From Burkholderiales bacterium (GTDB lineage Bacteria; Pseudomonadota; Gammaproteobacteria; Burkholderiales; Casimicrobiaceae): a stretch of 64,000 nucleotides of DNA. Numbering within the stretch: position 1 is the stretch's first letter; every line of letters begins with the position of its first letter. Position numbers and translations under genes: made by a program. The DNA lies in contig JADZDD010000035.1 of assembly GCA_020851235.1 (NCBI GenBank), forward strand, positions 434,001 through 498,000. The letters are read 5' to 3'. The notes beneath the pieces were generated by a model. It searched no databases. It saw only the letters and a list, made by a program, of their open reading frames with translations, and was not told where the DNA came from. Below are positions 1-64,000 of the stretch, one piece after another.

Positions 1-548
1 GGCGTCTCGATATAGCAAAGACGCACGGGACCGCGTTCCGCCGCCGATCGGACCGTTTCGCGAATGGCGGCCGCCGACAGGCCATCCCGAATGACATGTG
101 TGCCGATGCCCCACTCCGAAAGGATCTTCGATATCAGGGTCTCCGCGCCCCCGTACAGGGGCGCCGACTGCACCACCTGATCACCGGGCCTCAAGAATGT
201 AAGGAGGACGGCGCTGATCGCCGACATGCCGCTCGACGTCACTAGCGCCGCCTCCGATCCATCCAGAAGCGCCAGCCGATCCTCGGCAATCTCCAGGTTC
301 GGGTTGTTGAATCGGCTGTACACCAGCCCCGCCGATTCAGAGTCCCCCGGCCGCGCGCGACCCCCGACCACGTCGAAGAAGCGCGCGCCATCCTCCGCAG
401 AGCGAAACGCAAACGTGGATGTCAGGAACACCGGCGGCTTCACCGACCCTTCGGCAAGGAACGGGTCGTAGCCGTAGGACATCATCTGCGTCTCGACGTG
501 CAGTGCATGGTCCCCTATGTGCTTCGTGTGGTAGCCCGGCTTGGTCAT
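1..548 (-). CDS. Cys/Met metabolism PLP-dependent lyase, C-terminus cut by window edge
   Basis: Only the N-terminal 182 residues lie in the window; the gene runs off the left edge. It belongs to the cystathionine gamma-synthase / methionine gamma-lyase fold-type I family of PLP enzymes, which cleave or exchange sulfur-carbon bonds of Cys, Met or homoserine derivatives in the cytoplasm. Visible marks are YSRFNNPN (residues 77-84), the phosphate-binding SSGMSAI (105-111), the Tyr-Gly-Gly that stacks on the cofactor (132-134) and the start of the ETPSNP motif at 181. The PLP-binding lysine lies outside. The ATG at 548 follows an AAGGAGGG ribosome site. It is last in a minus-strand run behind a UroD-like gene and a Bug binding protein, so a catabolic role on an imported compound is inferred. 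The exact activity cannot be decided from half the protein. Confidence 0.85.
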   Translation of the reverse strand, partial: MTKPGYHTKHIGDHALHVETQMMSYGYDPFLAEGSVKPPVFLTSTFAFRSAEDGARFFDVVGGRARPGDSESAGLVYSRFNNPNLEIAEDRLALLDGSEAALVTSSGMSAISAVLLTFLRPGDQVVQSAPLYGGAETLISKILSEWGIGTHVIRDGLSAAAIRETVRSAAERGPVRLCYIET

Positions 549-762
549 TGGCACATACCCTCCTTCATCATCCGTTCCGACAGCGTCTCCACGTCACATC
601 CCACGCATCCGGCTTCGCTACAGTTCCTTCCAACCGCCGAGCACGCGCGCTCCTGGATGCTGTCCGGCTGGAACCACGTACTCACGTCTCGTTGCGTCAC
701 TCCTCCGACGTGATCGAAGTTCGTGCCCAACGCCGACAGCGACCGTGAACCGCGTCGACGCT

Positions 763-1698
763 TCATATCTTCTTCGTATACGCACGGACGTACTCCAAGA
801 CTCTCTTCGGCGTAAACGACGGGATCGTGCAACCCGGTGAAAGAATCAGCTTCTCTCGCCCTGCATCCGCAATCGCAGCATCGATCTCGCGCGCCAACTC
901 ACTCAAGCATCGCTCGTGAATCTTCGTCTCGTCGAGGCCACCCATGATGCACTTCCCTGTCAGCCCCCTCAGCTCCCCCAAGCCAGGATTCCCCTTGCCG
1001 CTCGTCGGTACGCTCAGGACTTCGTATGGATAGTCCGCGATCCGATCCATTTGAAGATAGTCGCCATGAATGTGAAGAATTCTCGTCATGCCTTCGGCGG
1101 CCTTCAATAGTTCAATTGCGTACGGCTTTTGCAACTGTTCATGCTGCTCGCGGGTGACGCCGCGCGGCATTCCGCGCGGAATCGCCCCGTTAATCGTCAT
1201 GAAGATTCCATCGATGCCTGCAGCGCGCGCCGCCCGAATGTAGTTGCACATCGTCTCGGTTACCGCCTCCAGGGCGGGGTGCGTCGCGGATCCGTACGAC
1301 AAGAAGCGATCGGCCTGATCAAATCCAACGTTCCTCAATATCTGCTGATACGGTTCAAAGATCGTATCGATGAGGGGGACGTCATTCCCCAATGCCTTTC
1401 TCAACCCGCGCAAGACCTCCAGTTGCGTCTTGAAACAGTGCTCGTCCATCGACAAGACTGTGTACCTCCGAAGGCTCTCGATCGAGTCGAGTGACGTGAC
1501 TCCCGCGGGAACAGGGTAGCGATAGTCATTCATCGCTTTCATGATGTCCCAGTCATAGGCACGCATGTACTCCAGATGGAGATCTATGACTCGTGCGCTA
1601 TCCAAATGGTCCGACAAGAAGTGGACCCAAGCGAGCAATGGCGGATGATCGACATTACCCCCATTGACTGCTGCGTTGAACCTCTCAAGCTTGTTCAT
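763..1698 (-). CDS. Uroporphyrinogen decarboxylase superfamily protein (methyltransferase-like)
   Basis: The protein has 311 residues, shorter than HemE (about 350). It reads as a UroD-superfamily TIM barrel of the kind found in corrinoid or thiol methyltransferases (MtaA, MtbA, CmuA) and in uncharacterised catabolic operons. Those methyltransferases bind zinc through H-x-C plus a distal Cys. Here the same places read H209-I-H211 and C290 in a PGCTIP context, so the middle ligand would be His rather than Cys. The ATG at 1698 has a GGAGAGGAGA ribosome site; an upstream in-frame start at 1764 would overlap the preceding gene by 17 bp and is less likely. It sits between a Bug binding protein and a PLP sulfur lyase. 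A heme role is unlikely in that context. Demethylation or another C1/thioether step is inference only. Confidence 0.8.
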   Translation of the reverse strand: MNKLERFNAAVNGGNVDHPPLLAWVHFLSDHLDSARVIDLHLEYMRAYDWDIMKAMNDYRYPVPAGVTSLDSIESLRRYTVLSMDEHCFKTQLEVLRGLRKALGNDVPLIDTIFEPYQQILRNVGFDQADRFLSYGSATHPALEAVTETMCNYIRAARAAGIDGIFMTINGAIPRGMPRGVTREQHEQLQKPYAIELLKAAEGMTRILHIHGDYLQMDRIADYPYEVLSVPTSGKGNPGLGELRGLTGKCIMGGLDETKIHERCLSELAREIDAAIADAGREKLILSPGCTIPSFTPKRVLEYVRAYTKKI

Positions 1699-1747
1699 AG
1701 TAGTCTCCTCTCCGCCGTGACCATTCGAGAACGCGGCACCGCCAGTG

Positions 1748-2737
1748 TCACTTCGCTTCAACACCTGCCTTCCTCAATATGTCCGCGACCTTGGTTACGA
1801 TTTTCTCTAGACTTGCTCGGTACTCTGCCGGCGATGCGCTCGTCTGCACGAACATCGCCTTCTCCCGGAACTGCTTCTGGACGACCGGATCTTGAGCGGC
1901 CTTGACGATTTCCTTATGCAGAATGTTTATGATGGGGTCGGGCGTATGCGCGGGCGCCACAAAACCTATCCGTGTGACAAACACGAACCCCGGCAACCCG
2001 GCTTCCGACATGGTCGGAACATCCGGCAGCAGATCCAAACGATCCTTTCCGGTCACCGCGAGAGCGCGTAGCCTTCCATCCTTTATGAATGGCAGCGGTG
2101 TCTGCGGCAAATCGAACATCACGTCGATTCGTCCTGCGACAAGACTCAGGATTGATTCTGATGCTCCCTTGAACGGTACCTCTTGCATTTGGATACCCGT
2201 CGCCTCCTCGAATGCCGCAGTCGCCAGGTGCAAGGTATTGCCAACTCCGGCTGACCCGTAGTTGAGCTTTCCCGGGTTTGCCTTTGCATAGGCGATGAGT
2301 TCCTGCACCGTGTGAACGGGCAAGCTAGGGTGAACCGAGAGTACCAACGGAGACTCGACAACGTTGGTTATTGGCGAAAACGAGGCGACAGCGTCGAACG
2401 GCAGTTTCTTGTGAAGTGACGGAAGCGCAGCTTGTGTCAACTCGCCGACTTGAAGGAGGGTATATCCATCAGGCTTTGCTTGGGCCACAAGACTTCCCGC
2501 AACGATTGTCGTACCTCCCGGCTTGTTATCGACGATGACCGTGTGACCCATATTCTCCGCAAGCTTGTTCGCGATCGTTCGACCCACGAAGTCTGATGAT
2601 CCGCCGGGCGGGAATCCCACAACGATCTTGATGGGATTCTTCGCCGTCGGAAACTCTTGTGCGGTTGCGATCGTCGCTGCTGACCAGCACCCGGTCAGGA
2701 TTGCCACGGTGACAGCGAAACGCGTCCATGTTCCCAT
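1748..2737 (-). CDS. Bug/TctC-family tripartite tricarboxylate transporter substrate-binding protein
   Basis: This 329-residue periplasmic binding protein belongs to the Bug/TctC family, which is greatly expanded in betaproteobacteria. It has an N-terminal export signal with a likely cut after Ala26 (ATA then Q). An LTGC stretch ending at Cys17 could alternatively act as a lipobox. The family motif GFPPGGSSD, which shapes the ligand pocket, is at 41-49, and DNKPGG follows near residue 90. The start at 2737 has a GGAGGA site eight bases upstream. No tctA/tctB membrane genes are visible here, which is common for orphan Bug genes. It leads a minus-strand unit with the UroD-like and PLP lyase genes, so it probably delivers or senses their substrate, which is unknown. 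Confidence 0.93.
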   Translation of the reverse strand: MGTWTRFAVTVAILTGCWSAATIATAQEFPTAKNPIKIVVGFPPGGSSDFVGRTIANKLAENMGHTVIVDNKPGGTTIVAGSLVAQAKPDGYTLLQVGELTQAALPSLHKKLPFDAVASFSPITNVVESPLVLSVHPSLPVHTVQELIAYAKANPGKLNYGSAGVGNTLHLATAAFEEATGIQMQEVPFKGASESILSLVAGRIDVMFDLPQTPLPFIKDGRLRALAVTGKDRLDLLPDVPTMSEAGLPGFVFVTRIGFVAPAHTPDPIINILHKEIVKAAQDPVVQKQFREKAMFVQTSASPAEYRASLEKIVTKVADILRKAGVEAK

Positions 2738-2748
2738 TTGATTCCTCC

Positions 2749-2777
2749 AAACTGAGTTGGTTGGGGCGATTCAGTTT
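2749..2777. promoter_or_regulatory. Inverted repeat in leader of the Bug/UroD/lyase unit
   Basis: AAACTGA at 2749-2755 is mirrored exactly by TCAGTTT at 2771-2777, with a 15-base interval. It begins just upstream of the ribosome site of the binding-protein gene. It could be an operator for an unlinked regulator or a leader hairpin. No regulator gene lies beside this unit in the window. Confidence 0.35.
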
Positions 2778-3445
2778 ATCTCGTGCCTATCGAAACCGTG
2801 TGCGATACCGCGCCAGACCGTTCGCCAGACACTTGACTGAGTAGTCTTGCATCCGCCACGGAGCGCGGTCGCTGGGCCTTTGGAGATCAGGCCGACCCGG
2901 GCTACGGAGTGTCGACTGGAATCGATAGAGGCGATATCGACCAACGAGGAATCTCGCCATCGTGGCAGCGGGATTCGCGATGGTCTTGCGCGTCGCCTGA
3001 CACAGTCTTTCGCACGCCTGGGACTGCAACGGGTCACTGGCGGGCCGCACGTCCGGAGATCCGCTTCGCCTGCGGCGCGTCCGTTGCCCCGATGATCGTC
3101 GGCGCGTCACGTCGCGCCGACGTCTTCCGCAGATGATGGCCCTCACAAGCCATACCGGGTCCGGACATTTTGTCGGTTCGTCGCATCGACATGATGGCGG
3201 TCGCTTCGCGCAGAAGGAGGGAGCAGTGTAGAGTGGATTGCACGGCAGATGGTGTCGATTGTGTCCGCGCTGAGGGGCGTCGACCGCACATTGTGCCGGT
3301 CAGCTATGGTATTTCGGATTATCCTGCCGAGGGGCGGTTAGCCCGACGGAAACGGTGGATGTGTGCACCATCGTGCATGAAGACGCGCTCGTGTCCCGCA
3401 GGGGGGGACCGACGCGCCGGAACACGTCCAGCGCGATGACGCACG
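2778..3445. other. Gene-free interval of about 670 bp
   Basis: No open frame here has a recognisable domain, a ribosome site or the codon pattern of its neighbours. The longest minus-strand frame (2787-3146) is rich in Arg and Ser with no family motif. The stretch separates the lower-GC unit on the left from the island on the right and may hold the promoter of the Bug/UroD/lyase unit, or the remains of a decayed gene. Confidence 0.5.
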
Positions 3446-4150
3446 TCAGGAAGAGACGGGCGTCTCGTTCGCCGCAAGCGAATACGCCTGCCGATACACG
3501 CGGGGCCCGATCTCGGATGCTGCCGCACCGTGCGCCGCGAACCGCGCCGGCGCGAGTTCACCGACGGCGAGCGCAGCGACCGCCGCCTCGTCGTAACCGG
3601 TCACGAGCAGCGCCGAGTGCAGTGTTGCGTCGCGGCCGCGAATCGCCTGTTCTGTCGTCATTTCCGCGGCGAGCGCATTGCGGTACAGGCGGGCCGCGGC
3701 GAGCCCGGGCCGCTGGGCGAGCCCGGGAAGGATGTCGTCGACGAGCCAGCGGTCGATCTCGCCCTGTGCCTCCTTTGCGGGTGCAAACGGGATGACGAGC
3801 AGCGTCGACCCGAGACCGCAACCCACACCCGCCTCCAGCGTGCACAGCGCCCGGCGCATGCCCTGGTAGTGGCGCATCATCGCCGACGTCCATGGCGTCG
3901 GATGATCGAGGCGCGTCCGGTACGCGGTCGAATCCAGCACGGCGATCGAGGCGACCTCGTAGACGACGCAGTAATGAACGGCCGCGCTCGCCGCACCTGC
4001 AGTTCCACGCGCGATCCAGCGCGTGCCGCGCCGGAAACCGGGAATGCCGAGGCGCTCCGGCATGTGCTCGTGCGTATGCCAGTCGTCGTGCTCGGCCGCG
4101 ACGTCGGCGGCGATATCGAAGAGGAGGACGAGGGCGGCGGGTGCGCTCAT
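3446..4150 (-). CDS. EthD/dimeric alpha-beta barrel-like protein
   Basis: A 234-residue cytoplasmic protein with no signal peptide. Residues 24-33 read WHTHEHMPER and are followed by IPGF and RGTRW. That matches the W-x-x-x-H-x-P ... PGF ... RR pattern of EthD-like dimeric alpha-beta barrels. The second half (from about residue 125) looks like a repeat of the same ferredoxin-like fold, with LLVIPF then WLVDDILPGL. EthD-like proteins accompany degradation of ethers, aromatics and sterols, but their chemistry is poorly known. It follows the OYE-type flavoenzyme by 41 bp on the same strand and is probably co-transcribed. No clear ribosome site precedes ATG 4150; the start is chosen because it opens directly into the first beta-strand. 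Confidence 0.7.
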   Translation of the reverse strand: MSAPAALVLLFDIAADVAAEHDDWHTHEHMPERLGIPGFRRGTRWIARGTAGAASAAVHYCVVYEVASIAVLDSTAYRTRLDHPTPWTSAMMRHYQGMRRALCTLEAGVGCGLGSTLLVIPFAPAKEAQGEIDRWLVDDILPGLAQRPGLAAARLYRNALAAEMTTEQAIRGRDATLHSALLVTGYDEAAVAALAVGELAPARFAAHGAAASEIGPRVYRQAYSLAANETPVSS

Positions 4151-4191
4151 GGCGGGGGTCGCTGCGCGTTCGGCATCGCGGTGTGGCGCAA

Positions 4192-6126
4192 TCAGAGACG
4201 ATGCGCCAACGCGGCCGCCTCCTGTGTGGCGTCGAGCGCGCTTCGCGGCTGCACGCAATCGCCGATGAGATAGATGTCGAGCGTGCTCGCCCGCTCGCGC
4301 AATGCGTCGGCGACGTCGGTGACCGGCACCAGCATCGTCGTGGCCACGACGATGTCGATCCCATCGACGCGCCAGCGCTTCGTTCCGTTCCAAAGCTCGG
4401 CCGAATGCTCGGTGAGCGCCTCCACCGTCGTGCCCAGGTGGATCTGGGCATTGGGCCGCTCCTCCAGCGCCGCCGCCTGGAACCGACGCGAGCGCGTCCC
4501 GATGTCGGTGACGAGCTCGCTGCCTGGCTCGACAAGGATCACTTCGACGCCGCGCTCGGCGAGCACGCGCGCGACGCCGAAGCCCCGGATGTCCCCGCCG
4601 ATGACCAGCGCGCGTCCGACATCGGCGCGCGGGCGGCGCAGGATCTCGTAGGCGTCGACGACGGGACTGTCGAGGAGCCCCGGGATGTTGGGGAGTCCGA
4701 GTGTGGAACCGGTCGCGACGATCACGATGTCCGGATGCTCGGCGAGAACGCGGTCGGCGTTGGCGTCCACGCCCACGTGCAGCGTCACGCCGGCGCGCGC
4801 GACCGCGCCAGCGAGCCACGCGATGTGCCCGGTGAACTCCTCGCGTCCGGGGACGAGCTTGGACAGGGCCATCTGGCCACCCGGCTCGTCGCGCTCGAAG
4901 AGCACGACCGTGTGCCCGCGCAGCGCGAGGATGCGCGCGGCCTCGAGTCCCGCCGGGCCGCCACCGACGACGACGATGCGCTTCGGCGCCGCGGTGGGCC
5001 GAATCGCGTACTCACGCTCGAAGCCGGTCGTCGTATTGACGAGGCATACGATCGGCAAGCCCCGTGAATGCATGTCGCTGCAGCCCTGGTTGCACGCGAT
5101 GCAGGTGCAGATCTCCGCAACGCGTCCGCTGCGCGCCTTGTTGGCGAACTCGGGGTCGGCGTGCAGCGCCCGACCCATCGTCACGAAGTCGGTCGTCCCC
5201 GATTCGATGAGATGCTCGGCCACGCTCGGATCGGTGATGCGACCCGACACGCTCACCGGAACCGGGCTGTGCTTGCGCACCTCGCGGGCAAGATGCGCGA
5301 GCACCCCCTGCGGCATCTCCATCGGTTGCGTGATCCACCAGTTGGTCTCGTACATGCCGGCCGAGACGTCGATGAGATCGACGCCGGCTGCGGCGAGCCG
5401 TGGCGCCGCGGCGCAGACATCGGCCAGCGTGAGACCGTTGTCCTGATATTCATCACCGCTGATCCGAAACACGATCGGCAGGGCGCCGCCGGATCCGGCG
5501 CGCACTGCCGCGATGACCTCGAGCGCAAAGCGCAGGCGGCCGGTGAGGTCGCCGCCATACTCGTCCTCGCGCTTGTTGCACCACGGCGAGAGGAACTGGG
5601 CGATGAGGTAGCCGTGCGCGCCGTGAAGGCCGATGAAATCGCTCCCCGCTTCCGCCGCACGACGCGCGGCGTCGCGGAAGCGCTCCACGATGACCGCGAT
5701 CTCCGCAGGGGTGAGCGCATGCGGCGCGAAGCCGCCCGCGCCCGCGTACGGCACCACCGAGGGCGCAAACGATTCGAGGCCGCTCACCCACGGCTGCACG
5801 ACGCGACCGCCGTAGTGCAGTTCCGGCCCGATGACGCCACCCTCGCGGTGCACGGCAGCGACGAGCCGCGCGAAGTCCGGAACGAGGTCGTCCGAGTAAA
5901 GCCCCATCTGGTACTTGCGGCCGCGCCCGCGCGGATCGACGTAGGTTGCCTCGGTGTACTGCAACCCGGTGCCACCACGGGCGCGAGCGACCATGTAGTC
6001 GACGTAGCGCTGCGTCACGCGGCCCTCGGCGGTGCAGTAGTTGCGCTCCATCGGTGAGGCGATGATCCGGTTCTTCACCTCCAGCGTGCCGATGCGGCCG
6101 GTTTGGAAGAGGTGGGGGAAACGCAT
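4192..6126 (-). CDS. OYE-type NADH:flavin oxidoreductase with 4Fe-4S and FAD domains
   Basis: A 644-residue enzyme of the 2,4-dienoyl-CoA reductase / trimethylamine dehydrogenase family. It has an N-terminal FMN-binding Old Yellow Enzyme barrel (about 1-335) with HGAHGYL at 168-174. A 4Fe-4S site follows as C342-x2-C345-x3-C349-x11-C361, which is exactly the family spacing. The C-terminal part binds FAD and NAD(P)H, with GGGPAG at 388-393. Members reduce C=C bonds or demethylate/dehydrogenate amines and bile-acid-like substrates, passing electrons from NADPH through FAD and the cluster to FMN. It lies between the Gfo/Idh oxidoreductase and the Dabb-like gene, all on the minus strand opposite the IclR regulator. 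The actual substrate is unknown. Confidence 0.92.
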   Translation of the reverse strand: MRFPHLFQTGRIGTLEVKNRIIASPMERNYCTAEGRVTQRYVDYMVARARGGTGLQYTEATYVDPRGRGRKYQMGLYSDDLVPDFARLVAAVHREGGVIGPELHYGGRVVQPWVSGLESFAPSVVPYAGAGGFAPHALTPAEIAVIVERFRDAARRAAEAGSDFIGLHGAHGYLIAQFLSPWCNKREDEYGGDLTGRLRFALEVIAAVRAGSGGALPIVFRISGDEYQDNGLTLADVCAAAPRLAAAGVDLIDVSAGMYETNWWITQPMEMPQGVLAHLAREVRKHSPVPVSVSGRITDPSVAEHLIESGTTDFVTMGRALHADPEFANKARSGRVAEICTCIACNQGCSDMHSRGLPIVCLVNTTTGFEREYAIRPTAAPKRIVVVGGGPAGLEAARILALRGHTVVLFERDEPGGQMALSKLVPGREEFTGHIAWLAGAVARAGVTLHVGVDANADRVLAEHPDIVIVATGSTLGLPNIPGLLDSPVVDAYEILRRPRADVGRALVIGGDIRGFGVARVLAERGVEVILVEPGSELVTDIGTRSRRFQAAALEERPNAQIHLGTTVEALTEHSAELWNGTKRWRVDGIDIVVATTMLVPVTDVADALRERASTLDIYLIGDCVQPRSALDATQEAAALAHRL

Positions 6127-6254
6127 GGGGAGCTCCTGACTGTTGGGGAATCGGCGCCGCGCATGCCGCGTCGCGTCGTACGTGATGGGTCCGTCTCATT
6201 GCACGAGCACAAGGCCGTGGGGCGTCCTGCCCGGACGTATGCCAAGGCGCCGCT

Positions 6255-7292
6255 TCAATGCTCCATGAGCACGGCGTTGCCACTGGCAGCGGCAGCCGGT
6301 ACCGCGAGTGTCGCTTCGAGCGTGCGCCGCCCATCCTGGGCCGAACAGACGGCGGCCTCCCTGCCTTCGATGAGCGCCCGGAAATGACGCCATTGCTCGA
6401 TGTAGGGACAGCCGCGGTGTAGCGCTGTGCGCTCCGACGTGAGTGGATCATGCCACCCGCGCCCGCCCCGGTACTCCCAAACCTCGAGCCGCGGCAGCGT
6501 GAGCGAACCGAGCGTGCCTGACAGATAATGCGAGTTCACGTCTTGCTGTGGAAAGCGATCCGCCTCACCGGCTGCCAGATCCCAATTCCAGGGCGCCGCC
6601 GCAGTATCCGATACCGAAATGGCCCCCAGCGCTCCATTGCGGAAGCGACAGATGACCGCGCTCGTATCCTCGACTGCGAACCCGCGGATTCCGCTTGAAA
6701 CCATGGCCTGAACGCTTTCGATCTCGCCGAACAGGAATCGGAGAAGATCGATGTCGTGAATCAGGTTGATGAGAATCGGGCCGCCTCCCCGTTCGCGTCG
6801 CCACGTCACGGAAAAGTAATCGTCCGGTTTCAGCCACGTGCTGAGGACCGTCGCGGTCACCGGCACGCCGATCCGACCGGATGTGATGAACTCCTTCGCG
6901 CGTCGCGTGATCGGGTTGTAGCGCCGATGATGTCCGACCAGAACGGGGAGCCCCGTTCGTGCAGACGCAGCACAGATGCGCTGCGCCTCCTCCAGAGTCT
7001 CGGCAATGGGCTTCTCGACGATCACGGGTACGCCGCGCTCCAGACAGTCCACGGCAATCCGGGCGTGAGTCACGTTCGGCGTGGCCACGACCGCACCCCG
7101 TGGCTTCGAAACCTCGATCATCTCAGCGTAGTCGGAGAACCACGGAATGCCTGCCGCCACCGCGACTTCCTTTCCCTCCGGGGTCGGGTCGGCGATGCCG
7201 ACGAGCTTCACGTCCGCATGCTTCAGCGCGCGGTCGATATGCATCCTTCCGATGAGTCCGGCGCCGATGACTGCAACGGGGAGTCTTTCCAT
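6255..7292 (-). CDS. Gfo/Idh/MocA family oxidoreductase
   Basis: A 345-residue NAD(P)-dependent dehydrogenase of the glucose-fructose oxidoreductase / inositol dehydrogenase family. The Rossmann motif GAGLIG is at 10-15, the signature EKP at 93-95 (its Lys is catalytic in the family), and HDIDLL at 179-184 carries the usual active-site Asp and His region. Such enzymes oxidise or epimerise a hydroxyl of a sugar, inositol or sugar acid. ATG 7292 has an AAGGA site six bases upstream; the frame stays open further upstream but without family sequence. It is the first gene of the minus-strand arm, divergent from the IclR regulator, and is followed 128 bp later by the OYE-type enzyme. Confidence 0.92.
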   Translation of the reverse strand: MERLPVAVIGAGLIGRMHIDRALKHADVKLVGIADPTPEGKEVAVAAGIPWFSDYAEMIEVSKPRGAVVATPNVTHARIAVDCLERGVPVIVEKPIAETLEEAQRICAASARTGLPVLVGHHRRYNPITRRAKEFITSGRIGVPVTATVLSTWLKPDDYFSVTWRRERGGGPILINLIHDIDLLRFLFGEIESVQAMVSSGIRGFAVEDTSAVICRFRNGALGAISVSDTAAAPWNWDLAAGEADRFPQQDVNSHYLSGTLGSLTLPRLEVWEYRGGRGWHDPLTSERTALHRGCPYIEQWRHFRALIEGREAAVCSAQDGRRTLEATLAVPAAAASGNAVLMEH

Positions 7293-7466
7293 AGCGGCTT
7301 CCTTGTCGCTTCGATAGGCGTCCGAGTCGACGCGAGTCGTGCTTCCAATGAGGCGAGGTCGCTCCGCCCCGGAAGCGCTCATCCCCAACTCGACCGTGAT
7401 CCTTCGGAAGCTACTCACCCTTCCCTTTGCACACAATCGATCTGCGCAAACTATCCCTCAATTTGC

Positions 7467-7481
7467 GTACGCTAAGCGTAC
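7467..7481. promoter_or_regulatory. Palindromic candidate IclR operator
   Basis: GTACGCT and AGCGTAC form a perfect 7-bp inverted repeat around a single central A. It sits in the 300-bp region between the divergent Gfo/Idh gene and the IclR gene. IclR proteins bind short palindromes of about 14-15 bp in such divergent regions, so this is the natural operator candidate for both arms. The rest of the interval shows no other strong signal. Confidence 0.5.
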
Positions 7482-7592
7482 ACTCCGCCTGGATGCACCT
7501 TCCATTTCCGGACTCACGCGGGAACAATCGGTCATGTACGAAGCGGCGCATCCGAACCGGTCGCGCCCGCATCCGACCATCGCCCCGTCGTT

Positions 7593-8501
7593 GTGGATCG
7601 AAATGCGATGACCATGCGCCAAGAATCTCGTGCCGATGAGCTGAGCCAGGCGTGGCCCACCAGGGAGGTCACGCCAGGAGTGAACGCCATCGACCATGAC
7701 TCGCTTGCGCTGGAGGCGATCGAGCAGTTTCGTGGCGATCGCGACTTCATCTTCGGTTTGGCGCGCGGGTTTTCCGTCCTGCTCTCGCTCTCCACGATAC
7801 GCCGGCACATGACCATTTCCGAGGTGGCACGACGCACCGGTCTCAGCCGACCGACCGTGCGCCGCTGTCTCCACACGCTGACCAAGATCGGATTTGCCGC
7901 GGCCGACGGCACCGGAGGCTACTACCTTCGGCCCCGCGTGCTCTCATTCAGTCACACGTACCTCTCGGCGTCACCGGTCGCACTGCTGGCCCAGCCGCTG
8001 CTGGACGCGCTCAGCAACACGACCCTCCAGGCGTGTTCACTCGCGGTCCTCGATGGCCAGGATATCGCCTATCTCGCTCGCTCGATGTCCTCGCCCATCA
8101 TTGCGCCGCAGTTGAACGTCGGTCGTCGTCAACCGGCGTACTGCACGTCGATCGGCCACGTTCTGCTCGCGAATCTGCCGAGAGCCCAACTGGAAAGGTA
8201 CATCGCAGGGATTCGGTTCTATCAGTACACGGCACACACCATCAATTCCAAGGCGGCGCTTCGCGCCGCAATCGAGCGGGTACGCAACGTAGATTTTTCG
8301 TACGTCGCCGAGCAGACCGGACCCAACCTGTGCTCGCTGGCAACGCCGGTGCGTGACCAGTCGGGAACATGCGTCGCGGCGATCAACGTGATCGTGCACG
8401 GGGCCATGCTGACTCCAGAGGAGATGATCGACAGATACCTCCCGGCGCTGAACGATGTCGCCAGACGTCTGAGCCTCGTGTTACCGTCCAACGCGTGCTA
8501 G
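7593..8501 (+). CDS. IclR-family transcriptional regulator
   Basis: Up to 302 residues. A winged helix-turn-helix (about 73-96, MTISEVARRTGLSRPTVRRC) is followed by an IclR effector domain to about residue 295. The segment DRDFIFGLARGFSVL just before the helix-turn-helix is typical of the PcaR/PobR branch, whose members sense aromatic or carboxylate effectors. The reading begins with GTG at 7593; ATG codons at 7608 and 7614 are equally possible and no start has a clear ribosome site. An N-terminal extension of about 45 residues before the DNA-binding domain is long for the family and may be partly non-coding. It probably controls the divergent Gfo/Idh-OYE-Dabb arm and the TRAP arm downstream. 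Confidence 0.9.
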   Translation: MDRNAMTMRQESRADELSQAWPTREVTPGVNAIDHDSLALEAIEQFRGDRDFIFGLARGFSVLLSLSTIRRHMTISEVARRTGLSRPTVRRCLHTLTKIGFAAADGTGGYYLRPRVLSFSHTYLSASPVALLAQPLLDALSNTTLQACSLAVLDGQDIAYLARSMSSPIIAPQLNVGRRQPAYCTSIGHVLLANLPRAQLERYIAGIRFYQYTAHTINSKAALRAAIERVRNVDFSYVAEQTGPNLCSLATPVRDQSGTCVAAINVIVHGAMLTPEEMIDRYLPALNDVARRLSLVLPSNAC

Positions 8502-8665
8502 GCGAGGAGCCGGAGTGCCCACGTGACAGTCTTCGCGATCGCCACGCGATGGCGCGAGCGCGGCGGCGCAGTGTCATCGCGCAATGGATCCCTTCCCACC
8601 ACCACGGTCCAGCATACGGCTCGATACCCGACGTAGGCTTTGCCGTAACTGCGAGGAGAAACCTC

Positions 8666-9655
8666 ATGTCATTTCGAATCGATCGTCGTGCATTCCTCAA
8701 GTCCCAATCGGCGTTGGCCGCGGCAACGCTGATGCCCGACGCGTTTGCGCAAGCGAAGATTCCTCTGCTGTATACCGAGAGTGCGTCGGCCGAGGATATC
8801 CGCGCCAAGGTCATGATGGATCAGCTCGTTCCTGCGATCGCCAGCGAGTTCGAGCTGAAGCCATACTTCAACTCCACGTTGTTCAAGCAAGGCACCGAGC
8901 TTCTCGCCATGCAGCGCGGCAACCTCGACATGAGCGCGCTTTCCATCCCGGACTTCCAGAGGCAGATTCCGGCGTGGGGGATCGTCGGGAACGCATACGT
9001 CTTTCGCGACATGGACCACATGTTCAAGGTCTACAACAGCGACGTCGGCAAGCAACTCTTCAAGATGGCCGAGGACATCGGCATCAAGATCCTGTCGGTG
9101 CATTACATCGGAACGCGTCACGTCAGCTTGCGCGTGAAGAAGAAGATCAACACACCCGCCGATATGGCGGGGATCCGCCTTCGGATGCCGGCAGGTGAGG
9201 GCTGGCAGTTCCTCGGCGAGTGCCTGGGCGCCAATCCAACGCCGATCCCCTTTGCGGAGGTGTATGCCGCGCTTCAGACCGGCGCGATCGACGGACAAGA
9301 CAACCCGATGCCGCTGACCAAGACGATGAAGTTCTATGAAGTCTTGTCGCAGTACATCCTGACGGGCCACCTGATCAACTGCAACCTGTTCTCGATCGCC
9401 AAGAAGAAGTGGGATTCGCTGACACCGGCCCAACAGACCAAGCTTCAGACGGCATCGACGGAGTACAGCGCGACGGTAACGAAGCAGTTTGCGGCGGAGG
9501 AAAAGGAGCTTGCAGCGTTCTTCAAGTCCCAGGGGCTCGACGTATACACCCCCGATCTCGCGGCATTCCAGAAGTTCGCCCTCGACAAGACGAAGAAGTC
9601 GAAGTACATCAAGGAATGGGTTCCGGGAATGCTCGAGAAGATCGAAGCGATGTGA
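8666..9655 (+). CDS. dctP: TRAP transporter solute-binding protein DctP
   Basis: A 329-residue periplasmic binding protein of the DctP/TAXI-like family; it captures an organic acid and hands it to the DctQM permease. The N-terminus carries a twin-arginine pattern, DRRAFLK at residues 6-12, followed by a hydrophobic stretch and an Ala-rich cut region near 28-30, so Tat export is likely. RLRMPAGEGWQFLGECLGANPTPI and FAEVYAALQTGAIDGQDNP hold the family arginine and the ligand-closing segment; they are listed here only as landmarks around residues 170-215. ATG 8666 follows GAGGAGAA. The permease genes follow after a 250-bp interval that contains a strong hairpin. Confidence 0.95.
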   Translation: MSFRIDRRAFLKSQSALAAATLMPDAFAQAKIPLLYTESASAEDIRAKVMMDQLVPAIASEFELKPYFNSTLFKQGTELLAMQRGNLDMSALSIPDFQRQIPAWGIVGNAYVFRDMDHMFKVYNSDVGKQLFKMAEDIGIKILSVHYIGTRHVSLRVKKKINTPADMAGIRLRMPAGEGWQFLGECLGANPTPIPFAEVYAALQTGAIDGQDNPMPLTKTMKFYEVLSQYILTGHLINCNLFSIAKKKWDSLTPAQQTKLQTASTEYSATVTKQFAAEEKELAAFFKSQGLDVYTPDLAAFQKFALDKTKKSKYIKEWVPGMLEKIEAM

Positions 9656-9661
9656 CCTGGG

Positions 9662-9696
9662 GCGTCACGGCCCGCCATTTCGACGGGTCGTGACGC
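9662..9696. terminator. Hairpin between dctP and dctQ
   Basis: GCGTCACGGCCCG (9662-9674) pairs with CGGGTCGTGACGC (9684-9696) over 13 bases with one G-T wobble and a nine-base loop, beginning seven bases after the dctP stop. There is no T-run after it, so it is more likely an mRNA-stabilising or partial-termination hairpin than a full terminator. The remainder of the 250-bp interval shows nothing else. Confidence 0.5.
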
Positions 9697-9906
9697 GAAC
9701 GGGAGCGTTGGATTCGGATTCTCGCGTGACGGCGGCACAGGGCAGGCCCGCAAGAGAGCGCGGCGTGTCCAGCCCCGACAGGACTGTGCGGCGCTCCGGA
9801 CGCGAAGCGGACGCTTCTTGGCCATCGGGCATGGGCCAGCGCCCGGCAGCGCGCCGACCGCAGGCCGTGTGAGGACAAGCGGGATCAAGACCGGTGGGAG
9901 ATTGAG

Positions 9907-10410
9907 ATGACGGCATGGCTTGGGCGATTGCAGCGGATCGCGGATATCGTCGCAGCGCTGCTCATGGGCACGATGTTCGCCTCGTTCATCGTTCAGGTCG
10001 CAGCCCGATACGTGTTCAATGCGCCGGTGAGTTGGGCAGACGAGTTGTCGGTGATCATGGGAATCTGGGCGATCCTGTGGGCGACGTCGTTCTGTACACG
10101 TGACGCGGACAACATCCGGTTCGACATCATTTACACCGCCGTACGGCCAGTGACGCGTCGTGCATTCGACATCATCACCAGCCTCGCGCTGATCGTGATC
10201 TTCACCGTCAGCCTCCCTGCCGTATGGAACTACGTGACGTTCATGAAGATCGAGGCAACCGCGGCGATGCACATCCGCTATGACATCGTGTTCTCGATCT
10301 ACATCATCTTCGTGCTCGCCATGATCGTTCGCCACGCCGTGATCTTCTGGAACGCGCTGCGTGGCAGGGAGTCGGAGTCGCGGCCTGCCGTTCCCCTGGA
10401 GACCGAGTGA
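9907..10410 (+). CDS. dctQ: TRAP transporter small membrane subunit DctQ
   Basis: A 167-residue inner-membrane protein with four predicted helices (about 15-37, 49-66, 90-112 and 132-152). It contains the family segment RYVFNAPVSWADELS around 37-51. DctQ pairs with DctM to form the sodium-driven TRAP permease. ATG 9907 has GGGAG seven bases upstream. Its stop overlaps the dctM start by a GTGA junction, indicating translational coupling. Confidence 0.95.
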   Translation: MTAWLGRLQRIADIVAALLMGTMFASFIVQVAARYVFNAPVSWADELSVIMGIWAILWATSFCTRDADNIRFDIIYTAVRPVTRRAFDIITSLALIVIFTVSLPAVWNYVTFMKIEATAAMHIRYDIVFSIYIIFVLAMIVRHAVIFWNALRGRESESRPAVPLETE

Positions 10411-11711
10411 TCAACCTCTTCAGCCCCTTTGCGATCACGATCTACCTGATCGTGGCGCTCTCGCTCCTCGGCCTTCCGATCGGCCTGTCGATGATCTCGG
10501 CGTCTGTCGTCTATCTGCTCATCACCGGGCAGGACATGGGAATCGCCGCAGAGCAGTTGCTGCAGGGACTGTTCAATGGGTACACGCTGCTCGCGATCCC
10601 GTTGTTCATCCTTGCCGCCGACCTCATGAATGCCGGCTCGCTGTCGGACCAGTTGCTGAGGTTCTGTCACGCGCTCGTGGGGCGGCTTCGCGGCGGACTC
10701 GGACACGTCAACGTGGTCGCCAACATCATCCTTTCCGGGATGTCCGGATCGGCGGTCGCGGATGCGGCAGGGCTCGGCAAGCTGATCATCGGGTTGATGA
10801 CACGTGACGGAAAGTACACGCCCGGTTATGCCGGCGCGCTCACTGCCGCTGCGGCGACGATTGGGCCGATCATCCCGCCTTCGATCCCTCTCGTGCTCTA
10901 CGCCCTGGTGTCCGACGCGTCGGTCGGATACCTGTTTCTCGGCGGCGTGATTCCCGGCCTCATCATGGGAATCGTGCTCATGGTCATGAACGCCGTTCTT
11001 GCCCGGACACGTAACTTCCCCGTGGAAGAGCCCATTCCGCTGCGCGAGTTCCCGAAGATCACGTATCGAGCTGTACCCGCGCTCATGATGCCCGTCGTGC
11101 TCCTCGGCGGTATCTACGCCGGCGTGATGACACCGACCGAGGCAGCAGCGCTGGCAGCGCTCTATGCCTACGTGATTTCGGTCGTGTTCTACCGCTCGAT
11201 CACGGTCCGTCAGACATTCGAGTGCCTGCTGTCGAGCGCACGTTCTTCGGCGGCGGTCGGCATGCTGATCGCGGGGGCTCTGGTCTTCAATTACGTGGTC
11301 ACACGTGAGGATCTGCCGAACGCGCTCCATGTGATGCTCGCCGGGTACCACCTGTCGCCATTCGCATTCCTCCTCGTCGTCAACGTCCTTCTCCTGATCC
11401 TGGGCTGCCTTCTCGATGCGAGCACGATCCTTCTCGTCATCGTGCCCATTCTCATACCGACCGCGAAGGCACTCGGCATCGACATGGTCCACTTCGGGCT
11501 CGTCGTCGTCGTGAACCTCATGATCGGGTTGATCACCCCGCCCTACGGCCTGCTGCTCTTCATCGTTTCCAATTTCACGCAACAGCCGCTGCGCGTCATC
11601 GTACGGGAGGCGCTACCGTTCATTGGAGTTCTGGTCGTGGCGTTGTTCATCATCACCTACGTGCCGGAGACAACCTTGTGGTTGCCGCAGGTGTTCGGAT
11701 ACAAGGGGTGA
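10407..11711 (+). CDS. dctM: TRAP transporter large permease DctM
   Basis: A 434-residue integral membrane protein with about twelve hydrophobic segments, the usual DctM length. AAAATIGPIIPPSIPLVLY (about 152-170) and GVMTPTEAAALAALYA (about 237-252) are landmark segments of the family, the former including the IPPS motif linked to sodium and substrate binding. It starts with GTG at 10407 inside the dctQ stop. With DctP and DctQ it forms the uptake system of the IclR-linked island. Confidence 0.96.
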   Translation: MINLFSPFAITIYLIVALSLLGLPIGLSMISASVVYLLITGQDMGIAAEQLLQGLFNGYTLLAIPLFILAADLMNAGSLSDQLLRFCHALVGRLRGGLGHVNVVANIILSGMSGSAVADAAGLGKLIIGLMTRDGKYTPGYAGALTAAAATIGPIIPPSIPLVLYALVSDASVGYLFLGGVIPGLIMGIVLMVMNAVLARTRNFPVEEPIPLREFPKITYRAVPALMMPVVLLGGIYAGVMTPTEAAALAALYAYVISVVFYRSITVRQTFECLLSSARSSAAVGMLIAGALVFNYVVTREDLPNALHVMLAGYHLSPFAFLLVVNVLLLILGCLLDASTILLVIVPILIPTAKALGIDMVHFGLVVVVNLMIGLITPPYGLLLFIVSNFTQQPLRVIVREALPFIGVLVVALFIITYVPETTLWLPQVFGYKG

Positions 11712-11742
11712 TCGGATGGTCCCCTCGAAGGATGTATCGACG

Positions 11743-12540
11743 ATGAAGGTCCTCGTCACCGGCGCCACCGGCGGCATCGGCCGCGCGATCTGCTTCGCCT
11801 TCCACGCCGCCGCGAAGGCACGTGGGCGGCAACTCGTGCTCGCGGCGGCAGCGTCACGTCCCGGATCTGCCCTCGATGCGCTCAGCGCCGAACTCGCCGA
11901 CGAGGGCGTGCAGGTCATCCCCTTGCACGCCGACCTGGGCGACCCGGCCGCCTGCGCGCGTCTTGCCGCCGACGCGATCGAGCGCTGCGCCGGCCTCGAC
12001 GCCCTCGTGTCCAATGCCGGAATCGTGCGCGGCGCGCCGCTTGCGACGCTCGACGTCGACGACTGGGACACGGTCTTCGCACTCGATGTGCGCGCCACAT
12101 GGCTCCTCGCCCGCGGCGCGCGCACGGCGCTCGCGCAAAGCCGCGGGGCGATCGTCGCGGTGGCGTCGGTGGCGTCGCTGTATCCCTTTCCCGGACTGGG
12201 CGCATATTCTCCGGCCAAGGCGGCGCTGGGGATGCTCTGCCGGCAGCTCGCACAGGAGTGGGCGGCCGACGGGATACGCGTGAATACGGTGTCGCCGGGC
12301 CTCATCCGCACTCCGCTGACCGAACCGATCTATCGCAACGAGGAGTTCCTGCATCGACGCGAGGCGACGGTGCCGCTCGGGCGCATTGGAACGCCCGACG
12401 ATGTCGCCCGCGCCGTCGTGCACCTCGCGGGGCCGGATGCCGGTTACGTCACCGGCGTCGACCTCCGTGTCGACGGCGGACTGGGTGACCACATCCTCGC
12501 CATGATCCCCGGCGTGCCACGCTCACCCGAACGCGGTTGA
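11743..12540 (+). CDS. Short-chain dehydrogenase/reductase (SDR)
   Basis: A 265-residue classical SDR. TGATGGIG at 6-13 binds NAD(P), NAG is at 91-93, and the catalytic set is Ser142, Tyr155 and Lys159 (YSPAK) with the expected 13-residue Ser-Tyr spacing. C-terminal VNTVSPGLIRTPL and the ending DGGL are typical of FabG-like sugar or polyol dehydrogenases. ATG 11743 opens directly into the first strand; an in-frame ATG at 11716 with AAGGGG upstream would add nine residues. It follows dctM by 31 bp and probably oxidises the imported substrate or its product. GC content rises sharply from here on compared with the TRAP genes. Confidence 0.92.
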   Translation: MKVLVTGATGGIGRAICFAFHAAAKARGRQLVLAAAASRPGSALDALSAELADEGVQVIPLHADLGDPAACARLAADAIERCAGLDALVSNAGIVRGAPLATLDVDDWDTVFALDVRATWLLARGARTALAQSRGAIVAVASVASLYPFPGLGAYSPAKAALGMLCRQLAQEWAADGIRVNTVSPGLIRTPLTEPIYRNEEFLHRREATVPLGRIGTPDDVARAVVHLAGPDAGYVTGVDLRVDGGLGDHILAMIPGVPRSPERG

Positions 12541-12583
12541 GCGTGAAGCGCCGCCGCGCACGTCACAACGACTGTCACCGTCC

Positions 12584-13417
12584 ATGCCGATCATCTCGCT
12601 CGACCACCTGACGCTCTTCGAGCTGACCCCGCCGCAACTCGTCGCTGTCGCTCACGACGCCGGCTTCGCGCACGTCGGGCTGCGCCTCAATCCTGCGGCA
12701 CCACCCGGCGAGCGGCAGCATCCCGTCATCGGTGATACGCCGATGCGACGCGAGACGCTCGCCCGGATGCGCGACAGCGGCGTCGCCGTATTCGACTTTG
12801 GCGTGTTTCGGCTCAAGGAGGGCGTCGATCTCACCGCCTTTGAACCCGTGCTCGAGACCGCGGCGGTCCTGGGCGCCCACAACGCGGTGGTCAACGGCGA
12901 CGATCCGGATGCGGGCCGGACCGCGGAGTTGCTCCATCGGTTATGCGAACTGGGCGAGAAGTACGCGGTCGTCATGCATCTCGAGGCGACACCGTGGTCC
13001 GGCGTGCGCACGCTGAACGCCGCGGTGGACATCGTCCAGCGCTGCCGGCACCCGCGGGCACGCGTGATGATCGACCCCATCCACGTCGATCGCTCGAGGG
13101 CGACGCTAGCCGACCTCCGCGCCGTGGCGCCGGCCTGCATCGATTACGTCCAGATCTGCGATGCCGTCGGACCGCGACCCGACGATTTCGAGACGATGAT
13201 CTTCCAGGCGCGCAACGAGCGCGCGTTCCCCGGTGACGGGAACCTCGATCTCGTCGGCATGCTGTCGGCGCTGCCCTCCGATCTCCCGCTCAGCCTGGAG
13301 GCACCGGTGCAAAGTCTCGCCGCGCTGCCCGTCGTCGAGCGCGCCCGACGCGGATACCAGTCGGTCCTCGCGCTGCTCGCTGCGCTCGATGCCGCAGCCG
13401 GGCGATCCACCACCTGA
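12584..13417 (+). CDS. Sugar phosphate isomerase/epimerase-like TIM-barrel protein
   Basis: A 277-residue xylose-isomerase-like barrel of the IolE/YcjR type. Recognisable metal-site strands are VVMHLE, VMIDPIHVD, YVQICDA and LPLSLEAP in order, supplying the Glu, Asp, His and Glu ligands used by the family for a divalent cation. Such proteins isomerise, epimerise or dehydrate keto-sugars and inositol derivatives. It follows the SDR by 43 bp and closes the plus-strand arm of the island. Substrate unknown. Confidence 0.85.
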   Translation: MPIISLDHLTLFELTPPQLVAVAHDAGFAHVGLRLNPAAPPGERQHPVIGDTPMRRETLARMRDSGVAVFDFGVFRLKEGVDLTAFEPVLETAAVLGAHNAVVNGDDPDAGRTAELLHRLCELGEKYAVVMHLEATPWSGVRTLNAAVDIVQRCRHPRARVMIDPIHVDRSRATLADLRAVAPACIDYVQICDAVGPRPDDFETMIFQARNERAFPGDGNLDLVGMLSALPSDLPLSLEAPVQSLAALPVVERARRGYQSVLALLAALDAAAGRSTT

Positions 13418-13546
13418 CGCTTCCGAGCCGGGCCGGAAACATTCTTGACGTCGGCGGCGCTTCGTCCCGTCGAGCCGCGGCACGCCGCGACACGCGCGCG
13501 GCCGAACGGGGATCACCGACTGCCGCCCGGGTGACGGCTCCGGACG

Positions 13547-14791
13547 TCACGTGCCCGCTGCGGTTTCCGTCGTGTCGCCGGTCCGGTTCGAGGCGTCGGC
13601 ACGCGGCGTCCCCAACCACCGCTCGGCCAGGTGCACCCACGCGGTCGCGCCGAGCGGAATGAGCTCGTCGTTGAAGTCGTAGTTCGGGTTGTGCAGCATG
13701 CACGGACCCTCGCCGTGACCGTGCGCGCGGTGCCTTCCGTCGCCGTTGCCGATGACGAAGAAGCAACCCGGCCTTTCCTGCAGGAAGTAGCTGAAGTCCT
13801 CCGAACCCATGGTCGGCTCGCAGTCGACGACGTTCCCGGCACCGACCACCTCGACCAGCACCTTGCGCACGAACTCGGTCTCCGCCGCATGGTTGATCGT
13901 CGGCGGATAGTTGCGCTGGAAGTCGAACTCGCAGCGCGTCTCGAAGGCGGCGCAGATCTGCTCCGACAACCGCTGCATGCGCCGCTCGACGAGGTCGAGC
14001 ACCTCGTTGCTGAACACCCGCACGGTGCCCTCGATCGTGCAGCGGTCGGGGATGACGTTGGTGGCCTCGCCGGCATGGATCATCGTCACCGAGATCACCG
14101 CGGTGTCGATCGGGCGCTTGTTGCGGGTGACGATGCTCTGGAAGGCATTCACGAGCTGGCACGCCACCGGCACGGGGTCGATGCCCAGGTGCGGCATCGC
14201 CGCGTGCGCGCCCTTGCCGTGAATCGTGATCCTGAACTCGTTGGAGCCCGCCATCATCGGTCCCGGCTTCAGCGCGAACTGCCCGACGTCGAGCCCCGGC
14301 CAGTTGTGCATGCCGAAGATGGCCTCCATCGGGAAGCGCCCGAAGATGCCGTCCCTGATCATCTCGCGCGCGCCACCCCCGCCTTCCTCGGCGGGCTGGA
14401 AGACGAGGTAGACCGTGCCGTCGAAGTTGCGATGCTTCGCCAAGTGCTTCGCCGCCGCCAGCAGCATCGCGATGTGTCCGTCGTGCCCGCAGGCGTGCAT
14501 CTTGCCCGCAACCGTGCTGCGATGCGCGAAACCGTTGCGCTCGGTCATCGGCAGCGCGTCGATGTCGGCGCGCAGACCCAGCGCGCGCTTGCTGCTGCCG
14601 TTCGCGACGATGCCCACGACGCCGGTCTTGCCCAGGCCGCGCACGATGGGGATGCCCCAGTCGGTGAGTGCCTGCGCGATCAGGTCGGCGGTGCGCGTCT
14701 CCTCGAAGCACAGTTCCGGATGGGCGTGGATGTCGCGGCGGATGGTGGCGATCGCGGCGGCGTCGGCGCGGATGGATTCGATCATGTGCAT
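13547..14791 (-). CDS. M20D amidohydrolase (hippurate hydrolase / N-acyl amino acid hydrolase type)
   Basis: A 414-residue cytoplasmic metallohydrolase. HPE at 24-26, CGHDGH at 101-106 with the metal-binding Cys and His, QPAEEGGGG at 132-140 with catalytic Glu, then GKGAHAAMPH and GSEDFSYF define the M20D subfamily, which removes acyl groups from amino acids such as hippurate or N-acetyl derivatives. ATG 14791 is preceded by AAGG five bases upstream; a second ATG two codons in is possible. It lies behind the VWA gene on the same strand with a 75-bp gap. A C-terminal Thr/Gly-rich tail of about 20 residues is extra to the fold. Confidence 0.93.
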   Translation of the reverse strand: MHMIESIRADAAAIATIRRDIHAHPELCFEETRTADLIAQALTDWGIPIVRGLGKTGVVGIVANGSSKRALGLRADIDALPMTERNGFAHRSTVAGKMHACGHDGHIAMLLAAAKHLAKHRNFDGTVYLVFQPAEEGGGGAREMIRDGIFGRFPMEAIFGMHNWPGLDVGQFALKPGPMMAGSNEFRITIHGKGAHAAMPHLGIDPVPVACQLVNAFQSIVTRNKRPIDTAVISVTMIHAGEATNVIPDRCTIEGTVRVFSNEVLDLVERRMQRLSEQICAAFETRCEFDFQRNYPPTINHAAETEFVRKVLVEVVGAGNVVDCEPTMGSEDFSYFLQERPGCFFVIGNGDGRHRAHGHGEGPCMLHNPNYDFNDELIPLGATAWVHLAERWLGTPRADASNRTGDTTETAAGT

Positions 14792-14866
14792 GATGGCCTT
14801 GCCTCTCGTTGCAGGTCCGGGCCATCGAGTTTACGGCGCGCACGCCGATCGCGCGCCTTGCCGCGC

Positions 14867-16042
14867 TCAATGGCGCAGCGCTTCGATCCCCCGGCCGATG
14901 CCGCCCAACGTCAACGGAAACATCCGCGGCCCCAGCTCGCGCAGGATGATCTGCGTGGAGCGCGTGTACTCCCACGCCCGTTCGGGCTCGGGATTCCACC
15001 ACGCGACGCGGCGAAAGTGCTCGAAGATGCGCTTCAGCCACACGATGCCCGCCTCGTCGTTCATGTACTCGACGCTACCGCCCGCCTGCGTGAGCTCGTA
15101 GGGGCTCATCGCCGCGTCGCCGACGAAGATCGCCTTCCAGTCCGGCCCGTACGTGCGCAGGAGCTCGAGCGTGGAAAACCGCTCGTGGCGCCGGCGACCA
15201 TTGTCGCGCCAGACGTGATCGTAGACGCAGTTGTGGAAGTAGAAGTGCGTGAGATGGCGAAACTCGGCACGTGCCGCCGAGAAGAGCTCCTCGGTGAGCC
15301 GCACGTGCGGGTCCATCGAGCCGCCGACGTCGAGGAAGAGGAGCACCTTGACGCGGTTGCGCCGCTCGGGCTGCATGCGCACGTCGAGGTAGCCGGCATT
15401 GCGTGCCGTCCCCTCGATCGTGCCGGGAAGGTCGAGCTCGTCGGGGACGCCCTCGCGCGCGAAGCGGCGCAGGCGACGCAGGGCGACCTTGATGTTGCGC
15501 GTGTTGAGCTCGACGTCGCCGTCGAGATTGCGAAACGTGCGTTCGTCCCACACCTTGACCGCGCGCCGCGCCCCGCCGGCGTCCTGGCCGATGCGGATCC
15601 CCTCGGGGTTGTAGCCGTAGGCGCCGAACGGACTCGTCCCGCCCGTGCCGATCCACTTGTTGCCGCCCTGGTGGCGACCCTTCTGCTCGGCGAGGCGCTG
15701 CTTCAACGTCTCCATGAGCTTGTCCCAGCCGCCGAGCGCTTCGACGCGGCGCTTGTCCTCCTCGCTCAGGAGCCGCACGAACTCCTTGCGCAGCCACGCC
15801 TCCGGAATCTCGCCGCGCACGTCGAAGAGCGCGTCGACACCCTTGAAGTACGAGGCAAAGGCAACGTCGAAGCGATCGAAATGCTGCTCGTCCTTGACGA
15901 GGCAGATGCGCGCGAGCGTGTAGAAATCATCGATCGACAGTGAAACGACGCGCTGGTCGAGCGCGTCGAGGAGCGTCAGCAGCTCGCGCGTCGAGACCGG
16001 GAGCTTGTGCGCCTTCAGATGCAGGAAGAAGCCGGTCAGCAT
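14867..16042 (-). CDS. VWA domain protein of the CoxE/MoxR-partner family
   Basis: A 391-residue protein with an N-terminal helical region, a basic middle part and a C-terminal von Willebrand A domain. The metal site appears as D238-V-G-G-S242 with Asp244 following, then later a Thr/Asp loop at GDAAMSPYE. CoxE-type proteins act with MoxR AAA+ ATPases to insert metals into, or remodel, enzyme complexes. The MoxR partner lies 700 bp upstream on the same strand, separated by a GNAT gene. The client is unknown; no CO dehydrogenase, nitric oxide reductase or methanol dehydrogenase genes are in the window. Confidence 0.9.
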   Translation of the reverse strand: MLTGFFLHLKAHKLPVSTRELLTLLDALDQRVVSLSIDDFYTLARICLVKDEQHFDRFDVAFASYFKGVDALFDVRGEIPEAWLRKEFVRLLSEEDKRRVEALGGWDKLMETLKQRLAEQKGRHQGGNKWIGTGGTSPFGAYGYNPEGIRIGQDAGGARRAVKVWDERTFRNLDGDVELNTRNIKVALRRLRRFAREGVPDELDLPGTIEGTARNAGYLDVRMQPERRNRVKVLLFLDVGGSMDPHVRLTEELFSAARAEFRHLTHFYFHNCVYDHVWRDNGRRRHERFSTLELLRTYGPDWKAIFVGDAAMSPYELTQAGGSVEYMNDEAGIVWLKRIFEHFRRVAWWNPEPERAWEYTRSTQIILRELGPRMFPLTLGGIGRGIEALRH

Positions 16043-16097
16043 GCGTCACTGGCACCCGGCCGTCCGGAGCGCGACCTCGACGCGCAAGCCGCGTGCG

Positions 16098-16703
16098 TCA
16101 CGACGCCGGCCGCGGCCGGTCGAGCTGGTGGCGCAGGTGCGCGCGCACCGCGGGCCACTCGGCGTCGATGATCGAAAACACGACGGTATCGCGGCGGCTG
16201 CCGTCGGCCATGATCTGGTGCTGGCGCAAGACCCCGTCCTCCTTGGCGCCGAGCCGGGCGATCGCCGTGCGCGAGGCGAAATTGAACCAGTGCGTGCGGA
16301 ACTCGACCGCGATGCAGTGCAGCGTCTCGAAGGCGTGCCCGAGCAGGAGGAGCTTGCACTCGGTATTGACGGACGTGCGCTGCACCCGCTTCGCGTACCA
16401 CGTGTGGCCGATCTCCAGACGGCGATGGACGGGATCGACGTGGAAATATCGGGTGCTGCCGACGACGTCGCCGGTGACACGGTCACGCACCACGAACGGC
16501 ATCGCGTGCGCATTCTCGCGCATGTCGAGCGCGGTCGCGACGTACGCGTCCTCCTGACCCGGTGCCGGGACCGACGTGTACCACAGGCGCCAGAGCTCGC
16601 CGTCGGCGGCCGCCGCGCGCAACGCCGGTGCGTGCTCGCGCTCCATCGGCTCGAGCGTCACGTGCACCCCGCGCAGCGTGACGGGCTCGATGAAGCGGCT
16701 CAC
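16098..16703 (-). CDS. GNAT-family N-acetyltransferase (RimJ/RimL-like)
   Basis: A 201-residue acetyltransferase that would use acetyl-CoA. It begins with the RimL-like opening RFIEPVTLRG; VGSTRYFHVDP and RRLEIGHTWYAK are the middle strands, followed by NTECKLLLLGHAFE, the acetyl-CoA-binding helix region near 125-140. GTG 16703 has an excellent GGGAGG site six bases upstream, which decides the start against longer ATG frames. It is inserted between the MoxR and VWA genes, an unusual place for a GNAT. Confidence 0.9.
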   Translation of the reverse strand: MSRFIEPVTLRGVHVTLEPMEREHAPALRAAAADGELWRLWYTSVPAPGQEDAYVATALDMRENAHAMPFVVRDRVTGDVVGSTRYFHVDPVHRRLEIGHTWYAKRVQRTSVNTECKLLLLGHAFETLHCIAVEFRTHWFNFASRTAIARLGAKEDGVLRQHQIMADGSRRDTVVFSIIDAEWPAVRAHLRHQLDRPRPAS

Positions 16704-16773
16704 CGCGAGCCTCCCGCGGCATCGGCGCACCACGACACGCGAAGACCGATGTGCTGCGCGATCACCACGGCGC

Positions 16774-17619
16774 CTAGCGTCCTGCGCTGCGCGCCATGAA
16801 GGCGACGCGCTCGAAGAGATGCACGTCCTGCTCGTTCTTGAGGAGCGCACCGTGCAGCGGCGGGATCAGGAGCTTCTTGTCGGTCGTGCGCAGCGCCTCC
16901 ATCGGGATGTCCTCGGCGAGGAGGAGCTTCAACCAATCGAGGAGTTCGGAGGTGGAGGGCTTCTTCTTCAGGCCCGGCACGTCGCGCAGGTTGAAGAAGA
17001 CCTCGAGCGCCTCGGCGAGCAGCGCCTTCTTGAGACCGGGGAAGTGCACGTCGACGATCCGCTCCATCGTCTCGCGATCGGGAAAGCGGATGTAGTGGAA
17101 GAAGCAGCGGCGCAAGAACGCGTCGGGCAGTTCCTTCTCGTTGTTGGACGTGATCACGACCAGCGGCCGGTGCCGGGCGACGATCGTTTGCTGCGTCTCG
17201 TAGACATGGAACTCCATGCGGTCGAGCTCGCGCAGCAGGTCGTTGGGAAACTCGATGTCGGCCTTGTCGATCTCGTCGATCAGCACGACGGCCGGCACGT
17301 CGCTCGTGAAAGCGTCCCACAGCACGCCGTGCTTGATGTAGTGCGCGATGTCGGCCACGTGCGCGTCGCCGAGCTGCGAATCGCGCAGCCGCGACACCGC
17401 GTCGTACTCGTAGAGGCCCTGCTGTGCCTTCGTCGTCGACTTGATGTGCCACTGCAGGAGCGGGCGGCCGAGCGCGCGTGCCACCTCCTCGGCGAGGAGC
17501 GTCTTGCCGGTGCCCGGCTCGCCCTTGATGAGGAGCGGGCGTTCGAGCGCGATCGCGGCGTTGACCGCGAGCTTCAAGTCGTCGGTGGCGACGTACGAAT
17601 CGGTGCCTTCGAAGCGCAT
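16774..17619 (-). CDS. MoxR-family AAA+ ATPase
   Basis: A 281-residue AAA+ protein. Walker A is GEPGTGKT at 33-40, Walker B VVLIDEID at 111-118, sensor 1 ITSNNEKELP and the arginine-finger segment DAFLRRCFFHY follow. MoxR proteins work as ring-shaped chaperones with VWA partners, here the CoxE-like protein downstream. ATG 17619 matches the common family start RFEGTDSYVATDDLK; a TTG seven codons further upstream is possible. The gene starts about 150 bp from the divergent permease gene. Confidence 0.94.
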   Translation of the reverse strand: MRFEGTDSYVATDDLKLAVNAAIALERPLLIKGEPGTGKTLLAEEVARALGRPLLQWHIKSTTKAQQGLYEYDAVSRLRDSQLGDAHVADIAHYIKHGVLWDAFTSDVPAVVLIDEIDKADIEFPNDLLRELDRMEFHVYETQQTIVARHRPLVVITSNNEKELPDAFLRRCFFHYIRFPDRETMERIVDVHFPGLKKALLAEALEVFFNLRDVPGLKKKPSTSELLDWLKLLLAEDIPMEALRTTDKKLLIPPLHGALLKNEQDVHLFERVAFMARSAGR

Positions 17620-17760
17620 GCGTGGGATTCCGGCGGACAAAGGACGATGTTAGCCCAAGTCGGACGCACCCTCGCGACAGGCGCCGCGCGGGCCTGCGTC
17701 GATTCGCGCGGGCGAGCCCGCGTCGTCGCCGATCGCGGCGGGTGCCAGGCGCCGTCGCGT

Positions 17761-17766
17761 TACGAT
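17761..17766 (+). promoter_or_regulatory. TACGAT -10-like box close to permease start
   Basis: TACGAT ends only five bases before the ATG at 17772, with no ribosome site between them. If this is the -10 element, the transcript would begin at or within a base or two of the start codon. Confidence 0.3.
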
Positions 17767-17771
17767 GCGCC

Positions 17772-18533
17772 ATGCCCTGGCCCATCGTCTGGCCGCTCTC
17801 CCCGCTGGAAACCCTGTGGTGCGCCGTGGCGCTCGCCGGCGGTTACGCCGTGCGCGGCGCTGCGGGCTTCGGCTCGGGCGTCGTCGCCGCGCCGCTCCTG
17901 ACTTTCGTCCTGCCGCTGTCCACGGTCGCGCCGGTGATCACGATCCTGGGACTCGTCGTGTCGACACAGCAGGCGCTGCGCGACTGGCTCCTCATCGACT
18001 GGCGCCGCCTCGCGATCTTCGTGCCCGGTTCGATCGTCGGTGTGGCGCTCGGCGTGCTCGCCTTCAAGGCGGTCGATCCTGCGGCGCTCGCGCGCTGGCT
18101 CGGTGCCTACGTGCTTCTCTACGCGCTGTACAGCATCATGGGCGAGCGGATCATCGGTCGCACGCTGACGTTGCCGCGCTGGATGGCGCACCCGGTCGCG
18201 CTCATCGGTGCGCTCGTCGCGACGGTGTTCGGCGGCCTCGCCGGACCCATCTACGTCACCTACCTCGATTCGCAGAAGCTGCCGAAGAGTGTGTTTCGCG
18301 TCACCGTGTCGACGACGCTCCTCGTGCTGGGGCTCCTGCGCTCGGCAGCGTACGTCGCAAGCGGCGTCTTCCGCGCCCAGGACTTCGTGCTCATCGGGGC
18401 CGCACTCCTGCCGGTGGCCATCGGCACCTTCATCGGCGATCGCTTCCACGACCGTCTCGACCCCAAGGCATTCCGCCGCGGCGTGGGAATCCTGCTCGTG
18501 ATGAGTGCGATCGGACTCATGATCGCGCATTGA
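17772..18533 (+). CDS. TauE/SafE (TSUP) family permease
   Basis: A 253-residue inner-membrane protein with about eight hydrophobic segments. GAAGFGSGVVAAPLL near 30-45 and FGGLAGP near 155-162 are the paired signature repeats of the TSUP family, whose members export sulfite, sulfoacetate or other organosulfonates or take up small anions. It stands alone between the divergent MoxR gene and the SMP-30 gene. A role as sulfite exporter for the sulfolactate cluster 11 kb away is possible but not shown by position. Confidence 0.9.
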   Translation: MPWPIVWPLSPLETLWCAVALAGGYAVRGAAGFGSGVVAAPLLTFVLPLSTVAPVITILGLVVSTQQALRDWLLIDWRRLAIFVPGSIVGVALGVLAFKAVDPAALARWLGAYVLLYALYSIMGERIIGRTLTLPRWMAHPVALIGALVATVFGGLAGPIYVTYLDSQKLPKSVFRVTVSTTLLVLGLLRSAAYVASGVFRAQDFVLIGAALLPVAIGTFIGDRFHDRLDPKAFRRGVGILLVMSAIGLMIAH

Positions 18534-18548
18534 GGCCGTCGTCGCGCG

Positions 18549-18577
18549 ATGACGCGACGGCAGCGACCGCGTAGAAT
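18549..18577 (+). promoter_or_regulatory. Promoter candidate for the SMP-30/GH31/pdxA/rsmA run
   Basis: ATGACG (18549-18554) and TAGAAT (18572-18577) are separated by 17 bases, a good sigma-70 match (4/6 and 5/6). The start codon at 18622 lies about 38 bases after the expected transcription start. Confidence 0.45.
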
Positions 18578-18621
18578 GCGGCGGCGATCCGCTGCAACGT
18601 CCACCTCTTCCGCACGTGCCC

Positions 18622-19497
18622 ATGTCACCTTCGTTTCGTTGCGTGCTCGACATCAAGGCCGGCCTCGGCGAGTGTCCGATCTGGTCCCCGCGCGACGCCG
18701 CGCTCTTCTGGGTCGACATCGACGCGCCATCGCTCAACCGGTTCGATCCGGCGACGGGAAACAACGTGAAGATGCCGATGCCGAGTTCGATCGGCTCGTT
18801 CGCCCTGCGCCGGCCGCACGGCTTTCTCGTCGCGCTGCGCGACGGGTTGTGGCTTGCCCGAGCCGACGGTTCGCTCGATCGACGCATCATCGATGCGCCT
18901 TACGACCCGGGGCACCATCGCTTCAACGACGGACGCTGCGACCCCGCGGGCCGGTTCTTCGTCGGCACGATGAACGAGAAGCGCGATGCGCCGTCGGGTG
19001 CGCTGTATCGCCTCGACGCCGATGGCCGCTTCCTGCGCCTCATGGGCGACATGACGATCAGCAACGGCCTCGCCTGGAGCCCCGACGGCCGCACGATGTA
19101 TCACGCCGACACGCCCACGCACGAAGTGCGCGCCTTCGACTACGACACGCGCACCGGCCTGCCCATGAATGCACGCAGCTTCGCGCGCTGGAGCGGGGAG
19201 AACGACCGGCCCGACGGCGCCGCGGTCGATTGCGAAGGCAACTACTGGGTCGCCTTCTTTCGCGGCGGCAAGATCGCCAAGGTCGCGCCGTCCGGGCGCA
19301 CGCTCGCCGAATATCCGGTGCCGGCGATGTGTCCCACCATGTGCGCGTTCGGCGGGCCCGACCTCAGGACGCTGTACGTGACGACGGCCCGGCGCCAGCG
19401 CGCGGACGACGAACTCGCGCGGCTGCCGCAGTCGGGCGGCATCTTCGCGATGCAGGTCGACACGCCGGGCCTGCCCGAACCCGTGTTTGCCGGTTGA
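18622..19497 (+). CDS. SMP-30/gluconolactonase family lactonase
   Basis: A 291-residue six-bladed beta-propeller hydrolase of sugar-acid lactones. Metal ligands expected in the family are visible: Glu in GLGECPIW near residue 18, Asn in ISNGLAWSPDG and Asp in RPDGAAVD. Substrates in the family include glucono-, galactono-, arabino- and sulfo-gluconolactones. An in-frame GTG at 18616 is an alternative start. The stop is four bases before the start of the GH31 gene, so the two are probably translated together, suggesting that the lactone comes from a glycoside or oligosaccharide. Confidence 0.92.
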   Translation: MSPSFRCVLDIKAGLGECPIWSPRDAALFWVDIDAPSLNRFDPATGNNVKMPMPSSIGSFALRRPHGFLVALRDGLWLARADGSLDRRIIDAPYDPGHHRFNDGRCDPAGRFFVGTMNEKRDAPSGALYRLDADGRFLRLMGDMTISNGLAWSPDGRTMYHADTPTHEVRAFDYDTRTGLPMNARSFARWSGENDRPDGAAVDCEGNYWVAFFRGGKIAKVAPSGRTLAEYPVPAMCPTMCAFGGPDLRTLYVTTARRQRADDELARLPQSGGIFAMQVDTPGLPEPVFAG

Positions 19498-19501
19498 CGG
19501 C

Positions 19502-21694
19502 GTGCTGTTCGACGCCTCCGCTTTCCTCCACGTCGGCATCGAAGGCAACGTCGACACGACGAGTGCCTCGGCGTCGTTTGCGACCTCGACCGGCGACATG
19601 CTCGAGGTCACCGCGTACGCGGGCGGCGCCTTCCGCCTGCGGATCGGCCCCAGCACGCGTCCCGACTACGGGCTCATCGTCGGACGCACGCGCGGCTTTT
19701 CCACCGTGCAGCGGGAAGCGGGACGATGGTCGTTCGGCAACGATGACGCGGAACTGACGCTGGGCGGCGCCCCGTGTCGCCTGCGCCTGGCGTGGAAGGG
19801 GGTGCCGCTCCTCGACTCGACGACCGATCGTCTGGCCAGCGGCGGCTTGCGCCTGCCAACACTCGGCCGCGCCCCCCGCGGCGGACTGTGGGCCGCGGCG
19901 TTCGCTCTCGATTCGGGGGCGCAAGTCTACGGCCTGGGGGAGAAGTTCGGCCGCCTGGACAAGCGGGGCGAACTCGTCCACTCGCAGGTCGAGGACGCAC
20001 GCAGCGCCAATACCGGACAAAGCTACCGCAACGTGCCGTTGGCGTGGTCCCCGAACGCCCGCCATGGCACGTGGGGCGTGTTCGTGCACACGCCCGGCAT
20101 GGTCACGCACGGCGTGGGCCACCCCGACTGGTCGCATCGCAGTTACGCTGCCGTCGTCGACGACGAGGCGCTCGACCTCGTGCTGTTTGCGGCCGACACC
20201 CCGGGTGATCTCCTCACCGCGTTCACCGCGCTCGTCGGCCGCGCGCCGGCGCTGCCGCGCTGGAGCTTCGGCCTGTGGGCCGCGGGAGCGCACGACACGG
20301 CGCAGGCGGCGCTGTCGACCGCGCAGCGGCTGCGCGAGCGTCGTCTGCCGTGCGACGTCGTCGTCGTGCAGGCTGCCGCGCTCTCGCCCACGCCAGCGAG
20401 CGATGCTGCCGATGGCGCACCGGGCGACCCGGCGTCCGCGCTCGCGCAACTGCGCACGCTTGGGCTGCGCCCCTGCGTGCGCGAGCATCCCTACATTCCG
20501 GCGCATTCGCACGGCTTCGACGAACTCGCGCGCCGCGGCTACCTCTTGCGCAATGCGCAGGGCACGCCGTACGTGGCGAGCGGGCGCAGCGGCGAGAACG
20601 ACGCCGTCGCCGCGGTGGGCCTCTTCGACTTCACCCACCCCGAGGCGAACGCGTGGTGGCGCGACGCGCACGAGGCGCTCTTCGCCGCAGGCGCGGCGGT
20701 GGTCGACAGCACCGGTGGCGAGCACGTGCCGGACGACGCGGTCGCGCACAACGGTGATTGGGGTCGTCGCCTCCACAACGCATATCCGTTGCTGCTCGAC
20801 CGCTGCGTGTTCGACGCCACGGCGCGTTTCGCCGCCGCGGGCGATGCGCCGCCCATCGTGTGGAGCCGCAGCGGCTGGACGGGCGGCGTGCGCCACGCGT
20901 TGGGCTCGACGGGTGCTGCGCAAAGCGATTGGGAGGGCCTTGCCGCAACGCTGCGCGGCGCGCTGTCGTGGGGACTGTCCGGCGGTGGCCTCGCCGGCAT
21001 CGACGTCGGTGGCGACTACGGCGACGGCATCGACGGCGAACTGTACGCGCGCTGGTTGCAGGCGGCGGTATTCGCCTCGCACCTGCGCCTGCCGCGGGCG
21101 GCGGGGCGCGAGCCCTGGGCCTTCGGCGCCACCACCGAAGCGATCTGTCGCAAGTGGCTCGCGTTCCGCTATCGCCTCGTGCCCTACCTCGAGGCCTGCG
21201 CCGCCGCGGCATGCGCGACGGGATGGCCGGTCATGCGGGCGATGCCGCTCGCCTTTCCGGACGACAGCCTGCTGCGAACCTACGAGACGCAGTTCATGTG
21301 CGGCGATGCACTCCTCGTCGCCCCGATCCTGCGTCCCGGCGGCGAGGTCGAGGTCGCGCTCCCGCCTGGCGGCTGGTTCGACCTCAATTCGCGCCAACGC
21401 CTGCCCGGACGGCAGGTGCTGCGCTATCGCGCCAAGGCCGACCAGTTCCCGGTGTTCGGGCGCGAAGGTCACGTGCTTCCCCTCGGGCGTGCCGTCCAGC
21501 ACACGGGCGAGATCGACGCCCGCGCGCCGCTCGAGCGCGTGTGGATCTTCGGCCGGCCCGCGACGCCGCTTTCGGACTACGCGCAACTCGGCGTGCGCAT
21601 CGGCGAGGACGGCGTCGGTGTGGTCCAGGTCGCTGCGAGCGTGACCGCCGAAGTGTTCGGCGACGCCGCCGGAATCGACGTGCGGCCGCTGTGA
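19502..21694 (+). CDS. GH31-family glycosidase-like protein with altered catalytic site
   Basis: A 730-residue cytoplasmic protein. It has an N-terminal beta-sandwich with VYGLGEKFGRLDK near 138-150, a GH31 barrel and C-terminal sandwich domains. The nucleophile position is Asp402 in VVDSTGGE. In the YicI-type block the fold reads SRSGWTGGVRHALGSTGAAQ then SDWEGL and LSGGGLAGIDVGG. Where active enzymes have the acid/base Asp (GGD), this protein has Ala472. A GGD-like motif nearby cannot replace it without a gap. So it may be inactive, retain only glycosyl-enzyme chemistry, or act on an activated substrate. Start may be GTG 19502 or an upstream TTG at 19487. It sits between the lactonase and pdxA with 3-4 bp gaps. 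Confidence 0.85.
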   Translation: MLFDASAFLHVGIEGNVDTTSASASFATSTGDMLEVTAYAGGAFRLRIGPSTRPDYGLIVGRTRGFSTVQREAGRWSFGNDDAELTLGGAPCRLRLAWKGVPLLDSTTDRLASGGLRLPTLGRAPRGGLWAAAFALDSGAQVYGLGEKFGRLDKRGELVHSQVEDARSANTGQSYRNVPLAWSPNARHGTWGVFVHTPGMVTHGVGHPDWSHRSYAAVVDDEALDLVLFAADTPGDLLTAFTALVGRAPALPRWSFGLWAAGAHDTAQAALSTAQRLRERRLPCDVVVVQAAALSPTPASDAADGAPGDPASALAQLRTLGLRPCVREHPYIPAHSHGFDELARRGYLLRNAQGTPYVASGRSGENDAVAAVGLFDFTHPEANAWWRDAHEALFAAGAAVVDSTGGEHVPDDAVAHNGDWGRRLHNAYPLLLDRCVFDATARFAAAGDAPPIVWSRSGWTGGVRHALGSTGAAQSDWEGLAATLRGALSWGLSGGGLAGIDVGGDYGDGIDGELYARWLQAAVFASHLRLPRAAGREPWAFGATTEAICRKWLAFRYRLVPYLEACAAAACATGWPVMRAMPLAFPDDSLLRTYETQFMCGDALLVAPILRPGGEVEVALPPGGWFDLNSRQRLPGRQVLRYRAKADQFPVFGREGHVLPLGRAVQHTGEIDARAPLERVWIFGRPATPLSDYAQLGVRIGEDGVGVVQVAASVTAEVFGDAAGIDVRPL

Positions 21695-21697
21695 CGC

Positions 21698-22735
21698 ATG
21701 GAACCGACGCTTGCCATCACGGCCGGTGAGCCTGCCGGCATCGGCCCCGAGATCTGCGCGATGGTCGCGGTCCGCCACGCGCAGCGACACGATCACGTGC
21801 GACTCGTGCTGCTCGGCGACCGCGACCTGCTCGCTGCGCGCGCTGCGCGCATCGGCCTCGCCCCGCGCTACGCGGACTACGATCCCGCCTCGTTCGCGCC
21901 GCGTGGCGGCGTCGTCGAGGTCTGGCATCACCCGCTCGTCGTGCCGGTGACGCCGGGCCATCCCGATCCGACCAACGCCTCGGCCGTGCTCTCCACGCTG
22001 CGCGACGGCGTCGATGCCTGTGCGACCGGCGCCTGCAACGCCCTCGTCACCGCGCCCATCCAAAAGAGCGCGCTCATCGATGCCGGCATTCCCTTCGTTG
22101 GCCACACCGAGTATCTGGCCGAGCGCACGCACACGCCGCGCGTGGTGATGATGCTGGTGGGCGGGCCGGCCGACGCTGCGCTGCGTGTGGCGCTCGTCAC
22201 CACGCACCTTCCGCTCGCCCAGGTGCCTGCCGCGATCACCCACGACGCGGTGCGCGACACGCTCGCGATCGTCGTCCACGATCTCGTCCGTCACTTCGGC
22301 ATCGCGCAACCACGTGTTGCGGTGTGCGGCCTCAATCCGCACGCCGGAGAAAGCGGCCATCTCGGCCGCGAGGAGATCGAGGTCATCGCCCCGGCCATCG
22401 CGCACGCGGCGCAGCACCTCGACGCCGTCGTGACCGGACCCGTGCCCGCCGACACGATCTTCGTGCCCGAGCACGCGCGCCAGTACGACGCGATCATCGC
22501 CATGTACCACGACCAGGGCCTGCCGGTGCTGAAGGCCGCAAGCTTCGGGCGCGGGGTCAACGTCACGTTGGGTCTGCCGTTCGTGCGCACGTCGGTCGAT
22601 CACGGCACCGCGCTCGATCTCGCCGCCGATCCGGCGCGTGCGGCCGGCGCCGACCCCGGCAGCCTCGTCGCCGCGATCGAGCTGGCGGTCGATCTCGTCG
22701 CGCGATCCGCCGGGCGCGGCACGCCGCCGGCATAG
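21698..22735 (+). CDS. pdxA: 4-hydroxythreonine-4-phosphate dehydrogenase PdxA
   Basis: A 345-residue NAD-dependent enzyme of pyridoxal 5'-phosphate biosynthesis. It oxidises 4-phosphohydroxy-threonine, leading to 3-amino-1-hydroxyacetone phosphate. The opening AITAGEPAGIGPEI, VTAPIQKSAL, FVGHTEYLAE, CGLNPHAGESGHLG, AMYHDQGLP and RTSVDHGTALDLA follow the family in order and supply the metal and substrate ligands. It begins three bases after the GH31 stop and precedes rsmA by 18 bp, the usual pdxA-rsmA pair. In many relatives surA lies just upstream; here surA is 28 kb away. Confidence 0.97.
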   Translation: MEPTLAITAGEPAGIGPEICAMVAVRHAQRHDHVRLVLLGDRDLLAARAARIGLAPRYADYDPASFAPRGGVVEVWHHPLVVPVTPGHPDPTNASAVLSTLRDGVDACATGACNALVTAPIQKSALIDAGIPFVGHTEYLAERTHTPRVVMMLVGGPADAALRVALVTTHLPLAQVPAAITHDAVRDTLAIVVHDLVRHFGIAQPRVAVCGLNPHAGESGHLGREEIEVIAPAIAHAAQHLDAVVTGPVPADTIFVPEHARQYDAIIAMYHDQGLPVLKAASFGRGVNVTLGLPFVRTSVDHGTALDLAADPARAAGADPGSLVAAIELAVDLVARSAGRGTPPA

Positions 22736-22753
22736 GCGCGGGCCACGCGCGCC

Positions 22754-23548
22754 ATGCACGGCCACCGCGCGCGCCGACGCTTCGGACAGAACTTCCTCGC
22801 CGATCCGCGGTACGTGCAGCGCATCGTCGACGCGGTGGCGCCCGCGCCGGGGGACCGCATCGTCGAGATCGGCCCGGGGCTTGCCGCACTCACCGCCGCG
22901 CTCGTCGAGCGCGCCGGTCACGTCACGGCGATCGAGATCGACCGCGACCTCGCCGCGCGCCTGCGCGAGCGCTTCGCGCCGGAGGCGCTGACACTGCACG
23001 AAGCCGATGCACTCGCCTTCGATTACGCCACGCTCGGCAACGCGCTGCGGGTCGTCGGCAACCTGCCGTACAACATCAGCTCGCCGCTCCTCTTCCGGCT
23101 CGCCGCGCACGCGGCGCAGTTGCGCGACGTGCACGTCATGCTGCAAAGGGAAGTGGTGGCCCGCATGGTCGCGCCCGCGGGCAGCGCCGACTACGGGCGC
23201 CTGTCGGTGACGCTGCAGGTGGTGTTTCGCATCGAGCGCCTCCTGCTCGTGCCTCCGGGCGCGTTCCGGCCGGTGCCGAAGGTCGACTCCGCCGTCGCCC
23301 GGCTCGTACCGCTTGGCATCGACGCGCCCGCCATCGCCGACCGCGCTCTTTTCGACCGCGTCGTGCAGGCCGCCTTCGCGCAACGGCGCAAGACGCTGCG
23401 CAACGCGCTCTTCACGCTGTGCGCGCCGGAGACGATGGCGAGCGCCGGAATCGATCCCGGCGCTCGCGGTGAAACGCTGACGGTGGCCGATTACGTGCGA
23501 CTCGCCAACACGATCAAAGCCACGGCGGACGCCGCGTCGGCGCGCTGA
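22754..23548 (+). CDS. rsmA: 16S rRNA (adenine1518/1519-N6)-dimethyltransferase RsmA (KsgA)
   Basis: A 264-residue SAM-dependent methyltransferase that dimethylates two adenines near the 3' end of 16S rRNA. The opening RRRFGQNFLADPRY, the SAM motif EIGPGLAALT (about 38-47), and the catalytic NLPYNISSPLL (about 101-111) are all intact. The C-terminus has the usual helical domain with FAQRRKTLRNAL. Its 3' end overlaps the convergent yggU gene by 35 bp. Confidence 0.97.
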   Translation: MHGHRARRRFGQNFLADPRYVQRIVDAVAPAPGDRIVEIGPGLAALTAALVERAGHVTAIEIDRDLAARLRERFAPEALTLHEADALAFDYATLGNALRVVGNLPYNISSPLLFRLAAHAAQLRDVHVMLQREVVARMVAPAGSADYGRLSVTLQVVFRIERLLLVPPGAFRPVPKVDSAVARLVPLGIDAPAIADRALFDRVVQAAFAQRRKTLRNALFTLCAPETMASAGIDPGARGETLTVADYVRLANTIKATADAASAR

Positions 23549-23816
23549 TCCGCACGATCTTCCGCCGCGCGGAAGCGCCCGTGACGATGGTGACGTCGCG
23601 CTGCCGCACGCCGAACGCCTCGGCGAGGAAGGCGATCAACGCCGCGTTGGCGCGTCCGTCCACCGGTGGTGCGGCAAGGCGGATCTTGTGCGCATCACCG
23701 TGCGGACCTGCATGTTCGGTGCGGGCGGCGCCGGGCTGGACGTGCACCGTGAGCGTGACGGCGGCAGGAAGCGCGGCGCTCGCGGGCATGTCCGCTGCCG
23801 GCTGCGCGAGCGTCAC
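23514..23816 (-). CDS. DUF167 (YggU) family protein
   Basis: A protein of up to 100 residues with the YggU fold: VTLTVHVQPGAARTE, IRLAAPPVDGRANAALIAFLA and VTIVTGASARRKIVRI are the family landmarks. Function unknown. It starts at GTG 23816 or at an internal ATG (23789). It follows yggT by 28 bp in the yggS-proC-yggT-yggU order, and its end overlaps convergent rsmA. Confidence 0.88.
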   Translation of the reverse strand: MTLAQPAADMPASAALPAAVTLTVHVQPGAARTEHAGPHGDAHKIRLAAPPVDGRANAALIAFLAEAFGVRQRDVTIVTGASARRKIVRISAPTRRPPWL

Positions 23817-23844
23817 CGCGACCGGGGGCGACCGGGGTGCGCAC

Positions 23845-24432
23845 TCATCGCGCTCCCATCCCCAGGAACATCGCGGTGAGCGAAGCCTCGATGTGCGGCA
23901 GCATCATGAGCAGCAGTTGCGCGACGACGATCACCACGAGCGGCGAGAGGTCGAGCGTGCCTCCGATCGGCGGCAGGATGCGACGCACCGGCCGCAGCAG
24001 CGGAAACGTCAACGCGTTGAGCAGGCCCGACAGCGGTCCGTCGGGTGCGACCCACGACAGGATCGCCTGCACGAGCACGACGATCACCACGAGCCAGAGC
24101 ACCGCGCGCGCGAGCGCGAGGAGCGTGGCGAGGAGCAGGAACGGAATTCCGACGCCGGTCAGGCTGAAGCTGCCGAAGACGAGCGCGTAGAACAACAGCC
24201 AGAGGAACTGCAGCAGGAACGTGCCGACCAGGCTCGCCCAATCGATTCCCTTGACGCCGGGAAGCACCCGCCGCAGTGGCTTCACGATCCAGTCGGTGAG
24301 CGCGATGACGGCCTGCCCCACCGGGTTGCGAAACGGCGCGCGCATCACCTGCATGGCAAAGCGGAGCAGGAGCGCGTACGTGAAAAGACCGAACACGACG
24401 TCGGCGAGATACGTGAGCATCTGCCGTCCCAT
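23845..24432 (-). CDS. yggT: YggT family membrane protein
   Basis: A 195-residue integral membrane protein with two YggT repeats, each with two hydrophobic helices. RAPFRNPVGQAVIALTDWIV and PLRRVLP in the first half and NALTFPLLRPVRRILP in the second are the family repeats. YggT-type proteins have been linked to cation homeostasis and osmotic-shock tolerance; the molecular role is not settled. An ATG four codons in is an alternative start. It lies two bases after proC. Confidence 0.92.
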   Translation of the reverse strand: MGRQMLTYLADVVFGLFTYALLLRFAMQVMRAPFRNPVGQAVIALTDWIVKPLRRVLPGVKGIDWASLVGTFLLQFLWLLFYALVFGSFSLTGVGIPFLLLATLLALARAVLWLVVIVVLVQAILSWVAPDGPLSGLLNALTFPLLRPVRRILPPIGGTLDLSPLVVIVVAQLLLMMLPHIEASLTAMFLGMGAR

Positions 24433-24434
24433 CG

Positions 24435-25259
24435 TCAGGCATCCTTGCCAAGCGCGTCACCCAACTCGGTCGCGCGCGCCGCGGCCGCCTTGACCGCGCT
24501 CATGAACGCCGCCTTCACGTCGTGCGCGTCGAGCACCCCGATGCCGCACTCGGTCGTGCCGCCCTTGGACGTCACCTGCGCACGCAGGACCTCGGGCGCG
24601 GCGTCGGACGCCTGCGCGAGCCTGATCGCGCCAGCGAACGTCGCGTAGCTGAGCTTCCGGGCAGCCGTCGCGGGCAGGCCGAGGTCGAGCGCGGCGCGCT
24701 CGAGTGCCTCGAGAAAATAGAAGACGTAGGCAGGGCCACTGCCCGACACGCCGGTGATCGCGTCGAGCATCGCTTCGGTTTCGACCCAGACGACCTCGCC
24801 CGCCGCCTCGAGCACCTCGGTTGCGAGGGCGCGCCCGGCGGCGTCCACGCTCGCCGGCGCATACACCCCGGTGATCCCCGCGCCGACGAGTGCGGGCGTG
24901 TTCGGCATCGCCCGCACGATGCGTGGATAGCCGGAGAGCCAGCGCGCGAGGTCCTCGCTGCGCGTCCCCGCCGCGATCGTCATCATCACGGGCACGTTCG
25001 TGACGTACGCCGCGATCGCCTGCGCCGCCATGCGCATGTGCTGCGGCTTCACAGCGAGCACGACGAGATCGGCGCCGCTGAACGCGCCGGCGGTGGCTTC
25101 GCCGAAGATCCCGATCCCGGGAAAGCGCGCGGCGAGCTTGTCCTGCTGCGCGGCGACCGGCTCGACGATACGAAAATCGCGCGGCTGCGCGCCTTGGGCG
25201 ACGAGGCCGCCGATGAGTGCGGTGGCCATGTTGCCGCCGCCCACGAATGTCACGTTCAC
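24435..25259 (-). CDS. proC: Pyrroline-5-carboxylate reductase ProC
   Basis: A 274-residue enzyme for the last step of proline synthesis, reducing pyrroline-5-carboxylate with NAD(P)H. VTFVGGGNMATALIGGL at 3-19 is the dinucleotide site, VLAVKPQHM follows, MPNTPALVGAG gives the substrate loop and GVSGSGPAYVF the active-site helix. It starts with GTG 25259 inside the stop codon of yggS (GTGA overlap), which decides the start against longer frames. Confidence 0.97.
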   Translation of the reverse strand: MNVTFVGGGNMATALIGGLVAQGAQPRDFRIVEPVAAQQDKLAARFPGIGIFGEATAGAFSGADLVVLAVKPQHMRMAAQAIAAYVTNVPVMMTIAAGTRSEDLARWLSGYPRIVRAMPNTPALVGAGITGVYAPASVDAAGRALATEVLEAAGEVVWVETEAMLDAITGVSGSGPAYVFYFLEALERAALDLGLPATAARKLSYATFAGAIRLAQASDAAPEVLRAQVTSKGGTTECGIGVLDAHDVKAAFMSAVKAAAARATELGDALGKDA

Positions 25260-25942
25260 GCTCTGGCTCCGAAGATGGCCGTTCCCACCCGCACCTGCGT
25301 CGATCCTTCCGCGATCGCCGCCTCGAGATCCGCCGACATGCCCATCGACAGCGTGTCGACGGCAAATCCGGCATCCTGCAGCCGGGCAAGGCACGTTGCC
25401 AGCTGCCGAAACTGCGCCCGCGACGTGCCGACGTCGGTGTCCGGCGCCGGAATGCCCATGATGCCGCGCAGCGCGAGGGTGGGCAGCGCCGCGATCTCGC
25501 GTGCCAGCGCGAGCACCCCGTCGGGCGCCACCCCGCCCTTGCTCGCCTCGCCGCTCACGTTCACCTCGATCAGCACGGCGAGCGGCGGCTTCCCGGTCGG
25601 ACGCTGCGCGGCCAGGCGCTGCGCCACCTTCGCCCGATCGACGCTTTCGATGCAGTCGAAGCGCGCGGCGGCAAGGCGCGTCTTGTTGCTCTGCAGGGGA
25701 CCGACCAGGTGCCAGCGCAGGTCGGTGAGGTCGGCGAGCGCTTCGGCCTTGGCGAGCGCCTCCTGCACGTAGTTCTCGCCGAACGCACGCTGCCCGCAGG
25801 CGTACAGTGCACGCACGGCGTCGGCCGGAAACGTCTTCGATACGGCGAGCAGATCCACGCTTCCCGGAGGACGGCCGGCGGCGCGAACGGCGGCCTCGAT
25901 GCGCTGCAGCACGGCTTGCCACGCCTTCTCGTAGTGGCTCAT
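25256..25942 (-). CDS. yggS: YggS family PLP homeostasis protein
   Basis: A 228-residue alanine-racemase-fold protein that binds PLP and controls its free pool. LLAVSKTFP carries the PLP lysine (Lys36); GENYVQEALAK, WHLVGPLQSNK, IEVNVSGEASKGG and LSMGMSADLEAAI follow in the usual order. The start at 25942 gives the family length; ATG 25972 or GTG 25978 upstream are alternatives. It heads the yggS-proC-yggT-yggU unit, divergent from pilT. Confidence 0.95.
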   Translation of the reverse strand: MSHYEKAWQAVLQRIEAAVRAAGRPPGSVDLLAVSKTFPADAVRALYACGQRAFGENYVQEALAKAEALADLTDLRWHLVGPLQSNKTRLAAARFDCIESVDRAKVAQRLAAQRPTGKPPLAVLIEVNVSGEASKGGVAPDGVLALAREIAALPTLALRGIMGIPAPDTDVGTSRAQFRQLATCLARLQDAGFAVDTLSMGMSADLEAAIAEGSTQVRVGTAIFGARA

Positions 25943-26029
25943 AATCGATTCGACTCGGGTGCTGCGCGTCATTGGCACACGACTTGCATGCTGCCACAGG
26001 TCGCGGCGATCGACGCCACAGGATTATAG

Positions 26030-27076
26030 ATGGACATCACCGAGCTCCTGGCCTTTGCGGTCAAGAACAAGGCTTCCGACCTGCACCTTTCGGCCGGTCT
26101 CCCGCCGATGATCCGCGTGCACGGCGACATCCGGCGGATCAATCTGCCGCCGATGGAGCACGAGGACGTCCACGCCATGGTGTACGACATCATGAGCGAC
26201 GCGCAGCGCAAGCTCTACGAGGAGAACCTCGAGTGCGACTTCAGCTTCGCCGTGCCGAACCTCGCGCGCTTCCGCGTCAACGCCTTCGTGCAGCAGCGCG
26301 GCGCCGGCGCCGTGATGCGCACGATCCCGTCGAAGGTGCTCTCGCTCGAGGAGCTCAACGCGCCGAAGGTCTTCGCCGAGATGACGAACCGCCCGCGCGG
26401 TCTCATCCTGTGCACCGGGCCCACGGGCTCGGGCAAGTCGACCACGCTCGCCGCGATGGTCAACCACGTCAACGAGAACGCGTACGGCCACGTCCTCACG
26501 ATCGAGGACCCGATCGAGTTCCTGCACGAGTCGAAGAAGTGCCTCATCAACCAGCGTGAGGTCGGCCCGCACACGCTGTCGTTCGCCAACGCGCTGCGCA
26601 GCGCGCTGCGCGAGGACCCCGACTACATCCTGGTTGGCGAGATGCGCGACCTCGAGACGATCCGCCTCGCGCTGACCGCGGCGGAAACCGGGCACCTCGT
26701 GTTCGGCACCCTGCACACGAGCTCGGCGGCGAAGACGGTCGACCGCATCATCGACGTGTTCCCCGCAGCGGAAAAGGACATGGTGCGGGCGATGCTCTCC
26801 GAATCGCTGGTGTCGGTCATCTCGCAGACGCTGCTCAAGACGAAGGACGGGCAAGGGCGCATCGCCGCGCACGAGATCATGATCGGCACCCCGGCGATCC
26901 GCAACCTCATCCGCGAGAACAAGGTCGCGCAGATGTACTCGGCGATCCAGACGTCGCAGTCGGTGGGCATGCAAACGCTCGACCAGTGCCTGGTCGAGCT
27001 CGTTCGTCGCAACCAGATCAACATCGCCGAAGCCCGCAATCGCGCGGTCAACAAGGACCTCTTCATGGGCGGCTGA
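26030..27076 (+). CDS. pilT: Type IV pilus retraction ATPase PilT
   Basis: A 348-residue hexameric ATPase that powers pilus retraction for twitching, DNA uptake and surface sensing. Walker A is GPTGSGKST at 130-138; TIEDPIEF is the Asp box, LVGEMRDLETI is Walker B and LVFGTLHTSSA the His box. AIRNLIRENK near residue 290 is the PilT signature. An AGGA ribosome site lies six bases before ATG 26030. It is followed 95 bp later by pilU. Confidence 0.98.
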   Translation: MDITELLAFAVKNKASDLHLSAGLPPMIRVHGDIRRINLPPMEHEDVHAMVYDIMSDAQRKLYEENLECDFSFAVPNLARFRVNAFVQQRGAGAVMRTIPSKVLSLEELNAPKVFAEMTNRPRGLILCTGPTGSGKSTTLAAMVNHVNENAYGHVLTIEDPIEFLHESKKCLINQREVGPHTLSFANALRSALREDPDYILVGEMRDLETIRLALTAAETGHLVFGTLHTSSAAKTVDRIIDVFPAAEKDMVRAMLSESLVSVISQTLLKTKDGQGRIAAHEIMIGTPAIRNLIRENKVAQMYSAIQTSQSVGMQTLDQCLVELVRRNQINIAEARNRAVNKDLFMGG

Positions 27077-27171
27077 CCCGCGACCCCGCCGGATGCCGGC
27101 GGCGGCGCGGCCGCACCCCGCGACGACCCGGCGGATCCGATCACCCACGCCTTCGACCTGGACGCCCCGAC

Positions 27172-28335
27172 ATGGAACGCGAACGCGCCACCAAGTTCAT
27201 CCACGAGCTCCTCGACCTGCTCACGAAGCAGAACGGGTCGGACCTCTTCATCACCGCGAGCTTCCCGCCGGCGATCAAGGTCGACGGCAAGATCACCCCG
27301 GTGTCGAAGACACAGCTGTCGCCGCAGCACACGATCGAGCTCGTGCGCAGCGTCATGAACGACAAGCAGGCGGCGGAGTTCGAAGCCACGCGCGAATGCA
27401 ACTTCGCGATCAGCCCGCCGGGCATCGGCCGCTTCCGCGTCAACGCCTTCGTACAGCAGGGCCGTGTCGGGATGGTGCTGCGGACGATCACGACGCACAT
27501 CCCGAAGTTCGAGGAGCTCGGCCTGCCGCCCGTGCTGAAGGACGTGATCATGTCCAAGCGCGGCATCATGATGTTCATCGGCGCCACCGGCTGCGGCAAG
27601 TCGACGTCGATGGCCTCGCTGCTGGGCTACCGCAACGAGAACAGCTACGGCCACATCATCACGATCGAGGATCCGATCGAGTTCGTCCACGAGCACATCA
27701 ACTGCATCATCACGCAGCGCGAGGTGGGCGTGGACACCGACGACTGGCAGGTCGCGCTCAAGAACACGCTGCGCCAGGCGCCCGACGTGATCCTGATCGG
27801 CGAGGTGCGCGAGCGCGAGACGATGGACTACGCGATCAGCTTCGCGGAGACCGGCCACCTGTGCCTCGCCACGCTGCACGCGAACAGCACCAACCAGGCG
27901 CTCGACCGCATCATCAACTTCTTCCCGGAAGAGCGGCGCGCCCAGCTCCTGATGGACCTGTCGCTCAACGTCCGCGCGTTCGTCGCACAGCGCCTCATTC
28001 CGCGCCGCGACGGGCGCGGCCGCGTCCCGGCGGTCGAGGTGATGCTCAATTCGCCGCTCATCTCCGACCTCATCTTCAAGGGCGACGTCGGTGGCATCAA
28101 GGACATCATGAAGCGCTCACGCGAGCTCGGGATGCAGACCTTCGACCAGTCGCTGTTCGATCTGTACGAAGCCGGCCTCATCACCTACGAGGATGCCCTG
28201 CGCAACGCCGACTCCCTGAACGACCTGCGCCTCGAGATCAAGCTGCACGGCAAGGAGGCCAAGAACCGCAACGTCTTCTCGGGTCTCGGCAACATGGACA
28301 TCGTGCAGGATCAGCAGAGCAACTCGGTCATCTGA
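27172..28335 (+). CDS. pilU: PilT-like retraction ATPase PilU
   Basis: A 387-residue paralogue of PilT that assists retraction against load. Walker A is GATGCGKS at 137-144; TIEDPIEFVHEH, LIGEVRERETM and LATLHANSTNQ follow. It has the longer C-terminal tail typical of PilU (about 30 residues after EALRNADS). ATG 27172 matches the family start. Confidence 0.97.
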   Translation: MERERATKFIHELLDLLTKQNGSDLFITASFPPAIKVDGKITPVSKTQLSPQHTIELVRSVMNDKQAAEFEATRECNFAISPPGIGRFRVNAFVQQGRVGMVLRTITTHIPKFEELGLPPVLKDVIMSKRGIMMFIGATGCGKSTSMASLLGYRNENSYGHIITIEDPIEFVHEHINCIITQREVGVDTDDWQVALKNTLRQAPDVILIGEVRERETMDYAISFAETGHLCLATLHANSTNQALDRIINFFPEERRAQLLMDLSLNVRAFVAQRLIPRRDGRGRVPAVEVMLNSPLISDLIFKGDVGGIKDIMKRSRELGMQTFDQSLFDLYEAGLITYEDALRNADSLNDLRLEIKLHGKEAKNRNVFSGLGNMDIVQDQQSNSVI

Positions 28336-28405
28336 CCGCGCGCGATCCGCTGCGCCGCGTGGCGGCGCGCGGCGGCGTCCGGTGATCGAGTCGGCGCGGC
28401 GCGCG

Positions 28406-29185
28406 TCACACCGGCCGCGACAGCAGGTTCACGTAGTCGTACGCGCTCGTCACGATCGTGCTCACCCGGTATTCGACGGGCTGCCCACCGAGCGCGATCG
28501 CGGTGCGACGCACCTGCAGGACCGGCGCCCCCGATGCAAGACCGAGGACGCGGGCGCTCGCCCGGTCGGCCGCCACGGCGCGCAACCGCTCGTGAACGTG
28601 GACGACGGTCACGCCGAACTCGCTTTGGTACAGACGATAGATCGTGCTCGCCCGCTCGCGCACGCGCTTTTCGGTGAGGCCGCGGAACATCGTCGCCGGA
28701 ATCACGATCCGGTCGTGGACGACCGCCGATCCCTGGAGCTTCAGCCGGTTCTCGATCGCGAAGGCCGGCGTGCCGATGCGAGTGGCCAGTGCCGTGGCCG
28801 TGTCGTCGTCCATCCGGATCCGCTCGAACGACAGGAAATCGACCACCGGCGCCTCGCGTCGCCCGTCGCTGCGCTCGACGTGGAAGAACTGGAACAGGAA
28901 CCGGTCGCGCGTGTGCGTGGCAACGAAGGTGCCCCGGCCCTGACGCCGCACCAGGATATGTTCGTTCACGAGGTCGTCGACGGCACGCCGTAGCGTGCCG
29001 ACCGAGACGCCGAACGCACCGGCGAGCGCGGTTTCGTTCGGCAGCGCCGCGCCTGGCGAGAGCTTGCCGTCCTCGATCGCGCGAAGCAGCGCGCGGCGCA
29101 CGGCACGGTACAGCGGCATGCCCGCCGCCTCTGGCGCGATCGGCGTGAAGCCGGCGGCGCGGCCCGGGGTCTTGTCGATCGGCAT
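28406..29185 (-). CDS. GntR/HutC-family regulator (UTRA domain), likely sulfolactate regulator
   Basis: A 259-residue repressor-type regulator. The winged helix-turn-helix spans about 25-90 (LYRAVRRALLRAIEDG, LPNETALAGAFGVSVGTLR, GRGTFV), followed by a UTRA ligand domain to the end (GLTEKRVRERASTIYRLY, VHVHERLRAVAADRASARVLGL, VSTIVTSAYDYV). It is divergent from suyA, 136 bp away, with an inverted repeat between. The most direct reading is that it responds to sulfolactate or a related acid and controls suyAB-slcC-comC. ATG 29185 is taken; a TTG seven codons upstream is possible. Confidence 0.9.
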   Translation of the reverse strand: MPIDKTPGRAAGFTPIAPEAAGMPLYRAVRRALLRAIEDGKLSPGAALPNETALAGAFGVSVGTLRRAVDDLVNEHILVRRQGRGTFVATHTRDRFLFQFFHVERSDGRREAPVVDFLSFERIRMDDDTATALATRIGTPAFAIENRLKLQGSAVVHDRIVIPATMFRGLTEKRVRERASTIYRLYQSEFGVTVVHVHERLRAVAADRASARVLGLASGAPVLQVRRTAIALGGQPVEYRVSTIVTSAYDYVNLLSRPV

Positions 29186-29222
29186 GCGCCGATTGTGCGG
29201 CAGCAAGGGGCAACCCGTCTAT

Positions 29223-29236
29223 ATCATCCATATGAT
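29223..29236. promoter_or_regulatory. Inverted repeat, candidate GntR operator
   Basis: ATCAT (29223-29227) and ATGAT (29232-29236) form an inverted repeat with a four-base centre, in an AT-rich patch of an otherwise GC-rich region. It lies five bases upstream of the proposed -35 element of suyA and between the two divergent genes. Confidence 0.4.
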
Positions 29237-29240
29237 GTGA

Positions 29241-29269
29241 TTGACGGGCCGGGCCTTGCTCACGATACT
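29241..29269 (+). promoter_or_regulatory. Sigma-70-type promoter for suyAB-slcC-comC
   Basis: TTGACG (29241-29246) and GATACT (29264-29269) are 17 bases apart, matching the consensus at 5/6 and 4/6. The suyA start codon at 29322 lies about 45 bases after the expected transcription start and has its own AGAGGAG ribosome site. Confidence 0.5.
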
Positions 29270-29321
29270 TGGCGCCGATGATCCCGAACGGGCCTCGTGC
29301 GAGGCAGAAGAGGAGCGAACG

Positions 29322-29603
29322 ATGATTCATTTCGTATTGCACGACGCGAACGACAGCGTGGCCGTGGTCGTCGTCGAGGGCGTCAAGGCCGGCATGGACC
29401 TGTCCGGTTGGATCATGGACGAGGACCGCACGACGCGGATCACCGCGAAGCAGGACATCCCGATCGGCCACAAGGTCGCACTGCGCGACATGGCGGTCGG
29501 CGACACGGTGATCAAGTACGGGCTCGACATGGGCAAGGTCGTCGCGCCGATCCACGCGGGCGAGCATGCCCACGTCCACAACATCAAGACCAAGCGCTGG
29601 TAG
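29322..29603 (+). CDS. suyA: (R)-sulfolactate sulfo-lyase small subunit SuyA (SAF domain)
   Basis: A 93-residue SAF-domain protein, the small subunit of the UxaA-type lyases. [28 protein letters not shown] and the ending [12 protein letters not shown] fit SuyA of sulfolactate degraders. SuyAB splits (R)-3-sulfolactate to pyruvate and sulfite in the cytoplasm. It has an AGAGGAG ribosome site and is followed 16 bp later by the large subunit. The alternative is a two-subunit altronate/galactarate dehydratase; the downstream dehydrogenase pair favours sulfolactate. Confidence 0.85.
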
Positions 29604-29619
29604 GAAGGGGGCGACAGTC

Positions 29620-30795
29620 ATGGCAGTGATTGGCAAGGACACGACTTTCCTGGGCTACCGGCGCGAGAACGGCCGCGTCGGCGTGCGCAACCACGTCATC
29701 ATCCTGCCGCTGGACGACCTGTCCAACGCGGCAGCCGAGGCGGTGGCGCACAACATCAAGGGCACGATGGCGATCCCGCATCCGTACGGGCGGTTGCAGT
29801 TCGGGGCGGACCTGGAACTGCATTTCCGCACGCTGATCGGAACGGGCCGCAATCCGAACGTGGCGGCCGTGGTCGTGATCGGAATCGAGGAAGGCTGGAC
29901 GCAGAAGGTCGTCGACGGCATCAAGGCGACCGGGAAGCCGGTGTGCGGCTTCGGCATCGAATTGCACGGTGATCACGACACGATCATGCGGGCGAGCAAG
30001 GCGGCTCGCGAGTACGTGCAATGGGCGAGCGAGAAGCAGCGCGAGCGCTGCCCGATCTCGGAGCTTTGGGTCAGCACGAAGTGCGGCGAGAGCGATACGA
30101 CGAGCGGCTGCGGCTCGAATCCGTCGGTCGGCAATGCCTTCGACAAGCTCCATGCGCTGGGCAACTACCTGTGCTTCGGCGAGACCACCGAGATCACCGG
30201 CGGCGAGCAGATCGTCGCGGCGCGCTGCGCCAACGACGCGGTGCGCGAGCGGTTCATGTTCATGTTCAACCGCTATCAGGAAGTCATCGACCGGCACAAG
30301 ACGAGCGACCTGTCCGACAGCCAGCCGACCAAGGGCAACATCGCCGGCGGCCTCACCACGATCGAGGAGAAGGCGCTCGGCAACATCCAGAAGATCGGCA
30401 AGAAGTGCACCGTCGACGGCGTGATCGACAAGGCGGAGATGCCGACGCATCCCGGCCTGTGGTTCATGGACTCGTCGAGCGCCGCCGCCGAGATGGTGAC
30501 GCTGTGCGCCGCTTCGGGCTACGTCGTCCACTTCTTCCCGACCGGACAGGGTAACGTGATCGGCAACCCGATCCTGCCGGTGATCAAGCTCTGCGCGAAC
30601 CCGCGCACCGTGCGCACGATGAGCGAGCACATCGACGTCGACGTGACGGGGCTCTTGCAGCGCGAGATGACGCTCGACCAGGCAGGCGACAAGCTGCTCG
30701 TGTGCATGCTGCGCACCGCGAACGGACGCCTCACCGCGGCCGAAGCGCTGGGTCACCGCGAGTTCGTGCTGACGCGCCTGTACGAGAGCGCGTGA
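29620..30795 (+). CDS. suyB: (R)-sulfolactate sulfo-lyase large subunit SuyB
   Basis: A 391-residue UxaA-family large subunit, expected to hold an iron site. Landmarks in order: [39 protein letters not shown] with three cysteines, [31 protein letters not shown] and [14 protein letters not shown]. The cut-down two-gene form (93 + 391 residues), rather than a single 500-residue altronate dehydratase, is how SuyAB occurs. Product release is pyruvate plus sulfite. It is followed 40 bp later by slcC. Confidence 0.85.
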
Positions 30796-30835
30796 GCGCC
30801 GCGGCCCGCGGGCGCCACCCTTCGGGACGCGCGTG

Positions 30836-31762
30836 ATGAGCCGGATCGTCGTCACCGAGTTCATGGACGAGCGCGCGGTCGCGAAGCTCGCGGCGCGGCA
30901 CGACGTCGTCTACGACGCCACACTCGTCGACGATGCGCCGCGTCTCGCGCGCGAAGCCGCGCGCTGCGACGCGATCGTCGTGCGCAACCGCACGCAGGTG
31001 CGCGGCGCGCTCCTCGACGCGCTCGCGAACTGCCGCGTCGTCGGCCGCCTGGGTGTGGGACTCGACAACATCGACGTGGCAGCCTGCGAGGCGAAGGGGA
31101 TGCGGGTCATTCCCGCGACCGGCGCCAACGCGCTCGCCGTGGCCGAATACGTCGTCGGCGTCGCGCTCGTGCTCCTGCGCGGGGTCTACGCCTCGACGGC
31201 GCGTGTTGCCGCCGGCCAGTGGCCGCGCACCGCGCTGTCGTCCGGACGCGAGATCGCCGGCAAGACGCTGGGTCTCGTCGGCTTCGGGTCGATCGGACAA
31301 CTGACCGCGCAGCGCGCACGCGCGCTTGGCATGTCGGTGCAAGCCTGCGACGCCATGCTTGCGGCAGACCACCCGGCATACGCCGAGAACGGCGTCACCG
31401 CGACGTCGCTCGACGCGGTCGTCCAGACGTCCGACGTCGTGAGCCTCCACGTCCCGCTCGTCGCCTCGACGCGGGGTCTCTTCTCTGCCGCGCGCATCGC
31501 CGCGATGAAGCCCGGCGCCGTGCTCGTGAACACCGCGCGTGGCGACATCGTCGATGAAGTGGCGCTCGCGCAGGCGCTGAAGGAAGGCCGCATCGGCGGC
31601 GCCGCGCTCGACGTCTTCGGCACCGAGCCGCTGCCCGCCTCGCCGCATTTCGAGGGCTGCCCGAACCTCATCCTCACGCCCCACGTCGCCGGCGTCACGG
31701 CAGAGGCGAACGAGCGCGTGAGCTTCCTCATCGCGGACAAGGTGCTGGAGGCGCTGGCATGA
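30836..31762 (+). CDS. slcC: D-2-hydroxyacid dehydrogenase family, likely (S)-sulfolactate dehydrogenase SlcC
   Basis: A 308-residue NAD-dependent dehydrogenase of the phosphoglycerate dehydrogenase family. GLVGFGSIGQ is the NAD site (about 145-154), and the catalytic set is Arg in NTARGDIVDE, Glu in DVFGTEPLP and His in LTPHVAG. In sulfolactate degraders SlcC oxidises (S)-sulfolactate to sulfopyruvate, which ComC reduces to the (R) form used by SuyAB. The opening RIVVTEFMDE fits that group. Its stop overlaps comC by an ATGA junction. A GTG one codon upstream is possible. Confidence 0.85.
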   Translation: MSRIVVTEFMDERAVAKLAARHDVVYDATLVDDAPRLAREAARCDAIVVRNRTQVRGALLDALANCRVVGRLGVGLDNIDVAACEAKGMRVIPATGANALAVAEYVVGVALVLLRGVYASTARVAAGQWPRTALSSGREIAGKTLGLVGFGSIGQLTAQRARALGMSVQACDAMLAADHPAYAENGVTATSLDAVVQTSDVVSLHVPLVASTRGLFSAARIAAMKPGAVLVNTARGDIVDEVALAQALKEGRIGGAALDVFGTEPLPASPHFEGCPNLILTPHVAGVTAEANERVSFLIADKVLEALA

Positions 31763-32757
31763 AACTGCCGCTCGCCGAGGCTCGGGCGATCGTCGCGAGC
31801 ACGCTCGAACGCGCCGGCGCGACGCCGGCGATGGCCGCCTCGACCGCGCGGGCGCTGGTGCTCGCCGAAGCGCAAGGTCTGGGTTCGCACGGGCTTGCGC
31901 GCGTGACGCAGTACGCGACGCACCTTCGCAACGGCCGCGTCGACGGCGCCGCGACGGCATCCGTCGCGCATCGCAAGGGTGCGGCGATCGTCGTCGACGC
32001 CGCGAGCGGTCTCGCCTTTCCCGCGTGCGACCTCGCGGTCCGCGAAGCGATCGCCGCGGCGCGCGAACACGGCATCGCGCTCGCCGGGGTCGTGCGCAGC
32101 CACCACTGTGGCGTCCTCGTCGATCACCTGCGACCCGCCGCAGCCGCCGGCATGGTCGGGCTCGGTTTTGCGAACTCGCCCGCGGCGATGCCTGCGGCCG
32201 GAGGCCGGCACCCGATCTTCGGCACCAATCCGATCGCCGCTGTGTTCCCGCGGCGCGCTGCCGATCCCCTGGCCATCGACCTTAGCCTGTCGGAGATCGC
32301 GCGCGGCAAGGTCATGGTCGCGGCCAGGGAAGGCAAGCCGATTCCTCACGGCTGGGCGCTGGACGCCAAGGGGCAGCCGACGACCGACGCGAAGGCCGCG
32401 CTCGAAGGATCGATGCTGCCGATCGGCGCGGCAACGTCGCCCAAGGGCGCCATGCTGGCGCTCATCGTCGAACTGCTCGTGACCGCGCTCATCGGCGGCC
32501 GCTACGGCTTCGAGGCGTCGAGCTTCTTCGTCGACGAGGGCGACCGTCCCGGGATCGGCCAGACGTTCGTCGTGATCGACCCGGGCGCGCTTGCCGGCAG
32601 CGACGCGTACCTCGATCGCCTCGAGGTCCTGGTCACCGAAATGCTGCAAGACGAAGGCGTGCGGCTCCCCGGTGCGCGACGCGAGGCGCTCCTGCGCCGG
32701 GCCGAACAGGAGGGGATCGAGGTCCCCGACGACCTCGTCCGCCGCGCCCAACAGTAA
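31759..32757 (+). CDS. comC: Malate/L-lactate (Ldh2) family, likely (R)-sulfolactate dehydrogenase ComC
   Basis: A 332-residue NAD(P)-dependent oxidoreductase of the Ldh2/YlbC fold, unrelated to SlcC. SHGLARVTQYATHLRNG, the catalytic His region VRSHHCGVLVDHL, GLGFANSPAAM and HPIFGTNPIAAVFP are family landmarks. ComC interconverts sulfopyruvate and (R)-sulfolactate. Together with SlcC it would act as a two-step racemase feeding SuyAB. It overlaps slcC by four bases and is the last gene of the cluster. Confidence 0.85.
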   Translation: MKLPLAEARAIVASTLERAGATPAMAASTARALVLAEAQGLGSHGLARVTQYATHLRNGRVDGAATASVAHRKGAAIVVDAASGLAFPACDLAVREAIAAAREHGIALAGVVRSHHCGVLVDHLRPAAAAGMVGLGFANSPAAMPAAGGRHPIFGTNPIAAVFPRRAADPLAIDLSLSEIARGKVMVAAREGKPIPHGWALDAKGQPTTDAKAALEGSMLPIGAATSPKGAMLALIVELLVTALIGGRYGFEASSFFVDEGDRPGIGQTFVVIDPGALAGSDAYLDRLEVLVTEMLQDEGVRLPGARREALLRRAEQEGIEVPDDLVRRAQQ

Positions 32758-32796
32758 CCCCAGGTCGGCGCCGCGATTCGATGGCAGAATAGCGGG

Positions 32797-33159
32797 GTGA
32801 ATCCGACCAACATCGTCCTGCACAACCGCTCGCGCGTCCTCGAGATCACCTTCGACGACGGGCACACGTACAAGCTGCCCTACGAGTTCCTCCGCGTGCA
32901 TTCCCCGTCGGCCGAGGTGCGCGGCCATGGTCGCGGCCAGGAGCGTCTCCAGGCGGGCAAGCGCGAGGTGACGATCACCACCGTCGAGCCGGTGGGGTAC
33001 TACGCGATCCGCCCGACGTTCTCCGATGGCCACAACTCGGGCATCTACTCCTGGGAGTACCTGCACGAGATCGCGGTGAGCCAGGACAAGCTGTGGAACG
33101 ACTACCTCGCCCGCCTCGCCGCAGCCGGCGCGAGCCGCGATCCGAAGCCCAAGTCATGA
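32797..33159 (+). CDS. DUF971 family protein
   Basis: A 120-residue protein of the DUF971 / gamma-butyrobetaine hydroxylase N-terminal-like family. [32 protein letters not shown] and [23 protein letters not shown] are the characteristic parts. It starts with GTG 32797. In betaproteobacteria it commonly sits directly upstream of ubiE, as here, with an ATGA overlap; its biochemical role is unknown. Confidence 0.9.
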
Positions 33160-33950
33160 GCCCCGCGGACCCGCGCACCGCCACGGGCCACGCGAGCGCC
33201 GACGCTTCCGCGCCGGCGGACGAGCGCACGCACTTCGGTTACGAGGACGTCACCCCCGACGAGAAGACGCGCCGCGTGCGCGGCGTGTTCGACTCGGTCG
33301 CGGGCAAGTACGACGTCATGAACGACCTCATGTCGGGCGGACTGCACCGGCTGTGGAAGCGCTTCGCGGTCGATCTCGTGCCGCTCTTCGCCGGGCAGAA
33401 GGTGCTCGACCTCGCCGGCGGCACCGGAGACCTCGCGCGCCTTTTCGCGCGCAAGGTCGGTGCCACGGGGATGGTCGTGCATACCGACATCAACCACGCG
33501 ATGCTCGCCGCGGGTCGCGACCGGCTCATCGACGCCGGCGTCGTGCTGCCCGCCGTGCAGTGCGACGCCGAGGCGCTGCCGTTTCCGGCGCGCACGTTCG
33601 ATCTCGTGTCGATCGCCTTCGGGCTGCGCAACGTCACGCGCAAGGAGCGCGCGCTCGCCGAGATGCGCCGCGTGCTGCGCCCGGGCGGCGCGGCGGTCGT
33701 CCTCGAGTTCTCGAAGGTCGCGGCACCGCTCGCCCCGGTGTACGACTGGTACAGCTTCAGCGTGCTGCCACGCATCGGCAGGATCGTCGCCCAGGACGAG
33801 GCGAGCTACCGCTACCTCGCCGAGTCGATCCGCATGCATCCCGACCAGGCGGGGCTCGTCGCGATGATGGAACACGCGGGCTTCGACAAGGTCGACTATC
33901 ACAACCTCACCGCCGGTGTGGTCGCCGTCCACGTCGGCCGTGTGTACTGA
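33156..33950 (+). CDS. ubiE: Ubiquinone/menaquinone C-methyltransferase UbiE
   Basis: A 264-residue SAM methyltransferase of ubiquinone synthesis. It has an N-terminal extension of about 25 residues, then [38 protein letters not shown], the SAM motif [23 protein letters not shown] and the C-terminal VVAVHVG. It opens the ubiE-Tim44-ubiJ-ubiB cluster and is translationally coupled to the DUF971 gene. Confidence 0.97.
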
Positions 33951-34063
33951 TCTTGACCCCGATGCGCGCGACCTCGCGCGCATCGGTTGATTTCGCGCAC
34001 GACCTGCGCAACATTGGCAGCGACGGCAACCCCGCCGCCTGCCGCTTTTCTGGAGCGATCGCA

Positions 34064-34981
34064 ATGAAGAGAGCTTTCATCATCGCCGCTGCACTCGTCG
34101 CCGCCACCGCCTGGCTCGGTGCCGACCTCGCCGAAGCGAGGCGCATGGGCGGAGCCCGCAGCTTCGGGGCGCAGCGCCAGATGGCGCCGCAGTCGGCACC
34201 GACCACGCCGGGCGCACCGAGTGCCGCACCGGCCCAGCCCGCGATGGGAGCGGCGGCGAAGGCCGCCGGCGCCGCGCCGGCCGCGGCCGGCGCGTCACGC
34301 TGGCTGGGGCCGATCGCAGGGCTCGCCGCAGGGCTCGGGCTCGCCGCACTCATGTCACACCTCGGCCTGTCCGAGGCGTTCGGCAGCTTCCTCCTGCTCG
34401 CACTCATCGTCGTGGCCGGCGTCTTCATTGCGCGTGCGCTGCTGCGCCGCGGCGCGTCGCAGCAGGGAAGCCCGCTGCGGTACGCCGGCAATGCGCCCGG
34501 GCGCGTCGAGCCCGGCCTGCCGCGCGGCGAGAGCCGCTTCGAGCCGGTGGCGGCAAGCCCCTCCGCCGCGAGCAGCGTCACCGCCGTACCCGCCAATCGC
34601 TTCCCTCCCGGCTTTCATCCCGGGCCGTTCATCGAGCAGGCCAAGCGCCAGTTCCGCGCGCTGCAGTCCGCGTACGATCGCGGCGACCGCGACGCGCTGT
34701 CCGAGGTGATGACGCCTGAGATGTTCGCCGAGATCTCGCGCGAGATCGCCGAACGCGGCAACCACGTGCCCACCGACATCGCGCGCCTCGATGCCGAGAT
34801 CCTCGAGGCCACGACCGAAGGTCGCCAGCACTGGCTGTCCGTGCGCTTCACGGGCGAACTGCGCGAGGACGGTGCGATGCTCCCGAAGCCATTCGAGGAA
34901 GTGTGGAACCTCGTCAAGCCGGTCGACGATTCCTCGGGCTGGCTCCTGGCCGGCATCCAGCAAACGCATGCGATGGCCTGA
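34064..34981 (+). CDS. Tim44-like domain membrane protein
   Basis: A 305-residue protein with a signal peptide or anchor (1-25), an Ala/Pro-rich linker, two hydrophobic segments near 82-99 and 106-123, and a C-terminal Tim44-like domain (about 170-300) with AKRQFRALQSAYDRGD, EMFAEISREIAERGNH and PFEEVWNLVKPVDDSSGWLLAGIQQ. The homologous mitochondrial domain binds the inner membrane; in bacteria the role is unknown. It sits between ubiE and ubiJ, its usual place. Its end overlaps ubiJ by 14 bp. Ribosome site GGAGC eight bases before ATG 34064. Confidence 0.9.
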   Translation: MKRAFIIAAALVAATAWLGADLAEARRMGGARSFGAQRQMAPQSAPTTPGAPSAAPAQPAMGAAAKAAGAAPAAAGASRWLGPIAGLAAGLGLAALMSHLGLSEAFGSFLLLALIVVAGVFIARALLRRGASQQGSPLRYAGNAPGRVEPGLPRGESRFEPVAASPSAASSVTAVPANRFPPGFHPGPFIEQAKRQFRALQSAYDRGDRDALSEVMTPEMFAEISREIAERGNHVPTDIARLDAEILEATTEGRQHWLSVRFTGELREDGAMLPKPFEEVWNLVKPVDDSSGWLLAGIQQTHAMA

Positions 34982-35558
34982 TCCCGCCGCGGGTCCGGCC
35001 CGCCTTGCCAATCGCGCGCTCGCCGACCAGGCCTGGGCGCGCGAGCGGCTCCTGCCCTTCGCCGGACGCACGTTCGCGCTGCGTCTGGGCGTCGCCGGCG
35101 GCCGGTGGACGATCGCCGCGGATGGCAGCTTCACGCCGGCGGCCGCCGACGCCGCGACCGACCTGCGCCTTGCGCTGTCGCCGCTTGCCGTGCCGGCGTT
35201 CCTCGCCGATCCCGCACGCTGGAACGAATTCGTGCGCGAGGATGGGGATGCCGGGTTTGGCGGCGCGCTGAAAGACATCGCGCGCACGCTGCCGTGGCTC
35301 GTCGAGGAAGCGTTTGCGCGGGCGTTCGGTGCGGTCGCGGGGCAGCGTATCGCCGACGCCGGGCGGCACCTCCTCGCCTTGCCCGAATACGTCACCCGCA
35401 AGCTCGGCGATAGCGCGGGCAGCTACGCCCGCGACGAGGCCCGGCTCATGGTTCGCGGCAGCGAGGCGCGCGCGCTGCGCGACGACATCGCGGCCGTGGC
35501 GCTGCGCGTCGATGCGCTCGCGGCGCGCATCGACGCCCTGGGGGCTCGCAGCGCATAA
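34968..35558 (+). CDS. ubiJ: Ubiquinone biosynthesis accessory factor UbiJ (SCP2 domain)
   Basis: A 196-residue protein with an SCP2 lipid-binding domain (about 15-100: LANRALADQAWARERL, FALRLGVAGGRWTIAADG, LRLALSPLAVPAFL) and a helical, likely coiled-coil C-terminus (VALRVDALAARIDAL). UbiJ scaffolds the soluble Ubi complex and presents its lipid intermediates. Placement between ubiE and ubiB confirms it. The start at ATG 34968 overlaps the Tim44-like gene. Confidence 0.92.
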   Translation: MRWPDPAAGPARLANRALADQAWARERLLPFAGRTFALRLGVAGGRWTIAADGSFTPAAADAATDLRLALSPLAVPAFLADPARWNEFVREDGDAGFGGALKDIARTLPWLVEEAFARAFGAVAGQRIADAGRHLLALPEYVTRKLGDSAGSYARDEARLMVRGSEARALRDDIAAVALRVDALAARIDALGARSA

Positions 35559-35646
35559 ACCGCCGCGGTCGGCACGCTTCGACCGCGCACGTCGCCCGAC
35601 CCGCGTGCGACACCCGCCCGCCGCCGCGGGCGCGAGGGTGGCCACG

Positions 35647-35652
35647 TACAAT
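35647..35652 (+). promoter_or_regulatory. TACAAT -10-like box just before ubiB
   Basis: TACAAT ends eight bases before the ubiB ATG at 35661 and no ribosome site lies between. No good -35 match is seen. If used, it would give an almost leaderless ubiB transcript. Confidence 0.3.
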
Positions 35653-35660
35653 GCGCCGCT

Positions 35661-37193
35661 ATGCGCATCACCCGTCTCCTGCGCATCATCACCGTGGCGC
35701 TGCGCTTCGGGCTCGACGACATCGTGCTCGAGCACGAGCGCGTTCGCGGTTTGCGGCCGTGGGTGTCGCGGCTGCTCTTCTGGCGCGACCTGTCCACGCC
35801 ACGCGCGGTGCGCCTGCGTCTCGCGCTGGAGGCGCTCGGTCCGATCTTCGTGAAGTTCGGCCAGATGCTCTCGACGCGGCGCGATCTGTTGCCGACCGAC
35901 ATCGCCGACGAGCTCGCCAAGCTGCAGGACGCGGTGCCGCCGTTCCCGGAAGCCGATGTGCTGGCGACACTCGAGCGCTGCTATCACCGGCCCGTCGACG
36001 AGGTCTTTGCGACGTTCGAGCGCACGCCGAAGGCGAGCGCCTCGGTGGCGCAGGTCCACTTCGCGACGCTGCCCGACGGCACGCCGGTCGCCGTCAAGGT
36101 GCTGCGCCCCGGCATCGACGCCGTCATCCACCACGATCTGGCACTCATGCACACGGCTGCGGGTCTCATGGAGCGCGTTTCAGCGGACGCGCGGCGCCTG
36201 CGCCCGCGCGCGGTGGTCGCCGAATTCGAGAAGACGATCCGCGACGAGCTCGACCTCACGCGCGAGGCGGCCAACTGCTCGCAACTGCGGCGCAACTTCC
36301 TGCACTCGCCGCTGCTCCTCGTTCCGGTCGTGTACTGGGACTACACGTCGCAGGAAGTGCTCGTCATGGAGCGCATGGAGGGCATGCCGATCGGGCGCGT
36401 CGACGAGCTCGTCGCCGCCGGCATCGACCTCAAGCGCCTGGCGCGCAGCGGCGTGGAGATCTTCTTCACGCAGGTGTTCCGCGACGGCTATTTCCACGCC
36501 GACATGCATCCTGGCAACATCTTCGTCGCCCTGGATCCCGTCAACCACGGCAAGTACATCGCGCTCGACTTCGGGATCATGGGCACGCTCTCGGAGACCG
36601 ACAAGAGCTACCTCGCGCAGAATTTCCTCGCCTTCTTCCGTCGTGATTACCTGCGGGTGGCGACCGCCCACATCGAGTCGGGCTGGGTGCCCCCCGAAAC
36701 GCGCATCGACGAGCTCGAGGCCGAGATCCGGGTGGTCCTCGAACCGATCTTCGACCGGCCGCTGAAGGAGATCTCGCTCGCGCGGATCCTCGTGTCGCTG
36801 TTCCGTGCGTCGCGCCGCTTCCACGTCGAGGTGCAGCCGCAGCTCACGCTGCTGCAGAAGACACTGCTCGCCGTCGAGGGACTCGGCCGTCAGCTCGACC
36901 CCGACCTCGATCTGTGGATCACGGCCAAGCCGTTCCTCGAACGCTGGATGCGCGACCAGATCGGCCTGCCGGCGTTGCAGCGCCGCCTCCTCGCCGAAGC
37001 GCCGTACATCGTCGCGGCGTTGCCCGAGTTGCCGCGGCTCGTCCACCGGCGGCTCCTGGCGCCTGCCGCGGCGTCCGACACGACGGTCCATGCCCTCGCG
37101 GCGGCGCAGCGCACGCGCAACCGCTGGCTCGCGCTCATCGCCGCGCTGCTCGGCGCCATCGTCGTGCTGCTCGTGTGGCACAAGGGCGGCTGA
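35661..37193 (+). CDS. ubiB: Ubiquinone biosynthesis atypical kinase UbiB
   Basis: A 510-residue ABC1/COQ8-family membrane protein. The family KxGQ motif is K65-F-G-Q68 with LSTRRDLLP after it; AVKVLRPGI holds the ATP-binding Lys, [11 protein letters not shown] the catalytic loop and LDFGIMGTL the metal-binding DFG. A C-terminal helix (about 488-505) anchors it. It uses ATP binding or hydrolysis to extract ubiquinone precursors from the membrane. It ends the ubi cluster. Confidence 0.97.
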
Positions 37194-37275
37194 CCGCGCG
37201 GACGCCCCCGGACCCGCCGAAGCAGGCGGCGCCGGCGCGATGGGCCGTGTCGCGCCGCTCGAGGGTCGCGCTGCG

Positions 37276-38058
37276 CTACCGCCGCGCAAACGCGGCGGCG
37301 GGCGAGACTGGCGCTTCGTTGCGGACGCCGCGAATGAGCTTGAATGGGGCAAGACGCAGGAACGCGCTGCTCTCGCCCATCATGAACTTCACGAGCTGCT
37401 CCAGCGCCGCCTCGTTGAGCGCCTGCGGTTGGAATGCGAGGTGCAGCGACTCGAAGCGATCGACGTTACGCAGGGCGACGTCGATCGTCTGCTCCCGGTA
37501 GTCGGGTTCGAAGCGCACCGACGCCGCGATCTGCGGCTTCACGTGGAAGACGCCGAAGCGCACCACGTGCCGCTCGTCCTGCTCGGTCTGGTAATCGTAC
37601 GGCATGGTCGAGCCGCGCAGCCGCTCCTCGACGCTCGCCGCCTGCATCGGCGGCACACGCAGCGTGAACGGCTTGTCGCCCTCGAGCCGGTAGAAGAGCT
37701 CCACGTGCTCGATGACTTCGAGGCTCACGATCGGCTTGCGGCGAAAGGAGACGAAGCCGCGGTCGAACTTCGGCCGCTCCAGCGCCATCACCGTCCCGAG
37801 ATTAAAGGTGTGACCCACCCGCGGGCGGATCACCGCGAGATGGCCGATCGCCTCGTCGAGCCAGCGAAACGCCCGCCAGAGAATGCGATCGATGTCGCGG
37901 ATCCCGTCCTCCAGCGGCCGGCGCGACGCCTCCCCTTCGGCGCGCAGGGCCTCCGACTTCTCGCGTAGCTGCTCCAGCAGCGACGGCTTGCTCGAATCCA
38001 CCATGTTTACCGATGTCACGGGTGCCTGGCTGCCACTGCCGTCGCCCTGCCCGCCCAT
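37276..38058 (-). CDS. Conserved protein of unknown function
   Basis: A protein of about 260 residues that I do not recognise. After a Gly/Ser-rich start it has a helical segment rich in Glu and Arg (LLEQLREKSEALRAEGEASRR), then FNLGTVMALERPKFDRGFVSFRR, a beta-rich middle part and a tail with VRFGVFHVKPQIAASVRFEPDYREQTIDV. It lacks a signal peptide or membrane segment. The start is unsure: ATG 38058 or ATG 38004. Codon usage and length make it a convincing gene. It is convergent with ubiB and divergent from potA. Confidence 0.7.
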   Translation of the reverse strand: MGGQGDGSGSQAPVTSVNMVDSSKPSLLEQLREKSEALRAEGEASRRPLEDGIRDIDRILWRAFRWLDEAIGHLAVIRPRVGHTFNLGTVMALERPKFDRGFVSFRRKPIVSLEVIEHVELFYRLEGDKPFTLRVPPMQAASVEERLRGSTMPYDYQTEQDERHVVRFGVFHVKPQIAASVRFEPDYREQTIDVALRNVDRFESLHLAFQPQALNEAALEQLVKFMMGESSAFLRLAPFKLIRGVRNEAPVSPAAAFARR

Positions 38059-38205
38059 GACGATAGCATAGGCGTGACCGGGCTCGCAGCGGGATCCTTT
38101 CGATACGGATGCAAAGCTCGTGCCGCAATCGTAAGCCCGCATCCGCGCCGGAGGAAATCAGCCCGTTGGCCGATCGCAGCGGTCGTCCCGCGGCAGTGGG
38201 TGCCG

Positions 38206-38211
38206 TACAAT
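38206..38211 (+). promoter_or_regulatory. TACAAT -10-like box upstream of potA
   Basis: TACAAT lies 52 bases before the potA ATG in the short divergent region. No good -35 hexamer at 16-18 bases is visible. Confidence 0.3.
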
Positions 38212-38263
38212 TCCCCGCTGCTTGCACTGCGGCACCCCGCCGCCCTCGTCCGCGTTCCCGCTC

Positions 38264-39349
38264 ATGGCGCTCCTCGAAATCGACGACGTCACGCGCCGTT
38301 TTGGCGATTTTACGGCCGTCGACCACGTGACCCTCGGCATCGAGGCCGGTGAGTTCTTCACGCTGCTGGGGCCGTCCGGCTGCGGCAAGACGACGCTGCT
38401 GCGCATGATCGCCGGCTTCGATCTCCCTGACGGCGGCCGCATCGTCCTCGACGGTCGCGACCTCGCCGACCAGCCGCCGGAGGCGCGGCCGCTGCGCACC
38501 GTGTTCCAGAGCTACGCCCTGTTCCCGCACATGACCGTGCAGGGCAACGTCGCCTTTCCGCTCAAGATGGCGAAGACACCGGCCGCGGAGGCGGCGCGCA
38601 AGATCGACGAGGCGCTCGCCGACGTGCGGCTCGCGGGCTTCAACCACCGCTTTCCGCACGAATTGTCGGGCGGGCAGCGGCAGCGCGTGGCGATCGCCCG
38701 CGCGCTGGTCACGCACCCCACGGTACTCCTCCTGGACGAGCCGCTCGCGGCACTCGACGCCAAGCTGCGCGAGCAGATGCAGATCGAGCTCATCAACCTG
38801 CAAAAGGAGATCGGCATCACGTTCGTCTACGTGACGCACGACCAGACCGAGGCGCTCGCGCTGTCGCATCGCATCGCCGTCATGAACCACGGGCGGGTCG
38901 AGCAGTTGGACGAGCCGGACCGGCTCTACGGTCTGCCGAGAACCCGCTTCGTCGCCGACTTCATCGGCACCTGCAACCTCCTGGTCGGCCCCGTGCGCGC
39001 GTCCCACGGGGGCGACGTGGCGATCGACGTCGCCGACTTGGGCACCGTCACCGTCGCTTCGACGGCCTCCCCCGCGCCCGGCAGCGAGGGCGCGATTGCC
39101 GTACGGCCGGAGAAGGTCCATCTGGGCGCGCCCGGCGCGACGCTCCCCGGCGACAACCGGTACGCGGGCGTCGTCGAGAGCTTCCTCTACCAGGGCGACG
39201 TCACGCTCTACAACGTGCGCGCCGAGCGCGGACATCTCGTCGAAGCGCTCCTCGCCAACTCGGGAGCGGGGCTCGCCAAGTTCTTCGAGGTCGGCGATCG
39301 CGTCGAGATGGCCTTCACGGCCAGCGCGGGCCACTACCTCGAAGGGTAG
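38264..39349 (+). CDS. potA: Polyamine ABC transporter ATP-binding protein PotA
   Basis: A 361-residue ABC ATPase. Walker A GPSGCGKT at 36-43, Q-loop FQSYALFPHM, signature LSGGQRQR, Walker B VLLLDEPLAALD, H-loop VTHDQ, then a TOBE domain with AVRPEKVHL. It energises polyamine (putrescine/spermidine) import with PotBCD. An in-frame ATG at 38222 would add 14 residues without family sequence. potB follows four bases after the stop. Confidence 0.96.
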   Translation: MALLEIDDVTRRFGDFTAVDHVTLGIEAGEFFTLLGPSGCGKTTLLRMIAGFDLPDGGRIVLDGRDLADQPPEARPLRTVFQSYALFPHMTVQGNVAFPLKMAKTPAAEAARKIDEALADVRLAGFNHRFPHELSGGQRQRVAIARALVTHPTVLLLDEPLAALDAKLREQMQIELINLQKEIGITFVYVTHDQTEALALSHRIAVMNHGRVEQLDEPDRLYGLPRTRFVADFIGTCNLLVGPVRASHGGDVAIDVADLGTVTVASTASPAPGSEGAIAVRPEKVHLGAPGATLPGDNRYAGVVESFLYQGDVTLYNVRAERGHLVEALLANSGAGLAKFFEVGDRVEMAFTASAGHYLEG

Positions 39350-39352
39350 GCC

Positions 39353-40255
39353 GTGACCACGTTGCGGCACGGCTTCGGCAAGTGGATCACGAGTGGGCCA
39401 CCCCTCGTCTTCCTCGTCGCTTTCTTCGCGGTACCCACCCTCATCATGGTGCTGGCGTCGTTCCGGACCCCCGGCGAGTTCGGCGGACTCGCGCCGCTGC
39501 GAAACGAGGACGGCTCGCTCGACCTCACGCTCGAGAGCTACGTCCGCTTCGCCACCGAGCCCTTGTACTGGCAGATCTTCGTGAAGTCGTTCTGGTACGC
39601 GCTCGTCACCACGCTCGCCTGCCTCGTGCTCGCGTATCCGGTGGCCTCGCTCATCGCGCAAAGCGACCGTCGCTGGCGCAGCCTCCTGCTCCTGCTCGTG
39701 ATCCTGCCGTTCTGGAGCAACTTCCTCATCCGGATCTACGCATGGATGATCATCCTCGGCCCGAACGCCGCGCTCGCGCGTGCGGTCAACGGCGTGCTGG
39801 GCGCATTCGGCGCCGAACCGGTCCCGCTGCTCTTCTCGGCCTTTGCCGTGCTCGTCTGTCTCGTCTACGTGCACCTCCCCTTCATGGTGCTGCCGCTGTA
39901 CGCCAACCTGGAAAAGCACGACCGGACGCTCCTCGACGCGGCGCAGGACCTGGGCGCCAATGCGTGGCAGCGGTTCTGGCGGATCACGTTCCCCCTGTCG
40001 CTGCCGGGCGTGTACGCCGGTGCCGCGCTCGTGTTCATCCCCGCCTTCGGCATCTTCGCGATCCCCGACATCCTGGGCGGACCCAACGACAGCCTCATCG
40101 GCAACGTCATCAAGCAGCAGTTCCTCGACTCCCGTGACTGGCCCTTCGGCAGCGTGCTGTCGATCGTGCTGACGCTGCTCGCACTCGCGCTCGCGGGACT
40201 CGCGGCGTGGATCGGCAAGCGCGGGGTCGCCCGCCTTGCTTCGGGGCATGCCTGA
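39353..40255 (+). CDS. potB: Polyamine ABC transporter permease PotB
   Basis: A 300-residue inner-membrane permease with six helices and the EAA loop LLDAAQDLGANAWQRFWRITFPLSLPG, which docks onto PotA. It starts with GTG 39353, and its end overlaps potC by eight bases. Confidence 0.96.
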   Translation: MTTLRHGFGKWITSGPPLVFLVAFFAVPTLIMVLASFRTPGEFGGLAPLRNEDGSLDLTLESYVRFATEPLYWQIFVKSFWYALVTTLACLVLAYPVASLIAQSDRRWRSLLLLLVILPFWSNFLIRIYAWMIILGPNAALARAVNGVLGAFGAEPVPLLFSAFAVLVCLVYVHLPFMVLPLYANLEKHDRTLLDAAQDLGANAWQRFWRITFPLSLPGVYAGAALVFIPAFGIFAIPDILGGPNDSLIGNVIKQQFLDSRDWPFGSVLSIVLTLLALALAGLAAWIGKRGVARLASGHA

Positions 40256-41126
40256 CGTGACCTCGACCGCGGCAGCACCCGGCGCCGCGCGCCGTGGCCC
40301 TGCGCGCCATGCGACCATGCCGCGCCGCCGCGGCCGGCGCGCCCGCTACGTCCTGTGGGCGGCGGCGCTCTTCGCCTACGCCTTCCTCTACCTCCCGCTG
40401 GCGATCGTCGTCGCGTATTCGTTCAACGATTCGCGGCTCAACGCCGAATGGGTGGGCTTCACGCTCGATTGGTACCGAAAGCTCGCCAACAACGGCGACA
40501 TGCTGCTCGCCGCCGGCAACTCGCTCATGATCGCCGCCAGCGCGAGTGCGGTGTCGACGGTCCTCGGCACGATGGCGGGGATCGCGATGCATCGTTACCG
40601 CCTGCCCTTCCTGTCGATCCTCGTGCTCGCGCCGATCGCCATCCCGGAGATCCTGATGGGAGTCGCGCTCCTCATCTTCTTCGTGATGATCAACTTCACC
40701 CTGGGCCTCGTCTCGGTGGCGATCGCGCACATCGCCTTTTGCATCGGCTTCGTTGCGATCGTCGTGCGCTCACGGCTCGCCGGCATGGATGAGAGCCTGG
40801 TCGAGGCCGCGCGCGACCTGGGTGCCACCCCCTGGCAGGCGTTCATCCACGTCACGCTGCCGCTCATCATGCCGGGCGTGATCGCCGGCGCGCTGATGGC
40901 GTTCACGCTCTCGATCGACGATTTCGTCATCACCTTCTTCACGGCAGGTGCCGGCACCGTCACGCTGCCGCTGCAGATCTATTCGATGATCAAGATCGCG
41001 GTGACCCCAGAGGTCAACGCGGTGTCAACCCTGCTCATGCTGCTCACGTTGTTGTTGATCGTCATTGCCTCCAAGCTGTCGCCGAGCTTCCTCCGCGGCG
41101 CCGAGGATATCGAGGAGAAACGATGA
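40248..41126 (+). CDS. potC: Polyamine ABC transporter permease PotC
   Basis: A 292-residue permease with six helices and the EAA loop LVEAARDLGATPWQAFIHVTLP, pairing with PotB. YSFNDSRLNAEWVGFTLDWY is the usual first periplasmic loop. ATG 40248 lies inside potB; the N-terminus is 25 residues longer and more basic than common. It overlaps potD by an ATGA junction. Confidence 0.95.
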   Translation: MPDVTSTAAAPGAARRGPARHATMPRRRGRRARYVLWAAALFAYAFLYLPLAIVVAYSFNDSRLNAEWVGFTLDWYRKLANNGDMLLAAGNSLMIAASASAVSTVLGTMAGIAMHRYRLPFLSILVLAPIAIPEILMGVALLIFFVMINFTLGLVSVAIAHIAFCIGFVAIVVRSRLAGMDESLVEAARDLGATPWQAFIHVTLPLIMPGVIAGALMAFTLSIDDFVITFFTAGAGTVTLPLQIYSMIKIAVTPEVNAVSTLLMLLTLLLIVIASKLSPSFLRGAEDIEEKR

Positions 41127-42208
41127 AGAACATGCTTTCACGACGGGCCGCGGGACTCGCCTTCGGCCTCCTCTTCGCCGCGGCCGGGCCTGCGCTCGCC
41201 AAGGACCAGTTGCACTTCTTCAACTGGAACAACTACATCGCACCCGAGACGATCCAGCGCTTCGAGGCGCAGTGCAAGTGCGAGGTCGTGCAGACGTACT
41301 ACTCGGACAACGAGGAGCTCCTCGCGAAGCTCGCCGCCGGCGCCAAGGGTTACGACGTGCTCGTGCCGACGAGCAACGCGGTGCAGGCGCTCATTCGCGG
41401 CAACCAGTTGAAGCCGCTCGACCACGGCAAGCTGCCCAACATGAAGAACGTCGACCCGGCGTTCATGAACACCAAGTTCGACCCGGGCAACAAGTACTCG
41501 GTCCCGTATGCGATGTCGACGACGATCATCGGGTACAACGACCAGAAGATGAAGGAGCTCGGCTTGCCCACCGACACCTGGGCGGTCATCTTCGATCCCA
41601 AGTACCTCGAGAAGGTGAAAGGCCGGGTGACGGTGCTCGACAGCGCCAACGAGCTGTTTGCCGCCGCGCTGATCTATCTCGGCTACTCGGCCAACGACAC
41701 CGACGAGAAGCACTGGAAGGAGGCCGCCGACGTCATCAAGAAGGCGAAGCCCTACTGGGCGGCGTTCAATGCGTCGTCGTACATCAAGGAGCTCACCGTC
41801 GGCAACATCTGGATCGTGCACGGCTACAGCAACGACATCTTCCAGGCCAACCTCGACGCCAAGGCGGCGGGGCGGCCGTTCCAGATCCTGCAGGGCATGC
41901 CCACGCAGGGTGCGGTGCTCGCGGTGGACAACATGGTCATCCACAAGGACGCGCCACGGCCCGACCTCGCGCACCAGTTCATCAACTTCATGCTCGACGG
42001 CAGGAACTCGGCCGACTTGACCAACCTCATCGGCTCAGGGAACCCGAACACGGCGGCGGCGCAGTACATCAGCCCCGAGATCAAGGCCCTGCCCGCGGTG
42101 TTCCCGCCGAAGGCGGTGCAGGCGAAGCTGCAGCAGCTGCAGGATCTCACGCCGGCGCAGCGGCGGCTGCGCAACAGGATGTGGACGGAAATAAAAGCAA
42201 GTAAATAG
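41123..42208 (+). CDS. potD: Polyamine-binding periplasmic protein PotD
   Basis: A 361-residue binding protein with a signal peptide cut after Ala26 (ALA then KD). LHFFNWNNYIAPETI and ASYIKELTVGNIWIVHGYSNDI carry the aromatic and acidic pocket residues of the PotD/PotF family. It captures putrescine or spermidine for PotABC. The last codons are AT-rich and run into the intergenic repeat. Confidence 0.95.
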   Translation: MKNMLSRRAAGLAFGLLFAAAGPALAKDQLHFFNWNNYIAPETIQRFEAQCKCEVVQTYYSDNEELLAKLAAGAKGYDVLVPTSNAVQALIRGNQLKPLDHGKLPNMKNVDPAFMNTKFDPGNKYSVPYAMSTTIIGYNDQKMKELGLPTDTWAVIFDPKYLEKVKGRVTVLDSANELFAAALIYLGYSANDTDEKHWKEAADVIKKAKPYWAAFNASSYIKELTVGNIWIVHGYSNDIFQANLDAKAAGRPFQILQGMPTQGAVLAVDNMVIHKDAPRPDLAHQFINFMLDGRNSADLTNLIGSGNPNTAAAQYISPEIKALPAVFPPKAVQAKLQQLQDLTPAQRRLRNRMWTEIKASK

Positions 42209-42213
42209 GTCAG

Positions 42214-42245
42214 AGGGGTTGCGAAGGCTGACGCCCGCAACCCCT
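42214..42245. terminator. Hairpin after potD
   Basis: AGGGGTTGCG (42214-42223) and CGCAACCCCT (42236-42245) form a perfect 10-bp stem with a 12-base loop, six bases after the potD stop. No T-run follows. Its right arm is also the start of the first 47-bp direct repeat. Confidence 0.5.
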
Positions 42246-42278
42246 GGAAAAATCAACGACGCGAACACGACACCCGAA
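42232..42278. repeat. 47-bp direct repeat, copy 1
   Basis: This copy is identical over 47 bases to 42347-42393 and begins CGCCCGCAACCCCTGG. The two copies are 115 bases apart, start to start, and flank a strong hairpin. No coding sense is seen in it. Confidence 0.9.
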
Positions 42279-42290
42279 AAACTGACCAGG

Positions 42291-42322
42291 GAGAAATCGC
42301 GGGCAAAGCCCGACGATTTCTC
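42291..42322. repeat. Perfect inverted repeat between the direct repeats
   Basis: GAGAAATCGCGGGC and GCCCG-A-CGATTTCTC pair over 14 bases with one bulged A and an AAA loop. It sits exactly in the interval between the two 47-bp repeats and could be an RNA hairpin, a REP-like element or the core of a small non-autonomous element. Confidence 0.85.
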
Positions 42323-42346
42323 GGCAACGCAGGCACCAGCGCGCCG

Positions 42347-42393
42347 CGCCCGCAACCCCTGGAAAAATCAACGACGCGAACACGACACCCGAA
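42347..42393. repeat. 47-bp direct repeat, copy 2
   Basis: Exact second copy of 42232-42278, ending 34 bases before the GNAT start codon. The left hairpin arm that precedes copy 1 is not repeated here. Confidence 0.9.
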
Positions 42394-42427
42394 CCACCCA
42401 TCGCGCCGGCCGTGCGATCATCGCACC

Positions 42428-43030
42428 ATGGACGTCGTCGTCGAACGGCTCACGCCGGCGCGCGCCGCGGATTACCTGCGCTTCTTCGATCACGAGCGCG
42501 GGCCGGCGTTTGCCGACAACCCGGCATGGGCCACGTGCTACTGCCACTACCATCACGTTGCGCCGGCGCTCGACTGGAGCGCGTTCACCGGTGAGATGAA
42601 CCGCATCGCGCTGGCGGCGCGCATCGAGACCGGCGAGATGGAAGGCTATCTCGCCTACCGGCACGGCGAGGTCGTCGGCTGGATGAATGCGCAGCCGTAC
42701 CCCAAGCTGCGGCACGCATGCGAGCGCATGGAGGTCGAGCGGCCGCCGCTGCCGGTCCCGGCCCACGACGCGGCCGCGATCGTCTGCTTCGTCGTGGTCG
42801 CGCCCGAGCGGCGCCAGGGCGTCGCGCGTACGCTGCTCGCGCAAGGCCTCGCCAACCTCGCGCTGCGCGGTGTGGCGCTCGTCGATGCCTTTCCGCAGAC
42901 GGTGGACGCCGCCGATGCCGCGGCGGGGGACGCCTTTCGCGGCCACCGCGCGCTCTTTGCCAACGCCGGCTTCACGCCCATCGCGACGAGCGGCGGCATC
43001 ACGGTCATGCGCAAGATCCTGCGTCCGTGA
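42428..43030 (+). CDS. GNAT-family acetyltransferase
   Basis: A 200-residue acetyltransferase-like protein. GYLAYRHGEVVGWMNAQPYPKL, CFVVVAPERRQGVARTLLAQGL (acetyl-CoA loop near 120-140) and GHRALFANAGFTPI are GNAT strands. The N-terminal part, with PAWATCYCHYHHVAP, carries a Cys/His cluster seen in some GNAT proteins of unknown substrate. Its stop overlaps the VanZ-like gene by GTGA. Confidence 0.88.
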   Translation: MDVVVERLTPARAADYLRFFDHERGPAFADNPAWATCYCHYHHVAPALDWSAFTGEMNRIALAARIETGEMEGYLAYRHGEVVGWMNAQPYPKLRHACERMEVERPPLPVPAHDAAAIVCFVVVAPERRQGVARTLLAQGLANLALRGVALVDAFPQTVDAADAAAGDAFRGHRALFANAGFTPIATSGGITVMRKILRP

Positions 43031-44142
43031 GGAGCACCGCGCACCGTACGCTACTGCCGCACGCGCTCGCCCTCATCTACGGCGCAGCGATTGTCTTCGC
43101 GAGCCTGCAGCCGTTCGCGCCGTGGATCGCGCCGCCCCCGGGCGCACCGTTCTGGCTCGTCACGCCCTGGCCGCTACGCTGGACGCGATACGACGTCGCC
43201 GCCAACGTGATCGCGTACCTCCCGTTCGGCCTTTTCGTGGCGCTGGTTCCACGCCGAGGCACACCCGGCGTGCGCACGTTGCTCGCGACGGGCGCAGGCG
43301 TCGCCCTCTCGTTTGCCATGGAGACGCTGCAGATGTTCCTGCCGCCGCGCGATGCGAGCAGCATCGATCTCGCCGCGAATTCCGTCGGCGCGCTCGTTGG
43401 CGGCATCATGGGGGCCTCGCTCGTTCGCGCCGAGCGTCTGCGGCGCGCGCTGTCGCGGGTGCGCAACCGGCTCTTTCTCCCGGGCACGATCGGCGACGTG
43501 GGACTCGCCCTGCTCGTGCTCTGGCTCGCCGCCCACGTCAACCCGAGCATTCCCCTGTTCGCGGTCACCTTCGATCCGGGACAGCCCGCGCTCGCCGGCA
43601 ATCCGCCGATTCCCGTGACCGTGCTCGCCCCCGACGCTGCATTGGACTTCATCGGAGCGGTGGTCACCGCGTTCCAGTTCCTCGGCGTCGGACTCTTCGT
43701 CGCGCTGCTGCTGCGCGATCGTCGTGACATCGCCGGAGCGATACTGGTCCTCGTCGCGGCAGCGCTTATCGCCAAGGGGATCTCGGCGATGCTCGTGTTG
43801 AAGCCCGACATCTGGCAGACGTGGCTCAAGCCCGGCGTGGTGGTCGGCATGGCCGGCGGATGCCTGGTGCTCCTCGTCGCGATCTTCCTGCCGCGCCCTG
43901 CAAAGATCGCGATCTGCGCGGTCGCGCTCCTCATCTCGCTGCTGCTTCCCGCGCTCGCGATCGACCTGCCGCCCGCGCGGGCGCCGCTCACGCTCTTCAA
44001 CTGGCGCTACGGGCACCTGCTGAGCTTCCACGGACTCACGCAGTCGGTGCTCGTCGTCTGGCCGCTCGCCGCGGCGGCATGGCTCTTCGTGCTGGCGGGG
44101 CGACCGCGCTGGGGTGAGCCCCCCGGCGACGGCGGACTATAA
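43027..44142 (+). CDS. VanZ-like family membrane protein
   Basis: A 371-residue inner-membrane protein. The N-terminal third is a VanZ-like domain with four helices (ASLQPFAPW, DVAANVIAYLPFGLFVAL, LSFAMETLQMFLPPRDASSIDLAANSVGALVG); the rest adds about six more hydrophobic segments. VanZ-like proteins have been tied to envelope stress and teicoplanin tolerance in Gram-positives; the role here is unknown. It starts with GTG inside the GNAT stop. Confidence 0.88.
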   Translation: MRSTAHRTLLPHALALIYGAAIVFASLQPFAPWIAPPPGAPFWLVTPWPLRWTRYDVAANVIAYLPFGLFVALVPRRGTPGVRTLLATGAGVALSFAMETLQMFLPPRDASSIDLAANSVGALVGGIMGASLVRAERLRRALSRVRNRLFLPGTIGDVGLALLVLWLAAHVNPSIPLFAVTFDPGQPALAGNPPIPVTVLAPDAALDFIGAVVTAFQFLGVGLFVALLLRDRRDIAGAILVLVAAALIAKGISAMLVLKPDIWQTWLKPGVVVGMAGGCLVLLVAIFLPRPAKIAICAVALLISLLLPALAIDLPPARAPLTLFNWRYGHLLSFHGLTQSVLVVWPLAAAAWLFVLAGRPRWGEPPGDGGL

Positions 44143-44143
44143 T
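44138..44143 (+). promoter_or_regulatory. TATAAT box upstream of the ferredoxin gene
   Basis: A perfect TATAAT overlaps the stop of the VanZ-like gene and lies 119 bases before the ferredoxin start. The -35 region is weak. The 120-bp leader between shows no other signal. Confidence 0.4.
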
Positions 44144-44262
44144 TCGAACCTGCGGGAGCTCTCATCGTCCCTCGACCTCGCCACCGGCGCCGCGGACCGC
44201 GCGCGAAGGCCGGTCACTGCCATGAGCCGTCACGATCCCGGAGCGCGAACGCCGGGAAACCC

Positions 44263-44571
44263 ATGAGTTACTACCGCCACCACGTCTTCTTTTGCCTGAA
44301 CAAGCGCGACAACGGCGAGAAGTGCTGCGCCGACAGCGGGGCTGCCGAGCTGCACGCGTACGCCAAGGGGCGCATCAAGAAGCTGGGCGTCGCGGGCAAG
44401 GGTTCGATTCGCATCAACAAGGCCGGATGCCTCGACCGCTGCGAAGAGGGTCCGGTCATCGTCGTGTATCCGGACGACGTCTGGTACACCTACATCGATC
44501 GCGACGACATCGACGAGATCATCGACCGCCACCTCATCGGCGGCGAGGTCGTCGAGCGGCTCCGGCTGTGA
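44263..44571 (+). CDS. Thioredoxin-like [2Fe-2S] ferredoxin
   Basis: A 102-residue ferredoxin of the Shethna-like thioredoxin fold. Cys11, Cys21 or Cys22, Cys56 and Cys60 match the C-x9/10-C ... C-x3-C cluster pattern. HHVFFCLNKRD and INKAGCLDRCEEGPVIVVYPD are landmarks, and the ending resembles the NuoE-like domain. Electron partner unknown. It precedes the alpha/beta hydrolase gene by 13 bp, a pairing frequent in betaproteobacteria. Confidence 0.93.
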   Translation: MSYYRHHVFFCLNKRDNGEKCCADSGAAELHAYAKGRIKKLGVAGKGSIRINKAGCLDRCEEGPVIVVYPDDVWYTYIDRDDIDEIIDRHLIGGEVVERLRL

Positions 44572-44584
44572 CGCGGGCAGCGCC

Positions 44585-45223
44585 ATGACGCCGAGCACGT
44601 TGCGCAGGAGCACGGTCAACGGTGCCGCCGGGCCGATCGAGACGGTCCACAACGTGCCGTCGGACCCACCTGTCGGCATCGCGCTCGTCGCACACCCCAA
44701 TCCGGTTCAGGGCGGCACGCTCGACAACAAGGTCGTGCAAACGCTCGCCAAGGCGTTCTTCGGCCTGGGCTACGTGGCGGTGCGCTTCAACTTTCGCGGC
44801 GTCGGCGGGTCGGCCGGAAGCTTCGACGAAGGCATCGGCGAGACCGACGATGCGCTCGCGGTGCTGGCGGCAGCGCAGTCGACCTACGGCGCGGCGTTAC
44901 CCGTCGTCCTCGCCGGATTTTCGTTCGGGACCTACGTGCAGACGCGCGTGGCAGAGCGCATGACGCCGCAGCGCATGGTCCTCGTGGGCCCGGCCGTGGG
45001 TCGCTTCCCCGTCGGCAACGTGGCCCCCGACACGATCGTGATCCACGGCGAGGTGGACGAGGTGGTGCCCTTGGCCGACGTCCTTGCCTGGGCGCGACCA
45101 CAGGACCTGCCGATCGTCGTGTTCCCCGGCTGCGGGCACTTCTTCCACGGCCGCCTGCCGCAGCTCGCACGCACCGTCGTCGGCATGTGGCGCGGCACCG
45201 CGCCTGCCGCCGGCGCGGCCTGA
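44585..45223 (+). CDS. Alpha/beta hydrolase
   Basis: A 212-residue hydrolase. The nucleophile is Ser113 in GFSFG, the acid is in IHGEVDEVVP and His is in PGCGHFFHG. RFNFRGVGGSAGSFDEGIGETDD follows the oxyanion strand, as in the CocE/YghX-like small hydrolases that lack a lid. Substrate unknown. It begins 13 bases after the ferredoxin stop. Confidence 0.92.
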   Translation: MTPSTLRRSTVNGAAGPIETVHNVPSDPPVGIALVAHPNPVQGGTLDNKVVQTLAKAFFGLGYVAVRFNFRGVGGSAGSFDEGIGETDDALAVLAAAQSTYGAALPVVLAGFSFGTYVQTRVAERMTPQRMVLVGPAVGRFPVGNVAPDTIVIHGEVDEVVPLADVLAWARPQDLPIVVFPGCGHFFHGRLPQLARTVVGMWRGTAPAAGAA

Positions 45224-45246
45224 GACCTCGCCGCCGCCCGCGTGCC

Positions 45247-45663
45247 ATGGCGCTCGTCAAGACGCTCCATCTCGTGTTCATGGTCTCGTGGTTCGCGGGG
45301 CTGTTCTACCTGCCGCGCCTTTTCGTGTATCACGCGCAGACGACCGACGACGTCGGCAACGCGCGCTTCAAGGTGATGGAACGGCGCCTGTACAACGGCA
45401 TCATGACCCCGGCGGCCGTGCTCACGGTCGTCTTCGGATCGTGGCTGTGGCTCGGTTACGGAATCGCGGGCGGCTGGCTCCACGCGAAGCTTGCGCTGGT
45501 GGCGATCCTCATCGCCTTCCACGTCTACCTCGGCAAGCTGGTGCGCGATTTTGCTGCCGATCGCAATGCGCACGGCGATCGCTTCTACCGCTGGATCAAC
45601 GAGATTCCCGCGCTGCCGATCCTCGTTCTCGCGACCTGGCTCGTCGTCGCCAAGCCGTTTTGA
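45247..45663 (+). CDS. hemJ: Protoporphyrinogen IX oxidase HemJ-like membrane protein
   Basis: A 138-residue membrane protein of the HemJ/UPF0093 family with four helices. LKTLHLVFMVSWFAGLFYLPRLFVYH-type opening residues include the heme-ligand His (His8) and the Trp/Arg region, and KLALVAILIAFHVYLGKLVRDF follows. HemJ oxidises protoporphyrinogen IX in heme synthesis in bacteria lacking HemY/HemG. It lies 23 bp after the hydrolase and 10 bp before the rRNA methyltransferase. Confidence 0.9.
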   Translation: MALVKTLHLVFMVSWFAGLFYLPRLFVYHAQTTDDVGNARFKVMERRLYNGIMTPAAVLTVVFGSWLWLGYGIAGGWLHAKLALVAILIAFHVYLGKLVRDFAADRNAHGDRFYRWINEIPALPILVLATWLVVAKPF

Positions 45664-45673
45664 GGCGCGCGCC

Positions 45674-46825
45674 ATGAGCGAGCGCTTCTTCGCGCCGTGC
45701 CCGCGCGGTCTCGAAACCGCGCTCGCGCGCGAGCTCACCGCGCTCGGCGCCCTCGAGGCGACGCCGACCGACGGCGGGGTGGCGCTTGCGGGCGGGCTCG
45801 AGTTCGTCATGCGCGCGAACCTCGAGTCCCGCCTCGCGAGCCGCATCCTTTGGCGCATCGCGAGCGGCCCGTGCACCGACGAGCACGCGCTGTACGCACT
45901 CGTGCACGACGTCGACTGGGCCCGGCACTTCGCTCCCACGCGCACGCTGCGCGTGGACGTGACGGCGACGCGCTCGCCGCTACCGAGCCTCGAATTCGCG
46001 ACGCTCCGGGTGAAGGACGCGGTGTGCGATCGCTTGCGCAAGGATCGCGGCGTGCGCCCGTCGATCGACAAGCGTACGCCCGACGTGCGCGTGCTCGCGT
46101 ACCTCGACGCACGCACCGCGACGATCTATCTCGATACTTCGGGCGAGCCGCTTTTCAAGCGTGGCTACCGCCGCGATGCCGACATGGCGCCACTGCGCGA
46201 GAACCTCGCGGCGGGCCTGCTCGCGCTCACCGGGTGGACGCCGGGCGAGCCGTTCCTCGATCCGATGTGCGGGAGCGGCACGATCGCCATCGAAGCGGCG
46301 CTCGTGGCTGCCGATCGTGCCCCCGGGCTCGCGCGCACGTTCGGCTTCCAGAAGCTCGCCTGGTTCGACGGGCCGTCGTGGCAGCGCATGAAACAGTCGG
46401 CGCGCGATCGCATCCGCGGCGCACCGCAGGCGCCGACGCTCTTTGCAAGCGACATCGCCGCCGGCGCCGTCGCCCAGGCGCAGGCGAACCTGCGCGCGGC
46501 GCAGGTCGATGCCTTCGTGCGTGTCGAGCAGGCCGATTTCGTCGAGCGCGACGCTCCGGCGACCTCGGGCGTGCTCCTCACCAACCCGCCGTACGGCGTG
46601 CGGCTGGCCGACCAGGAGGAACTCGCGCGGCAGTATCCCCGCTGGGGTGACGTCCTCAAGCAGCGCTACGCGGGATGGACCGCGCACTTCTTCACCGGCG
46701 ACCTGCGCCTGGCCAAGCTCATCCACCTCAAGGTCGCGCGCAAGACCCCGCTCATGAATGGCGCACTCGACTGCCGGCTCTTCACCTTTCCGATGGTCGC
46801 CGGGCGACTCGCACCGATGCGATGA
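45674..46825 (+). CDS. THUMP-domain rRNA (guanine-N2) methyltransferase, RlmL-like
   Basis: A 383-residue protein equal to the RlmL half of E. coli RlmKL, without the RlmK half. It has an N-terminal ferredoxin-like and THUMP region (1-160), then a SAM methyltransferase with FLDPMCGSGTIAIEAALVA and the catalytic LTNPPYGVRL. RlmL makes m2G2445 in 23S rRNA. The single-domain form is common outside enterics. Confidence 0.93.
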   Translation: MSERFFAPCPRGLETALARELTALGALEATPTDGGVALAGGLEFVMRANLESRLASRILWRIASGPCTDEHALYALVHDVDWARHFAPTRTLRVDVTATRSPLPSLEFATLRVKDAVCDRLRKDRGVRPSIDKRTPDVRVLAYLDARTATIYLDTSGEPLFKRGYRRDADMAPLRENLAAGLLALTGWTPGEPFLDPMCGSGTIAIEAALVAADRAPGLARTFGFQKLAWFDGPSWQRMKQSARDRIRGAPQAPTLFASDIAAGAVAQAQANLRAAQVDAFVRVEQADFVERDAPATSGVLLTNPPYGVRLADQEELARQYPRWGDVLKQRYAGWTAHFFTGDLRLAKLIHLKVARKTPLMNGALDCRLFTFPMVAGRLAPMR

Positions 46826-46845
46826 GGCCCCTGGCGCGAGGCTGC

Positions 46846-46851
46846 TAGAAT
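46846..46851 (+). promoter_or_regulatory. TAGAAT box upstream of the DUF3460 gene
   Basis: TAGAAT lies 49 bases before ATG 46901. Its position makes an in-frame start at 46853 unlikely, because transcription would begin after it. Confidence 0.35.
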
Positions 46852-46900
46852 CATGGCTGCGCCAATTGTCGGCGTACCGGTCCACCGCCCTCGTCGAGCC

Positions 46901-47107
46901 ATGCCCCTTCTTCCCGCCCGCGACTACGTCTCCGAGCATACGAAGTTCATCGGCAAGGTCCTGGCCGACAAGCCCGGCATCGTGGCGGTGCAGCGCCAGG
47001 GCCGCGCCCTGTGGTGGGACAAGAAGCCCGACGATCTCGTCGCCCGTCGCGAGATGGACGAGGGCAAGGTTGCGCAGCGCGCCTACGTCTACTACAGCAT
47101 CGACTGA
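46901..47107 (+). CDS. DUF3460 family small protein
   Basis: A 68-residue protein with YVSEHTKFIGKVLADKPGI and RALWWDKKPDDL, the pattern of the betaproteobacterial DUF3460 family. Function unknown. The ending YVYYSID overlaps the convergent methyltransferase gene by 16 bp. Confidence 0.88.
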   Translation: MPLLPARDYVSEHTKFIGKVLADKPGIVAVQRQGRALWWDKKPDDLVARREMDEGKVAQRAYVYYSID

Positions 47108-47850
47108 GGCTCGCCGGCACCGCCCGCGGGCGCGCGCCGAGGCGTCACGGGTCCGTGGATGAAGTAGCGCCGTGTCGCGACGATCGCCGACGTGAAGCCG
47201 GCCGCATCGAGTTGCTGCGCGAGTTCGGCCGGCTCGTAGTAGATCTTCACGATGCGAAACTCGCTGCCGTCGTTGAGGCGGCGCTGCGCCGTCCCCGCCT
47301 CGCGTCCTGGCCGCACGTGGTTTTTCGCCGTCGACGTCGTATCCCAGCCCGAGTCGATCACGTACGCCTCGCCGCCTGGCGCGAGCGCGGCGCGCACGGC
47401 ACGCCAGAACGCGGCAAAGCGATCCGCGGGCACGTGCGAGAGCCAGAAGCTCATGAAGACGAAGTCGTAGCGGCGGTCGGGTTGCCAGGCGAAGAGGTCG
47501 GCGAGCGCGTAGCGCACGTTGCTCGCCGCGACCCGTGCCCGATTGATGGCCTGCACCTCCGGCGATGCGTCGAGGGCCACGAGGTCGCCGACGCGCGGGG
47601 CGAGCCAGCGGGTGAAAAGGCCGGTTCCGCAGGCGAGTTCCAGGGCGTGCGCCGGTCGACGGGCGTCGAGCCGCCGGCATAGCGCGTCTTCGACTGCGGC
47701 GACGTCTTCCTTCCATGCCGCATTGAGGGCCTCGCCGCGATCGTAACGCCCGCTGCGCAGCCACCACTCGTCGTACTCGCCGGCGCGCGCACGGTAGTAC
47801 GCGACCTGCTCGGCGAGGACCGCAGGGTCGGTGCGAGGGGGCATCGGCAT
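47092..47850 (-). CDS. Class I SAM-dependent methyltransferase
   Basis: A 252-residue methyltransferase. ALELACGTGLFTRWLAP is motif I, LVALDASPEVQAINRAR motif II, and FVFMSFWLSHVP and ALAPGGEAYVIDSGWD follow. The small-molecule acceptor is unknown. ATG 47850 or 47844 are the likely starts; an upstream GTG is possible. It faces the glycosidase-like gene, 85 bp away, divergently. Confidence 0.9.
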   Translation of the reverse strand: MPMPPRTDPAVLAEQVAYYRARAGEYDEWWLRSGRYDRGEALNAAWKEDVAAVEDALCRRLDARRPAHALELACGTGLFTRWLAPRVGDLVALDASPEVQAINRARVAASNVRYALADLFAWQPDRRYDFVFMSFWLSHVPADRFAAFWRAVRAALAPGGEAYVIDSGWDTTSTAKNHVRPGREAGTAQRRLNDGSEFRIVKIYYEPAELAQQLDAAGFTSAIVATRRYFIHGPVTPRRAPAGGAGEPQSML

Positions 47851-47923
47851 GGCCCGATGGTACGGCACGCGGCACGCCGCACTCGCGCTTCCCGACGCGC
47901 GACGAGTGCGCGATGCCCGTCGT

Positions 47924-47929
47924 TACAAT
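47924..47929 (+). promoter_or_regulatory. TACAAT -10-like box just before the anchored glycosidase-like gene
   Basis: TACAAT ends six bases before ATG 47936 and no ribosome site is present. As with ubiB and the TSUP gene, transcription from it would be practically leaderless. Confidence 0.3.
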
Positions 47930-47935
47930 CGCGCC

Positions 47936-50380
47936 ATGGCGACGCCTCCCCCATCTGAATCCGCACCCGACCCGGCCGCGCGCCGCGGTGCACGCCGCTG
48001 GTTCGTGGGTTTCCTGACGCTGGTCGCGGTCGTCGCCGGCTTCGAGCTTGCCTCGCTGGTGCGGTCGCCGCGCGTGGTCCCGGCGCCCTCGCCCGCCCCC
48101 ACGGCGAGCGCGCCGGCGCCGACCGGCAGCGTCGCCGCCTCCCGTGCCGGCCCGTTCGGCGACGTCGATGCCCCCGCGGCGGAAGCCGTGATCGGACCCA
48201 GGATCGTCGTCTCCGGTTGGGCGCTCGATCCTGTCGGGGTCCGCGCGGTCGAGATTCGCATCGGGGGCCAGATCCATCGAGCGCGTCTGGGCATCGCGCG
48301 ACCGGACGTCGCACGGGTCAGGACCGACATTCCCGACAACGCCAACGGCGGCTACGAATTCACCGGCGACTTCAGCGACCTCTTCACCACATTTGCAGCC
48401 CCGGACCGCCAGACGCTCACGATCGTCGCCATCGCCAAGGACGGCCGTGAGCGCGTCCTCGGCACCAGGAGTCTCATCGATCCGCGCGCACTCGGCCGCT
48501 GGGCGGCGTTCACGCCGCGCGGCGCCGAGCCGTTCCACCTCCTGCCCGCGCTGTCCGGTCTCGACCTCGGTGGCGCAGCCGAGCTCGACACGGTGTATGC
48601 GCCGTACCTGTCAGCGACGCTCCGCGCGGGCTTTCGCGTGCCGATCCTGTACCTGCGCACGACCAAGGGGGCGGCGCAGGACTTCGTCTTCGATCCCGAC
48701 TGGGACACCACGCGCCAGTGCGGCGAGCGGCGAATCGCCGACGACTCGCTCAACGGCGCACTCGCGCATTCGATCGCGCACAAGCTGCCCGTCCTCGTCA
48801 CGCTCAACGGCGGGATCTGGGCGGACGCGTACTGCGACGTGCCGGAATGGGACGTCAACGACAAGCTCGAGCAGGACCTCGCCAACGACCAGTGGAACGA
48901 GAAGAACGAGGTGATGCCGGACGACTACCTCAAGTCGCTGCCGGGCTCGCTCGACGCGCCGCAGCTCGCACGCTCGCTCACCTTCAACGTCCACGCAACC
49001 GCGGTGCGGCATTACAAGAAGCGCAACCTGCAGCAGGCGGCAGTGCTGCTTGCGCGGTTTGCCCGCGAGCATCCGGACCTGTTCGTCGGCATCAATCTCG
49101 ATCCCGACACGTACCTCAACCCGTTCTTCGCCGAAGCGCAGTGGTACGACTACAACCCGGGCACGCTGCGCCAGTTTCGCGAATGGCTCGCGGGTACCGG
49201 TCCCTACGCCGGAAGGGGCGCGGCGGGGGTCCCCAATCTCACCGCCTACCGGCGCTCGCAGCCGCTGAGCCTTGCGCAGGTGAATGCGCTCGCGGGCAGG
49301 CAGTGGCGCTCGTGGCAGGAGGTCGATCCGCCACGTGCGTTCAGCCGCGACCCCGCGCGTCCCTTCTGGCAGGACGCATGGGTGCGCGAGTGGGAGCATT
49401 TCCGCCGCCATCTCGTGCACCTGCATTACGACGAGCTCGCCGGGTGGCTGGTCGAGGCCGGCATCAGCCGTGATCGCATCTGGTCGTCGCAGGGATTGAT
49501 GGCGCCGCGAGGCGACGCGATGCCATTCGCGATCGACCTTGGAAGCCCGCCGCGCAACTACGACTCGGGTGGCATGACGCTCGCAGGGTCGAAGCCGGCG
49601 TCGGGCCACCTGGGCGTCATCCTCTACGGCGAGGCCGCGGCCAACGGCGTTGCGATGGACAACGGTCGGTCGCTCTTTGCGACACTCGCAACCGTCGATC
49701 CGCGCTGGGCGATCGTCGAATACAACACGGCCGACCTTCGCGATCCGGCCGTCCCGCCGACCTACGCGGCGGCGTACCGCGGTCTGCGCGACATGTGGAA
49801 TTTCGGCGCGCGCTACATGTCGCCGATGGCGTGGAACGGCAGCAACGGTGCTTTCGTCGGGCAACCGGGGTACAGCACGTTCATGGCGTGGCGCAACACC
49901 CCGCTCGAGTCCGCCGCGCGCGACTTCATGCTGGCGCGTGCCGGCCTGCCGCTCGGCGCCTTGCTGTGGACCTTCGGCACGCCTTCGCATGCCGACGGGG
50001 ATGGCTGGGTCGCGGAGCAGGGCCGCATCGCCCTCGCCAAGGGCGGACTCGTCGTCACGCCGGATGCCAACGGTCGCGCGATCCTCCTCTCGCCTGCGGA
50101 CTTGCCGGCGAGCCTGCAACGCGCGACCCAATTCGTGATCGGCGTCGATTCACACGCCGGATTGCGCCGGGTTCGCGTCCAGGGGCGCCTCGCCGGTGGC
50201 GGCTGGCGAACGCTCGTCGATGCCACGGGTGGCGAGCTGCGCGAAACGCCGGCCGGGATCGCGGTCACGCACGGCAGCGCCGAGCGCGCGCTCCCGCTCG
50301 ACCAGTTGCGGCTCGAACTCACGTTTCGCTCGACGACGCCGCGAACGATCGCGCGCGTCGCGGTGCTTCCCGCGCGCTGA
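47936..50380 (+). CDS. Membrane-anchored glycosidase-like protein
   Basis: An 814-residue protein with a single N-terminal membrane helix (about 22-42), a Pro/Ala-rich linker to about 70, and an Ig-like sandwich (about 85-165: VSGWALDPVGVRAVEIRIGG). The large region behind it resembles a clan GH-A barrel: VPILYLRTTKG, LPVLVTLNGGIWADAY, LFVGINLDPDTYLNP, then YDYNPGTLRQFREWL, which recalls the DYSP...FREWL stretch of GH42 beta-galactosidases. A C-terminal sandwich (about 700-814) follows. The place of the acid/base Glu reads NLDPD, so activity is not assured. Probably periplasmic, facing the cell wall. Divergent from a methyltransferase and convergent with surA. Family assignment is inference. 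Confidence 0.6.
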   Translation: MATPPPSESAPDPAARRGARRWFVGFLTLVAVVAGFELASLVRSPRVVPAPSPAPTASAPAPTGSVAASRAGPFGDVDAPAAEAVIGPRIVVSGWALDPVGVRAVEIRIGGQIHRARLGIARPDVARVRTDIPDNANGGYEFTGDFSDLFTTFAAPDRQTLTIVAIAKDGRERVLGTRSLIDPRALGRWAAFTPRGAEPFHLLPALSGLDLGGAAELDTVYAPYLSATLRAGFRVPILYLRTTKGAAQDFVFDPDWDTTRQCGERRIADDSLNGALAHSIAHKLPVLVTLNGGIWADAYCDVPEWDVNDKLEQDLANDQWNEKNEVMPDDYLKSLPGSLDAPQLARSLTFNVHATAVRHYKKRNLQQAAVLLARFAREHPDLFVGINLDPDTYLNPFFAEAQWYDYNPGTLRQFREWLAGTGPYAGRGAAGVPNLTAYRRSQPLSLAQVNALAGRQWRSWQEVDPPRAFSRDPARPFWQDAWVREWEHFRRHLVHLHYDELAGWLVEAGISRDRIWSSQGLMAPRGDAMPFAIDLGSPPRNYDSGGMTLAGSKPASGHLGVILYGEAAANGVAMDNGRSLFATLATVDPRWAIVEYNTADLRDPAVPPTYAAAYRGLRDMWNFGARYMSPMAWNGSNGAFVGQPGYSTFMAWRNTPLESAARDFMLARAGLPLGALLWTFGTPSHADGDGWVAEQGRIALAKGGLVVTPDANGRAILLSPADLPASLQRATQFVIGVDSHAGLRRVRVQGRLAGGGWRTLVDATGGELRETPAGIAVTHGSAERALPLDQLRLELTFRSTTPRTIARVAVLPAR

Positions 50381-50421
50381 TCCCGCGCGTGGCGGTGCAG
50401 GCGCGGCGTTGGCCTGCCGCG

Positions 50422-51834
50422 TTAGCGATCGTCGCTCTTGTACTCGACGTACGCCCGATCGCGCACCTGGCGGATGAATTCGGAGAACTGCTCGTCGGAC
50501 TTGCGCGCCCGAATCGCCTGCCGCGCCACCTCGCGCCGACGCTCCTTCGTCACGTCCTGCGTGCGCCGCTCGTCGACCAGGATGAGGTGCCAGCCGAACG
50601 GCGATCGCACCGGGCGCGAGAGCTCGCCGATCTTGAGCTTGCCCATCGCCTGCTCGAATTCCGGGACCGTGTCGCCCGGATTCACCCAACCCAGGTCGCC
50701 GCCCTTCGCCGACGACGCATCCTCCGAGTTGACGCGTGCCTGGTCGGCAAAACTCGCGCCCTGCTCGATGCGCTCGCGAATGCGGTCGATCTTGGCCTTC
50801 GCCTCGCTCTCCGAGGTCGTTTCGTTCACGCGCACGAGGATGTGGCGCACGTGCGTCTGGTCGACGACCGTGGGCTGATTGCGATTGCGCGAATCGGTGA
50901 GCTTCACGATGTGGAAGCCGCCGGGACTGCGCAGGACGGGCGAGACGTCGCCCTTCTTCATGTCCTTCAGCACGGCGACGAACACGGTCGGCAGACGGGC
51001 CGGCGTGCGCCAGCCGAGATCACCGCCGCTGCTCGCGTCCTGCGCATCGGAATACTGCGCCGCGATCTCGCGGAAATCGCGTCCGGACCGAATGAGCGCC
51101 AAGGCCTCATCGGCGCGACGCTTGCGCGCGTCGACCTGATCCGGTGTCGCCTGGTCCGGAACGCCGACCATGATGTGCAAGAGCTCGTACTCCATCTCGC
51201 CGCCCGCCTGGGCATTGACCGTCGCGAGGTAATTGTCGACCTCGGCTTCGGAGACCTGCACCTTGCTGTCGACTTCGCGGTCGCGAAGGCGCTGGACCGT
51301 GATCTCGCGCCGGATGTCCTCACGATACTTCGCGTACGACACCTTCTCGCGATCGAGCGCGCGCTTCAGTTCCTCGGGCGTGATCTTGTTCTCCTGCGCG
51401 ATGCGCAGGATCGTGCGCTCGACCATCGTGTCGTCGACGCGCACGCCGTTGTCCTTCGCGAACTGCTGCAAGGCGCGATCGACGATGAGGCGCTCGAGGA
51501 GCTGCGCCTCGAAGATGTCGTTCGGCGGCGGCTTGACGTTGGACGCATGCATCTGGGCCAGCACGATCCGCTTCTGCTCGGCGAGGTCGTACTGGGTCAG
51601 CGCCTCGTCGTTGACCACGGCAATGACGCGATCGAGCGGGACGATGGCGTTGGCGGGGCGTGCCGAGGTCGTCGCCGGACGCGACGGCGCGACGGCGGTG
51701 GCCGGACGCGGCGCCGTGGCGGGGCGTGCGCCGGGAACCTCGATGTTCGACGACGCAGGCTGCGCGAACGCCGGCAGCGCTGCGAGCAGTGCGATCAGGA
51801 ACGTCCCGGCAATGCGTAGGGGCATCGCATTCAT
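50422..51834 (-). CDS. surA: Periplasmic chaperone and peptidyl-prolyl isomerase SurA
   Basis: A 470-residue periplasmic chaperone for outer-membrane proteins, including LptD. It has a signal peptide (cut near residue 24, AFA then QP), an unusually long Ala/Pro/Thr-rich linker (about 28-60), the SurA N-domain (IVPLDRVIAVVNDEALTQYDL onwards) and two parvulin domains (about 225-325 and 340-435, each with GGDLGW). It lies behind lptD by 12 bp on the same strand. Confidence 0.96.
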   Translation of the reverse strand: MNAMPLRIAGTFLIALLAALPAFAQPASSNIEVPGARPATAPRPATAVAPSRPATTSARPANAIVPLDRVIAVVNDEALTQYDLAEQKRIVLAQMHASNVKPPPNDIFEAQLLERLIVDRALQQFAKDNGVRVDDTMVERTILRIAQENKITPEELKRALDREKVSYAKYREDIRREITVQRLRDREVDSKVQVSEAEVDNYLATVNAQAGGEMEYELLHIMVGVPDQATPDQVDARKRRADEALALIRSGRDFREIAAQYSDAQDASSGGDLGWRTPARLPTVFVAVLKDMKKGDVSPVLRSPGGFHIVKLTDSRNRNQPTVVDQTHVRHILVRVNETTSESEAKAKIDRIRERIEQGASFADQARVNSEDASSAKGGDLGWVNPGDTVPEFEQAMGKLKIGELSRPVRSPFGWHLILVDERRTQDVTKERRREVARQAIRARKSDEQFSEFIRQVRDRAYVEYKSDDR

Positions 51835-51846
51835 CTCGTGGCGCCT

Positions 51847-54261
51847 CTAGAACTCGGGTAGCGGATCAAAGCTGCGGTCGCGCTGATTGAGCGTCGGATC
51901 GTTCGAGCGCAGGTATCCCGGGACGGTCCGGCGCAGGAGCTCGAGAGGGCTCGTGCCGACACGTGCCAGGCCATTGAGCTCGAGTTGGACGAAGATGGCG
52001 TTGGTGCGCGTTTCCGTGCTGGTCGTCAGTTGCTGCCCGACGACGCGTAGCGCCCAGCAACCGCCATTGTACTCCAGCCCCAGCACCGCCTCGAGGGTCT
52101 TGCGATCGGGGAACGAGTAGTTCCACGCCCCCATGAAAGTCCAACTCTCCGACAGCGGCCACTGCCCCGACAGATACGTTTGCTTGAGCTCCGATTGACC
52201 GCTCAGCTGGTCGACGAGTTCCCGCGAATAACGGTAGATGAAGCTCACCACCCGGCCTGGCGCGGGGTTGTACCGGGTGCCGAGATTGAGGCGCTGGACC
52301 TGCGAGCTGCCGAAGTCGTACTGCATGAGGCCGATGACCGACCACGCGTCGGCGAGCCGGCCCTCGGCGCCAACGAGGAAGTCTGACGATCCGGCTTTCT
52401 GCGGCACGGTCCCCGGCAGCGCCACCTGCTGGTCGTCGAAGTAGAAGCGCTGGCCGACCGCGACGCGCAGCCGCTCGGCGCCCGTCGCGGGATCCAGGAG
52501 GCGTGAGGTCACCGCGAGTGCGAGCTGGTTCGTGTCGCCGACGCGGTCGCCACCGATGAAGCGGTTCTCGCTGAAGAGCTGCGTGAAATTGAAGTCGTCC
52601 TGGACCGTGTCGAAGATCGGAAGCGCGCTCTGGTTGCGGTAGGGAATGTACGTGTACATCGCCCGCGGCTCGAGCGTCTGGACGAAATCGCGATCGAAGA
52701 ACCGCAAGTCGCGCTCGAAGACGAGCCCACCGTCCACGCTCGTCACGGGAACCACCACGTCGGCGCGCCCGGTGGGCACCCCTGGCGTGGGGTCGTCGAG
52801 GTTGTACTGCCATGCCGCAACGCTCGCACGCGCGGTGACGAACCACGCGTTGCCCTGCTCGATCCAGCGCACCGACGGGTGGATCGACACGCGATCGCCG
52901 GTGGGAATGAGCGCGTCCTGTGCGAAGCGCACGTACTCCGCGGTGCCACTCCAGGTGAGGCCCAGCGCATCGGTGTCGGCGAGTGCGGCCCGCACCTGCG
53001 GCAGCATGTTGTACGGCGGAACCACGGCGGCAGCCGGATTCGGATCCTGCAGGGTCTGGAACGACAGCGTGCGCACGAGCATCGACCATGGCCCGTGCGT
53101 CGCATTGAGCCCGGCCTCGCCGGGCAGCGTGCGCTGCGACGTGACCGCGATGCGATCGGCGAAGTCGGCGAGGTACGTCGAGTCCGAGACGCGGTTGAAG
53201 TTGACGTAACCGGTGAGCCACGGCGCGAAGCTCTGCTGATGCTTCCAGGCGATCGCCCACCGCGTCTCCTCGGCGATGCGATCTTGCGGCACCACCTCGC
53301 CCACGACCTCGCCCGCCGCGGGCGCGAAGAGGTAGCGACCCTCGGCGCCGATCAGGACGCCCCGGCGCGTCATCAGCCTCGGCGTGAGGGTGAGATCGTA
53401 GTTCGGCGCGAGGTTGAAGTAGTACGGCGCCGCCACCTCGAAGCCACGAATCTGCGTCGAGCCGATCGTCGGCGTGAGAAAGCCCGACTTGCGCTCGTTC
53501 GACAGCGGGAACTCGAGCCACGGCGTGTAGAGCACCGGCGCCCCCAGGAAATGCACGCTCGCCCCCCGCGCGACGCCGACCTTGCGCAGGCGATCGACCT
53601 CGATCTCATCGGCGCGCAGATACCAGTCGTTGTTCGGCGCCACACACGTCGTGTACTGCGCGTTCGACGCCTCGTACATCCCGGCGCCGACGAAGCGGAT
53701 CTCGGAGGCCTTGCCGCGCGATTCGTTGTCGGAGATGAAGAACTCGGGCGCGTCGAAGAAGCCGATCTCGCGGCTGAACTGGAACTTGGCCTCGGGCCCG
53801 CTGATCCAGTCGCGCCCCTTGCGCAACGTCACGTCGCCCTTCGCCCACACCTCGTCGTTGGGAACGTTGAACTGCAGCCAATCGGCGAGCACCGTCTCGT
53901 GCCGCGTGCGCAGCTCGACCGCACCCGTCGCCTCGATCCTCTTGCTCGCATCGCTTTCGAGACGATCGGCGCGCAGGAAGACGACGCCGCGCGGCGCGTC
54001 GACCGCGGTCGTGCCGGCAGCGGCGGGCGCCGGTCGCGCGAGCGGGGGCAATCCCGCACCCATCGCGTCGCTCACGTTCGCGTCGGCAGCCTCCGGTGCG
54101 CCGAGCGTCGGAGCCTGCACGCCCGTGCGCCCCGGCGGCTGTTCGATCTCGCGCGCCATGCGCAGCTTCACGTCCTGCGCGGTGGCGCCGGTCGCGCAGC
54201 CGACCGACACGGCGATCGCCACGAGCCGCGACGACGCGAAGCGGAGGAGAGGAATACGCAC
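51847..54261 (-). CDS. lptD: LPS-assembly outer-membrane protein LptD
   Basis: An 804-residue outer-membrane barrel that inserts lipopolysaccharide with LptE. A signal peptide (1-29) precedes an OstA/jellyroll domain (about 100-250: GVVFLRADRLESDASKRIEATGAVEL) and a C-terminal barrel ending near the last strand. Three Cys are visible (one in the signal region, CVAP in the OstA part and NGGCWALRV near the end), fewer than in E. coli. GTG 54261 is taken because a TAGAAT box on this strand (54311-54316) would start transcription after the upstream ATG at 54312; that ATG is the alternative. Confidence 0.94.
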   Translation of the reverse strand: MRIPLLRFASSRLVAIAVSVGCATGATAQDVKLRMAREIEQPPGRTGVQAPTLGAPEAADANVSDAMGAGLPPLARPAPAAAGTTAVDAPRGVVFLRADRLESDASKRIEATGAVELRTRHETVLADWLQFNVPNDEVWAKGDVTLRKGRDWISGPEAKFQFSREIGFFDAPEFFISDNESRGKASEIRFVGAGMYEASNAQYTTCVAPNNDWYLRADEIEVDRLRKVGVARGASVHFLGAPVLYTPWLEFPLSNERKSGFLTPTIGSTQIRGFEVAAPYYFNLAPNYDLTLTPRLMTRRGVLIGAEGRYLFAPAAGEVVGEVVPQDRIAEETRWAIAWKHQQSFAPWLTGYVNFNRVSDSTYLADFADRIAVTSQRTLPGEAGLNATHGPWSMLVRTLSFQTLQDPNPAAAVVPPYNMLPQVRAALADTDALGLTWSGTAEYVRFAQDALIPTGDRVSIHPSVRWIEQGNAWFVTARASVAAWQYNLDDPTPGVPTGRADVVVPVTSVDGGLVFERDLRFFDRDFVQTLEPRAMYTYIPYRNQSALPIFDTVQDDFNFTQLFSENRFIGGDRVGDTNQLALAVTSRLLDPATGAERLRVAVGQRFYFDDQQVALPGTVPQKAGSSDFLVGAEGRLADAWSVIGLMQYDFGSSQVQRLNLGTRYNPAPGRVVSFIYRYSRELVDQLSGQSELKQTYLSGQWPLSESWTFMGAWNYSFPDRKTLEAVLGLEYNGGCWALRVVGQQLTTSTETRTNAIFVQLELNGLARVGTSPLELLRRTVPGYLRSNDPTLNQRDRSFDPLPEF

Positions 54262-54282
54262 GGGCGACGACAGGCGGTTTGC

Positions 54283-54288
54283 TAGAAT
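54283..54288 (+). promoter_or_regulatory. Extended -10 promoter box for amgK
   Basis: TAGAAT preceded by TTTGC (TG-n extended -10) on the plus strand, 144 bases before the amgK start. The -35 is weak, as is usual for extended -10 promoters. A box for lptD faces it. Confidence 0.4.
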
Positions 54289-54310
54289 CGGTTGCTTCCG
54301 GGTAGCGCGC

Positions 54311-54316
54311 ATTCTA
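54311..54316 (-). promoter_or_regulatory. TAGAAT -10 box for lptD
   Basis: TAGAAT read on the minus strand, about 50 bases before the GTG start of lptD. It pairs back-to-back with the plus-strand box at 54283. Confidence 0.4.
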
Positions 54317-54432
54317 GTGCACGCTGCCGCTCGCCCCGGCCGGTCACACCGCACATCGAGGGGCGACGCCCCGTCCCGCGCGAACCCGCGACCAGCACTT
54401 CCTTGCGGCGGACGCGCGTGCCCTCACCGCCG

Positions 54433-55470
54433 ATGACCGAATCCGACCATCCTGCCGATCCGCGGCAAACCGAACTCAGCGCGTGGCTGCGTGACGTGCC
54501 GGATCTGCCAGCGTTCACGCTCACCCCGGCGTCCGCCGACGCGAGCTTCCGCCGCTACTTCCGCCTCACGTTGGCAAGTCCCGATGCGCGCGGCAATGCG
54601 ACGCTCATCGCGATGGATGCCCCGCCGCCGCACGAGGATTGCCGGCCGTTCGTGCGCGTCGCCGGCCTCCTTGCCGCCGCACGGGTGCACGCTCCCGCGA
54701 TCCACGCGCAGGACGTCGCGCGCGGCTTCCTGCTCCTCGAGGATCTGGGCACGACGACGTATCTTTCCGCACTGCGCGAGGACAACGCGCAAGCGCTCTA
54801 CCTGGACGCGATCGATGCGCTCGTCGCCTTCCAGGCGCGGGCGCCGGCAGGTGACCTGCCACCCTACGACGAGGCGCTCTTGCGTCGCGAGCTCGACCTC
54901 TTCGGCGAGTGGTACGTCGCCCGCCACATGGGCCAGCGCATGACGCAGGAGCAACGGCGGACCCTCGATGCCGTCTTCGGGCAGATTCTCGCCAACAATC
55001 TCGCGCAACCGCGCGTGTTCGTGCATCGCGATTACCACTCGCGCAATCTCATGGTCGTGCCGACCGGCAATCCCGGCGTGATCGACTTCCAGGATGCGGT
55101 GCACGGTCCGCTGACCTACGATCTGGTCTCGCTGCTGCGCGACGCCTACGTCGAGTGGGACGAGGCGCGGCAGATCGACTGGGCCGTGCGCTACTGGGAG
55201 CGCGCGCGCGCGGCCGGCGTTCCCGTCGATCGCGATTTCGGCGCCTTCTGGCGCGACTTCGAATGGATGGGCGTGCAGCGCCAGATCAAGGTGCTCGGCA
55301 TCTTCGCGCGCCTTGCGCATCGCGACGGCAAGACCGGCTACCTGCAAGACCTCCCCCGCGTGCTCAGGTATCTGCGCGCCGCCTGCGCACGCTATCGCGA
55401 ACTCGCGCCGCTCCTCGTGCTGCTCGATGCACTCGAAGGACGCGGGCCCCGCGTCGGCTACACGTTCTGA
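54433..55470 (+). CDS. amgK: Anomeric MurNAc/GlcNAc kinase AmgK
   Basis: A 345-residue aminoglycoside-phosphotransferase-fold kinase that phosphorylates MurNAc (and GlcNAc) at C1 in the peptidoglycan recycling route that bypasses MurA and can confer fosfomycin tolerance. Catalytic loop HRDYHSRNLMV and the metal loop VIDFQDAVHGPLTYDL are intact; ASFRRYFRLTL opens the nucleotide site. murU follows with a one-base TGATG overlap. Confidence 0.95.
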   Translation: MTESDHPADPRQTELSAWLRDVPDLPAFTLTPASADASFRRYFRLTLASPDARGNATLIAMDAPPPHEDCRPFVRVAGLLAAARVHAPAIHAQDVARGFLLLEDLGTTTYLSALREDNAQALYLDAIDALVAFQARAPAGDLPPYDEALLRRELDLFGEWYVARHMGQRMTQEQRRTLDAVFGQILANNLAQPRVFVHRDYHSRNLMVVPTGNPGVIDFQDAVHGPLTYDLVSLLRDAYVEWDEARQIDWAVRYWERARAAGVPVDRDFGAFWRDFEWMGVQRQIKVLGIFARLAHRDGKTGYLQDLPRVLRYLRAACARYRELAPLLVLLDALEGRGPRVGYTF

Positions 55471-56207
55471 TGAGCACCGCGATGATCCTTGCGGCTGGCC
55501 GCGGCGAGCGCCTGCGTCCGCTGACCGACGCGACGCCCAAGCCGCTCCTCCCCGTCGGCGGCAAGCCGCTCATCGTCTGGCAGATCGAGGCGCTCGCGCG
55601 TGCGGGCTACCGCACGCTCGTGATCAATGTCGCGCACCGCGCGGAGCAGTTGGTGGCGGCCCTGGGCGACGGGCGCGCGCACGGCGTGCGAATCGCCTGG
55701 TCGCGCGAGGCCGAGCCGCTCGAGACCGCGGGCGGCATCGTCGCCGCGCTTGCGCAGCTTCCGGAGGGTCCGGTGCCGATCGTCTCGGGCGACGTCTGGA
55801 CGGCCTTCGATTACGCGACCTTGCGACCGGTGGCCGATACCATGGCGCTCGACGATGCGGCGCCGCGCGTGCACCTCGTGCTGGTGCCCAATCCACCGTA
55901 TCACCCGGCCGGCGACTTCGCGCTGGAGGGCACGCGCGTCCACCGCGACGGTCCCGCGCGGCTCACTTACGGCAACATCGGTATCTTCGACACGCGGCTC
56001 TTCCGCGATGCGCCGCGTGGCGTGAAACTCAAGCTGCTGCCGTTCCTGCACGACTGGATCGCGCGCGGCCTCGTCAGCGGCGAGCGCTACGACGGCCCTT
56101 GGGCGAACGTGGGAACGGCGGCCGATCTGGCCGAGCTCGCTGCCGCACTCGACCGGCGCGCCGGGCCCCGACCACCGCCGCAGTCTTCACCAGGATCCTT
56201 GCCATGA
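55470..56207 (+). CDS. murU: MurNAc-1-phosphate uridylyltransferase MurU
   Basis: A 245-residue sugar nucleotidyltransferase that makes UDP-MurNAc from MurNAc-1-phosphate. ILAAGRGERLRPLTD at 6-20 with PKPLLPV is the nucleotide and sugar-phosphate loop; IVSGDVWTAFDY holds the metal Asp. Its stop overlaps the M3 peptidase start by ATGA. Confidence 0.95.
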   Translation: MSTAMILAAGRGERLRPLTDATPKPLLPVGGKPLIVWQIEALARAGYRTLVINVAHRAEQLVAALGDGRAHGVRIAWSREAEPLETAGGIVAALAQLPEGPVPIVSGDVWTAFDYATLRPVADTMALDDAAPRVHLVLVPNPPYHPAGDFALEGTRVHRDGPARLTYGNIGIFDTRLFRDAPRGVKLKLLPFLHDWIARGLVSGERYDGPWANVGTAADLAELAAALDRRAGPRPPPQSSPGSLP

Positions 56208-58258
56208 CGACGGCCAATCCCCTGCTCGACTTCTCCGGACTCCCCCGCTTCCGCGCGATCGCGCCGCGGCACGTGGAGCCGGCCATGGAAACGCTCCTCG
56301 CGGCGGCACGTGCCACGATCGAGCGTGTGGCCGACGACACCGCACCGCCGACGTGGTCGTCGCTCGTCGAGCCGCTCGCCGACGTGCTCGACCCGCTCGA
56401 TCGCGCGTGGGGGGCCGTGCGCCTGCTCAATGCCGTCGTCGATACGCCGGAGCTGCGCGCGGCCCACAACGCGGCGCAGCCCAAGGTCGTCGCCTTCCAT
56501 GTGGAGCTCGCGCAGGACCGGCGCCTCTTCGCGCGGTACCGCGCGCTTCGCGAGGGTCCCGCGTACGCAGGGCTCGACGCGGTGCAGCGCAAGTTCGTCG
56601 ACGACCAGCTTCGCGATTTCCGTCTCGGCGGCGCCGAACTCGCCGCGGCGGACCAGGCCCGCTTCAAGGCGGCGCAGGAGGAACTCGCGGCGCTGTCCAC
56701 GCGATTCCAGGAAAACGTGCTCGACGCCACGAATGCGTGGGCGTACCGGATCACCGATCCCCGCGAACTGGATGGCGTGCCGGCGGACGTCGTCGCCGCC
56801 GCGCGCGAAGCCGCGGCACGCGACGGCGAAGACGGATGGAAGCTCACGCTGCACATGCCGTGTTACCGGCCGGTGATGCAGTACGCGGAGGACCGCGCCT
56901 TGCGCCGACGCCTGCACGAGGCGTATGCGACGCGCGCGTCGGATCTGGGCGCGAATGCGCAATGGGACAACGGCGCGATCATCCCGCGCATCCTCGCGCT
57001 GCGGCACGAGAAGGCGCAACTCCTCGGCTATGCGAACTACGCGCAGGTTTCGCTCGTCCCCAAGATGGCACGCGACCCCGACGAGGTCATCGCGTTCCTG
57101 CGCGACCTCGCGCGACGGGCACGCCCCTACGCCGAGCGCGACCTGGCCGAGCTCGCGGCCTACGCCCGCGAGCGCCTCGACCTTCCGACGCTCGAGCCCT
57201 GGGATCTCGCCTATGCCGCCGAGAAGCAAAGGCTCGAGCGCTACGACTACAGCGCGCAGGAGCTGCGCCAGTATTTCCCCGAGGACAAGGTGCTGTCCGG
57301 ACTGTTCCGGGTGGTCGAGACGATCTACGACGTCGCCATCAGCGAGGCCGCGGCCGAGACCTGGCATCCGACCGTGCGCTTCTTCACCATCCACGATCGC
57401 CGTGGCGCGCTCGTCGGCGAGTTCTATCTCGACCTGTACGCACGGCCCGGCAAGCGCGGCGGCGCCTGGATGGACGACGCCATCAATCGGCGTCGCAGCG
57501 AGCGCGGCCTCCAGCATCCGGTGGCCTATCTCGTGTGCAACCTCTCGGCTCCGGTGGCAGGCAAGCCGGCGACGTTCACGCACGACGAGATCACGACGAT
57601 CTTCCACGAGTTCGGCCATGGCCTGCACCAGTTGCTGACACGCATCGACGTCGCCGGAATCTCCGGAATCCAGGGCGTCGAATGGGACGCGGTCGAGCTC
57701 CCGTCGCAGTTCATGGAAAACTTCTGCTGGGAGTGGAGCGTCGTCGAGGCCATGTCGTGCCACGTCGACACCGGTGCCCCGCTGCCGCGTGCGATCTTCG
57801 ACCGCGTGCTCGCCGCGAAGAACTTCCACAGCGGCCTCGCGATGCTGCGTCAGATCGAGATGGGCCTGTTCGACATGCTGCTGCACGCGCAGGTGGCAAG
57901 CCCCGGCAGCGCGCATTGGGATTCGCCGCAGGCGGTGCTCGCCGCGGTGCGCCGCGAGATCGCGATCGTGCCGTATGCGCCGTACGACCGCTTCGGGCAG
58001 GCGTTCTCGCACGTGTTCGCCGGCGGCTACGCCGCGGGGTACTACAGCTACAAGTGGGCCGAGGTGCTGGCCGCCGACGCCTTCAGCCTCTTCGAGGAGC
58101 ACGGCGTCGTCGCGCCGGCAATCGGAGCGCGCTTCAAGGACGAGGTGCTGTCGCGCGGCGGCAGCCGAAGCGCGATGGAATCGTTCGTGGCCTTCCGCGG
58201 GCGCCCGCCACAACTCGATGCCCTCCTGCGGCATAATGGAATGATCGGTCCCGCTTGA
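56204..58258 (+). CDS. prlC: Oligopeptidase A (M3 metallopeptidase)
   Basis: A 684-residue zinc peptidase that degrades signal peptides and other short peptides in the cytoplasm. The zinc site is H468-E-F-G-H472 with the third ligand downstream in EWDAVELPSQFMENF. NPLLDFSGLPRF at the start and YAAGYYSYKWAEVLAADAF near the end are family landmarks. Ribosome site AGGAT lies seven bases before ATG 56204. Confidence 0.96.
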   Translation: MTTANPLLDFSGLPRFRAIAPRHVEPAMETLLAAARATIERVADDTAPPTWSSLVEPLADVLDPLDRAWGAVRLLNAVVDTPELRAAHNAAQPKVVAFHVELAQDRRLFARYRALREGPAYAGLDAVQRKFVDDQLRDFRLGGAELAAADQARFKAAQEELAALSTRFQENVLDATNAWAYRITDPRELDGVPADVVAAAREAAARDGEDGWKLTLHMPCYRPVMQYAEDRALRRRLHEAYATRASDLGANAQWDNGAIIPRILALRHEKAQLLGYANYAQVSLVPKMARDPDEVIAFLRDLARRARPYAERDLAELAAYARERLDLPTLEPWDLAYAAEKQRLERYDYSAQELRQYFPEDKVLSGLFRVVETIYDVAISEAAAETWHPTVRFFTIHDRRGALVGEFYLDLYARPGKRGGAWMDDAINRRRSERGLQHPVAYLVCNLSAPVAGKPATFTHDEITTIFHEFGHGLHQLLTRIDVAGISGIQGVEWDAVELPSQFMENFCWEWSVVEAMSCHVDTGAPLPRAIFDRVLAAKNFHSGLAMLRQIEMGLFDMLLHAQVASPGSAHWDSPQAVLAAVRREIAIVPYAPYDRFGQAFSHVFAGGYAAGYYSYKWAEVLAADAFSLFEEHGVVAPAIGARFKDEVLSRGGSRSAMESFVAFRGRPPQLDALLRHNGMIGPA

Positions 58259-58270
58259 GCGGAGGCATCC

Positions 58271-58879
58271 ATGCAACATCGTGCGCGCCGTCCCTTTACC
58301 GTCGCAGCCGTCGTGGCCGTGGTGGCCGCAGCGACCGCGCTCGCAGCGTCGGCACAATCGGTCTATCGCTACGTCGACCCCGACGGGCGCATCGTCTATT
58401 CCGATCGGGCGCCACCGCCGGATGTGAAGAACGTGCAGACGAAGCGCCTTGGCGCGAACTACGTCGAGACGAGCGAGCCGAGCCTCACGGCACAGATGGC
58501 GGCGGAGCGCTTCCCCGTCACGCTCTACACCTTCGATTGCGGCGAGGTGTGCCAGAACGCGGAAGGGCTGCTCAACCGGCGCGGCGTGCCGTTCACCCTC
58601 GTCGACGTGCAAAAGGACGAGCAAGGTCACGTCCGCTTGCGCGCACTCACCGGCGAAGACTCCGCACCCGTGTTGACACTGGGCGAGAAGATCGTGGTGA
58701 AAGGATTCAGCGAGAGCCGCTGGCAGGCGGCGCTCGACGAGGCGGGCTACCCCAAGGCACCCGCGCAGCGGCGCGGCGCGGCGGCGATGGGGCGTGCCGA
58801 CGCCGGGCCGACGGCGGCGGTGACGCAGGGCTCGCGCGTGGTCACCCCGGCGCCCCGAGGCGGCGACTACCCGAAATAG
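58271..58879 (+). CDS. DUF4124 and glutaredoxin-like periplasmic protein
   Basis: A 202-residue secreted protein with a signal peptide (cut near residue 28, ASA then QS), a DUF4124 segment (VYRYVDPDGRIVYSDRAPP, 31-49) and a glutaredoxin-like domain (about 82-160). The Cys pair is C90-G-E-V-C94, a CxxxC rather than the usual CxxC, so redox activity is uncertain. A tail of low complexity follows. Ribosome site GGAGG five bases before ATG 58271. Confidence 0.88.
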   Translation: MQHRARRPFTVAAVVAVVAAATALAASAQSVYRYVDPDGRIVYSDRAPPPDVKNVQTKRLGANYVETSEPSLTAQMAAERFPVTLYTFDCGEVCQNAEGLLNRRGVPFTLVDVQKDEQGHVRLRALTGEDSAPVLTLGEKIVVKGFSESRWQAALDEAGYPKAPAQRRGAAAMGRADAGPTAAVTQGSRVVTPAPRGGDYPK

Positions 58880-58991
58880 CATCGCCCGCCCGCCGCACTC
58901 CTCCGTGGCGTGGAGGTCGACCGCGCGCCACGCCATCGGCCCTGGGTGTCACGCGCGACGTGTCGTCATCGTCGTCGCACGCGCCCGTCAT

Positions 58992-59014
58992 AAGGTATAT
59001 TCTCGATGTATCTT
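58992..59014. promoter_or_regulatory. NsrR-like operator overlapping a -10 box
   Basis: A 23-bp imperfect palindrome opens AAGGTATAT and closes ATGTATCTT around a central T; 7 of 11 positions match between the arms. This agrees with the known NsrR consensus of AAGATG-type half sites. A TATATT hexamer at 58996-59001 inside it could be the -10 of nnrS, 102 bases upstream of the start codon. Confidence 0.55.
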
Positions 59015-59115
59015 TTAGTTTGCCCGATCGTTGCGATGACCACTGCCACTGCTGACACCGTCGCGCCGACCCGCGCTCGACGCCGGTGCGACGCCAGAAC
59101 CCCGGCGACCTGACG

Positions 59116-60351
59116 ATGGCCGGGCTCATGCACATCGCCGAACCCACCGCCGGGGCGCGCAGCCCGCCGCAATGGCGCGCCTTCCTCGAACTCGCCTTTC
59201 GTCCCCTCTACCTCGGGGGGTGCTTGTGGGCCGCCGTCGCCGTCGCGTTGTGGATCTTCGCGCCGGCCTGGATCGTCGGCACGCTCGCCGGCGTGGCCTG
59301 GCATGCGCACGAGATGCTCTGGGGCTTCGTCGCCACGATCGCGGTTGGCTTCCTGCTCACCGCGGGGGTCAACTGGACCGGGGCGATGACCGTGCGCGGG
59401 ACGCCGCTCGCGCTGCTCGTCGCCTGCTGGGTCGGCGCCCGCATGGGCTTCCTGCTGCCGGGCACCGCGGCGTTCGTCGTCGCATCCGCGCTCGAGGTCG
59501 TCTTCTTCGCCGGTGCGGCCGTCGCACTGGCACGGGCAATCTATCGCACGCGCAACCGGCGCAACTACGGCATTCCGCTCGTCACCCTCGCGCTCGGAGT
59601 CGCCGACGCGCTCTTCCTGTGGACCGCGAACGGTGGCGACTATGGGCTCCTCATGCAGCGCTTCACCGCAGGGTTGCTCGCCATGGCGGCGCTCGCGCTC
59701 CTGGTGGCGCGACGCGTGATCCCGTTCTTCGCCATGCGCGCGGTCTCCGGACTCACGGTCGCGATGCACACGCGAAGCGGACACTGGCAGGTCGCCGCGT
59801 GCGTGCTCGCGGCGATCGCATCGCTTGGCCTGCACGCGCCGGGGGCGGCCACGGTCACCGCCGCAGCGCTCACCACGGCCGGTGTCATCGCGCTCGTGCA
59901 GCTCGTCGCGTGGAAGCCGTGGGCCGTGTGGCGCGTGCCGCTCCTTTGGATCCTGTACGCCGGTTACGCGGGCCTCGGACTCGGGCTCCTCGTCGGCGCG
60001 CTGCACGCGGCCGGCATCGCCGAGCGCGCGGCGTGGCCCGTGCACGTCATCGGCGTCGCGGGCTTCTCGGTGCTGATCATCGGCATGGTGACGCGCACCG
60101 CGCTCGGCCACCTCGGGCGGCCGTTGCGCGCGGACCGCGGCATGGTCGCGTCGTACGTCCTCGTGCTCGCCGCGGCAGCGCTGCGCTTCGTCGCGCTCGT
60201 TCCGGTCGCAGCGGCCACCGCGGCGCTCCACGCTTCCGCGCTCGCCTGGATCGCTGCCTTCGCGATCTACCTCGCGCGCTTTGCGCCGATGCTCGTTCGG
60301 CCGCGCGTCGACGCCAATCCGCTGCCGCCCGCGGCGCCGGTGCGCAAGTAG
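59116..60351 (+). CDS. nnrS: NnrS family heme/copper membrane protein
   Basis: A 411-residue inner-membrane protein with about twelve helices. [44 protein letters not shown] and [12 protein letters not shown] are NnrS landmarks, including the conserved HAHEM. NnrS proteins protect against nitric oxide and are under NsrR/NnrR control in many proteobacteria; the upstream NsrR-like site fits. ATG 59116 is chosen; GTG 59086 would add ten residues. Confidence 0.92.
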
Positions 60352-60401
60352 GCGCGTTGCAACGCCACGCCGCGACGATCACGCCTGCCCGGTTCGCGCC
60401 G

Positions 60402-60812
60402 ATGCCGCTCGTCGATTTCTACCCCTCCGTCAAGGCACTGCACATCGGCCTCGTCGTCACCAGCGGAGCGCTTTTCCTCGGGCGCGGCATCGGCGTGCTG
60501 CTGGGGTCGGGGCTGCCCACGTCGCGGCCGATGCGCCGCCTGCAGCAGGTCATCGATTCGGTGCTGCTTCTGGCCGCGATCCTCCTCGTCGTGATCCTGG
60601 AGATCAACCCGGTCACCACCCCCTGGCTTGCGACCAAGCTCTCGCTCCTCGTCGCCTACATCGTGCTCGGCATCATCGCCTTGCACGGCGCGCGCGGCCG
60701 CGCGGCCCGGGCGTTCGCCTTCATGGGCGCCCTCACGTGCTTCGCGCTGATGTACGTGATCGCGCGCACGCACGACCCCTTCGGCCCGTTGCGACTTCTC
60801 GGTCTGGTCTGA
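60402..60812 (+). CDS. SirB2-family membrane protein
   Basis: A 136-residue membrane protein with four helices. [40 protein letters not shown] and [21 protein letters not shown] match the SirB family, whose function is unknown. It follows nnrS by 50 bp on the same strand. Confidence 0.88.
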
Positions 60813-60883
60813 GCCGGCCGCACGGCGGGATCGCGTACACTGCGCGGCATCGTCACCGGAGCGATGCGATCGCCTTCGCGCCC

Positions 60884-61672
60884 ATGCTCATTGCCGCCTG
60901 GAACGTCAACTCGATCACCGTCCGCCTGCCGCGTCTCGTCGCGTGGCTCGAGACGACCCGCCCCGACGTGTTGTGCGTGCAGGAGACCAAGATCGACGAC
61001 GCGCGCTTCCCCACGGCCGACATCGCCGCCGCCGGCTATGCAGCGCACGTCTTCGGACAGAAGACGTACAACGGCGTGGCGCTCCTCGTGCGGCAGGGCC
61101 TCGCCGTCGACGACGTCAGCGTCGGCATCCCGGGCTACGCCGACGAGCAAAGGCGCGTGATCGCGGCCACCGTCGCGGGCATCCGCGTCGTTGGCGTGTA
61201 CGTCCCCAATGGCCAGGCGGTGGGCTCCGACAAGTACGCGTACAAGCTCGACTGGCTCGCGGCCTTCGCGACGATGCTGCGCGACGAGCGCGCGCGGCAC
61301 CCCGAACTCGCGGTGGGAGGCGACTTCAACGTCGCCCCCGACGATCGCGACGTGCACGACCCGGCGGCGTGGGAGGGACAGGTCCTGGTCTCCGCACCGG
61401 AACGCGCGGCGTTTCGCGCGCTGCTCGAAACCGGCCTCGTCGACAGCTTTCGCCTCTTCGACCAGCCGCCGGCGACTTACTCGTGGTGGGACTATCGGAT
61501 GCTCGCGTTTGCGAAGAACCGTGGCATGCGCATCGATCACATCCTGCTCTCACCCCCGCTCGCGCAGCGCTGTCTCGCCAGTCGCATCGATCGCAACGCA
61601 CGCAAGGGGGCAAAGCCATCCGATCACGCTCCTGTCGTCGTCGAATTGCGCACGGACGCGGTCGCGTCCTGA
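60884..61672 (+). CDS. xthA: Exodeoxyribonuclease III
   Basis: A 262-residue AP endonuclease of base excision repair. AWNVNSI at 5-11, the metal Glu34 in [23 protein letters not shown] and the terminal catalytic SDHAPV are intact. A TACACT box near 60835 may be its -10. It stands between the SirB-like gene and the MBOAT gene. Confidence 0.97.
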
Positions 61673-61735
61673 CCGGCCCCTTCCCCGTTACCGCCGCGGC
61701 CGCCGGACCCGCACCGATCGCGCGCACGACGTCCC

Positions 61736-63169
61736 GTGGTCTTCGCCTCACCGATCTTCCTGTTCTTCTTCCTGCCGCTCACGCTGGCGGCGTACTTCAG
61801 CGTGCCCCGCGGCGCGCGCAACGCGGTGCTGCTGGTGGCAAGCCTCGTGTTCTACGCGTGGGGCGAAGCCCCTTACGTCGCTCTGGTGCTGGGCTCGGTC
61901 GCCTTCAATTACGCGCTCGGCGCCGCGATCGGCCGCACGCCGCCCGGCGCCGCCCGCAAGCGCCGGCTCGCTGCCGCGATCACCGGCAATCTCGCACTGC
62001 TCGCCGTTTTCAAGTACACGAACTTCGCGGTGGCCAACGTCAACGCACTGGCACCGATCCTCGCGATCACGCCGCTCGCGGTGGCGACCATCCCGCTGCC
62101 GCTCGGGATCTCGTTCTTCACGTTCCACGCGATCTCGTACGTCGTCGACGTCTACAAGGGCAACGCCCAGGCCGAACGCAACCTGCCGCGCTTTGCGCTG
62201 TACATCCTGCTCTTCCCGCAGCTCATCGCCGGACCCATCATCCGCTGGCGCGACATCGCCACGCAGCTTCCGGCGCGCGATACGCGCTACGCCGATTTCG
62301 CCTACGGCGTGCGCCGCTTCGTGCTGGGTCTGGGCAAGAAGGTCCTCATCGCCAACACGCTCGGGCACACCGCCGACCAGGTCTTCGCGCTGCCTGCCGC
62401 CGAACTCACCACGCCACTGGCCTGGCTCGGCGTCGTCTGCTACACGCTGCAGATCTACTTCGATTTCTCGGGATACTCCGACATGGCGATCGGTCTCATG
62501 CGCATGTTCGGCTTCCGGATCCTCGAGAATTTCAACTATCCGTACATCTCGCGCAGCATCCGCGAATTCTGGCGGCGCTGGCACATCTCGCTGTCCAACT
62601 GGTTTCGCGACTACCTCTACATCCCGATGGGCGGCAACCGCCGCGGCGAGCGGCGCGCGTACGCCAACCTCGTGCTCGTGTTCCTCCTGTGCGGACTGTG
62701 GCACGGGGCGAGTTGGCCGTTCGTGCTGTGGGGTGTCTGGCACGGTGCCTTTCTCGTCGCCGAGCGTGCGGGCCTCGATCGCGTGCTGGGCCGCAGCGGC
62801 CCCATCGCGCATGCGTATGCGCTGGCCGCCGTGATGGGTGGCTGGGTGCTCTTTCGTTGCGAGACGCTCACGCAGGCGCTGGGCTGGTACGCGGCGTTGG
62901 CGGGTCACGCCGCCGGCAGCGCCGCGCGCCGCCCCGTCGAGGAATTCCTGAACCTGCACGTGCTCGTGACCATCGTCGTGGCGATCGTCTTCGCGACCCC
63001 GCTGGCGCGTCGCATCGGCACCTGGCGCGACGCGATCGCCGGCCGGCCGGGATTCGCCGCGGCGTGGGCACTCACGGCGGACGTCGCCTGGACCGGCGCC
63101 GTGTTCGCGCTGTCCGCGTCGTTCCTCGCCGCCGGAACCTACAATCCGTTCATCTATTTTCGTTTCTAG
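61736..63169 (+). CDS. MBOAT family O-acyltransferase (AlgI-like)
   Basis: A 477-residue membrane acyltransferase with about ten helices. Landmarks are FASPIFLFFFLPLTLAAYF, LPLGISFFTFHAISYVVDVYKG, IAGPIIRWRDIATQL, ISLSNWFRDYLYIPMGGNRRG and the catalytic His in LCGLWHGASWPFVLWGVWHG. AlgI-type proteins move acetyl groups from the cytoplasm to polysaccharide in the periplasm. It starts with GTG 61736. An SGNH/AlgX-like gene follows, the usual partner. Confidence 0.94.
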   Translation: MVFASPIFLFFFLPLTLAAYFSVPRGARNAVLLVASLVFYAWGEAPYVALVLGSVAFNYALGAAIGRTPPGAARKRRLAAAITGNLALLAVFKYTNFAVANVNALAPILAITPLAVATIPLPLGISFFTFHAISYVVDVYKGNAQAERNLPRFALYILLFPQLIAGPIIRWRDIATQLPARDTRYADFAYGVRRFVLGLGKKVLIANTLGHTADQVFALPAAELTTPLAWLGVVCYTLQIYFDFSGYSDMAIGLMRMFGFRILENFNYPYISRSIREFWRRWHISLSNWFRDYLYIPMGGNRRGERRAYANLVLVFLLCGLWHGASWPFVLWGVWHGAFLVAERAGLDRVLGRSGPIAHAYALAAVMGGWVLFRCETLTQALGWYAALAGHAAGSAARRPVEEFLNLHVLVTIVVAIVFATPLARRIGTWRDAIAGRPGFAAAWALTADVAWTGAVFALSASFLAAGTYNPFIYFRF

Positions 63170-63253
63170 CATGACGCCGCACGCACGCGCCCCACTCGGC
63201 ATGGTCCGCGCGGCCCCTCCTTGCGCCGCCGCTTCGCCGTCGGGGTGCGCACC

Positions 63254-64000
63254 GTGATCGATGCCCTCGCCCTGCCGCCGGTTCCGCCGCCTGCGCCCGC
63301 CGATCATCCGCGCCGTGATCGCATCGTCGCTATCCTGTTCGCCCTCGCGATCGTGTTGCCCGCGCTTGCGCTCGTCTTCACCTGGTCGCGCACGACGACG
63401 CGCTTCGAGAACCGGCCGATGGCCCCGTGGCCTGCGCCCACGCTCTCGCGCGAGTTCGCGCCCGCCTTCGATCGCGCATTTGCCGACCGCTTCGGCGGGC
63501 GTGACCTGCTCGTCCGCTTCCACCACGGCGCGCTGTTGCGCGTGTTCGGCGTCTCGAGCCTGGGGACCGTGATGCGCGGTCGCGATGGCTGGTTCTACTG
63601 GCTGGGCGAGGACGGGCACTCGCTCGATCGCCATTTCCGCGGCACGATGGAGTTTTCGCAGTCCGACGTCGACAACACCGTCGCCGAACTCGGGCGTCGC
63701 CACGATTGGCTCGCCGCGCGCGGCATCGGCTACGTCGTCGTCATCGTGCCCGAGAAGTACACGATCTATCCCGAGCACCTGCCCGCATGGGTGACGCCCA
63801 TGGCGGGGCCCACGCCGTACGATCGCGTGCGCGACGCCGTCGCGAGGGACGGTCGCGTGCGGTTCGTCGACCTGAGGCCGGCGCTGCGCGACGCCAAGGC
63901 GCGAGAGCGCGTCTACTACAAGACCGATTCGCACTGGAACTACAACGGCGCGGTCGTCGGCTACGACGCGATCATGCACGCGGTGCGCGACGTGCTTCCG
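63254..64000 (+). CDS. AlgX/AlgJ-like SGNH O-acetyltransferase, C-terminus cut by window edge
   Basis: The first 249 residues of a membrane-anchored periplasmic protein. An N-terminal helix (about 24-42, IVAILFALAIVLPALALVF) is followed by the AlgX-N/AlgJ domain: FENRPMAPWPAPTLS, FAPAFDRAFADRFGGRDLLV, GRDGWFYWLGED, VIVPEKYTIYPEHLP and the catalytic segment TDSHWNYNGAV near 227-237 with the SGNH His and Asn region. It acetylates polysaccharide with acetyl from the MBOAT partner upstream. Start GTG 63254; an in-frame GTG at 63245 is an alternative. Confidence 0.9.
   Translation, partial: MIDALALPPVPPPAPADHPRRDRIVAILFALAIVLPALALVFTWSRTTTRFENRPMAPWPAPTLSREFAPAFDRAFADRFGGRDLLVRFHHGALLRVFGVSSLGTVMRGRDGWFYWLGEDGHSLDRHFRGTMEFSQSDVDNTVAELGRRHDWLAARGIGYVVVIVPEKYTIYPEHLPAWVTPMAGPTPYDRVRDAVARDGRVRFVDLRPALRDAKARERVYYKTDSHWNYNGAVVGYDAIMHAVRDVLP

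Follow-up and report, generated by a model that had tools for sequence, protein, structure and literature searches.

The window analysed here, a stretch of 64,000 nucleotides from a Burkholderiales genome, contains a short run of dehydrogenase and UxaA-type lyase genes. Positions 28406-32757 hold a divergent GntR/UTRA regulator gene followed by suyA, suyB, a slcC-like and a comC-like gene in a tightly packed run (Table 1). The initial annotation of these five genes was correct, as all of them lie at the positions given there and belong to the matching families. The slcC-like and comC-like reading frames overlap by 4 bases. The start of the GntR gene was set at 29185 by choice, and the TTG at 29206 is open as well. 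No tRNA genes were found in the window, and Rfam gave no match in it at gathering thresholds.

The cassette very probably lets the bacterium split sulfolactate into pyruvate and sulfite. In the proposed route the SlcC-like enzyme would oxidise (S)-sulfolactate to sulfopyruvate, and the ComC-like enzyme would reduce sulfopyruvate to (R)-sulfolactate, completing the two-dehydrogenase inversion. The iron-dependent SuyAB would then eliminate sulfite from (R)-sulfolactate, and pyruvate would be left for growth. A sulfolactate-catabolic cassette of this kind, with inversion by two dehydrogenases, the SuyAB lyase and divergent GntR/UTRA control, is the best explanation of the locus, and we hold it with high confidence. 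SuyAB orthology, gene content, synteny and the conservation of a palindrome are the established part of the case, while from these we infer the substrates, the stereochemistry, the directions of the dehydrogenases, regulation, uptake and sulfite export.

Table 1. Features of the cassette and its regulatory region, in window coordinates
Feature	Position	Strand	Basis
Regulator of GntR/HutC type (UTRA), presumed to act locally as repressor/sensor	28406..29185	-	Pfam GntR 3.4e-18, UTRA 6.3e-26
Candidate operator ATCATCCATATGAT, core TCATN4ATGA	29223..29236		Core recurrence in intergenic regions
Promoter-like hexamers TTGACG-17-GATACT	29241..29269	+	Consensus scan; position just past the candidate operator
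suyA, (R)-sulfolactate sulfo-lyase small subunit, 93 aa	29322..29603	+	73% identity to C. pinatubonensis SuyA
suyB, (R)-sulfolactate sulfo-lyase large catalytic subunit, 391 aa	29620..30795	+	Pfam GD_AH_second 8.7e-34, GD_AH_C 2.2e-85
slcC-like, D-2-hydroxyacid dehydrogenase that presumably oxidises (S)-sulfolactate	30836..31762	+	Pfam 2-Hacid_dh, 2-Hacid_dh_C 3.3e-57
comC-like, Ldh_2 family enzyme, presumably an (R)-sulfolactate dehydrogenase acting as sulfopyruvate reductase	31759..32757	+	Pfam Ldh_2 2.1e-94
Cassette extent relative to sister genome G003	28334..32755		blastn breakpoints 28333/28370 and 32747/32756

Identity of the lyase and the dehydrogenases

SuyB was 84% identical to the SuyB that adjoins annotated hpsN and hpsO genes in Cupriavidus pinatubonensis HN-2, and about 68% identical to Paracoccus SuyB. 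Thirteen of 316 plasmid records were at least 60% identical to it, and the next among the matches listed stood at about 40%, with 276 of the 316 records not among these matches. In a tree of 24 rows the 18 SuyB rows formed a single group with a support of 100/100 and a stem of 1.51, apart from an outgroup of six other UxaA-type rows that included a lyase from Variovorax. The two UxaA paralogues of the same genome fell outside the SuyB group. The nearest named relatives of the window SuyB were from Burkholderiales, for example Leptothrix and Piscinibacter, and the protein also grouped with the Paracoccus SuyB that adjoins putative sulfate exporters.

Names from the structure and family databases pointed elsewhere. 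Galactarate dehydratase was the only name obtained for SuyB from the PDB (6u7l) and NCBIfam (TIGR03248), the latter with a score of 147.7 bits, far under the cut-off of 730.85. SuyA matched the N-terminus of galactarate dehydratase weakly in NCBIfam (1.3e-7) and altronate hydrolase 3k3s in the PDB (1.5e-13), and a Pfam search with SuyA gave no match. An identity as altronate or galactarate dehydratase was nevertheless rejected on the basis of the tree group and of the gap between at least 60% and about 40% identity among the matches listed. Both the assignment to SuyAB and its comparison with such dehydratases had been put forward in the initial annotation; the assignment held, and by orthology SuyB is closer to SuyAB, although the PDB and NCBIfam names are those of galactarate dehydratase.

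Four cysteines are said to be conserved in other UxaA/GarD enzymes and missing from SuyAB (PMC6336799). Cysteine 155 of SuyB was common to all 18 SuyB rows and all six outgroup rows, and the other cysteine-rich outgroup columns held cysteine in four of the six outgroup rows only, so that this comparison did not discriminate with the chosen outgroup. Recombinant SuyAB of Desulfovibrio DF1 is described as converting sulfolactate to pyruvate and sulfite.

The best matches of the SlcC-like protein were PGDH-type proteins, which places it among the D-2-hydroxyacid dehydrogenases of the SERA/PGDH-like group. The suy-linked homologues from Paracoccus and Methylobacterium were 54-59% identical to the SlcC-like and 46-49% identical to the ComC-like protein, and homologues from Rhodococcus 40% and 38%, respectively. 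Among NCBIfam models the ComC-like protein matched NF040650 (L-sulfolactate dehydrogenase) best, with 190.8 bits, under the curated cut-off of 500. Its best PDB match was 1wtj, a ureidoglycolate dehydrogenase/delta1-piperideine-2-carboxylate reductase (1.9e-48), with the L-sulfolactate dehydrogenase 2x06 (6.5e-38) behind it. The name ComC is thus presumed from synteny and by analogy, not from the NF040650 model. Both dehydrogenase assignments are presumptive and are based mainly on synteny, family and identity to suy-linked homologues.

Related clusters and alternative functions

The same four genes, in the order suyA-suyB-slcC-comC by locus number, are present in Paracoccus wurundjeri strain Merri, for which the same route from S-sulfolactate via sulfopyruvate and R-sulfolactate to pyruvate and sulfite is proposed (PMC12421959). 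There they form part of a cluster of 24 genes that also encodes sulfofucose degradation and an ABC transporter, whereas the window cassette stands alone. Plasmids of P. versutus, P. seriniphilus and P. aestuarii carry a divergent GntR gene, suyA and suyB as in the window, and the latter two also slcC- and comC-like genes. A putative sulfate exporter occurs on all three plasmids and a tripartite transporter on two of them; the window cassette has neither. Chromohalobacter salexigens combines SuyAB with a SlcC/ComC racemase activity according to papers that cite Denger and Cook (2010), a likeness of enzyme kinds that is drawn from the description and not from sequence. The hpsRNOUPsuyAB cluster has been characterised in C. 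pinatubonensis JMP134, the same species as HN-2 (PMC11382572). The C. pinatubonensis proteins are 73% (SuyA) and 84% (SuyB) identical to those of the window, and in the HN-2 record suyB is accompanied by hpsN, hpsO, a gene for an MFS transporter and, at the place of hpsP, a gene that resembles those of alcohol dehydrogenases. No slcC or comC homologues were found in the 29-kb HN-2 stretch. Sulfolactate is formed there from DHPS via HpsN (same source), while the window genome is without a close HpsN.

Conservation was assessed at the best 80 of 590 confirmed suyB loci, so that all counts describe close relatives only. Fifty-three loci in which each flank of suyB measured 5 kb or more were kept, 27 being dropped for a shorter flank, and neighbours were counted within 11 kb of suyB at set identity thresholds. 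Among these 53, suyA was present at every locus and a GntR homologue at 45. Homologues of comC occurred at 41 loci and of slcC at 29, always together with comC in the latter case; comC occurred alone at 12, slcC alone at none and neither at 12. Chance grouping of the cassette genes was rejected on these counts. The slcC/comC pair is not obligatory, because 12 loci have comC only and 12 neither gene.

Gene architecture alone is not diagnostic, because a plasmid of Variovorax sp. SRS16 encodes a GntR regulator, TctC, a 2-hydroxyacid dehydrogenase, an enzyme of the Ldh_2 type and a UxaA pair in two pieces, with a lyase that is only 38% identical to SuyB. This look-alike cluster, together with the galactarate dehydratase names from PDB and NCBIfam, would fit a cassette for the breakdown of a sugar acid or a different 3-substituted lactate by a two-piece dehydratase and two hydroxy-acid-inverting dehydrogenases. 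We regard such a function as very improbable. The window SuyB lies inside the fully supported SuyB group and the Variovorax lyase outside it, and the Variovorax dehydrogenases are only 38% (SlcC) and 33% (ComC) identical to those of the window, below the values for the suy-linked copies of Paracoccus and Methylobacterium. Linkage of suyB to hpsN at 9 and to a SuyZ-like sulfate exporter at 8 of the 53 loci (from the best 80 of 590) also argues for sulfolactate. A genuine SuyAB could also be accompanied by dehydrogenases that mainly feed sulfopyruvate into another branch, to sulfoacetaldehyde by decarboxylation or to cysteate by amination, and other branches from sulfopyruvate are described in PMC11382572. 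The dehydrogenase genes, however, are packed closely together with those of suyAB, and no ComDE, Xsc or CuyA was found among the identified flanking genes, which makes this use hardly credible as compared with the inversion of (S)- to (R)-sulfolactate.

Regulator and candidate operator

The regulator contains GntR DNA-binding and UTRA effector domains, both over the Pfam cut-offs, and its best NCBIfam match was HutC (96.3 bits, under the cut-off of 220). The core TCATN4ATGA was present in 26 of 62 divergent GntR-suyA intergenic regions, as compared with 0.13 expected from mononucleotide shuffles, and the exact core was absent from the other 36. These regions were drawn from 71 loci with GntR and SuyA matches by filtering for divergent order and spacing, and the locus of the window itself was left out. 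The pattern RTCATNYANATGAB, chosen to include the window copy, occurred at two places in the genome. Palindromic sites of the HutC subfamily fit GT-MTAK-AC (PMC4494728); the conserved core AT-MTAK-AT has the same spacing and centre, with GT/AC replaced by AT/AT. The recurrence of the palindrome suggests that it is likely the operator. The GntR/UTRA protein would probably repress the operon through it, with sulfolactate or a metabolite close to it as the releasing signal. The consensus scan gave two promoter-like hexamer pairs in 28300-32900 against 0.1 in shuffles, a count that says nothing about function.

Sulfite disposal and genomic site

The cassette is flanked by two T2SSE ATPase genes, which we take to be pilT and pilU, a GBBH-like_N (DUF971) gene, ubiE and an ABC1-kinase (ubiB-like) gene. 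The earlier statement that no transporter or sulfite-oxidising gene adjoins it agrees with these neighbours. The cassette sits between pilU and the GBBH-like_N gene, two genes that are close neighbours in 16 of 19 loci from the genus. In the sister genome G003 the two genes are near each other without the cassette. In two congeners the cassette was found at other sites, and across three close relatives it occupies three different sites, the third copy without a detected adjoining GntR gene. An HpcH aldolase gene lies near the cassette of the sister; the best match to its product in the window genome was 43%. No terminal repeats or insertion sequence were found at the cassette ends in the printed junctions or among the repeats listed (20 of 37 direct families and 25 of 48 inverted pairs).

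A search of the genome for a PF01077 sulfite reductase gave no match. PF03601, the family of SuyZ-type exporters, was also not found in it, in a search that was positive in six of 14 controls. PF04976 (DmsC), presumably the family of SoeC, gave a weak negative in the genome, as the search was positive in just one of 14 controls. No close HpsN was present in the genome; its sole match (36%) had neither the HpsN motif GRY-A/S-H nor the exact GSAPL of HisD and was taken as a histidinol dehydrogenase. A PF00174 sulfite-oxidase-domain protein on another contig (C11), adjoining a cytochrome b561-like gene, was 28% identical to the homologue of sulfite oxidase in P. versutus and was not accepted as a sulfite dehydrogenase. 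A TauE/SafE-family protein is encoded at 17823-18515, about 10 kb upstream of the cassette, without clear orthology to the TauE adjoining suyAB in Methylobacterium radiotolerans. TauE-like genes occurred at nine of the 80 suyB loci (best 80 of 590). The genome encodes 31 TctC binding proteins, and therefore none can be attributed to the cassette.

It is possible, but rather doubtful, that suyA-suyB-slcC-comC, usually with the GntR gene and the palindrome, is a self-contained cassette relocated within one genus under a HutC-type regulator with the variant site AT-MTAK-AT, and that the bacterium, in which no sulfite reductase was recognised, would use sulfolactate for carbon only and export or otherwise oxidise all sulfite.

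A gene set of this kind is already known in other bacteria, and the cassette is compact but ordinary. With it, a genus in which suyB is common (17 of 21 other genomes) gains a securely placed example of sulfolactate cleavage of the SuyAB type. The candidate operator could help to find co-regulated transporters, and with no sulfite reductase or exporter found, what happens to the sulfite becomes an answerable question.

Gene layout and identity of the lyase

All five genes of the cluster that the initial annotation had described at 28406-32757 (GntR, suyAB, slcC, comC) were located there. The gaps are 16 bases between suyA and suyB and 40 bases between suyB and slcC, so that suyA-suyB-slcC-comC is likely a single transcript; the slcC-like and comC-like reading frames share 4 bases. 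The cassette is flanked by housekeeping genes, on the left by those of two T2SSE ATPases, which we take to be pilT and pilU, and on the right by a GBBH-like_N (DUF971) gene, ubiE and an ABC1-kinase gene (ubiB-like).

Features of the cassette (window coordinates)
Feature	Position	Strand	Basis
GntR/UTRA regulator	28406-29185	-	family profile matches
Candidate operator ATCATCCATATGAT	29223-29236		palindrome
suyA	29322-29603	+	sequence matches
suyB	29620-30795	+	family profile matches
slcC-like	30836-31762	+	family profile matches (2-hydroxyacid dehydrogenase)
comC-like	31759-32757	+	family profile matches (Ldh_2)

SuyB matched 316 plasmid records, 13 of them with at least 60% identity (2 at 80-90%, 11 at 60-80%); among the matches listed (276 of the 316 are unlisted) the next were near 40%. 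The top match was Cupriavidus pinatubonensis HN-2 (84%), where suyAB lie behind genes annotated as hpsN and hpsO and behind genes for an MFS transporter and an alcohol-dehydrogenase-like protein, in agreement with the order hpsRNOUPsuyAB published for this species (PMC11382572). In three Paracoccus records suyAB stand together with a divergent GntR gene and the gene of a putative sulfate exporter; two of these records additionally contained slcC- and comC-like genes.

Galactarate dehydratase was the sole name returned for SuyB from PDB and NCBIfam, with an NCBIfam score far under the cut-off. In a maximum-likelihood tree of 24 rows, the 18 SuyB rows formed one group (support 100/100) on a long stem of 1.51. 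The six other UxaA-type rows fell outside, among them both paralogues of the same genome (35% and 32% identical to SuyB); the tree program flagged long branches within this outgroup. The group and the 84% match bear out the assignment to SuyAB rather than altronate or galactarate dehydratase.

Variovorax sp. SRS16 plasmid 4 (locus L170, 724-6276) carries genes for GntR, a hydroxyacid dehydrogenase, a two-piece UxaA, TctC and Ldh_2. Its lyase is only 38% identical to SuyB and is not a SuyB. Because the same gene types surround it, architecture by itself cannot identify the substrate.

Candidate operator and position within the genus

TCATN4ATGA was found between GntR and suyA in 26 of 62 loci and was absent from 36 (0.13 expected from mononucleotide shuffles). 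These were the loci with divergent, suitably spaced genes among 71 with both matches, the window locus being left out. The window itself contained three copies (0.43 expected; 2 of 100 shuffles reached three). RTCATNYANATGAB, a pattern picked so as to take in the window copy, occurred at two places in the genome, window 29223 and 14781, and its reversed control at none. The consensus core, AT-MTAK-AT, has the same spacing and centre as the HutC-subfamily consensus GT-MTAK-AC (PMC4494728). No account of a GntR regulator or operator for suyAB was found in the literature searched, most subscription papers lying outside its reach; the one paper there that mentions both suyAB and GntR deals with GntR in connection with different genes.

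The GBBH-like_N gene was present in 57 of 61 genomes. Thirty loci were taken, including the window's own; among the 29 others, pilU lay within the flank (up to 1.5 kb) in 20 (16 of 19 in the same genus) and comC in none. In the nearest relative, G003, the site is without the cassette (window breakpoints 28333/28370 and 32747/32756), and its copy lies on a different contig. In a further congener, G019, suyA-suyB-slcC-comC is sited between genes for malate synthase and a nitroreductase; no GntR homologue was detected in that stretch. Since both carry cassette genes at other sites, the cassette has moved position within the genus. Its base composition did not depart from the surroundings. The G003 copy (L155, 522-5432) is flanked by genes for an HpcH/HpaI (HpcH-type) aldolase and a sugar-type ABC transporter, gene kinds of sulfosugar degradation, so that sulfosugar may be the source of sulfolactate in G003. 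In several other loci of the genus an ABC binding protein replaces slcC after suyB. Of the 21 other genomes of the genus, 17 have suyB (E <= 1e-150); across all 61 genomes, the one under study counted, the number is 29.

Sulfite and uptake

A PF01077 sulfite/nitrite reductase would be expected in a free-living relative of Burkholderiales. The genome (98.84% complete) had no match, and 11 of 14 controls did; its absence here would mean either true sulfur auxotrophy or a gap. Neither PF03601 (SuyZ-type exporter; 6 of 14 controls) nor PF04976 (DmsC family; just 1 of 14) was matched in this genome, and HpsN, the enzyme of entry from DHPS, gave one 36% match lacking the HpsN motif and none besides. 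None of the genome's four TauE-family proteins is clearly a partner of the cassette. One of them, a TauE/SafE-family membrane protein encoded at 17823-18515 (+), about 10 kb upstream of the cassette, shares 29% identity across 95 residues with the TauE whose gene adjoins suyAB in Methylobacterium radiotolerans. No transporter was identified for the cassette, the genome having 31 TctC proteins. Near suyB in relatives, TctC occurred in 21 and DctA-type transporters in 11 of 53 loci (from the best 80 of 590).

The two dehydrogenases and the proposed route

SlcC and ComC were assigned by family profile, synteny and sequence comparison, on weaker evidence than SuyAB. The SlcC-like protein was 54-59% identical to suy-linked Paracoccus and Methylobacterium copies and 40% to that of Rhodococcus, against 38% for the Variovorax equivalent beside the non-SuyB lyase; the corresponding values for the ComC-like protein were 46-49%, 38% and 33%. 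The top NCBIfam model for the latter was L-sulfolactate dehydrogenase (190.8 bits, cut-off 500), and in PDB 1wtj ranked best, above the sulfolactate dehydrogenase 2x06. A 2018 classification (PMC6303947) put SlcC of Chromohalobacter salexigens within the SERA group or adjoining it, and the PGDH-like matches of the SlcC-like protein are consistent with this.

Among the 53 loci whose sequence extends 5 kb or more in each direction from suyB (from the best 80 of 590), slcC and comC occurred together within 11 kb of it in 29, comC without slcC in 12, slcC without comC in none, and neither in 12. The comC-only loci were L018, L027, L036, L037, L038, L040, L041, L046, L058, L067, L080 and L081, some with a DctA-type transporter; this arrangement suggests that the compound entering the pathway there is (R)-sulfolactate or sulfopyruvate.

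For the organism studied here we infer all catalytic steps: (S)-sulfolactate would be converted to sulfopyruvate, this to (R)-sulfolactate, and the latter to pyruvate and sulfite. Published proposals for C. salexigens and for P. wurundjeri (PMC12421959) have the same order of steps. Recombinant SuyAB of Desulfovibrio DF1 yields sulfite and pyruvate, and SuyB alone was partially active (PMC6278857). The pathway call of the initial annotation was judged sound: the cassette is an already known kind of pathway, here in compact form.
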